A DNA stretch of 32,440 bases from Candidatus Binataceae bacterium (GTDB lineage: Bacteria; Desulfobacterota; Binatia; Binatales; Binataceae): the NCBI GenBank assembly GCA_030037595.1, contig JASHQJ010000476.1, positions 1-32,440 on the forward strand. Reading direction: 5' to 3'. Of this stretch, positions 1 to 32,440 are shown one piece after another. A program made the translations under genes and the position numbers. Positions within the stretch are counted from its first letter, which is position 1; every line of letters starts with the position of its first letter. A model generated the notes under the pieces. The model was not told where the DNA came from and did not search any database. It worked only from the letters and a program-made list of their open reading frames with translations.

Positions 1-1297
1 TATCGGTAGGCCCGTTGCGCTGCTTGGCGATGATCAGTTCGGCCACACCCGGCTCCTTGCTGTCTTTGCGATTGTACATTTCGTCGCGATAGATGAATGC
101 GATCACGTCGGCGTCCTGCTCGATCGCTCCCGACTCGCGAAGGTCGGCGAGCAGCGGACGGCGATCGGGCCGCGTCTCGACCTGGCGATTGAGCTGCGAG
201 AGCGCGACTACCGGCACGCGCAGTTCCTTGGCGAGCGCCTTCAACGAGCGCGAAATTTCCGCGATTTCTTTTTCGCGCGATTCGCCCGGCCGCGACGAGC
301 GCATGAGCTGCAGGTAGTCGACGACGATGAGGCCAAGGTTATTGGCGCGCTCGCGCGCGAGTCGGCGGCATTTGGCTTTGAGCACGATCGGCGACATGTC
401 CGACGAGTCATCGATAAAGATGTTGGCTTCGGAGAGCCGCCCCGCTGCCTGCGCGAGTTTCGGAAAATCCTGCTCGCGCAGAAATCCCTGCCTCGCCTTC
501 TGGCTGTTGACCCGCGCCTCCGAGCATAGAAGACGCAGCACGAGCTGCTCCTTCGCCATTTCGAGCGAGAAGAAAGCGACACCCACCGGAGGATCGGCGT
601 CCATCGCGGCATAGGCTGCGAGGTTCAGCGCGAGCGCGCTTTTACCCATCGAGGGCCGCGCCGCAATGATGATGAGATCCGACGCCTGCAGACCCGCGGT
701 CACGCGATCGAGATCGATAAATCCCGTCGGCACGCCCGTCACCAGCTCGCGCTTTTCGTAGAGCCGCTCGAGGATACGCAGCGACTCGCGAGTCAGCTCC
801 GGCATCGTGTGGAACGCGGGCCGGATGCGCCGCTCTGAAATCTCGAAGATGCGATGCTCGGCGGCGTCGAGGAATTCGTCGACGTTGGGCGGCGCTTCGT
901 AGGCCGAGCTCGCGATATCGGTCGCAACCGTCGCGAGGCTTCGGAGCACCGCCTTCTCGCGCACGATCCGCGCGTAGTACGCAACGTTGGCCGCGGTGGG
1001 AACGGCGGCGGCAAGCTCGGCGATGTAGGAAGCGCCGCCGATATTCTCCAGCGTGCCGCGCGACTTCAGTGCGTCGGTGAGCGTGATCGCGTCGACCGGC
1101 TGATTCCGGTCGGACAACTCGACCATCGCGATGAAAATCTGGCGATGCGCCTCGCGATAGAAATCGTCGGCGGTGAGTATTTCGATCGCCTGGTTGATCG
1201 CTTCGTTCTCGAGCAGTATTGCGCCGAGGACCGACTGCTCCGCTTCGAGATTCTGCGGGGGAACGCGCTTTAAGATGTCGTCCGCCGAGTCCGCCAC
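1..1297 (-). CDS. dnaB: Replicative DNA helicase DnaB (5' part, runs off the window)
   Basis: DnaB unwinds DNA at the replication fork as a hexamer fuelled by ATP. About 432 codons are present; the 3' end lies beyond base 1. The N-terminal domain opens with PPQNLEAEQSVLGA (residues 13-26), typical of DnaB. Walker A, ARPSMGKS, is at about 213-220, followed by the RecA-like core with FSLEM and DYLQLM and the terminal segment AELIIAKQRNGPTD. The start is a GTG at 1297 because TGAGG lies five bases upstream; a second GTG at 1303 is possible. No intein interrupts the visible core. The rhomboid gene ends 106 bases upstream on the same strand, so the two could share a transcript. The family call is secure; only the start and the missing C-terminus are uncertain. 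Confidence 0.97.
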   Translation of the reverse strand, partial: MADSADDILKRVPPQNLEAEQSVLGAILLENEAINQAIEILTADDFYREAHRQIFIAMVELSDRNQPVDAITLTDALKSRGTLENIGGASYIAELAAAVPTAANVAYYARIVREKAVLRSLATVATDIASSAYEAPPNVDEFLDAAEHRIFEISERRIRPAFHTMPELTRESLRILERLYEKRELVTGVPTGFIDLDRVTAGLQASDLIIIAARPSMGKSALALNLAAYAAMDADPPVGVAFFSLEMAKEQLVLRLLCSEARVNSQKARQGFLREQDFPKLAQAAGRLSEANIFIDDSSDMSPIVLKAKCRRLARERANNLGLIVVDYLQLMRSSRPGESREKEIAEISRSLKALAKELRVPVVALSQLNRQVETRPDRRPLLADLRESGAIEQDADVIAFIYRDEMYNRKDSKEPGVAELIIAKQRNGPTD

Positions 1298-1403
1298 GAC
1301 CACCTCACAACCACCATCACCGTGGACCAAGAGAGTATCGCTCCGCGAGAAACGATCTCAAGTATCGCGCGCGCGATCTATTCAGAATCGTATCAACAAA
1401 CTA

Positions 1404-2117
1404 TCAACGATACGCGATTCGCCGCCGCGGCGGACGCTCATCGGCAATCAGCGGCGCGAGCGCGATGCCGAACAGAAATCCTCCAACGTGCGCCCACCAT
1501 GCGACTCCCCCCATCATCGCGCCGCGGCTCCCTTCACTGAGGCCCGAGCAGAGCTGCACGCCGAACCAGAGCAGCAGGTAGAGCACGGCGGGCACTTCGA
1601 TGAACTGGATGAAGATGAAGATCGGCAGGATCGTGAGAATCTTGCCGCGCGGGAAGAAAATGAAGTACGCGCCCAGCACGCCCGCGATCGCACCGCTCGC
1701 GCCGATTACGGGCACAGCCGAGCCGGGCGTTATCAGCACAGTCGCGAACGCGGCCGCGGTTCCGGAGAAGAAATAGAAGAGCAGGTAGCGGAACGGGCCC
1801 ATCCGCCACTCGACCGCCGCGCCGAAGATGAAGAGGTAAAGCATGTTGCCCGCGATGTGCCAGAAGCCGCCATGCAGGAACATCGCGGTGAAGATAGTCG
1901 CGAGCGGCCAGAGCCGCGACGGGGCGAGCATGGCGGCTGAGCCGCCATGAAACGCCGCGGTGAGCGCCGCCGGCACTAGCGCATAACTCTCGATGAACGG
2001 CTCGACCGCCGGACCGAGTGAGGCTTCATAGAAGAAGACCGCGACATTGGCCGCAATCAACATCATGTTGACGAGCGTGAGCCGGCGGGGAGCGGCGTTA
2101 TCGCGAAGCGGAAACAT
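1404..2117 (-). CDS. Rhomboid family intramembrane serine protease
   Basis: Rhomboids cut transmembrane proteins inside the membrane with a Ser-His dyad. The 237-residue protein has about six or seven hydrophobic segments. The helix-2 motif HGGFWHIAGN is at 82-91 (H82, H87 and N91, the oxyanion-side residues), the nucleophile motif GASG at 139-142 (S141), and the catalytic histidine at H210 in AHVGGFLFG. The WR element in the L1 loop is at 104-105 (EWRMG). All catalytic positions are intact, so it should be active. The tail is short and basic (PPRRR). No strong ribosome-binding site precedes the ATG at 2117. It lies upstream of dnaB on the same strand. The substrate cannot be inferred. Confidence 0.95.
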   Translation of the reverse strand: MFPLRDNAAPRRLTLVNMMLIAANVAVFFYEASLGPAVEPFIESYALVPAALTAAFHGGSAAMLAPSRLWPLATIFTAMFLHGGFWHIAGNMLYLFIFGAAVEWRMGPFRYLLFYFFSGTAAAFATVLITPGSAVPVIGASGAIAGVLGAYFIFFPRGKILTILPIFIFIQFIEVPAVLYLLLWFGVQLCSGLSEGSRGAMMGGVAWWAHVGGFLFGIALAPLIADERPPRRRIAYR

Positions 2118-2329
2118 CGGAGCTTAACCGCCGGCGCGGCGGATGCGGGACAGTGTAGCGGCGCGAGGCAGGCGCGCGCGAGATGGCTCAGGGCGGGACC
2201 CGCCTTGAGCGCAACATCGATGTGTGCGAGAAGGATCGTTGGTCCCCTCGCGGCGGGCGTCGCGGGTTGCAAGGCGCGCCGGCCTGCCGCTGATTCAACC
2301 GGCTCCGAAGAGCCGATGGAGGTCCCAGC

Positions 2330-3055
2330 ATGGAAGTCGTCTCACAGGAAATTTCGGTACCGAGCGGAGCGGAAAAGATGCCCGCGCATCTGGCCCGGCC
2401 CGCAATCGGAGGCCCATATCCCGCGCTGCTCGTCTTCATGGAAGCCTTCGGGCTGAACGACCATATCCGTAAGATCACCGACCGCTTCGCGGCCGAGGGC
2501 TTCGTCGCGCTAGCGCCGAATCTGTATTTTCGCCAGCCCAACAATGTCGTTGGCTACAACGACCTCCAGGGCGCGTTCCGCCTCATGGGCTCGTTGAACG
2601 ACGATCAGGTGGTGGCCGACATGGGCGCCGCTATCGCGTATCTGAAGACGCAGAGGGAAGTGAAGCCCGCGTTCGGCACTGTGGGATTCTGCATGGGCGG
2701 GCGGATCAGCTTCCTGACCGCATGCCGCAACTCCGACGTAAAAGCGGCGGCGCCCTACTACGGCGGCGGAATGGTCAAGTCGCGTCAGCCCGAAGTGAAG
2801 GCGCCGATCGAATACGTCGAAGGACTAAAGGCGCCCGTGCTCGCGTTCTTCGGCGGCAAGGACGCGTTCATTCCGATCGAGGAAGTGGACACGTTTCGCG
2901 ATGCGCTGCGCAAAGCCGGCAAACCCGCGGAGGTCGTGCTTTACCCCGACGCAGATCACGGGTTTATGTGCGACGAGCGCCCTTCATTTCATCCGACGCA
3001 TTCGAAGGAAGCCTGGGCCAAGACCATCGCGTTTTTCAAGCAACACCTCGGCTGA
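2330..3055 (+). CDS. Dienelactone hydrolase family protein
   Basis: This is a cytoplasmic alpha/beta hydrolase of the dienelactone hydrolase family, 241 residues, the usual length. The triad is visible: the Cys nucleophile in GFCMGGR (C121), an Asp in FFGGKDAFIP (D178) and His in DADHGF (H210). The glutamate that positions the cysteine in true DLH corresponds to E39 in MEAFG. The start is the ATG at 2330, seven bases after GGAGG. The family includes carboxymethylenebutenolidase of the chlorocatechol pathway, but many members are general esterases and no aromatic ring-cleavage genes lie nearby, so the substrate is unknown. A strong Rho-independent terminator follows 32 bases after the stop, so the gene is probably monocistronic. 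Confidence 0.93.
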   Translation: MEVVSQEISVPSGAEKMPAHLARPAIGGPYPALLVFMEAFGLNDHIRKITDRFAAEGFVALAPNLYFRQPNNVVGYNDLQGAFRLMGSLNDDQVVADMGAAIAYLKTQREVKPAFGTVGFCMGGRISFLTACRNSDVKAAAPYYGGGMVKSRQPEVKAPIEYVEGLKAPVLAFFGGKDAFIPIEEVDTFRDALRKAGKPAEVVLYPDADHGFMCDERPSFHPTHSKEAWAKTIAFFKQHLG

Positions 3056-3070
3056 AACGGGCGCCATCGA

Positions 3071-3535
3071 TTGTTACTCGATAGCGCGCGGGCCGGCGCA
3101 CGTCGGCCCGCATTTTTTTGCTTGATCGCGGCACTCCTGCTCGCAGCCGGATGCTACTCGTCGAATTACGATCACGAGATGACCGCGAACCTCCAGCTCA
3201 TCAGCGACATGTGCGATAAGCTCGCCGACTATTGCCGCCACGATTTCAGGATCGGCGACCACGTCGTCACCGCGGAGGAGATGGGCGAGTTCTATTACGC
3301 CTACAACAAGGCGAGTGCGTTCTCGGCCTCGACGCCGCGCGAGACATCGCTCAACTCGCACAAGGACTTCAACAAGATGCTGACGGCGTACGAGAACTTC
3401 GTACACGCCGCGGATCAATACCGGCTTCGATCGAGTTCAGACCCAGCAGCGCTGGCGGTGCTCGAGTCGCAGTGCGACCAGGTGAAGCACATCGCCGGCC
3501 GCGTCGCGCAGGACCTTCACGCCGAAGCGAAATGA
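3071..3535 (+). CDS. Small lipoprotein of unknown function
   Basis: A reading frame of up to 154 residues with a hydrophobic stretch ending in the lipobox LLAAGC (Cys28 when counted from 3071) predicts a lipidated envelope protein. The mature part is about 126 residues, mostly helical and charged, with further cysteines in SDMCDKLADYC and ESQCDQ. I do not recognise the family. The start is doubtful. The TTG at 3071 would give a signal peptide with arginines, but its codons run through the terminator of the upstream gene. A second in-frame TTG at 3122, just after the T-run, leaves a short signal with no basic residues. Neither has a clear Shine-Dalgarno sequence. A degenerate copy of the last 20 or so codons reappears 805 bases downstream, beyond a toxin-antitoxin locus. 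Confidence 0.7.
   Translation: MLLDSARAGARRPAFFCLIAALLLAAGCYSSNYDHEMTANLQLISDMCDKLADYCRHDFRIGDHVVTAEEMGEFYYAYNKASAFSASTPRETSLNSHKDFNKMLTAYENFVHAADQYRLRSSSDPAALAVLESQCDQVKHIAGRVAQDLHAEAK
3088..3119 (+). terminator. Rho-independent terminator after the dienelactone hydrolase gene
   Basis: A perfect 8-bp stem (GCGGGCCG at 3088-3095 with CGGCCCGC at 3104-3111) with an 8-base loop is followed by seven T residues at 3113-3119. It lies inside the upstream part of the reading frame of the next lipoprotein gene if that gene starts at the TTG at 3071. Confidence 0.85.
3477..3535 (+). repeat. Repeat copy 1: 3' end of the lipoprotein gene
   Basis: The last 59 bases of the lipoprotein gene match 4282-4340 at a constant offset of 805 with no gap. 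The core at 3503-3523 is identical over 21 bases. Differences downstream of the core are mostly at third codon positions, and both copies end in TGA in the same frame. Confidence 0.8.
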
Positions 3536-3560
3536 AGCCGCCGCCGCTATTGCGCTTTGT

Positions 3561-3957
3561 TCATGCTGATTTACTCAGTATGTTTCGCGCGAGCCCGCGC
3601 GAGATACGGGTCAACCGATCGTCATTGGTCCAAAGCGCCTCGCATCGGTGATGCTGCGCGCAGGCCAGGTGCAGCGCGTCGGGTGTCTTGAGTCCGCTTC
3701 GCGCCCGAAGATTAGCCGCCTGAGGGTAAACCTGCTCTGGCATCGCAAGCGGAACTAGCAAATCGAACAGTTCACTGAAGACGCGCTCCGATACCTGATC
3801 AGCGCGCTTGATTGGATCAATCAGGCATTCGAGTTTGACCAACGGAGAGATGCGAACTGAGCGCTGCCAGCACGATTCATCGCGCGCCTGACTCTCTCGG
3901 CCCACGATGGATGATTCTCTGCGAGATAAATAACCAGGCAGGAATGAAGATGGATTA
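3561..3957 (-). pseudogene. Broken PIN-domain (VapC-like) toxin
   Basis: Two frames together encode a PIN-domain ribonuclease toxin. The first frame carries the N-terminal beta strand and helix (LIHLHSCLVIYLAENHP), and the second continues from ISPLVKLECL through LKTPDALHLA to WTNDDRL. Three faults are visible. There is no ATG, GTG or TTG at the expected overlap with the antitoxin stop (ATTAATC where ATGATC would be expected). The first catalytic Asp of the usual LDSCLVIYL is His (LHSCLVIYL). A one-base deletion near 3852 splits the frame between QFA and ISP. The later acidic residues (E of LEC, D of TPDA, D of NDD) survive. The toxin is therefore very probably dead while its antitoxin gene upstream is intact. 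Confidence 0.85.
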
Positions 3958-4221
3958 ATCCCACCCAGTCCGCTCCGCGGCGATGGCCGTGTCGATCTCT
4001 TTAGCTGTCCGACGCAGGTAAGGAGGGAGCGGATTTGCCGCAAGCCAATCAAGAATGGGCCGAGCGCTCCCCAAACCGGGTTTATTTTGGAGCCCGAGCG
4101 TTGGGACGAGCCTCGCGACAGGTTCACCGCGGTTCGCGATAATCACTTCCTCACCCGCCAGGGCGGCGTGAATCAATTTGGAGAGGCGATTCTTTGCTTC
4201 CAGTATGTTCACCTTCACCAT
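3955..4221 (-). CDS. Phd/YefM-type antitoxin
   Basis: This 88-residue protein is a type II antitoxin of the Phd/YefM fold that binds DNA through its N-terminus and neutralises a PIN toxin through its C-terminus. The N-terminal motif VNILEAKNRLSKLIHAA, then GEEVIIANRGEPVARLVP (about residues 23-40), is diagnostic. The C-terminal part ends in DWLAANPLPPYLRRTAKEID and should be the toxin-binding arm. The ATG is at 4221 and the stop TAA overlaps the start region of the broken toxin. Such antitoxins normally repress their own promoter, which here would lie in 4222-4262. The frame is intact although the toxin is ruined, so it may act only as a DNA-binding remnant or protect against related toxins. 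Confidence 0.88.
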   Translation of the reverse strand: MVKVNILEAKNRLSKLIHAALAGEEVIIANRGEPVARLVPTLGLQNKPGLGSARPILDWLAANPLPPYLRRTAKEIDTAIAAERTGWD

Positions 4222-4262
4222 AGCACGAGCAAAATGGCCAAGTTGGCCAGATTACGAGCCTA

Positions 4263-4340
4263 GCTGCCCTGAAGGTCGGAGGCCAGATCAAGCGCACCTC
4301 AGGCCGTGTCGCGCAGGACCTTCACGCCAAAGCTAAGTGA
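4263..4340 (+). pseudogene. Remnant of a second copy of the lipoprotein gene (3' end only)
   Basis: The plus frame here reads LAALKVGGQIKRTSGRVAQ followed by DLHAKAK and a stop. This parallels the C-terminus of the lipoprotein at 3071-3535 (QVKHIAGRVAQ, DLHAEAK, stop). No start codon or signal sequence precedes it, and the antitoxin gene begins at 4221 on the opposite strand. It is the truncated 3' end of a paralogue. Differences from the first copy near the end are mostly synonymous, which suggests divergence as a coding gene before truncation. Confidence 0.75.
4282..4340 (+). repeat. Repeat copy 2: 3' end of the lipoprotein gene
   Basis: This is the partner of 3477-3535. The identical core is at 4308-4328. 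Together the copies bracket the antitoxin and broken toxin. Confidence 0.8.
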
Positions 4341-4349
4341 TTGTTTGAA

Positions 4350-4383
4350 GATGCCCGCAACGCCCAGCAGCGCCGCGGGCATC
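4350..4383. terminator. Hairpin, possible bidirectional terminator
   Basis: A perfect 9-bp inverted repeat (GATGCCCGC at 4350-4358, GCGGGCATC at 4375-4383) with a 16-base loop lies between the lipoprotein remnant and the end of the nitroreductase gene. No strong T-run follows on either strand, so it is only a plausible terminator. Confidence 0.45.
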
Positions 4384-4389
4384 CACGAA

Positions 4390-5070
4390 TCAGCCCTTCC
4401 AGTGATTATTCCAGCGGTCGAGGTGAACCACCTCTGACAGCGGGCGGCGCCTGATCGGCCCGAACTTGTCGCTCGGATATCCGATCGGCAGCAGCGCATA
4501 GGTCTGCACCTCGGGCGGAAGACCAAGCGCCTGCTTCACCTCGTCCTCGTAGAACATGTGTATCGTGGTCAGGCAGGTACCGAGGCCGAAGGCGCGGCAC
4601 GCCAGGATCACGTTCTGCACCGCGGGGTAGATGCTCGAGCCGGACATGCGGCCGAGGTTCTTCAGCGCGGCCGCGGCCTCGGGCGGAAGCTGTGGCGGCG
4701 GTCCGGAAGGCGCGGCCTGCTGGAGGCACGCGAGCAGCAGCACGGGCGCGTCGCCCATGTGATCGATCAGGTACATCGCCGATGCCATAAGCTTGTCGAA
4801 CTGCTTCTGCGGCATGTGCTCCGGCTTGGTCCGATTGGCGTACAAGGCCATCAGGATCTGGCCGCCCTTGCGGTAAACGTCGCCGATTTTCTTTCGCTGC
4901 GCGGCGTCCTTGATCACGATGAACTGCCAGCCCTGCTCGTTGCTGCCGGTGGGGGCGCGAATCGCGGCGTCGAGCACGTTGGTGATCACGTCATCGGGAA
5001 CAGGGTCGGGCTTGAAACGGCGCAGCGCGCGCGCCGTGTACATCACTTCGAACACTCCCATCTCGGCCAT
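4390..5070 (-). CDS. Nitroreductase family protein
   Basis: A predicted FMN-dependent NAD(P)H oxidoreductase of 226 residues. The family signature is at the N-terminus: MYTARALRRFKPDPVPDD with the FMN-contacting arginines, then AAIRAPTGSNEQGWQFIVIKD. The C-terminal half has LACRAFGLGTCLTT and PPEVQTYALLPIGYP, typical of the fold. The ATG at 5070 is chosen because GGAG lies seven bases upstream; an upstream in-frame ATG would place translation inside the preceding terminator. The gene lies between a hairpin downstream and the VOC gene's terminator upstream, so it is probably its own transcription unit. The natural substrate is unknown; nitroaromatics, quinones or F420-like roles are all possible for the family. 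Confidence 0.93.
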   Translation of the reverse strand: MAEMGVFEVMYTARALRRFKPDPVPDDVITNVLDAAIRAPTGSNEQGWQFIVIKDAAQRKKIGDVYRKGGQILMALYANRTKPEHMPQKQFDKLMASAMYLIDHMGDAPVLLLACLQQAAPSGPPPQLPPEAAAALKNLGRMSGSSIYPAVQNVILACRAFGLGTCLTTIHMFYEDEVKQALGLPPEVQTYALLPIGYPSDKFGPIRRRPLSEVVHLDRWNNHWKG

Positions 5071-5121
5071 AGAAACTCTCCAGCGTTGAAGGTGTCGCTC
5101 GGCGAACAATGCGACAGACGC

Positions 5122-5157
5122 GGGCAAAAGAAAAGCGGCCGCAATTGCGGCCGCTTT
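5122..5157 (-). terminator. Rho-independent terminator after the VOC-family gene
   Basis: A perfect 26-base palindrome (AAAGCGGCCGCAA at 5132-5144 and its complement to 5157) gives an 11-bp GC-rich stem with an AATT loop. On the minus strand it is followed by TTTTCTTTT, as expected for termination downstream of the gene ending at 5182. Confidence 0.85.
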
Positions 5158-5181
5158 CGGCATTCCGTAGATAGTTCGTTC

Positions 5182-5751
5182 TCAGACGGGATTTCGCGAC
5201 GGAGTCACATTCGGCGGCGGCCCAAACATGATCTTGTTCGCATGTTTCAGCGCCGCGGGATCCTTCGTCATGAAGCCCGGTTGATCGTGATGCTTCATTT
5301 CCTTGTCCTTAGCCGTGAAGGGGCGGACCGTCGCACAATACTCGAGCAGGAGGCCGTTGGGATCGCGGAAGTAAATCGAATGGCACCACTCGTGGTCGAG
5401 GATCGCAGTCACATCGACGCCGCGCCCGAGCAGCTCCTCGCGCTTTTTGGCGAGCGCCTCGACGTTCTCGCAGTAGAGCGCGAAATGATAGAAGGCGCCG
5501 GGCAATCCCTGCGCGCTGTTGATATCGGTCGCCCACTCTTGCGGGATGCCCTTCACGTTATCGGGGCACATGAAGGCCATGAAGGTGCCGTCACCGGTAT
5601 CGAAGAATACGTGCTTGATCTTGCCGCCGTCAGGCATCTCGATTATGTCGCACCATCCGACGTCCATGCCCAGTTTCTTGGTGTAGAACTCGATCGTGCG
5701 ATCGATGTCGAGAGTCGCAAGCCCGATATGATGTACTCCCCTTCGCTCCAT
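5182..5751 (-). CDS. Glyoxalase/extradiol dioxygenase (VOC) family protein
   Basis: This 189-residue protein belongs to the vicinal oxygen chelate superfamily, metalloenzymes with paired beta-alpha-beta-beta-beta modules. The first module starts at VHHIGLATLDIDRTIEFYTKKLGM. The second holds FYHFALYCENVEAL and ends with SIYFRDPNGLLLEY. The His in VHHIG, the His in FYHFA and the Glu in LLLEY are at the usual metal-ligand positions. The ATG at 5751 follows AGGAG by eight bases, which excludes an upstream start with a 27-residue extension. A C-terminal tail of about 45 residues (from the VRPF region to SRNPV) goes beyond the domain. Candidates are a lactoylglutathione lyase-like or ring-cleavage-like activity, but nothing fixes the substrate. 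Confidence 0.92.
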   Translation of the reverse strand: MERRGVHHIGLATLDIDRTIEFYTKKLGMDVGWCDIIEMPDGGKIKHVFFDTGDGTFMAFMCPDNVKGIPQEWATDINSAQGLPGAFYHFALYCENVEALAKKREELLGRGVDVTAILDHEWCHSIYFRDPNGLLLEYCATVRPFTAKDKEMKHHDQPGFMTKDPAALKHANKIMFGPPPNVTPSRNPV

Positions 5752-5874
5752 GGCTTTTTCTCCTCGGGCGCGATGCCCTGACGGCAAACCGTCTAATAAC
5801 GCTACTAGCACATCGACACCGGGGTAGTCCAAGAATCCTGAACGGTCGTTTTGGACCGACGTTCAGATTGCGAG

Positions 5875-6530
5875 TCAGTCGATGCGGATGAACTTGTGCT
5901 TGATTGCGTAGCCGACCATCGCGGCGGTCGAGCGCAGGTCGAGCTTCTGCTTCAGGTTCTCGCCATGCACCTGCGCGGTCTTGGGGCTGATGCCGAGGGC
6001 GTTGGGCGACTTCCTTGGTGGTCGCACTCTCGCCGATGAGCCTCGGGACCTCGCGCTCACGACGTGTCAGACGCACGCCGCTACCCGAATCGAGGCGGCC
6101 GGGATTGCGCAGCCGGCCAGAACGATCGGCGCGATCGAGGGGCTTAGCTATCGGGTCCCGGAATGCCCCGCACGCACTGCGGCGAGCAGCTCGGATGCGG
6201 CTTCAGTCTTGGGAGGTAACCGGCGGCTCCCGTCTCGCCGAGCGCCTCGATAACATATTCTTCGTCGTCGTATTGGCTGAGGATGAGCACCTTGCACGCA
6301 GGCGCGTCTCTGCTGATTCGATGCGCGGCGGCGAGCCCGCCCAGCCCCGGCATCCCGACGTCGAGCACCACGACTTGCGGGCGGAGTTGCGTCGCCATCG
6401 CGACCGCCGCTTGGCCGCTGGCGGCCTCACCCACGATGTCGCAATCCGACGGGAGCACCATGCGCAGCGCCTCGCGCAGGATACGGTGGTCGTCGGTCAA
6501 CAGCACGCGGATACGCTCGTGGCTGTTCAC
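5875..6530 (-). pseudogene. Decayed NarL/FixJ-type response regulator
   Basis: The reading begins at a GTG at 6530, overlapping the stop of the kinase pseudogene by four bases. It gives a good receiver domain: RVLLTDDHRILREAL, the phosphoacceptor in VVVLDVGMPGLGG, and LILSQYDDEE. After GAAGYL the frame shifts near 6210; the next frame continues KTEAASELLAAVRAG. A stop at 6148-6150 sits where family members have the Tyr of RYLSP. Further shifts separate this from the LuxR-type helix-turn-helix (LTRREREV, then near 6005 another shift before ALGISPKTAQVH, ending KHKFIRID). At least three frameshifts and one nonsense codon mean no full-length regulator can be made. A receiver-only fragment is conceivable. 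Confidence 0.87.
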
Positions 6531-7619
6531 GGCACGGAGGGCTCCGGAATCTCGGCTGTCACGGTAGTACCGTTTGTGATGGATTCGATCCTTAACCTTC
6601 CTACCATCAATTCGACGCGCTCGCGAAGGCCCGCGAGACCGTTGCCTTTGCTGGCGGAGGCCGGGTGTATGCCGCACCCATCGTCGGCGACGGACACGCG
6701 TGCAACCCCCGCCGAGAGATCAATTCTAACCTCTACGGAATGCGCATGTGCGTGGCGGATAACATTTGATAACGCTTCGCGGGTTAGCTGGTAACAAAGT
6801 TGTTGCACTGGTCGGGTCGTCCGATCGGCGCCGGGACCTGGTATGAAAGGGGCCACAATGCCTGCACCAGCGAGGCGTTCGATTTGCCCCGCGAGCGACG
6901 CTGTCCCGCGGCTCGCGGGTCTGAGCTCGCGTGTTCACCGCCTGAGTTCCGTTTCCACCTGCTTCAAAATCATGCGTGCCTGCTCGGCCGCCTTCGAGCG
7001 CGATCTCGGCGGCGGCCAGCAGTTGCGCCTGATCATCGTGAAGGTCAAGTGCGATTCGCACCCGCTCTTCGTCAACCGTCGCGAACATCCTGAGCGCCAG
7101 CGCTGCAACAGCGCTCGCCGCTCGACGGTCTCGGCTTCGAGATTCAGTCGGCAAAGGGCACCCGCAGCCATGAGCGTGAGTTCAAGTGAAGCTTCAAGTT
7201 CCGATCGAGGCCGCTGCGCGGGTGCGATCAGAACAACACTCGCATTTGCGTCGCGATCGAACGATGCAGCGGCAAAGATTTGAGTGCTGTGGTCGAGTTC
7301 AGTTGTAACTGCGCGAGCTGTTTAGGCGTGAGCGCGACTCGCGTCGGTTCGTGGGAATCCTGGAGCGCGGGTGGTTCAGCGCGGCTGCATCGAGCGCCGC
7401 GACGCCCTCGCCGTCTGCGAATCCCATCTGGAATCGCCACTTTGGCTTACGTGCAATCGTCTCGAGGCCGCCGACGCGACACCTGATAACCGCTGCCTCG
7501 GCTCAAGTCGCGCGTACACGGGTGCTCGCGAGCATCTCAATCTGATGGTCGAGTTCGCGAGTGCCGGCGTCGCGATCGGCCGCTGCCGTGCGCGCCCGCG
7601 CGTGCGGTGTATGAACCAT
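6527..7619 (-). pseudogene. Decayed GAF-HisKA_3-HATPase sensor kinase
   Basis: Pieces of a NarX/LiaS-type sensor histidine kinase appear in order on the minus strand but in different frames. The end of a GAF-like domain (SVVLIAPAQRPRSELEASLE) is near 7175-7250. A HisKA_3 segment with EERVRIALDLHDDQAQLL, including the phospho-accepting His, is near 7030-7080. A linker with ARMILKQVETELRR is near 6940. The HATPase domain has LTREALSNVIRHAHA and VADDGCGIHP, then GNGLAGLRERVE. At least three frame changes and a stop near 7505 separate these parts. The kinase and the regulator next to it decayed together, as expected after loss of selection on a complete two-component system. The original signal is unknown. 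Confidence 0.83.
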
Positions 7620-7655
7620 CCCCATTTGCAGCGCGGCCAGCCCGCGCTTCGCTCT

Positions 7656-10409
7656 CTATGGATGCGTCGCGTCGGGCGCTGACCCAAGTGCCTGCCCGAG
7701 CTTTTGCATCTCGTTGCCGAACTCCTGCCAGTTGCCGTCTTTCAGCGCGGCCATCGCGCGATTGTAATCGTTCACGGCTTGATCGAACCCCGACTTCGCT
7801 GCGCCCGGCGGAGGCTGCCCTGCAGCCGGCGCGAGCTTCGTCGCCACAGTCGCCGCCTGCGCGAGGGCAGGCGCGGTCGGTATCTCGTTGGGGAAGAGTG
7901 AGGCGAGGGTCAGGTCGAGAGTATCACCCATTACGACGCGATCGCTGTAGGCCGCAATCACGCGCTGCAATTCTGGAAGTTGCCCGTTCTCGGCGCGGAT
8001 GTAGAGCGGCTCGACGTACAGCAGCGCGTCCTGGATCGGAATCACGAGCAGGTTGCCGAGCAGCACCTTCGAGCCCATCTGGTTCCAGAGCGAAAGTTGC
8101 CGCGATATTTCCGGACTCTGATTGATTCGCGCCTGGAGCTGATACGGTCCGTAATAGAGCTTGTCCTTGGAGAACGAGTACTCAAACAAGTGACCATAGT
8201 CTGCGCCGTCGCATCGCGCCGCAAGCCACGAAATCATGTTGTCGCGCCCCTGCGGCACCATCGGCAGCATAAGGATGTACTCGGCGTTGGTCTCGCCGGG
8301 CAGCCGCATGATGACGTAGTAGGGTTGCATCTGCACTGTCTGGCCGCCGTAGTTCTCGCGCGGAAATCCCCACAAGTCCTCGCGGTTATAGAACACCTGC
8401 GGGTCGGTCATGTGATAGGTGCGATAGATGTCCGCCTGGATGAGGAAGAAGTCCTCGGGATAGCGGATATGCGCGTGCAGGTCGGCGGGCATGTCGGACA
8501 ATGGTCGGAAAAGCGTCGGGAAGATTCGCTCCCACGTTTTGATGATCGCATCGTCGGGATCGGCGACAAAGTAGGTGGTCGCGCCGGTGTAGGCGTCAAT
8601 CACGACTTTCACCGAATTGCGGATGTAGTTGATGCCGATGTCGCTGCGCTGCGAGTACGGATAGTGATCGCTCGTGGTGTAAGCATCGACGATCCAGACC
8701 AGGTGCCCGTCGTGAATGACGACGTAAGGATCGCTGTCCACGCTCAAGAACGGCGCAAGGTACTTGATGCGGTCGATGATATTGCGCCGAATCATGATTT
8801 TGCTCTTCGGCACGATATTCTCGGTGACCAGCAGGTTGATGTCCTTGTAGTAAATGCTGAAGAGCAGGCGCCGCAGCAACCCATGGATCGGCACGCCGCC
8901 GCTGCCGTTGTAGTAGTTGAAGACGTTATCGGCCCCGCGCGGATAGTCGAACTCCGGCGTCGCCGAATCGACCACCGCGTAGTTGTCGCGCGCCTGACCG
9001 AAGTAGATACCAGGCTGCGTGATATTGAGCCCTACGTCTGAGACCGCCGGAATATCCTTGACGAAGAAGATCGGCAGGCCCTCGGAATCCTTCTCGTTGA
9101 CCGGGCTCATTGCGAGGCCCGCGCCATGCGTGAACTTTAGATGCTGGTTGACCCAGGTCTGTGCATTGTCGGGCAGCGCGTCGATATTCATTTCGCGCGC
9201 CGAGAGCATCACCTCGGTGTACTTTCCGTTAATCCAGTAACGGTCGATATCGACGTCCTGGAAGTTGTAGTAGAGGCGGATTTCCTGGAGCTGCCGGTAG
9301 GTGTCAATCAGCGGCCGCGGATCCCAGAGCCGGATGTTCTTGACGGTCGGCGAGTCCTCCTCGAGCGCGGCGGGAGTCAGATTGTTCTTACCCGCGAAGG
9401 GCTTCACGTCGAAGCCGTCGAGCTTGTAGGCGTGGCGCGTCGCCTGGATATTGCGCACAAGGTAGGGCTTCTCAATACGCAGCTCGTCGGGCTTTACCCA
9501 TAGCCGCTCGATCACCGGCTGAATGAAATTCAGGATGATCGCCGGTCCGAATACGATTATGAACGCCGTCACCGGCAGCCTAAGGCCCGCGCTCCGCACG
9601 TTCGAGAAGCAGAGCGCGGCGGCAATCAACGCGAGCACGACGAGCAGCCAGAAGCCGGGTTCCCACAAGATTCGATCGACGTAGCGTAGTCCGAACACCA
9701 CCCCGTTGGTGTGGAGCAGTAAGCCGAAGCGTGAGAGCCAGTAGCTGTACGCGCGCTGGATGAAAAAGAACGCGAGCAGAACCGAGAGATGCGACCCGGC
9801 AGCAGACGACACGCGCGGCGGCGATTCGCGGAAATCAATCGAGCCGCGCGCCCAGTAAACCGCGACCGTCACCGCGCCGACCAGGAAGATCAGCATCAGA
9901 AAGAGATCGCGGAGTTCTTCGAGCAGCGGCAGCGTGAAGACGTAGAACCCAACGTCACGGCCGTAAGCCGGGTCGATTATCCCGAATGGCACCGAGTAGA
10001 TGCCCTTGAGATAGATATCCCAGCTCGAGGCCTCGCCCTGCGCCGCAAAGAGCGCGAGCACTGCCGAGCCCACAACTACGATCAGCCGCCACGGCACGCG
10101 GTCGCCGAGCGCACGGATCAGCTCCGGCAGGTTGACCTCGACCATCTCGTCGGCGCGCCGCACGACGCGAAGCCGCTCGCGGCTCCACTTGATCGCGAGC
10201 AGGCCACTGCCGGCGGTGAGAATAAAGGTGATTACCCAAGCAATGCCGAAGATTCCCACCTCGGCGCCGACGGTCGTGGTGAAAACCTCCGAGAAGCCCA
10301 GCGTGCCGTACCAAAGGTAATCGACCAGCAGCGTGTCGAGCACACCGAGCGCGATCAAAAAGGCGATCGCGATCGCAATCAGTCCGAAGACGATTATCCG
10401 CGGGCGCAT
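7656..10409 (-). CDS. UPF0182 family large membrane protein
   Basis: A 917-residue protein of the UPF0182 family (COG1615), best known from actinobacteria and cyanobacteria; its function is unknown. The N-terminal third holds about seven transmembrane segments, the first at residues 5-27 and the last in the stretch LRLPVTAFIIVFGPAIILNFIQ. A long extracytoplasmic region follows with typical family elements: ERLWVKPDELRIEKPYL, then NIRLWDPRPLIDTYRQLQEIR and, further on, YFGQARDNYAVVDS. The C-terminus is Ala/Pro/Gln-rich and ends with a helix. The length and frame are intact. It starts six bases after the DUF1232 gene, so the two are probably one operon. Its stop lies close to the decayed kinase, which may once have been transcribed with it. 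Confidence 0.93.
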   Translation of the reverse strand: MRPRIIVFGLIAIAIAFLIALGVLDTLLVDYLWYGTLGFSEVFTTTVGAEVGIFGIAWVITFILTAGSGLLAIKWSRERLRVVRRADEMVEVNLPELIRALGDRVPWRLIVVVGSAVLALFAAQGEASSWDIYLKGIYSVPFGIIDPAYGRDVGFYVFTLPLLEELRDLFLMLIFLVGAVTVAVYWARGSIDFRESPPRVSSAAGSHLSVLLAFFFIQRAYSYWLSRFGLLLHTNGVVFGLRYVDRILWEPGFWLLVVLALIAAALCFSNVRSAGLRLPVTAFIIVFGPAIILNFIQPVIERLWVKPDELRIEKPYLVRNIQATRHAYKLDGFDVKPFAGKNNLTPAALEEDSPTVKNIRLWDPRPLIDTYRQLQEIRLYYNFQDVDIDRYWINGKYTEVMLSAREMNIDALPDNAQTWVNQHLKFTHGAGLAMSPVNEKDSEGLPIFFVKDIPAVSDVGLNITQPGIYFGQARDNYAVVDSATPEFDYPRGADNVFNYYNGSGGVPIHGLLRRLLFSIYYKDINLLVTENIVPKSKIMIRRNIIDRIKYLAPFLSVDSDPYVVIHDGHLVWIVDAYTTSDHYPYSQRSDIGINYIRNSVKVVIDAYTGATTYFVADPDDAIIKTWERIFPTLFRPLSDMPADLHAHIRYPEDFFLIQADIYRTYHMTDPQVFYNREDLWGFPRENYGGQTVQMQPYYVIMRLPGETNAEYILMLPMVPQGRDNMISWLAARCDGADYGHLFEYSFSKDKLYYGPYQLQARINQSPEISRQLSLWNQMGSKVLLGNLLVIPIQDALLYVEPLYIRAENGQLPELQRVIAAYSDRVVMGDTLDLTLASLFPNEIPTAPALAQAATVATKLAPAAGQPPPGAAKSGFDQAVNDYNRAMAALKDGNWQEFGNEMQKLGQALGSAPDATHP

Positions 10410-10415
10410 CTCGGG

Positions 10416-10730
10416 CTATTCGCCGTGCGCAATCGCGCTGACGTGCTCGCGTACGATGTCGGGCGGGCAGAGCCAGACGAATATCTTGAGCGCGAGGAAC
10501 GCTACCAGCAGGAAGTCCAGCTCGCCGATGATCGGAATCATGTCGAGCTCGAGCGCGGGCGGCGTCAGCATCAGCAACACCGCCATCACGGGCACCAGCT
10601 TGGGCAGGATCGAGACTCGCCGATCGTTCATCAGCCGGTAGAAGACCCGAGCGAACTGCGGCAGGTACATGACCATCTTGCGCAGCTCGAGCGGCCTGAG
10701 CAGTTGCATTCGGAGGAAGGAGCGGAACAT
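10416..10730 (-). CDS. DUF1232 (YkvA-like) small membrane protein
   Basis: A 104-residue protein with two hydrophobic segments around the DUF1232 core LTPPALELDMIPIIGELDFL (about residues 56-75), a variant of the family's usual SPIDLIPDFIPVLG motif. The N-terminus is basic and helical (MFRSFLRMQLLRPLELRKMV). The family's role is unknown; members occur next to many membrane or transport genes. The stop is six bases before the UPF0182 start, implying co-transcription and perhaps a joint membrane function. A TAGGAT extended -10-like element on the minus strand lies about 20 bases upstream of the ATG (see 10751-10820). Confidence 0.8.
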   Translation of the reverse strand: MFRSFLRMQLLRPLELRKMVMYLPQFARVFYRLMNDRRVSILPKLVPVMAVLLMLTPPALELDMIPIIGELDFLLVAFLALKIFVWLCPPDIVREHVSAIAHGE

Positions 10731-10750
10731 CAGAGGTCGGCCTCGCGATT

Positions 10751-10820
10751 ATCCTAGCACAGCGATGCCCGGAAGTTATCACACCGGCGGGCGCGCTCTA
10801 ACGCCTCGTTCTGCTAGGAT
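10751..10820. promoter_or_regulatory. Mirrored extended -10-like elements in a divergent intergenic region
   Basis: ATCCTAGCA at 10751-10759 and TGCTAGGAT at 10812-10820 form a perfect 9-bp inverted repeat 52 bases apart. Read outward, each strand shows TGCTAGGAT, which fits an extended -10 box (TGn before TAnnAT). One lies 20 bases before the DUF1232 start and the other 26 bases before the ThDP-enzyme start. No good -35 is visible. Either two back-to-back promoters or a regulator's half-sites would explain it. Confidence 0.5.
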
Positions 10821-10845
10821 TGTGAGGGAAGTGGAGGTTCTGCCT

Positions 10846-12540
10846 TTGAAGAGGCATATGTTGCTCGGCGATTTCCTGGTTGCCTACCTGCGCAAGATCG
10901 GCACTACGCACGTCTTCGGCATCCCGGGTGACCTGGCACTGAAGCTCTTCTTCGCGCTCGGCCGTAAGCACGGCCTCAAGATCATCACCCTCTCCCACGA
11001 GCCCGGCGTCGGATTCGCGGCCGACGGCTACGCGCGGGCCACAGGCAAGATCGGTGTCGTATGCGTCACCTACGGCGCGGGCGGCCACAACATGGTGAAC
11101 CCCGTCGCCGGTTCCTTCTCCGAGCGCGTGCCGCTACTGATTTTCTCTGGCGGCCCCGGTGAAGAGGAGCGCAAGCTCGGCACGCTCATCCATCACCAGG
11201 CGCGCGAGATCGAATCGCAGCATCGCATCTACAACGAAGTCACTTGCGCCTCCGCCGTGCTCACTGACCCCCGCTCCGCCGCGCAGGAGCTGCATCGCGT
11301 CGTCACGACCATCTGGGCCGAGCAGCGCCCCGGCTATATCGAGATTCATCGCGACATGGTCGGCCGTCAGATCGAGGTTCCCGAGGAACTCATCGAATGG
11401 GACGGCCATCTGCATTTTCAGGAGTCGGACGCGCGCAAGGTTGATGAGGCCGCAAACGAGACCGCTGCGATGTTCAACGAAAGCCGCAAGCCGGTCCTCA
11501 TCGCGGGCATCGAGATTCATCGCTACAAGGTCTCGCGCGAACTGGTCGAGCTGGCGGAGAAGATGGGCGCACCGGTGTTCACGACCGTTCTCGGCAAGGG
11601 CGCCTTTCCGATGAATCATCCGCTCTACATGGGCGTGCATATCGGGCCGATCAGCCCGCCTTCAATCGTCGCGCGCATGGACGAGGCCGACTTCGTGCTC
11701 AACCTCGGATGCCTCAAGACCGACATGAATTTCGGCAACCGGCCACCGCGTGTGATCCAGGAGCGGACGGTGTGGTCGGTCGATCGCAAGGTGGACGTCA
11801 AGTTTCACACCTACACCGACGTCGCCGTGCGCGATTTCGTCCGCGCGCTGCTGCGCGAAAAAATCCGCCGCCACAGCGAGCGCGTGCAATACGCCGACAA
11901 CCTGCGCGAGATCGCCACGCGCGACGGCAAACCGATCAAGGTCGGCCAGATTCTCGCCACTGTGAACCAGTTTCTCGCCGACCATCATGACTACCTGGTC
12001 GTGGCCGAGTCCGGCGACATGCTGTTCGGTGGACTCGACGTGCGCGTGCCGCATTCGAGCGCATACCTGGCGCAGGGCTTTTACGCCTCGATGGGATTCG
12101 CCGTGCCGGCCGCGATCGGCGCGCAGCTCGGCGGCGGTCTTCGTCCCCTGGTGTTATGTGGCGACGGCGGCTTTCAGATGACTGGTCCCGAGATCGCGCA
12201 GGCGCCGGCCAAGGGCGTCAATCCGATCGTGATCGTGATCAACAACGGCGGATGGGGCATCTTTCGCCCGATCGCCGAGCGCGCCGACCTGCTCGAAATT
12301 CCACCTTGGCCCTACGCCAAGCTCGCGCGCGCCTGGGGCGGCGCGGGATTCGAGGTCTATGACGAGCACGAGCTCGCGCGCGCGCTCGAGGCCGCGCATG
12401 GCGGCAAATCGTTCGCCATCATCGACGTCCGCGTCGAGCGCGACGACCTCTCGCCGATCACGGTCAAGTACATCAAGGCCGCGGCCAAGCGTTCTCAGGC
12501 GCCGGTCGAGAAATCCGCGCGCACCAACCATCGGTCATGA
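10846..12540 (+). CDS. Thiamine diphosphate-dependent 2-oxo acid decarboxylase-like enzyme
   Basis: A 564-residue ThDP enzyme with all three domains. The Pyr domain has the catalytic Glu in LSHEPGVGFAADGYARATG (E52). The central domain runs from about 185 to 350. The PP domain carries the cofactor motif GDGGFQMTGPEI (439-450) ending in NNGGWG (NN at 466-467). LAQGFYASMGFAVPAAIGA precedes the motif, as in pyruvate, indolepyruvate and benzoylformate decarboxylases and acetolactate synthase. Length and motif spacing fit a cytoplasmic, homomeric decarboxylase or ligase. The TTG at 10846 is chosen because GGAGG lies eight bases upstream; the ATG at 10858 is the alternative. The stop overlaps the start of the acyl-CoA synthetase (ATGA), so the two are translationally coupled. 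The substrate is not determined. Confidence 0.9.
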   Translation: MKRHMLLGDFLVAYLRKIGTTHVFGIPGDLALKLFFALGRKHGLKIITLSHEPGVGFAADGYARATGKIGVVCVTYGAGGHNMVNPVAGSFSERVPLLIFSGGPGEEERKLGTLIHHQAREIESQHRIYNEVTCASAVLTDPRSAAQELHRVVTTIWAEQRPGYIEIHRDMVGRQIEVPEELIEWDGHLHFQESDARKVDEAANETAAMFNESRKPVLIAGIEIHRYKVSRELVELAEKMGAPVFTTVLGKGAFPMNHPLYMGVHIGPISPPSIVARMDEADFVLNLGCLKTDMNFGNRPPRVIQERTVWSVDRKVDVKFHTYTDVAVRDFVRALLREKIRRHSERVQYADNLREIATRDGKPIKVGQILATVNQFLADHHDYLVVAESGDMLFGGLDVRVPHSSAYLAQGFYASMGFAVPAAIGAQLGGGLRPLVLCGDGGFQMTGPEIAQAPAKGVNPIVIVINNGGWGIFRPIAERADLLEIPPWPYAKLARAWGGAGFEVYDEHELARALEAAHGGKSFAIIDVRVERDDLSPITVKYIKAAAKRSQAPVEKSARTNHRS

Positions 12541-14159
12541 ACGAATCGCTCGCGAAGTATCATCGCGCTTACGCAGACTTTCACTGGCAGGTCCCCGAGC
12601 AATTCAACTTCGGCGCCACGATCGATCACTTCGCCGCCGATCCAAATCGCGTCGCGCTGCTGTGGGAAGATTCCGAGGGCCGCCGCGCACGCCTCACCTT
12701 CGCCGACCTCCGCGAGCAGTCGAATCGGATTGCCAACGTGCTCGAGGGCATCGGGATCCGCCGCGGCGATCCAATCATGCTGGTGCTGCCGCGCATCACG
12801 CTTTGGCAGGCCGCCTATATCGGCGCGCTCAAGCTCGGCGCGCTCGTGATTCCGTGCACGGCGATGCTCCGCGAGAAGGACCTCGTCTATCGCGCCAATC
12901 ATTCCGGTGCACGCGCGATTATCGCGCCGGTCGAGCTCGCCACGATGGTCGCGGACCTGAAAAAGGAATGCCCCAGCCTCCGCCACTATCTGATCGCGGG
13001 CAGCAATCGCACCGGATGGACGGGACTGCCCGAGGCGATGCTCGCGGCGTCACCCGACTACCGCCTCGCCCCGACCAAATCGAGCGACCCTGCCATCTGC
13101 TACTACACGTCTGGGACGACGCGCGAGCCGAAAGCCGTGCTGCACAGTCACGCCTACACCTGGAGCCATCAATACACCGGCAAGAACTGGCTTGGACTCA
13201 CCGAAGGTGATCGTCACTGGACGACATCCGACACGGGATGGGCCAAGGCCGCGTACGGCGTGCTGTTCGGCCCCTGGATGAACGGCGTCACGACCTTCAT
13301 GTACAACGGCCGCTTCGAGCCGCGGCGTGAGCTCGAACTCATCCAGCGCTACGGCATCACGACTTTCTGCGCGCCGCCGACCGAGTATCGAATGCTGATC
13401 AAGGAAGACCTTGGCGCGTTCAGCCTCGACAGGCTCCGGCATTGCACGGGCGCCGGTGAGCCTCTCAATCCCGAAGTGATCGGAGTATGGCGCGAGCGTA
13501 CAGATCTCACGATTCATGACGGCTACGGCCAGACCGAGACGATTATCCTCGCTGCCAACGCGCCCGGGATGGAAATCAAGCCAGGCTCGATGGGCCTGCC
13601 GTTCCCCGGTCACGACGTCCATGTCATCGACGAGAACATGAACGAGACCGCATCCGACGAGACCGGCGAGATCGCGGTTCGCGTCAAAGCGGAGCGGCCG
13701 CCTTCGCTCTTTCTCGAGTACTGGAAAAATCCGGAGGAGACGGCGAACGTCTTCCGCGGCGATTGGTATCTCACCGGCGACCAGGCGACGCGGGACAGCG
13801 ATGGCTATCTCTGGTTCGTCGGACGTGCCGACGACGTGATCATCTCGGCCGGCTACCGGATCGGACCGTTCGAGGTCGAGAGCGCCCTGCTCGAGCATCC
13901 CGCCGTGGTGGAATCTGCGGTGGTCGCGAGCCCTGACCAAGAGCGCGGCGCGATCGTCAAGGCATTCGTGCGGCTGAAGGCGGGCGTTGCGCGCGACGAT
14001 CAGCTCATCCGCCAGCTTCAGGAGCACTGCAAGGCGATCACGGCGCCCTATAAGTATCCGCGCGAGATCGAATTCATGGACGAGCTGCCGAAAACGGTGA
14101 GCGGCAAAATCCGCCGCGTCGATCTGCGGAGGCGCGAAGAATCCCGCAAGCGAAAATAA
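12537..14159 (+). CDS. AMP-forming acyl-CoA synthetase (medium-chain/acetyl-CoA synthetase-like)
   Basis: A 540-residue member of the ANL adenylating family that activates a carboxylic acid to acyl-AMP and then acyl-CoA. The N-terminus (EQFNFGATIDHFAADPNRVALLWED in outline) resembles medium-chain acyl-CoA synthetases. The P-loop is TSGTTREPK (191-199), with Arg where Gly is usual. YGQTET is at 330-335, the Asp of YLTGD at 415, and the C-terminal catalytic Lys in SGKIRR at K524. The ATG overlaps the upstream stop by four bases. Coupling to a ThDP enzyme suggests consecutive steps: decarboxylation or condensation of a 2-oxo acid, then CoA activation of the product or of a related acid. The acid is unknown; aromatic or medium-chain acids are the family norm. 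Confidence 0.93.
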   Translation: MNESLAKYHRAYADFHWQVPEQFNFGATIDHFAADPNRVALLWEDSEGRRARLTFADLREQSNRIANVLEGIGIRRGDPIMLVLPRITLWQAAYIGALKLGALVIPCTAMLREKDLVYRANHSGARAIIAPVELATMVADLKKECPSLRHYLIAGSNRTGWTGLPEAMLAASPDYRLAPTKSSDPAICYYTSGTTREPKAVLHSHAYTWSHQYTGKNWLGLTEGDRHWTTSDTGWAKAAYGVLFGPWMNGVTTFMYNGRFEPRRELELIQRYGITTFCAPPTEYRMLIKEDLGAFSLDRLRHCTGAGEPLNPEVIGVWRERTDLTIHDGYGQTETIILAANAPGMEIKPGSMGLPFPGHDVHVIDENMNETASDETGEIAVRVKAERPPSLFLEYWKNPEETANVFRGDWYLTGDQATRDSDGYLWFVGRADDVIISAGYRIGPFEVESALLEHPAVVESAVVASPDQERGAIVKAFVRLKAGVARDDQLIRQLQEHCKAITAPYKYPREIEFMDELPKTVSGKIRRVDLRRREESRKRK

Positions 14160-14166
14160 GCGAAGG

Positions 14167-14182
14167 CTGAAGTCGCCTTCAG
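14167..14182 (+). terminator. Weak hairpin after the acyl-CoA synthetase gene
   Basis: CTGAAG, loop TCGC, then CTTCAG forms a 6-bp stem seven bases after the stop codon. No T-run follows, so its role as a terminator is uncertain. Confidence 0.35.
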
Positions 14183-14206
14183 GCAGGGAGTCGGACGCGA
14201 TACTCG

Positions 14207-14618
14207 CTACGTCCTGGTCAGGTACGACCTTGGGCTAAGAATTGGTCTGTTCTCGAAGTTCCTCAGCGCCAGTATCTTCTTGTCGCCAGTAACGATCGCG
14301 TCAGCCCGACCCGTAACCGCGCATCCGAAGGACTCGATTGTCTGGGTCGTCTGCCAGAACCGAAACCTTTAAGCTTGGCTGCGCGTGCTCAGAGTTGTCA
14401 GCCAGAAAAATAGCTAGTCGCGAGAGGGCCTCAGCATCGCGCGCGAACTTCTTCGCCATAACTGTCAGCAATTCGTCCAGCGGTGCATCCGATAGCGGCA
14501 GGTTGTCTGCACCGCCCGAGAGAACGCGGCTCAAGGCGCGGTCCGCTGCAGAACCCGGGAAAACGAATGCCGAAACGAGGATGTTGGTGTCGAACACGAC
14601 CCTCAATCGCGGAGGCAC
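14207..14618 (-). pseudogene. Frameshifted PIN-domain toxin
   Basis: From a GTG at 14618 the frame encodes a PIN domain starting RLRVVFDTNILVSAFVFPG (first catalytic Asp), then PLDELLTVMAKKFA (the Glu) and VLADDPDNRVL. About one base is gained between 14323 and 14329, so this frame ends at 14301 after RMRGYGSG. The other frame carries the expected rest: CAVTGRADAIVTGDKKILALRN in outline, to a stop at 14207. The lost part includes the conserved Asp of TGDKK, so the 105-residue product should be inactive or unstable. The start overlaps the end of the antitoxin gene by 16 bases, the normal arrangement for a toxin-antitoxin pair. Confidence 0.85.
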
Positions 14619-14866
14619 CGTCTGAGATCGCGCTCGGTCAGAATTCCTTTCTCACGCGCCTTGCGGCTCCAGAAACCCTGCATCTCTCGATACTCGCTTA
14701 TAGCTCGCTGTGCCCGTGCGGCGCGCAGCGCTTCCTGAATTACGGAGCTACGGCCTTCACCTCGTGCAATCCGGCGCGCCTCGCGAGCCAGGTCTTGCGG
14801 CAACGAGACTGTGAGTTTGACTACGGATGCCACCCGCGCTCGAAGTGTCCCTTGGGTATGAAGCAT
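14603..14866 (-). CDS. Ribbon-helix-helix-type antitoxin
   Basis: An 87-residue protein with an N-terminal ribbon-helix-helix segment, VVKLTVSLPQDLAREARRI (about 15-33), followed by RSSVIQEALRAAR, as in CopG/ParD-like antitoxins that bind DNA as dimers. The C-terminal half (AISEYREMQGFWSRKAREKG) should be the toxin-binding arm. The ATG at 14866 directly follows the stop of the membrane protein gene (TGAATG). A GTG at 14833 would give a start closer to the beta strand and is a real alternative. The reading frame is intact while the toxin downstream is broken. Confidence 0.8.
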   Translation of the reverse strand: MLHTQGTLRARVASVVKLTVSLPQDLAREARRIARGEGRSSVIQEALRAARAQRAISEYREMQGFWSRKAREKGILTERDLRRCLRD

Positions 14867-15343
14867 TCATACCACAAACGCCCCATCGAGGTAGGCGGCA
14901 AGTTTCGGCTGTTGGTGATTGCGGAAGACTCGCCGCGCAAAGCGCAGCGCGTGGTCCGAGCTTTCCGTCGATATAGTGCCCTGCCACGGAACGCCGCCCT
15001 GGGCGTGGAACGTCCCGCGATAGCCCTGTTGCCAGCGATGCTGATTTTCGTAATCCGCTACCGGCCTCAATCCCACTCCATACCATCCCGGTCGACGGTC
15101 GTGGAATCCCGGATGTAACGCGTGCGAGTGCCGATCGCTACCCGACCAGCGTCTGAAGTCTGCAGTTCTGACCGTGCCCGGCCCGAGCACGAGAAGAAAG
15201 GAGATTCCGGCGAGCGCGATCAATGCGAGTGGATGCTCCCACGCATGGTCGAACCCGGCGAATAAGTAGACAAACAATGCGGCGGCAGCGCTGGCGAGAA
15301 CCAGCACGCGATCGAAAACCTCCTGGGGGTGGATGGGCTTCAC
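14867..15343 (-). CDS. Small membrane protein of unknown function
   Basis: A 158-residue frame with two predicted membrane helices (VLVLASAAAALFVYLFAG and PLALIALAGISFLLVLG, residues about 14-31 and 38-54). A hydrophilic C-terminal part rich in His, Trp and Gly follows (WSGSDRHSHALHPGF, WYGVGLRPVADYENQHRW). I do not recognise it. The first start is a GTG at 15343 without a Shine-Dalgarno sequence. AGGAGG inside the frame sits 11 bases before another GTG at 15307 that would also preserve both helices. Its stop abuts the antitoxin start. The last 50 or so residues look less constrained and could be read past an eroded end. Confidence 0.5.
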   Translation of the reverse strand: MKPIHPQEVFDRVLVLASAAAALFVYLFAGFDHAWEHPLALIALAGISFLLVLGPGTVRTADFRRWSGSDRHSHALHPGFHDRRPGWYGVGLRPVADYENQHRWQQGYRGTFHAQGGVPWQGTISTESSDHALRFARRVFRNHQQPKLAAYLDGAFVV

Positions 15344-15461
15344 GCAAACCGGGTAGCACCCGTCGGGAGGCTATCGAAACACGCCTTCCACCGCCGATAA
15401 CGCCTCGTCAACACGTTTGACAGATTGATATGATTGCTATTTCGACGAGCCAAACATTAAA

Positions 15462-16019
15462 TCACCGCTGCGTAAACGATGTCTTCAGCAAATCCACCTT
15501 GCCGGCGAAGTCTTCGAGGTCAACCTCGGTCGTCTCCAGCACCCGCGCGACCATCCCCCAGAAACCGATCGAAAGAATCAGCTCGACGATCTCGGCCGTG
15601 CCGATATGCTTCTTCAACGCGTCGAGCGTTTCACGCGATCCCTTCACGTTGCGCGCGACCTCGTCGGTAAACCTCAGCACCAGCCGCTCGAGATCATTGA
15701 AGCACTTCCTGCCCTCCCAGTTGTCGAGCGCCGCGATCTGCTCGTCCGTGCATCCCGTGCTCTTCGCAATCGGCACGTGCTGCGTCCATTCGTAAACGCT
15801 GCGGCTGACTTTAGCCGTCCGCAGGATCGCGAGCTCGCGGAGCTTGCCGTCGAGCTTGGCGCGCGTCAGCAGCGAGTTGCCGAGCATCGAGAATGGATAG
15901 AAGGCCGCGTCGGAGTTGGCGATCATCCGCGCAACGTTGAGCGTCACTTTTCCGCGATGGAGTATTTCGCGCGTCTTTTCCGGAACCTTGCTTTCGTCGA
16001 CGTAAGGTAGAAGCGCCAT
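15462..16019 (-). CDS. Carboxymuconolactone decarboxylase family protein
   Basis: A 185-residue, all-helical protein of the CMD/AhpD-like superfamily. The core (LAILRTAKVSRSVYEWTQHVPIA in outline, about residues 65-88) has the YEWxxH motif of the CMD branch and no CxxC, so it is not a peroxidase of the AhpD type. The second half (FTDEVARNVKG, then ELILSIGFWGMVARVLE) is the usual helical hairpin. The ATG at 16019 is preferred because GAGGAGG lies nine bases upstream; an ATG at 16028 abuts that sequence and could not use it. Members act on lactones or thiols, or as uncharacterised gamma-carboxymuconolactone decarboxylase homologues. The substrate here is unknown. Confidence 0.9.
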   Translation of the reverse strand: MALLPYVDESKVPEKTREILHRGKVTLNVARMIANSDAAFYPFSMLGNSLLTRAKLDGKLRELAILRTAKVSRSVYEWTQHVPIAKSTGCTDEQIAALDNWEGRKCFNDLERLVLRFTDEVARNVKGSRETLDALKKHIGTAEIVELILSIGFWGMVARVLETTEVDLEDFAGKVDLLKTSFTQR

Positions 16020-16098
16020 CGCTATCATCCTCCTCTGCTTGAATTCGCTTGCTCCCCGACGCTAGTACCGAAGCCGCCGCGATCGCAAACTTCGGCGC

Positions 16099-16773
16099 CT
16101 AGGGAGGCGCGCCCGTCCGAAGCGGCGGCATCAGCGCGCCAAACCCAGGATCGACGATCAGGCCGCCCACCGCGCGCGACATCGCAACCGAGAGCGACTC
16201 GTAAGGATCGGTCTCGAGCGGCAGGAAGACTTCGTGACCGACAGGTTTCGGCGGTTCATGCTCCTGGCCATCGATTTCTTTCGCGTACACCAGCTTGCCG
16301 GCGCGGTCGCGCAGTTCGTACTTGATCCTCACCGACGCATTCATCTCGAAGTACTGGCCGTGGATCGTCTGCTCCGCGCTGAAGCGCTTTTCGACGCTCG
16401 CCGATTCGATAGTCGAGCCGAGAACCAAGTCGCTTCCTTTGGGAACCGCGGCGCCAGACTCGATCAACACCGGTTTCAAGCCCGCATCGGTGAGCGCACG
16501 CACGATCCCATCGCTCACCGTGTCCGGCAGATCGTGCACCACAATTTGCTCGATCAGCGTGCCGTCCGCATCGTAAACGACACCCGCCACGATCACATCA
16601 GGCGCGCGCGAGGCCGTCGGCCTAACTGCGATCGCGACGGATTCGAAGACATCCTGCGAACCCGGAACGAACCCGGGCAGATAGTGCAGGGCCCTGCCCC
16701 GCCGCGAGCATCCCGCCGCGAGTATCAGCAACGTAGCCAGCAGAACGGCGCTATGGCTCCGGACGCGTGACAG
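16099..16773 (-). CDS. Envelope lipoprotein, probably started at CTG
   Basis: A 224-residue lipoprotein. If started at the CTG at 16773 it has a complete signal: a basic start (SRVRSHS), a hydrophobic core (AVLLATLLI) and the lipobox LAAGC. AAAGGAG lies five bases upstream of this CTG. The usual choice, TTG at 16731, leaves only a few residues before the cysteine and has no ribosome-binding site. The mature part (VAIAVRPTASRAPDVIVAGVV, then SDGIVRALTDAGLKPVL) recalls YajG-like lipoproteins, with alternating strands, but this is a weak resemblance. It overlaps the DedA gene by 23 bases, consistent with translational coupling. The function is unknown. Confidence 0.75.
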   Translation of the reverse strand: MSRVRSHSAVLLATLLILAAGCSRRGRALHYLPGFVPGSQDVFESVAIAVRPTASRAPDVIVAGVVYDADGTLIEQIVVHDLPDTVSDGIVRALTDAGLKPVLIESGAAVPKGSDLVLGSTIESASVEKRFSAEQTIHGQYFEMNASVRIKYELRDRAGKLVYAKEIDGQEHEPPKPVGHEVFLPLETDPYESLSVAMSRAVGGLIVDPGFGALMPPLRTGAPP

Positions 16774-17380
16774 CCTGGCTCCTTTCCCGCCACCAGATCA
16801 CGATAAGTATAAGGAAGACGACAGCCGCGCCGAGCCCGACCCATCGCGTCGCCTGATGCGCCGTCGCGACGACGCGATCGAGTTCGTCGCCGAGCAGGTA
16901 GCCGACCGTCACGATCAGCGAGCACCAGACGATCGCACCTAGCACGTTCCAGCCGAGAAACTGGAAAAACGGCATCTTGCAGGCGCCCGCCATCGGTCCC
17001 GCCATGAAGCGCGCGCCCGCGATGAAGCGCGCCATGAAGACCGCCTTGCTGCCGTGATCCTGGAAGAACGCCTGCAGGCGATCGTAGCGCGAGCGGAGAA
17101 AATGAAATCGCTCCCCAAGCCGCAGGATAACCGCCTGCCCACCCGTGCGGCCGATTACGAATCCGGTGCAATCGCCGAACACCGCGCTCATGAAGACCAC
17201 GACGTAAACGTAGCGGAGGTTGAACAACTCGCGCGCTGCGAAGAATCCCGCCGCGAGCATCACAGTCTCTTCGGGGACGGGCACTCCCAGGTTTCCGACG
17301 AAGACGCAGACGAAGATGCCGAGGTAACCCCACGTCGCGAGCCACTGCTCGATGATCGCAGGATCGATTATCGCATGCAT
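16751..17380 (-). CDS. DedA/VTT-family membrane protein
   Basis: A 209-residue inner-membrane protein of the DedA (SNARE-associated, VTT) family, implicated in lipid scrambling and proton-dependent membrane homeostasis, including undecaprenyl phosphate recycling. The signature elements are present: GNLGVPVPEETVMLAAG near residue 29, FGDCTGFVIGRTGG (about 68-81) and FMARFIAGARFMAGPMAG (about 114-131) with the conserved arginines. Helices near the C-terminus end in a basic tail (WWRERSQ). It starts 44 bases after the YfhO-like gene and overlaps the lipoprotein gene downstream. Its place in a block of envelope glycosylation-type genes fits a role with lipid-linked carriers, though that is inference. 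Confidence 0.93.
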   Translation of the reverse strand: MHAIIDPAIIEQWLATWGYLGIFVCVFVGNLGVPVPEETVMLAAGFFAARELFNLRYVYVVVFMSAVFGDCTGFVIGRTGGQAVILRLGERFHFLRSRYDRLQAFFQDHGSKAVFMARFIAGARFMAGPMAGACKMPFFQFLGWNVLGAIVWCSLIVTVGYLLGDELDRVVATAHQATRWVGLGAAVVFLILIVIWWRERSQAVTRPEP

Positions 17381-17424
17381 TCGCTAATGCCTGGCGCCTT
17401 CGAGCGCATAGTCTAGCCTGCGCG

Positions 17425-19203
17425 TCACGGCAAATGAACGCGCAAGTTCCCTTCGCTTTTGCGCCAGAGCCACATCGCGCTGACGAGGCTGAGTATCATG
17501 ATCGCGAGCCCTACTCGCCATGCCGTCGAGCGATAGACCAGCGTCACATCCTGGGTCATCGCCGGCACCTTGACCGCTAGCAATCCGCCCTCGTTCACGA
17601 CTTGGCCGTTGCCTTGCGCGAGCTTCCAACCCGCATCGTAGTTCTGATTGACCACCATCGTGGACGCCGCCGGCGCCTCCACGGCGAAGCCTAGGCGATT
17701 GGGCGACCATTCGAGCAAGCGCACGCTGCCGGGACCGTCCATGTACTGTTCGCCGAGGTAGCCCTTCTGGTTGTAGCCACGAGCCGTGGTCGGCCACTCG
17801 GTGTACTCGTAACACGCGACCATTCCCATGTTCCGCTTGGCGATCGCGGTCTGGTCGAAAACGATGATCGTAAAGACCTGCCGGAAGAAGGGCTTGCTTT
17901 CATAGAACTGATCGGCGCGATCGAACGAGTGCCACAGGTAGGGTGTGCCGACGATCAGCGAATCGATCGCGCCGGCCGCAACAAGAATCGCCGCGACCGC
18001 CGCCCCATAGCCGCCGAATCTCCGCACCGCTCCGTCGACGGCGCACGCCGCGATCATTCCGATGCAAAGCGTGAAGGGGATTTCGACTCTCGAGCTGAAG
18101 CGCAGCATCTCACCCATTGGCAAGCGATGAAGCCAGCGCCAGATTGGGATTTCCCCGTCGTCGCCGCGGATCGCGAACGCCAACACCGCCGCCATCAGGA
18201 TCCACGAGAAAGCGTGGCGCGGATTCATCACGATGGCGCTTAGCGCGAGCGCGATGAAGACCGGCGAGATGTAATTGCTGAATTCGATGAAAAACCGATC
18301 GGTCTCGGACCTGTGGATCTGGTTGCGCCAGAGGAAGATCTCCGGAAAGCGCTGCCATCCGACCGCCATCGCGCCCCACGGCGCTCGCTGATGCGCCCGC
18401 ACCAGCTCAAAAGCGGGAACCATCTTAATTGCCGCGATTCCGGCGCCCAGCACGGCCGCCGCGAGCAGATACGCGAGCGGCCACGCGCTTCGATACATGA
18501 GCGTGAGAGCGATCGCGAACATTCCGATCAACGGCGCGCTATAGACCAGCACGGTTGTGCCGCCCTGCCCGATCGAGACCGCGAACAGCACAGCCGCGAC
18601 CACGACGGCTCTCCAGGTTCGATACTCGGCGGCAACTGCGAGCGATGTCAGGATCCAGGGAAGGTACGCCAAGGGCAGCATCACCAGCTGGCCCTCGCCG
18701 ATGCGCATCGGAAACCAAGAGCTGGTGCCGAACACCGTCGCTGCCGCGACTGCGGCGAGTGGACGAAGCCGCAGCACGCGCGCCAGCGCGTAGCAGCCGG
18801 CCCACATCGCGGCAAGCGATAGAACGACCTCGAGATGCGAACCAACGCTCGGGCCGAACAGGAGGTGGAGGAGGAAGAACGGCGAGAGGAAGCGCGCCTG
18901 CGGATTGGCCAGCATCCCCATGCCGCCGCACTTGTACGGATTCCACAGCGGAAATTGATGAAAGTGGGCGACGGTGTGATAAGCGACCCAGTCCAGTTCG
19001 CTGTTGAAATCCCAATCGTCTTGCAGCGTCGGGCGCGTTAACCAGAGGAGAAGTGGATAGCTGTAGAGCGCACCGAAGACGATCGACGCGGCGCTCACGC
19101 GAAGCGCTTCGCTACGCAGCGCGAGCGCATCTCCGCTCGAGGCGAGAAAATCAGCCGCCGAGGCGAGGATGGATCGAACGGAGCTGCGCTCAGCCGTAGC
19201 CAT
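17425..19203 (-). CDS. YfhO-like multi-spanning membrane protein
   Basis: A 592-residue polytopic protein with about 11-13 transmembrane segments of the YfhO family, which has a GT-C-like fold and includes putative enzymes that glycosylate lipoteichoic acid or other surface polymers. Diagnostic pieces are PLWNPYKCGGMGMLANPQ in the first extracytoplasmic loop, MLRFSSRVEIPF in the middle, and a C-terminal soluble segment VNQNYDAGWKL followed by LLAVKVPA and a final helix ending WLWRKSEG. The ATG at 19203 overlaps the end of the GT-C gene by 14 bases, so they are co-translated. The substrate is unknown. The aspartates DDWDFNSELDW in loop 1 are candidates for the catalytic acid. Confidence 0.85.
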   Translation of the reverse strand: MATAERSSVRSILASAADFLASSGDALALRSEALRVSAASIVFGALYSYPLLLWLTRPTLQDDWDFNSELDWVAYHTVAHFHQFPLWNPYKCGGMGMLANPQARFLSPFFLLHLLFGPSVGSHLEVVLSLAAMWAGCYALARVLRLRPLAAVAAATVFGTSSWFPMRIGEGQLVMLPLAYLPWILTSLAVAAEYRTWRAVVVAAVLFAVSIGQGGTTVLVYSAPLIGMFAIALTLMYRSAWPLAYLLAAAVLGAGIAAIKMVPAFELVRAHQRAPWGAMAVGWQRFPEIFLWRNQIHRSETDRFFIEFSNYISPVFIALALSAIVMNPRHAFSWILMAAVLAFAIRGDDGEIPIWRWLHRLPMGEMLRFSSRVEIPFTLCIGMIAACAVDGAVRRFGGYGAAVAAILVAAGAIDSLIVGTPYLWHSFDRADQFYESKPFFRQVFTIIVFDQTAIAKRNMGMVACYEYTEWPTTARGYNQKGYLGEQYMDGPGSVRLLEWSPNRLGFAVEAPAASTMVVNQNYDAGWKLAQGNGQVVNEGGLLAVKVPAMTQDVTLVYRSTAWRVGLAIMILSLVSAMWLWRKSEGNLRVHLP

Positions 19204-20512
19204 ACCAGCGGATGTGCCAGACGCCGAAGGCAATCAGGAGAATAGAGGCGACGACCAGAATCCGCGTCATCTGGTCGGCGCGGCGATGCACTCCGATCGC
19301 CATCAGCACCAGCAGAAATGGAAACGCGTGCAGGTAGTGCCGCGTGCCGAACTGCGAGAAACCGTTGGTGAAGTAAAAGAGACTCGGAGTCATCGCGACC
19401 AGGGCCGCGAGCGCGATCATCCCAGTCTCGAATTTCCTGAAGCTCGGCCGGAGCGCAAGCACGAACGCGGGGCTGGTCAGGATCAGCGCCTGTCCGCCGA
19501 ACGTCGGATGGATATACGGAAAATTTCCGTTCACCGACGGCGCCATGAAGAGCAGCGTGTAGATGTTTCCGGGGAAATGATCGAGCGCGAAGAGGCGCGA
19601 GCCAGGCGGCGCGAAGATGAAAACGCCGCGGTCGAAGAGGCTATGGTAGCGGAGCTCGTTGAACACGACGTAAACGATCGCGGCGATCGCGAAGCCTGGA
19701 ATGAACCCGGCGAGATCGCGGATTTTGCGCGCGCGCCAATATACCAGCACAGCGTAGAACGGCCAGACGAAGGCGAGATCATAGCGCGCGAGGGCGGCGA
19801 GCCCGGCGAAAATCCCAATCCAGAGCGGCCGCACCGCGCCGAAGGTCTCGTCGAGCGCTAGCAGCGTGAATGCGATCGCGACCACCATCGAGACTTCCCA
19901 GCTGCCTCCGTTGATTGACTCCGACCATAGAATCGTACCCGCGCCGAAAAAGACCGCGAGCCAGGTCCGCGCACTGTTCGCGAGCCGGAACCGGCCGAGC
20001 ATCCGCCACGCGAGCGCAGCATCGATCGCGCCGAAGATGATTGCGGCGACGGTCTGGTTGGTGTCCATACCCCACACCGCGACGGCCGGCATCAGGATGA
20101 ACGCCGGCAGCAATGGATGAAGCTGATAGCTGTAGCCGCCGAGCTGCGCGTGCTCGATGTAATTGGGCGCGTCAATCCAAAGATGGCCACGAAGGAACGA
20201 GTAGGCCTGTCGGATGTGCGCGTTGAAGGGACTCGAATCATTGCCCGCGGTGGCGGCATAGAAGGCTAGGAACATCGCGAACACCGCAAACTCGCTGAGC
20301 ACCTCGAGCCGCGCTGGAGTCAGATCGATTCCGCGTAGCGCGTAGGTCGCGTAGAGCGTGATGAATGCGATAAGCCCCGAGCCGACGAGCAGACGGCTTG
20401 GATACTCGCCGAGGCGCCACATCACGATCACGCCGATAACCGCGGCGATAAGACCGGCCGCCAGCCAACGCTGGCAATCCGCGAGCGTGGGCATAGGGGC
20501 CGCTTCAGACAC
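19190..20512 (-). CDS. GT-C fold membrane glycosyltransferase-like protein
   Basis: A 440-residue polytopic protein with about ten helices. The first large loop (FNAHIRQAYSFLRGHLWIDAPNYIEHAQL in outline, then YSYQLHPLLPAFILMP) matches the GT-C pattern of a loop 1 with acidic residues followed by an HP-containing helix start. Later elements such as ALARYDLAFVWPFY and the C-terminal TRHYLHAFPFLLVLM fit dolichyl-phosphate or polyprenyl-phosphate sugar transferases. I place the start at GTG 20512 because GGGGAAGG lies about five bases upstream and the true frame upstream belongs to another damaged gene. Without a stop in between, read-through fusion with that frame cannot be excluded. The sugar donor and acceptor are unknown. 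Confidence 0.75.
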   Translation of the reverse strand: MSEAAPMPTLADCQRWLAAGLIAAVIGVIVMWRLGEYPSRLLVGSGLIAFITLYATYALRGIDLTPARLEVLSEFAVFAMFLAFYAATAGNDSSPFNAHIRQAYSFLRGHLWIDAPNYIEHAQLGGYSYQLHPLLPAFILMPAVAVWGMDTNQTVAAIIFGAIDAALAWRMLGRFRLANSARTWLAVFFGAGTILWSESINGGSWEVSMVVAIAFTLLALDETFGAVRPLWIGIFAGLAALARYDLAFVWPFYAVLVYWRARKIRDLAGFIPGFAIAAIVYVVFNELRYHSLFDRGVFIFAPPGSRLFALDHFPGNIYTLLFMAPSVNGNFPYIHPTFGGQALILTSPAFVLALRPSFRKFETGMIALAALVAMTPSLFYFTNGFSQFGTRHYLHAFPFLLVLMAIGVHRRADQMTRILVVASILLIAFGVWHIRWYGYG

Positions 20513-21390
20513 TCGCGCCTTCCCCGATATCGGCGCGCCGGTAGAGTCGATAGCCACCGCGATTGAAAATATTGCGGCGGCTAGCATCCCGGCAGCGGCA
20601 AACGAGACGAGCAGCGGCAAGGGAGCGATCCCGTCGAGCATCGAATTGTTTATTTCGTGCCGATACCAAATCAGGACGAACACGCTCGCGACGAGGCCAC
20701 CCCTCCGACCATTGAAGCACCTCGTTACCACCCAACCGCGCCCGAAGGCGAGACGCGCCGGCCACAACCAGGGCGATCCCTGCCAATATGAGGAGCGGCG
20801 ACATCGGGTATGGCACCGGCCGCTGCTCGGCAATGAGAACCTCTGGTAGCGCAATGAATGTTGCGCCCAGGAAACCTATCAGTATCGCGTCAAATCCGGC
20901 GCCGTCGCCGCTTCGGAGCCAGAGCACTGATGCGCCCGCCGCGACGAGCATGGCGAGCGCACCGCCGATCGCATGCGACGCCACGGCGGTTCCTAGGGCG
21001 ATCGCACCGATCGCGAATAAAGTGCGGTTGCGCTTTTCCTCGAGCACGAAGGCGAGGCCGAGGAACGCGAGCGCGAACACGACCGCCCTCGCGCGCATTC
21101 CCTGCTCGCGCCTGAAAACGTTGGTGAAGAAGAGCAGCAACGCTGCGATTCCGCCGGCGGTGTCGCCGAACAGCCTGCGTCCCAAACGATACGTCACGAA
21201 GATGATCAGCCCCGCCATCGGGAGCATCGCGGCGGTCTCAGCGAGCGGTGCGAGGCGTGTCGCGCTGCCGAATGCGAGCGTCGCGTAGAAAAGCTCGAGC
21301 GCCGGCGCTTGTACATGTGCGCCATACGCGCCGTACGGATCATTGTCGAACGGCAGATAGGGCGCCGCGCGCGCGATCGTCGTCGTTGCC
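20505..21390 (-). pseudogene. Truncated and frameshifted GT-C-like membrane protein
   Basis: A hydrophobic frame starts without its own start region at about 21390 (AAPYLPFDNDPYGAYGAH, then APALELFYATLAFGS). It continues through VTYRLGRRLFGDTAGGIAALL and several helices to PLLILAGIALVVAGASRL. Near 20700, in a run of four C on the plus strand, the frame changes. The membrane-like sequence then continues as GLVASVFVLIWYRHE and PLLVSFAAAGMLAAAIF in the frame that leads into the next gene, while the original frame turns into Arg-rich sequence and stops at 20505. The N-terminal helix expected before the DND loop is missing and replaced by a transporter fragment. Both losses suggest a dead gene. 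A homopolymer sequencing error could account for the frameshift alone. Confidence 0.7.
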
Positions 21391-21694
21391 CTTGTGCCAA
21401 CCGGCCCGCCATCAAATAGGGCAGCGTCGATATTCCCGCGGCCGCAACCGCCGAAAACGCGAGCAGAATCCCGAGCGCCTCGGCGCCGTAACCCAAAGCC
21501 ACGAGATAGAGCGGCAGGATAATGCCGAGGTAGCCCTGCGAGATACTGCGCAGGACGCGCAGCACGAAGAGCCACATGAGATCGCGGTTGAGCCACGAGA
21601 TGCCAAACGGCGCTGGATGAACGGGCTCGTTCGTGGATACTCGATCGCGAGCCGGCTCGGCAACCGGCGCTTCGACCGGCGAGCGAGCACTCAT
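21380..21694 (-). pseudogene. N-terminal fragment of an MFS transporter
   Basis: The ATG at 21694 overlaps the stop of the upstream DHA2 pump (ATGA). About 100 residues read as the start of a major facilitator transporter. A hydrophilic lead is followed by WLFVLRVLRSISQGYLGIIL (helix 1) and LYLVALGYGAEALGILLAF (helix 2 region), ending at LPYLMAGRLAQGQ. After this the frame degenerates to Arg-rich shadow sequence, and the coding signal passes to the GT-C-like frame. The other ten helices are absent. A deletion joining two membrane-protein genes is the simplest explanation. Confidence 0.7.
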
Positions 21695-23289
21695 TCGGCG
21701 TGCACCTCGCCATCAGCCGGCACGCCGCTCTTCGGGAGAAGGAAAAGGAACGGCAGCACTATGGCGAGCATCGGCACGGTGAGCCAGAAGCAGTCGTTGT
21801 AGGCCATCATCGTCGCTTGCCGGTTAACGATCTGATTGAGCATCGCGATATCGCGGCGCTGCGACGGTGCGGACGACATCCCGTGACTGCTAAGAACACT
21901 CTGGAACTGTTGATCGGTCGCGCGGAACAGCGGATTGGTGCGACGCACGCTTTCGACCAGGTCCGAGCGATGCGCCTGGGTGCGGCGTGCGAGGATTGTC
22001 GCGAGCGCCGCATATGCAATGTTGCCCGACTCACGCCGCGTCAGAGTGTAGAGACTCGATGCTCCCGTCATCAGCGCCCGCGGCATCGTGCTAAGCGAGA
22101 CCGTGCTAAGCGTCACCATCGACGCGCCCATGCCGACGCCGGATAACACTAGAATCGGCAGGAAGCTGAAGAATCCGACGTAGAGCGTGAAGTGGCCGAG
22201 TTGCCAATAAGCGACGATCAACGCGATCACGCCGATGCCGATCAACGAGCGCGGACTAACGAGGTTATAGAGCCGCCCCACTATCGGCATCGCGAGCAAC
22301 ATCGTGAGCGCGCGCGGCATCAGCACCAGTCCGGCCTGGAACGCAGGGTAGTTGAGCAGGTTCTCGGTGAACTGCGGCAAGAGGAAGCTCGAGCCAAAGA
22401 GCGCAAACCCGAGCACCATACCAAGTCCCGAGCCCACGCTGAGCGGCACGTTGCGAAAAAGCCGGAAATCGATCACGGGCTCTTCGCTCCTCAGCTCCCA
22501 GATGATCAACGCGACTATCGCGAATGCGGCAATCACCGTGCCGATGACGATCCAATTGTTGGAGAACCAATCGACCTCCTCGCCACGCTCGAGCACGATC
22601 TGCGTCGCGGTGAGGCCGATAGTGAGAAAAGCTATCCCGCCCCAGTCGATACGCGTGACGCCGCGCTTTAAGTACGGCGGATCGTGAACGAACGCGCTCA
22701 CCATCAGCACGCCCACGATGCAGAACGGCACGTTGATGTAGAAGACCCACTGCCAGCCGTAGTTGTCGACCAGCCAGCCGCCCACCACCGGACCCAGCGC
22801 GGGCGCGAGCACCACACCCATGCTGTAGATCGCCATGGCCATGCCCTGCTCGGCGGGCGGAAATGTCTCGCGCGCGATCGCCTGCGAGCAGGGCATCAGG
22901 CTGCCGCCGCCGATCCCCTGCAGCACGCGGTAGAAGATCATCTGGGTGAAGGTCTTCGATGTGCCCGCCAGCACCGAACCGAAGATGAACAGGAACATCG
23001 AGGCGAGGAACAGTCGCTTGCGGCCGAGCACCGCGGTCCACCACGCCGCCATCGTGATCATGATGATCTCGGCGATCGAGTAGGCCGTCGATACCCAGGT
23101 GATCGTGAGCAGGTCCTGGCCGAAGCTGCCCATCATGTGCGGCATCGCGACGTTTACAACCGTCGCATCCATGACCGACAGGAAGGTGCCGATCATGACT
23201 GACGCCGCCACCAGCCATTTTCCGGCTGGTGCTATTTCTCCGCCGGCGGTCGCGCCCTTGAATGACGCGCGGGCGACAGGAGTTGCCAC
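21691..23289 (-). CDS. DHA2-family MFS multidrug efflux pump (EmrB/QacA-like)
   Basis: A 532-residue proton-driven drug exporter with 14 predicted helices. Motif elements are clear: FLSVMDATVVNVAMPHM in helix 1 (motif D1), VLGRKRLFLASM (motif A), FYRVLQGIGGGSLMP (motif B) and ALGPVVGGWLVDNYGWQWVFYINVP (motif C and after, in outline). The GTG at 23289 is chosen because AAAGGA lies six bases upstream. No EmrA-like membrane fusion protein or outer-membrane factor is adjacent. The gene diverges from an SMR-type protein across an intergenic region holding a perfect inverted repeat (23340-23360), a likely regulator site. Confidence 0.95.
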   Translation of the reverse strand: MATPVARASFKGATAGGEIAPAGKWLVAASVMIGTFLSVMDATVVNVAMPHMMGSFGQDLLTITWVSTAYSIAEIIMITMAAWWTAVLGRKRLFLASMFLFIFGSVLAGTSKTFTQMIFYRVLQGIGGGSLMPCSQAIARETFPPAEQGMAMAIYSMGVVLAPALGPVVGGWLVDNYGWQWVFYINVPFCIVGVLMVSAFVHDPPYLKRGVTRIDWGGIAFLTIGLTATQIVLERGEEVDWFSNNWIVIGTVIAAFAIVALIIWELRSEEPVIDFRLFRNVPLSVGSGLGMVLGFALFGSSFLLPQFTENLLNYPAFQAGLVLMPRALTMLLAMPIVGRLYNLVSPRSLIGIGVIALIVAYWQLGHFTLYVGFFSFLPILVLSGVGMGASMVTLSTVSLSTMPRALMTGASSLYTLTRRESGNIAYAALATILARRTQAHRSDLVESVRRTNPLFRATDQQFQSVLSSHGMSSAPSQRRDIAMLNQIVNRQATMMAYNDCFWLTVPMLAIVLPFLFLLPKSGVPADGEVHAE

Positions 23290-23339
23290 GAGAAGTCCTT
23301 TCTGACCGCGAGTTATCGCGTCTCGTGCAGTCGTGCAAG

Positions 23340-23360
23340 TGCGATGCAATTAGCATCGCA
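23340..23360. promoter_or_regulatory. Operator-like palindrome between divergent efflux genes
   Basis: TGCGATGC, spacer AATTA, GCATCGCA is a perfect 8-bp inverted repeat. It lies 51 bases upstream of the DHA2 pump start and about 90 bases before the SMR-type start. A TAGAAT -10-like box at 23365-23370 on the plus strand directly follows. Size and symmetry fit a dimeric TetR- or MarR-type repressor site. No such regulator gene is in the window. Confidence 0.5.
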
Positions 23361-23449
23361 ATCGTAGAATAGCATTTCCGCGGCTGCCATGATCGTGCGC
23401 GATGGAGGATCGCAGCGAATCGCTTGTAGGTGAGAGAGGAGAACTGACG

Positions 23450-23758
23450 GTGGTCCTTACAATAGTCATTTTGGTTGGCGCCGCCGTGCTCGAAGTCGGC
23501 GGCATCGCCTTGATAAGGATGGGACTGCTCGGCGCGCGAGGGTGGATTATCGCCGGCGGCGCGGCGCTGATCGTTTACGGCTTGGTGGTCAACCAGGGAC
23601 TACTCGATTTCGGCCGCCTGATGGGCGCCTACATTGCGGTGTTCTTCGTCGTCTCTCAGATCATCGCCGCAATGGTCTTCCAGGAATCGCTGGGACGCGC
23701 GACACTCGCGGGCGGCGCGCTGATCATCGCCGGCGGCGCCGTGATGATGCTGCTCTGA
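23450..23758 (+). CDS. SMR-type small multidrug transporter-like protein
   Basis: A 102-residue protein with four predicted helices, the length and topology of small multidrug resistance transporters. Helix 1 contains a glutamate in AAVLEVGGIALIRMG (about residue 15), at the position of the essential proton/drug-binding Glu of EmrE. Helix 4 ends in GGAVMMLL. Sequence similarity to EmrE is distant and a YnfA-like or other four-helix DMT relative is possible. The GTG at 23450 is preferred over an ATG at 23402 because AGGAG lies eight bases upstream, and the longer version adds only charged residues. Confidence 0.7.
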   Translation: MVLTIVILVGAAVLEVGGIALIRMGLLGARGWIIAGGAALIVYGLVVNQGLLDFGRLMGAYIAVFFVVSQIIAAMVFQESLGRATLAGGALIIAGGAVMMLL

Positions 23759-23780
23759 TCGTGGTGAATCGGAGACCGCT

Positions 23781-23860
23781 CTAACCACTAAGAACACGAA
23801 GGACAAAAAGGAAAGGACACCAAGAAAGAAACCCTTAGTGTCCTTGTAGTTTGAAATCTT
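23781..23860. repeat. AT-rich palindromic element between convergent genes
   Basis: AAGGACAC (23813-23820) pairs with GTGTCCTT (23838-23845), and outlying ACTAAG (23787-23792) is complementary to CTTAGT (23834-23839). The composition (AAGAACACGAAGGACAAAAA) is strikingly unlike the GC-rich neighbours. It sits between the convergent SMR-type and enoyl-CoA hydratase genes. It could serve as a terminator or be a dispersed palindromic repeat unit. Confidence 0.55.
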
Positions 23861-23875
23861 CGACCGAGTAGCGCG

Positions 23876-24697
23876 CTACGGCTTCTTGGCGAACGGACGA
23901 TCGCGCTCGGTGAGCGCACCCTTCAGCCCCTTCTCGCGGCTCGCCTTCATCCAGTTGCGCACCGTCTCGGTCTGATGCGCGATCACATCGATATCGGCCG
24001 ATGACTGCTCAGCCGCGCGGATACCGAGAATCTCGATATATCGATTCACCGCGGCTTTGTGCAGCGTCAGCAGCTCGGCAGGCACCATCGCGACCCGACG
24101 CGCGTACGCGAGCGTCTCAGCCTCGAGCTTGTCTTTTGGATACACGCGGTTAACAAGATGCCACTCGAGCGCTTCCTTCGCCGACATATAGTCACCGGTG
24201 AAGAAGTACTCCTTGGTTTTGCGCGGGCCCATCAGCAGCGGCCACATCGAAAGCGTCGGCAGGATACCGAGCGAGCGGCCCGCGGGATGCCCGAACTGCG
24301 CGTCTTCGCTCGCGAACACGATATCGCAGTGGCCGATGAACTCGGTGCCGCCGGCGAGGCAAAAGCCGTGCACCTGCGCGATGGTCGGTTTGTTGATCGA
24401 CCACAGCCGCTGCCATCGCTCGATGGTCTTGTTCAGCCCGAATCGATCGTTGGTCACGGTGAAGCCCGAGCCCGGTTGCTGCGTGCCTTGCAGGTCGTAG
24501 CCTGCGGAGAACGCGCGGCCGGCGCCGCGGATGATCAGCACGCTCGCGCCGGGATTGGTCTCGTACTCGTCCATCACCGAATCGACTTCGCGCAGCAGCT
24601 TCTGCGAGAGCGCATTCAGCTTCTCGGGCCGATTCAGCGTGAGGCGCCAGATTTTGTCCTCGACTTCTTCGTAGATGACAGTTTCATAGGATGCCAT
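23876..24697 (-). CDS. Enoyl-CoA hydratase/isomerase (crotonase) family protein
   Basis: A 273-residue crotonase-fold enzyme acting on acyl-CoA thioesters. The first oxyanion-hole segment is GAGRAFSAGYDL (58-69) and the second is FCLAGGTEF (112-120). The glutamate matching E144 of rat enoyl-CoA hydratase is E119, but the partner matching E164 is replaced (AQFGHPAGRSLG, where hydratases have a PE). It is therefore unlikely to be a classical hydratase; an isomerase, hydrolase or other crotonase chemistry is more likely. The ATG at 24697 follows GGAGG by eight bases. It lies 15 bases after an alpha/beta hydrolase gene on the same strand, so they form an operon that may handle one CoA ester and its hydrolysis product. 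Confidence 0.92.
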   Translation of the reverse strand: MASYETVIYEEVEDKIWRLTLNRPEKLNALSQKLLREVDSVMDEYETNPGASVLIIRGAGRAFSAGYDLQGTQQPGSGFTVTNDRFGLNKTIERWQRLWSINKPTIAQVHGFCLAGGTEFIGHCDIVFASEDAQFGHPAGRSLGILPTLSMWPLLMGPRKTKEYFFTGDYMSAKEALEWHLVNRVYPKDKLEAETLAYARRVAMVPAELLTLHKAAVNRYIEILGIRAAEQSSADIDVIAHQTETVRNWMKASREKGLKGALTERDRPFAKKP

Positions 24698-24712
24698 CGC
24701 GATAACCTCCGT

Positions 24713-25537
24713 TTATTTCACGGCGGCGAGAAAATCGCCGGCGACTTCCGCGGACTCTTCGGGCGCTTCCCAGAAAAACATGTGGCCGGCATCGGCGATG
24801 ATATGTTGCTTCGATCCCGCGATCGCGCCGTTCAGCACGTCGGCGTTCGCGACCGGCACGATCGCGTCGTCATCGCCGTGGATCACGAGCGTCGGCGATT
24901 TGATCTCGCCAAGCCGCGCGTAACTGTCGAAGCCGCCGATCGCCTGCGCCTGCCGCATGTAGGTATGCATCGGCGTGATCGGATAGTTGCCCATCTCGAC
25001 GAGCGCGCGCGCGATCGTCGCCTGGCCCTCGGCCGAAGCGATGAACTTCTTGCCGCACGCGGCCGAGAAAGCGCGCCGTGCTTGCTCCTCCGGAGCCAAA
25101 TTGGGATCGGGCATGAGCGCCGCAATCGCTTCGGGAGCCGCCGGAATCGATTTCGACGCGCCGCAGTTGGTGCATCCAAGCACCAGGCCGCACACGCGAG
25201 ACGGGTACGTGAGAGCGAATTCCTGCGCGATCATCCCGCCCATCGAAATTCCGTAGATATGCGCGCGCGGCGTCTCCGCGTGCTCGAGCACGGCAGCGAT
25301 ATCGGCGGCCATGTCGCTGAGCGTCCACGCCACGTCGGGCTTGTCGCTCTCGCCTGTGCCGCGATTATCGATCATGAAAATCTTGAAGCGTTTCTCCATC
25401 GCGTTGAGAAAGGGTTCGCCCCACGCGCGGCCCGAGCCGCTGAAGCCCATGATAAGCGCGACCGGATCGCCCGCGCCGCGAATCTCGTAGCGCAGCTTGT
25501 ACCCCTCGCGCGAGGCCGCAAAATCACGAACCGCCAT
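24713..25537 (-). CDS. Alpha/beta hydrolase
   Basis: A 274-residue cytoplasmic alpha/beta hydrolase. The fold begins at GYKLRYEIRGAGDPVALIMGF (in outline) with the oxyanion-loop GF. The nucleophile elbow is GISMGG (S98), the acid is in IHGDDDAIVP (D222-D224) and the histidine in DAGHMFFWEAP (H252). The sequence resembles 3-oxoadipate enol-lactonase and meta-cleavage hydrolases, but that breadth does not fix a substrate. The ATG at 25537 follows AGGAG by nine bases. It is the middle gene of a same-strand group with another hydrolase 39 bases upstream and the crotonase 15 bases downstream. Confidence 0.93.
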   Translation of the reverse strand: MAVRDFAASREGYKLRYEIRGAGDPVALIMGFSGSGRAWGEPFLNAMEKRFKIFMIDNRGTGESDKPDVAWTLSDMAADIAAVLEHAETPRAHIYGISMGGMIAQEFALTYPSRVCGLVLGCTNCGASKSIPAAPEAIAALMPDPNLAPEEQARRAFSAACGKKFIASAEGQATIARALVEMGNYPITPMHTYMRQAQAIGGFDSYARLGEIKSPTLVIHGDDDAIVPVANADVLNGAIAGSKQHIIADAGHMFFWEAPEESAEVAGDFLAAVK

Positions 25538-25576
25538 ACTCGCTAACTCCTGCAGATATTGAATTTGATGCGATGC

Positions 25577-26356
25577 TTAAGCCGCGGCGCTCTCAAAGTC
25601 CTCCGCCAGGATCGCACCGAGCAGGCGGAACACTTCGCGATTGACGATAAGACTCGAATGCAATCCGTTGACTTCATGATTGGGACCGTCCTCGGCAATG
25701 CACGCGCGCCAGGCGACGATTTCATCGCGCCGCGTGTAGATCGAGTCGAAGCGGACGGCGGCCGCGACTTCAGCATACACTGCGCGCGCGAATCCGCACG
25801 GGCATACCGGCGTGCCGCACTCTTCCGGCGCGCTTACGAGAGTCTGCCAGAATGATTGCACGGCGCGAAGCGCGGGCAGCACCTCTGTCCGCACTCCTTT
25901 CCATCCGTCGCGGACCGGAGAGCCAAGCGCGATCACGCGGCTCACGAGTCTGGGTGATGCGGCGGCGACGCCACGCGCCAGTACGCCGCCGAGGCTGTGC
26001 CCGATGAGCGCGACACGCATGCCGCTTTCATTTGCAATCTTCTCGACGCGCCATCCGACGAGCTCGATTTTCCGCTTCGGGCATCCGACGTTGAGATCGA
26101 TTCCCGAGAGATAAGGCCGGTAGCCGATTCGTCGGAGCCAGCGCGCCATCACGCCGAGCGTCCAGTCGCCCGCCGTGAATCCGGGAATCAACAGGACAGG
26201 TTCGCCATTGCCGCGCGCGACGCCCGAGCCGTAGTAAACCGGATCGCGAAGCAGGGTCGAGAGTTGCTGCAGGAAATCGATCCAGGCGTTGGCCGTGAGA
26301 CTTACCAGCATCGCATCGCGGCCGCTCCAGCGGCCAGCGTCCGGCGAAGGTTGCAC
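25577..26356 (-). CDS. Lipase/esterase-like alpha/beta hydrolase
   Basis: A 259-residue hydrolase. VLLIPGFTAGDWTLGVMARWL is the first strand and oxyanion region, GHSLGG (S121) the nucleophile elbow, YTRRDEIVAWRAC gives the acid (D211), and VNGLHSSLIVN the histidine (H233). Cysteines near 180-187 (EECGTPVCPCG) are unusual and could pair or bind a metal. No secretion signal is evident. The GTG at 26356 lacks a clear ribosome-binding site; an ATG at 26311 (MLVSLTANAW) is a fair alternative. The pattern resembles triacylglycerol lipase-like proteins that act on bulky esters. It diverges from the SnoaL-like gene and precedes the other hydrolase on the same strand. Confidence 0.85.
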   Translation of the reverse strand: MQPSPDAGRWSGRDAMLVSLTANAWIDFLQQLSTLLRDPVYYGSGVARGNGEPVLLIPGFTAGDWTLGVMARWLRRIGYRPYLSGIDLNVGCPKRKIELVGWRVEKIANESGMRVALIGHSLGGVLARGVAAASPRLVSRVIALGSPVRDGWKGVRTEVLPALRAVQSFWQTLVSAPEECGTPVCPCGFARAVYAEVAAAVRFDSIYTRRDEIVAWRACIAEDGPNHEVNGLHSSLIVNREVFRLLGAILAEDFESAAA

Positions 26357-26444
26357 GAACGGGCAGGATAGTAAAGGCTCGAAACGGCGATTGATTGGTC
26401 AATTTGAGCGCAGGTCTAGGCGCCCGGCACGCCGGGGGATCGCG

Positions 26445-26876
26445 ATGAGTGAAAGGAACAAAGCGATTGTTCGCGAGCTCACCGAGGAAATCTGGAACGG
26501 ACGCAAGCTCGAACGAATCCCGGATTTCTACGCACCCGACTATGTTGCCGATTACCGGCCCTACGCGCCGATTCGGCAGGGCCACGAGGCGATCCGCGGG
26601 ATGGTCGAGCGGGCGTTCGTAACCTTTCCCGATTATCACGAGGAAATCCGCGAGCTAATTGCCGAAGGCGATAGGGTAGTGGTGTGTCTCACGATCAGTG
26701 GAACGCAGACGGGGCAGTGGGGTCCGCTCGCGCCGACGGGGAAACGGGCGGAATTCAACGAAGTGGTAGTTCTTGAATTCCGCGACGGCAAGATCGTCCA
26801 TCAGCGCGGATACGCCGACAATCTAACGGCGTTGCAGCAGCTCGGCTGTACCGTGATACCTCCGCGACGCTCGTGA
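26445..26876 (+). CDS. SnoaL-like ester cyclase family protein
   Basis: A 143-residue protein with the NTF2-like cone fold of SnoaL-type polyketide cyclases and their many uncharacterised relatives. Typical features are MSERNKAIVRELTEEIWN at the start, FYAPDYVADY, RQGHEAIRGMVERAFVTFPDYH in outline, and the C-terminal EFRDGKIVHQRGYAD. The ATG at 26445 is preceded by GGGGGA. A small hairpin (CCCGG, loop CACG, CCGGG) overlaps this ribosome-binding site and might limit translation. No polyketide synthase is nearby, so a cyclase role is not implied; a small-molecule isomerase or binding role is as likely. Confidence 0.87.
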   Translation: MSERNKAIVRELTEEIWNGRKLERIPDFYAPDYVADYRPYAPIRQGHEAIRGMVERAFVTFPDYHEEIRELIAEGDRVVVCLTISGTQTGQWGPLAPTGKRAEFNEVVVLEFRDGKIVHQRGYADNLTALQQLGCTVIPPRRS

Positions 26877-26891
26877 TACGCGCAGCGTAGC

Positions 26892-28187
26892 TTATCGAGC
26901 CACGCCCGACTGCTTGTTAACTGCCGCTGCCGCCGCCGCAGCGACTGACCTCTCCGAAATCGTCCCTGGGTCGATAAACCAACCCTCGTATTCGTCGCCC
27001 TCTACTCCCGGCATGTAGGACACCGAGGAAAATCCGCTCTGGAGGTCTTCATCGACGATCGCTGTCGTGAAGATTCGCTTGAATGGATACACCGCCTGCT
27101 GAGCTCCTGGCAGAGCGCGGTCTCGGTAGCCATGAAAAAGCACCATTGTTTTCCACACCTGGCCCCGCTGATCGGATTGATCGGAGGCCGTAATGAACCA
27201 CCCTTCGGCATCGACGTAGAGGGTGCGCTTCACGACATCGCGGCCATGCGGATGGAATTTCGGTATGGCCTCGATCACATAGATCGTGCGCATCTCCCAA
27301 TTCTCGGGACACACGGTGCGCCCGTCGTCGAAAGGACAGTGGCGCGCGGGCGAGCTTTCGGCGTGCACGCTCGCCAGCATCGAGGAGATACCCAGCAGGC
27401 GATAGTCAAAGTTTTCAATCTTGGCCGCAAACCCAAAATAGGAATCGGGATCGAGAGTGAAAGGACCAATTGTATCGGACATCATGCCGGCACTAACTCT
27501 GCCCAAGCCGAAGTACCAGGTATCGTCCTCCCGCGCCGGGTCGATGTAGCGGTATCGCGTCAGCGTCTGGCCATGAGACGTCGAAGGCTCGATGATCGGG
27601 CCTTCGATAAAGCGGTAGCGAATTCCCGTCTTGGCGGCGTTCGGATCCGTTGGAATCGGCGGCACTTCGGTGCGGCCGATATTGTTGTACCAGGTGATGT
27701 GATCGACCATCGAATGAAATGCCTCGGCCGGAAATAGCCAGTGTGCAGCGCTACCCGCCGGACCAAGATCGCGATAGCTGCTCAGCTCGGGCTTCCGAAT
27801 CTCGACGATATCCGCGAATTGCGGCCCGTAGCTGAAGTTCCACATCACCTTGGTAGCGGCTTGAGGATCATTCGGATCGATGAAAGGAAACGGCAGGCCC
27901 GCGACGTAATTCTCCAGTTCGCCTCGCTCATTGAGCCTGACTTGTGCAGCGTATTTCTCGGTCGCGGATTTATAGGGCGGCGGCCAATCGATTCGCTCGG
28001 TGGGAACGACTTTGATCCGCATCCCTTGCCGCACCAGGGCCAGGTTCCCGGGGCTTAGGAGGTCAGCGACACTGTCGGCCTTCTCAGGAGTGATTAGTGT
28101 TCCCGGCTGAACAATGCCGGCGATGCAAGGTGAAGTGATTATCAGCAGCGAGAGAACGGCAGCCGCGACTCGGGTTAGGACCTTCAT
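26892..28187 (-). CDS. DUF1329 exported protein
   Basis: A 431-residue protein with a signal peptide (residues 1-23, ending PCIAG) and the DUF1329 domain over most of its length. Visible family features are LLSPGNLALVRQGMRIKV near the start, then PFPFIDPNDPQAATKVMWNF (in outline), and later the RKTLY-like VVKRTLYVDAEGWF. DUF1329 proteins are periplasmic or outer-membrane associated, are often encoded near RND/MMPL exporters, and have no settled function. The ATG at 28187 follows GGAGGAA. The Ala-rich tail (VAAAAAAAVNKQ) is atypical. No exporter gene is adjacent here. It diverges from a small secreted protein. Confidence 0.9.
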   Translation of the reverse strand: MKVLTRVAAAVLSLLIITSPCIAGIVQPGTLITPEKADSVADLLSPGNLALVRQGMRIKVVPTERIDWPPPYKSATEKYAAQVRLNERGELENYVAGLPFPFIDPNDPQAATKVMWNFSYGPQFADIVEIRKPELSSYRDLGPAGSAAHWLFPAEAFHSMVDHITWYNNIGRTEVPPIPTDPNAAKTGIRYRFIEGPIIEPSTSHGQTLTRYRYIDPAREDDTWYFGLGRVSAGMMSDTIGPFTLDPDSYFGFAAKIENFDYRLLGISSMLASVHAESSPARHCPFDDGRTVCPENWEMRTIYVIEAIPKFHPHGRDVVKRTLYVDAEGWFITASDQSDQRGQVWKTMVLFHGYRDRALPGAQQAVYPFKRIFTTAIVDEDLQSGFSSVSYMPGVEGDEYEGWFIDPGTISERSVAAAAAAAVNKQSGVAR

Positions 28188-28353
28188 GGGTTCCTCCGTC
28201 GCAGACTCAGTTCCTGTTTAATCCACTACCTCTCCAGGCCGAGCCGCACTTCTTGACGAACTGTCATTCGCCGGCAGACAAGTATGCGCGGATATTGCAC
28301 TGAAGGCGGACTGAATTCAACCTTGATGAATTCGTCGCGGGTCGAGGAAGCCG

Positions 28354-28860
28354 ATGCTGAGAGTGACGTCGATCGTTCTTTTCTGGATGAGCGAGTTGTT
28401 CTTTGCCCCTGGCGCAAGTGCGCAACAGATTTCGTTCAACAATGCTGTGATTCAGGGCGCATACAAATGCAATCTGACCGCGTACGGCCTTCCGAGCAAA
28501 GCCTCAGATCCTTTTCCAGTCACGGCGTTGGGGGACATTACCGGTGTGGCGGACGGACGCGGAAAGTGGACCAGCGGCGAATGGCATCACTCCATTGATG
28601 CGCCGGGTATGCACGCCAACTGTCATCTAACCATGATCTCCGGCACCTATTCGGTACGACCAAACGGCACGGGAACGGACATCACCAAATGGCGGCTGGT
28701 GAAAGGCGACTCGGCGCCCAACTGTCTCATGTACTTTCCCGATGCCGCCGAGACACCTACAACTGAGTCAGCGCTTATCGTCCGAGATCCGTCGGGTAAG
28801 ATGTTCTACTCTACCAGCATCAATCCCTTCGCAGTGCTTGTCACCGCGTGCCAGAAGTAA
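28354..28860 (+). CDS. Secreted small protein of unknown function
   Basis: A 168-residue protein with a signal peptide (hydrophobic to residue 22, cleavage expected after PGASA) and a mature part of about 145 residues dominated by short beta strands, with Gly/Thr/Asp-rich turns (ALGDITGVADGRGKWTSG) and Cys in YKCN, NCHL, NCLM and TACQK that may form disulfides. I do not recognise the family, though the ADGRGKWTSG type of turn recurs in exported beta-rich proteins. The ATG at 28354 follows GAGGA. The stop overlaps the start of the next gene by 13 bases, so the two are translationally coupled and probably work in the same compartment. Confidence 0.7.
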   Translation: MLRVTSIVLFWMSELFFAPGASAQQISFNNAVIQGAYKCNLTAYGLPSKASDPFPVTALGDITGVADGRGKWTSGEWHHSIDAPGMHANCHLTMISGTYSVRPNGTGTDITKWRLVKGDSAPNCLMYFPDAAETPTTESALIVRDPSGKMFYSTSINPFAVLVTACQK

Positions 28861-30101
28861 GTCGATTTTTGGCGAGACACATTCGAGCGCTTTCGATCTC
28901 GCTCGCGCTCGCGACACTTTTCGTCGCTACCGGCGGCGTAACGATCCAGCAGTACAGCGCCCTCAAGGCCACAACGGACAAGACCATCGAGCAGCACATC
29001 AGAGCGGTCGAAAACGGTCTTCTTCCGCCTGCCTCGACCGGAGAGGAACAAAAGTGGAGCCTCGCGGAGCGAATGGCTTTCTACAAGGTTCCCGCAGTGA
29101 GCGTCGCCGTGATCAACAACTATGAGATCGAGTGGGCGAAGGCGTGGGGCGTTACCGAGCCCGGCGGCGCGACGGCTGCCTCGCCCGATACGTTGTTTCA
29201 GACGGCGCAGATCAGCGAATCGGTCGGCGCAATGGCCGTGATGCATCTGGTCGAACAAGGCAAGCTCAACCTCGATGCGAACGTCAACGACTACCTGAAG
29301 AGCTGGAAGGTTCCGGAGAACGAGTTCACACGCGTCAAAGCCGTCACCTTGCGTGAATTGCTAAGCCATAACGCAGCGACGACGATCGCCGGTTTTCCCG
29401 GATACAATGTTAGGGTCGAGCGGCCGTCGCTTGCGGAGATTTTGCGTGGCATCCCACCGTCAAGCACTGGCGCAGTGGAGGTTGCAGGCGTTCCCGGAAG
29501 CAAGTGGCAATACTCAGGCGGCGGATTCGAAATCATTCAACAAGTGCTCGAAGACGTTACCGGCGAGTCTTTTCCGCAATTGATGCAGGCCACTGTCCTC
29601 GCGCCGCTGGCTATGACGCACAGCTATTACGCTCAACCGCTGCCCGCTTCGCTCGAAGCTAACGCCGCAGTTGGCACCTTCGCCGACGGTCTGGCAGTCC
29701 CGGGCAGATGGCATGTCTATCCGGAGCTTATGGAAGCGGGCCTCTGGACGACGCCATCAGACTTAGCGCGATTCGCAATTGCGCTCATGAATGCGACACG
29801 CGGTGTGAGTAATCCTGTCGCCTCCGCGGCAGGAACTCTACAATTGCTCCGTCCTGAGTTGAGCACCGACGCTCCCGAATTTTCCCAGAGCGGTCTTGGA
29901 ATCTTCGTGCATGGCACCGGCGACAGCGCTCGATTCTTTCATGGAGGCTTGAACGAGGGGTATCAGAGCCAACTGCTAGGATATGACTCAGGTCATGGCG
30001 TCGTCATCATGACGAACTCCGACAACGGCGTGCGTGTCGCGGGTGAGATTATCCGCGCCGTCGAGCGTGAGTACGGCTGGCAGGGTTCAATGCCATGGTG
30101 A
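28848..30101 (+). CDS. Beta-lactamase-fold (class C/penicillin-binding) protein lacking the SxxK pair
   Basis: A 417-residue exported or membrane-anchored protein (hydrophobic segment 14-31) of the serine beta-lactamase-like family. The fold is well preserved: VPAVSVAVINNYEIEWAKAWG, then DANVNDYLKSW, LRELLSH, WQYSGGGFEIIQQVLEDVTG (Y222 of the YSG motif) and FFHGGLNEGYQS (HGG at 365-367). At the catalytic helix, where relatives read FQAASISKPV, this protein reads FQTAQISESV (Q121, E124). The nucleophilic Ser and general-base Lys are thus both replaced, so it cannot act by the usual acyl-enzyme route. A binding, sensing or scaffold role is more likely. The GTG at 28848 overlaps the upstream stop. 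Confidence 0.88.
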   Translation: MPEVSRFLARHIRALSISLALATLFVATGGVTIQQYSALKATTDKTIEQHIRAVENGLLPPASTGEEQKWSLAERMAFYKVPAVSVAVINNYEIEWAKAWGVTEPGGATAASPDTLFQTAQISESVGAMAVMHLVEQGKLNLDANVNDYLKSWKVPENEFTRVKAVTLRELLSHNAATTIAGFPGYNVRVERPSLAEILRGIPPSSTGAVEVAGVPGSKWQYSGGGFEIIQQVLEDVTGESFPQLMQATVLAPLAMTHSYYAQPLPASLEANAAVGTFADGLAVPGRWHVYPELMEAGLWTTPSDLARFAIALMNATRGVSNPVASAAGTLQLLRPELSTDAPEFSQSGLGIFVHGTGDSARFFHGGLNEGYQSQLLGYDSGHGVVIMTNSDNGVRVAGEIIRAVEREYGWQGSMPW

Positions 30102-30108
30102 AACTGCG

Positions 30109-30555
30109 TCAATTGTGTCGATCACAGGCGGTGATATCGTCCTGGATCTGACAAAATTGCGCGCGAGCCTTTCCCGCGGATGCCTGGCAATGAGCCATCG
30201 CCTGTCTGGTGGCGGTCGCCACGTCGGGTCCGAGGCCCCAACCAAAGCCTGGTGTGCCAACCTTGGGATCAAATGCAGCCGCGTAACACTTCCGCATGAA
30301 CGTCCGCACGATTCTGCATCGCGCTGCCGCTTTCCGGACGTCGGGTTGCGAACGACATTTCCTCAGCGCTTCCGCGACTGCGTCTTCGCGGTTTGGATTG
30401 TTAAAGCTTCCGCCGATTGCAACTCCATCCGCCACGACATTGCCAGTCGAGCCGATGGCCAGAGCGCCCATGGCCAAGACGCGAGTCGAAAATGCGATCA
30501 GTACCGCGAGACCGAAGAGTGAGACGAAGATGAATTTTTCTCTATGGCTTCGCAT
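30109..30555 (-). CDS. DUF4189-like small secreted cysteine-rich protein
   Basis: A 148-residue protein with a signal peptide (FIFVSLFGLAVLIAFSTRVLA, cleavage near residue 28). The mature domain begins MGALAIGSTGN, and six cysteines (RKCRSQ, ARCRIV, RKCYAA, AHCQAS, QFCQIQ, TACDRH) are placed to form disulfides. The GAxAIG opening, the repeated AxxxALxxC pattern and the GFGWG turn resemble DUF4189, a family of exported proteins without known function. The start overlaps the end of the NTF2-like gene upstream by 14 bases. It converges on the beta-lactamase-fold gene with only seven bases between them, too few for a terminator. Confidence 0.7.
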   Translation of the reverse strand: MRSHREKFIFVSLFGLAVLIAFSTRVLAMGALAIGSTGNVVADGVAIGGSFNNPNREDAVAEALRKCRSQPDVRKAAARCRIVRTFMRKCYAAAFDPKVGTPGFGWGLGPDVATATRQAMAHCQASAGKARAQFCQIQDDITACDRHN

Positions 30556-31051
30556 TCATGACTGCCTTGCCGGTGGCTGGATCGAATGGCACTGAGAAGT
30601 GCTCATGCCAGACGAGCCACTTCCCTCCCTCCTTTCTGTCGATCTGTGTGTAGCGGCTGGTTTGTGTATGCATGATGCCTTTCGAGTCGATCCATTTTCC
30701 CCTGATGATGCATCGCATGACGGCGAGGTCGCCGCTCGTCACGATGTCGATAGCTTCCATGCGAGCGTGAAAGTCCGGCATCGATTTGATCTCGCCATTG
30801 GCCTTGCTCAGGACCGCTTTATTCATCTGAAAGGGGATGGTGTCTTCGAAAAAGATCGCGTCGGGATCGTCGGAGTAGAAGGCCATCACAGCACTTGGAT
30901 CTCTCTTGTTGAAGGCAGCCATGATCTGCTGGTTCATCGCGGCGATTTGAGCTTTGTCACTGTCACTCGATGCCCGGGCGTTGGAAACAGGCACGACTAC
31001 CAAAGTGACCAGGGCGAATACCGGTATAAGAGTGCGCAGCGTTGTTGTCAT
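30542..31051 (-). CDS. Exported NTF2-like (SnoaL/DUF4440) protein
   Basis: A 169-residue protein with a signal peptide (residues 1-27, ending VSNARA) and an NTF2-like domain: AMNQQIMAAFNKRDPSAVMAFYSDD (in outline), then FHARMEAIDIVTSGDLAVMRC and RYTQIDRKEGGKWLVWHEHFS. This is the usual DUF4440/SnoaL_3 pattern of a calcium/calmodulin kinase II association-like cone. An exported version suggests a binding or isomerase role in the periplasm. It precedes and overlaps the DUF4189-like gene, so both are made together. No substrate can be inferred. Confidence 0.85.
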   Translation of the reverse strand: MTTTLRTLIPVFALVTLVVVPVSNARASSDSDKAQIAAMNQQIMAAFNKRDPSAVMAFYSDDPDAIFFEDTIPFQMNKAVLSKANGEIKSMPDFHARMEAIDIVTSGDLAVMRCIIRGKWIDSKGIMHTQTSRYTQIDRKEGGKWLVWHEHFSVPFDPATGKAVMNAKP

Positions 31052-31217
31052 GTTCTGCTCCAGACTGTGAAGTTAGACTGGTCGGATAGTAAACGGCCGC
31101 CTTTGCGTCAACTACAACGCAGGCAAGCTCTCACACGACGCGCGGGTTGCGACATAGGGCCACTGCGGTCGCAGGGCTACGCACGCACCGGGTGTGCGGG
31201 AAACGCGAAGAGGAATG

Positions 31218-31260
31218 AAAGGAAAACGGGCGCGGTGAGGTGATACAGGTGCCGCGCCCG
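31218..31260 (-). terminator. Rho-independent terminator for the phaC operon
   Basis: A perfect 9-bp inverted repeat (CGGGCGCGG at 31227-31235 with CCGCGCCCG at 31252-31260) is followed on the minus strand by TTTTCCTTT. It lies 18 bases downstream of the phasin-like gene. Confidence 0.75.
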
Positions 31261-31278
31261 GCTAAAACTTTTTTGCGG

Positions 31279-31554
31279 CTAGTTCAGGCGCCAGAGCGAC
31301 CGCGCGGCCTCGGCCGAGCGTTCGACCATCTTCTTGCCGAACTCGTGCTGCGCCTCGAAAATCGGCGCAAGCGGCGTTTCCTTGGCCCACGCTGTGGCCG
31401 AGGCCTGGAAATCCAGCATCTGGTTGGCGATCTTCTCGTTGGTGTCGATATACCAGGCGGCGATCTTCTTCGCGCCGTCGAAACTCAGGTATTTCTCGCG
31501 CATCTCGCTCATCGTTTCGAACATTCCTGAAAGTGGTTCCTTCTCTGCTGCCAT
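31279..31554 (-). CDS. Phasin-like PHA granule or PHA synthase partner protein
   Basis: A 91-residue, wholly helical protein encoded directly after phaC. MFETMSEMREKYLSFDGAKK, then WYIDTNEKIANQMLDFQAS and HEFGKKMVERSAEAARSLWRL, has the amphipathic heptads of phasins or of the PhaE C-terminal region. Class III synthases usually need PhaE of about 350 residues; this is far shorter, so it is either a phasin or a reduced partner. The ATG at 31554 follows GGAGG by four bases and excludes a longer frame that would overlap phaC. A terminator follows. The function is inferred from position and composition more than from sequence identity. Confidence 0.65.
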   Translation of the reverse strand: MAAEKEPLSGMFETMSEMREKYLSFDGAKKIAAWYIDTNEKIANQMLDFQASATAWAKETPLAPIFEAQHEFGKKMVERSAEAARSLWRLN

Positions 31555-31660
31555 AGTTCCTCCGGATTTATTGTTGCGCGCGTGCCGATCGGATGCGTTA
31601 TTCGAGCCGGCCGGCGCCTTCGCGGCGCGGTGCCGGGTGCGATTCTCCGCCATTGCTGCC

Positions 31661-32440
31661 TCACATATCGCGATCCGCCAGCCAGGTGGCGATTTGGGGC
31701 CAAAGCCGTTTCAAGGAATCGGAGCTGATTGCCGCGCCCATGTGCCCGGTCGGGAAGTGCAGGTCCGCCTTGTCGGCGCTGCCGACCAGATTGACGAGGG
31801 GCGCACTCGAGCGCGGATTGACGATATCGTCGTAGTCGCCGATCACGTTCAGCAACGGGCAGGCTACCTTGGTTAGATCGACGATGCGCGAGCCGACCTT
31901 CATCGCACCCTTCATCAGCGAATTCTCGCGCGTCATCGCGGTGGTCTCGAGAAAGATCTTGCCCGCCATCGGCACGTCGCTGTGAAGCCATCGCTCGAAG
32001 AGCCTAAACGTATCGACGAAGCCCGGACGATTCGACTGCCGGTGCGCGCCGACGAACTTGTCGAGCATGTGATGCGTCGGCGCCAGCATGTTGAAGAAGC
32101 TGTAGATCATCGCGGCCGGCACGTTGCCGTACATGTCCGCGATCATTTTGGCGCTCGACTCGCTCATCGCGGCGCTCAGTTTTTCGACCGGCAGGTCGCG
32201 CGTCGTCGAGTCGAGCGGGATCGTAAGCGCGATGAGGTTCTTGACCGTTTCGGGATTCAGCGCCGTGTACATCAGCGCAAGCAGCGCGCCGAAGCAGTAG
32301 CCGAGAATCGAGACCTGCTCGTTGCCGCTCTGGATCTGGATCGCGCGCACGGCATTGCGGATATCCTGGTTGACGTAGGCATCGAAGCCGCGCCACTTGT
32401 CGGCCTGTCGCGGCGGAATCCAGTCGATCAGGTAGAGGTC
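31661..32440 (-). CDS. phaC: Polyhydroxyalkanoate synthase, class III type (3' part)
   Basis: The last 259 residues of a PHA synthase, which polymerises hydroxyacyl-CoA into storage polyester at granule surfaces. The 5' end lies beyond the window. Visible are DLYLIDWIPPRQADKWRGF (an alpha/beta-core segment), the lipase-like box GYCFGA with the nucleophilic Cys, the acid in VIGDYDDIVNP, and the histidine in PTGHMGA. The box ends in Ala where most synthases have Gly. Short length after the box and the LDKFVGAHRQSN region resemble class III PhaC. The phasin-like gene follows 106 bases downstream, giving a storage-polymer operon. Confidence 0.93.
   Translation of the reverse strand, partial: DLYLIDWIPPRQADKWRGFDAYVNQDIRNAVRAIQIQSGNEQVSILGYCFGALLALMYTALNPETVKNLIALTIPLDSTTRDLPVEKLSAAMSESSAKMIADMYGNVPAAMIYSFFNMLAPTHHMLDKFVGAHRQSNRPGFVDTFRLFERWLHSDVPMAGKIFLETTAMTRENSLMKGAMKVGSRIVDLTKVACPLLNVIGDYDDIVNPRSSAPLVNLVGSADKADLHFPTGHMGAAISSDSLKRLWPQIATWLADRDM

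Follow-up and report, generated by a model that had tools for sequence, protein, structure and literature searches.

A beta-lactamase-fold protein of the S12 family with both catalytic residues replaced, a likely pseudoenzyme, in a Candidatus Binataceae bacterium

Proteins of the S12 family work through an acyl-enzyme, the formation of which needs a serine nucleophile and a lysine base. What is to be made of a gene that encodes the S12, or class C beta-lactamase, fold with neither residue in place? The gene in question lies in a stretch of 32,440 nucleotides (contig JASHQJ010000476.1 of assembly GCA_030037595.1), hereafter the window. A preliminary description of the sequence had taken its product to be a maintained pseudoenzyme, perhaps partnered by the secreted protein encoded just upstream. 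MEROPS includes non-peptidase homologues in S12, and inactive members of the penicillin-binding/beta-lactamase fold have been little studied. This case offers a testable route to the role of the fold without cutting: both residues are replaced, there is evidence of past selection on the protein, a sister genome has deleted the gene, and the barrel protein encoded beside it has a paralogue fused to an S12 domain. The locus contains the following features.

26892..28187, minus strand: divergent gene for a DUF1329 (PF07044) exported protein, by Pfam match; its 5' part is lost in the sister genome
27103..29867, no strand: stretch missing from the sister genome G001, by blastn synteny
28354..28860, plus strand: upstream secreted protein of 168 aa, with a signal peptide by inspection and an eight-stranded barrel in the model
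28848..30101, plus strand: S12/class C beta-lactamase-fold gene, 417 aa, GTG start, PF00144 match
28881..28931, plus strand: hydrophobic N-terminal segment of the S12 protein (roughly residues 12-28), either a signal anchor or a signal peptide, read from the sequence; helix 3-28 in the model
29208..29219, plus strand: Gln121-Ile-Ser-Glu124 (CAG ATC AGC GAA), at the site of the catalytic Ser-x-x-Lys, by alignments
29376..29378, plus strand: Ala177 in place of a Gly found in 80/80 relatives, by alignment
29511..29519, plus strand: Tyr222-Ser-Gly, the second motif, kept, by alignments
29940..29948, plus strand: His365-Gly-Gly, the third motif, kept, by alignments
30109-30555, minus strand: DUF4189 secreted protein, kept in the sister genome, with a fairly high dN/dS
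30542-31051, minus strand: SnoaL-like protein, for which blastn gave no match at the corresponding position of the sister genome

To place the protein, we compared it with the 'LFQAASISKPVAA...YSGGG...HGG' subfamily of PF00144 / MEROPS S12, with which it shares the fold, the Tyr and His-Gly motifs, roughly 35-50% identity and long conserved stretches (WKVPENEF, GFPGY, WHxYPE, and GLWTTPSDLARF). Members of this subfamily occur in Acidobacteriota, Bacteroidota, Pseudomonadota, and other hosts, where they are annotated as "serine hydrolase." The S12 protein differs from them in having Gln and Glu for Ser and Lys, in the G177A change, in the lack of a C-terminal DUF3471 or TPR region, and in the secreted barrel gene ahead of it. 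When DTLFQTAQISESVGAMA is aligned with ETLFQAGSISKPVAAMA, which requires no gap, Q121 and E124 fall on the family Ser and Lys. Both family residues were present at the site in 71 of 80 relatives from GTDB, in every one of 30 Acidobacteriota loci retrieved by a second search (L136-L165, four of which repeat loci already among the 80), and in the five best plasmid matches (5/5). Altogether, 102 of the 111 distinct relatives inspected, about 35-50% identical to the S12 protein, carry SxxK; the nine exceptions all belong to one Bacteroidota clade and read TxxM or AxxM. No copy with QxxE was found in any of these three sets (GTDB, Acidobacteriota, and plasmid), and the searches returned no homologue more than about 50% identical to the protein. 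Fourteen of the other 15 PF00144 proteins in the same genome do not share its double replacement.

Sequencing error was considered and rejected as the source of the replacement. Turning any Ser codon into CAG takes at least two base changes and turning a Lys codon into GAA takes one, so that a single-base error is excluded, and no 90%-identical relative with SxxK turned up. A second candidate, another Ser-Lys pair taking over the site, was rejected as well: the sole S-x-x-K string of the protein (S37-A-L-K40) belongs to the anchor region at the N terminus, and the domain itself contains no other Ser-Lys pair. The double replacement in the preliminary description was thus borne out, as was the retention of YSG at 222 and HGG at 365, found as in the subfamily. 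The protein lacks the Ser-x-x-Lys dyad of an active serine hydrolase and keeps the second and third motifs. Judged by its sequence, ordinary S12 chemistry is excluded. With nucleophile and base gone, no acyl-enzyme would form, and the protein would therefore neither hydrolyze penicillin-like compounds nor be acylated by them; we infer that it is inactive.

Apart from the active site, the protein appears sound. Its frame proved undamaged, with 417 codons read through without an internal stop in the ORF translation; a TTG at 28869 is an alternative start that would retain the membrane anchor. The PF00144 score was 158 bits against a Pfam cut-off of 27. An AlphaFold2 model built from 44 sequences (mean pLDDT, 90.6; pTM, 0.87) predicts the three-dimensional fold of the S12 family. 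Using VIA-align, we obtained a Z of 38 over 333 residues with both the IS11 esterase (7SPN) and Pab87 of Pyrococcus abyssi (2QMI), 36 with human LACTB (7V21), and 34-35 with class C beta-lactamases; IS11 and Pab87 are also the nearest solved structures by sequence. IS11, Pab87, and LACTB are active Ser-x-x-Lys enzymes; their fold matches that of the S12 protein along more than 330 residues (Z, 36-38), at 20-25% identity. Catalytic residues lost in the alignments and fold kept in prediction is the combination that characterizes a pseudoenzyme. The hydrophobic N-terminal segment suggests that the protein is exported and probably membrane-anchored. A scan for promoters and terminators found none.

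The S12 protein keeps 70 of 79 family-conserved positions, and the nucleophile and base are two of its nine departures, which points to a specific catalytic loss in a constrained protein. Intact relatives with comparable branch lengths depart at 12 of 80 (L083) and 9 of 80 (L089) positions. Further changes where intact relatives are at least 90% conserved are Y100W, A119T, L132M, K165A, N206S, and F372Y. Remodelling of the active-site surface had been proposed from LLSHNAATT, and this held for one residue: Ala177 is a real departure, but N175 and T178 are also seen in intact relatives (LLSHNAG in L055 and L087, HTAGTT in L060). Conservation of overall length applied to the catalytic domain but not to the whole protein, since 65 of the 80 relatives have 57-219 extra residues (24 in L030) C-terminal to the domain. 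Those examples that were typed proved to be DUF3471 or TPR. The S12 protein has no such extension.

Since the fold survives, together with the pocket walls formed by Tyr and HGG and the majority of family-conserved positions, a non-covalent role is the likeliest. We consider it probable, with room for doubt, that the gene encodes an exported, probably membrane-anchored pseudoenzyme with such a role, possibly exerted together with the upstream barrel protein. The folded domain would be held at the membrane, facing the periplasm or the outside, its pocket open and lined by Tyr222 and HGG. This pocket may bind an ester, a peptide, or a lipid-like ligand non-covalently; alternatively, the protein could be a structural or regulatory (scaffold) subunit in the envelope. 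As a hypothesis, the barrel protein could stand in, in trans, for the accessory C-terminal extension that most relatives carry in cis and the S12 protein lacks.

How far the barrel protein belongs to this picture depends on what joins the two genes. They run in the same direction and overlap by 13 nt, and the barrel protein carries a signal peptide that, by inspection, ends in APGASA and is followed by QQ. Its model, built from five sequences, shows eight strands at moderate confidence (pLDDT, 73). Searches with the protein gave no match in Pfam, NCBIfam, or PDB sequences and no relatives in viral contigs, while Foldseek with the model returned nothing under an E value of 1e-3; the best rows (Cap15, ToxS, and de novo barrels) were weak, and therefore no function was read from the fold. 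Just one close relative was found, at 45%: the domain at the C terminus of a second S12 protein encoded by the same genome (L133:5349-7712). Besides this barrel-like domain, that 788-codon frame encodes a hydrophobic segment at the N terminus, a pair of repeated beta-rich domains, and an S12 domain whose SITK is intact. This fusion links the barrel to the S12 domain. On the other hand, the barrel gene was absent (E 0.001) from 37 named genomes searched, all of which hold relatives of the S12 gene, it is rare in its own phylum, and no relative of the S12 gene with a barrel neighbor was found outside this genome. The two may be unrelated neighbors, the S12 protein being a stand-alone pseudoenzyme and the barrel belonging elsewhere. 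That reading is compatible with the pseudoenzyme claim, and we give it a little under an even chance; the overlap in one direction, the fusion of the barrel paralogue, and the removal of both genes by a single deletion in the sister genome speak against it. Partnership, as first suggested from a presumed translational coupling of the genes, is plausible but unproven.

The divergent DUF1329 gene on the other side of the barrel gene is one of 18 in this genome that match PF07044, an unusual expansion. An S12 gene lies next to a pair of DUF1329 genes on contig C70 too, an arrangement that the sister genome seems to share on C174.

Maintenance of the gene by selection is a further mark of a pseudoenzyme. 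Just one more genome represents the genus, G001, and it aligns colinearly with the window, the nucleotide identity being about 79-86%. There, a 2.8-kb deletion has fused what is left of two divergent genes, 207 bp from the 3' end of the DUF1329 gene and 235 bp from that of the S12 gene (at about 11268-11711 on the reverse complement of L132, G001:C40:15000-32000). One event thus took the barrel gene and the 5' part of the DUF1329 gene together with the S12 module, and the module is therefore dispensable in that genome. The S12 remnant, which covers residue 341 onward and so lies downstream of the QxxE motif, has a frameshift and an internal stop. Over the 75 codons compared, the two copies differ at 7, 8, and 33 sites in codon positions 1, 2, and 3, respectively (third position versus the rest, Fisher P = 1.9e-8). 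Over these codons, dN/dS was 0.11 (NG86) or 0.21 (YN00), which is below the adjacent DUF4189 gene (0.33-0.42) and above housekeeping-type neighbors, although one of the two copies compared, that in G001, is broken and free to drift. The codon pattern suggests past purifying selection and a late loss in G001. Purifying selection through most of the divergence is supported, on evidence from the C-terminal part of the protein, without QxxE.

The main rival to a specific catalytic loss is general decay, in which catalysis was lost by drift under relaxed selection and the intact frame marks a recent stage of a gene on its way out. In favor of decay, all that G001 keeps of the gene is its 3' end, frameshifted and interrupted by a stop, and decay would also fit the long terminal branch of the S12 protein (0.99 versus a median of 0.22, its position in the tree being unsure), the absence of the subfamily from 395 genomes of the phylum, and the replacement, beyond the motif, of three conserved residues (Gly, Asn, and Lys). 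It fits less well with 417 codons without a stop, with divergence from the remnant dominated by third positions, and with the large majority of conserved positions kept; at least three base changes falling in exactly two catalytic codons are also unlike early random decay. We regard decay as unlikely, though it deserves to be taken seriously. The maintenance originally proposed thus draws support from the codon pattern and the conserved positions, and is weakened by the deletion in the sister species.

The subfamily elsewhere bears on where the gene came from and on whether dead members can persist. The best natural relatives, 44-50% identical, come from Acidobacteriota, Aminicenantes, Undibacterium, and others, whereas the 395 genomes of its own phylum yielded no subfamily member except a distant 31% match (L135); horizontal arrival of the gene is therefore plausible. 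The nine Bacteroidota proteins without Ser and Lys (L079, L080, L082, L088, and L090-L094; match at about 3001-4200 of each locus) come from Aquimarina, Psychroserpens, Dokdonia, and Cyclobacteriaceae. They lack Ser, Lys, and Tyr, reading STIGM/ISAGG or AATSM/FAYAS, and keep HHG. Like the S12 protein, they are without the dyad and appear maintained; unlike it, they have lost the Tyr, form a separate clade, and retain an extended C-terminal region that contains TPR-like repeats. In the tree, they form a single clade (support, 100/100) nested among intact Bacteroidota proteins. Common descent with the S12 protein, which does not group with them, was not supported, and the two catalytic losses are best read as independent because the one clade is nested among intact proteins and the S12 protein lies outside it. 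Pairs within the clade gave dN/dS values of 0.15-0.21, which indicates that dead members can be kept, and the nine look like maintained pseudoenzymes. This second, independent clade suggests repeated loss within one subfamily. Two of these loci (L080 and L082) also hold a second homologue, close to L088, in tandem downstream.

A re-equipped enzyme is improbable. In it, Glu124, Tyr222, and Gln121 would form a new site at which water (or a metal) is activated, and hydrolysis would proceed directly, with no acyl-enzyme. In its favor, the pocket-lining Tyr and HGG are kept, and Lys and Ser have given way to a carboxylate and an amide, either of which could be functional. Against it, the literature searched gave no precedent, and N206, K165, and G177 have changed as well. 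About as improbable is hydrolysis or transfer by a Gln-Glu pair with Tyr222, without a serine nucleophile, in a class C beta-lactamase fold.

For the pseudoenzyme reading, the nearest described parallel is in another class. The "inactive beta-lactamase group" of the class A fold, represented by 5IHV of Burkholderia ambifaria, has both nucleophile and base replaced (PMC12073871). As in the S12 protein, the fold is kept; the differences are that 5IHV is class A rather than S12/class C and has Gly47 and Ala50 at these places, and its function is likewise unassigned (PMC12073871). We found no paper that directly matched an S12/class C-type pseudoenzyme in the literature searched, coverage of which was incomplete. 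Double-replacement members are thus already known in class A, and the S12/class C type is undescribed in the papers found.

The genome itself may hold another case. One of its S12 proteins (L009:1480-2610, G000:C48) reads FDLSLLTK, with Leu at the nucleophile position and Ser one place earlier, where relatives of this type presumably read FDLASxTK. By its sequence, this may be another S12 protein that is inactive or has its motif shifted in register. Its gene sits between LdcA-like and Mpl-like genes, recognized by sequence as belonging to peptidoglycan recycling.
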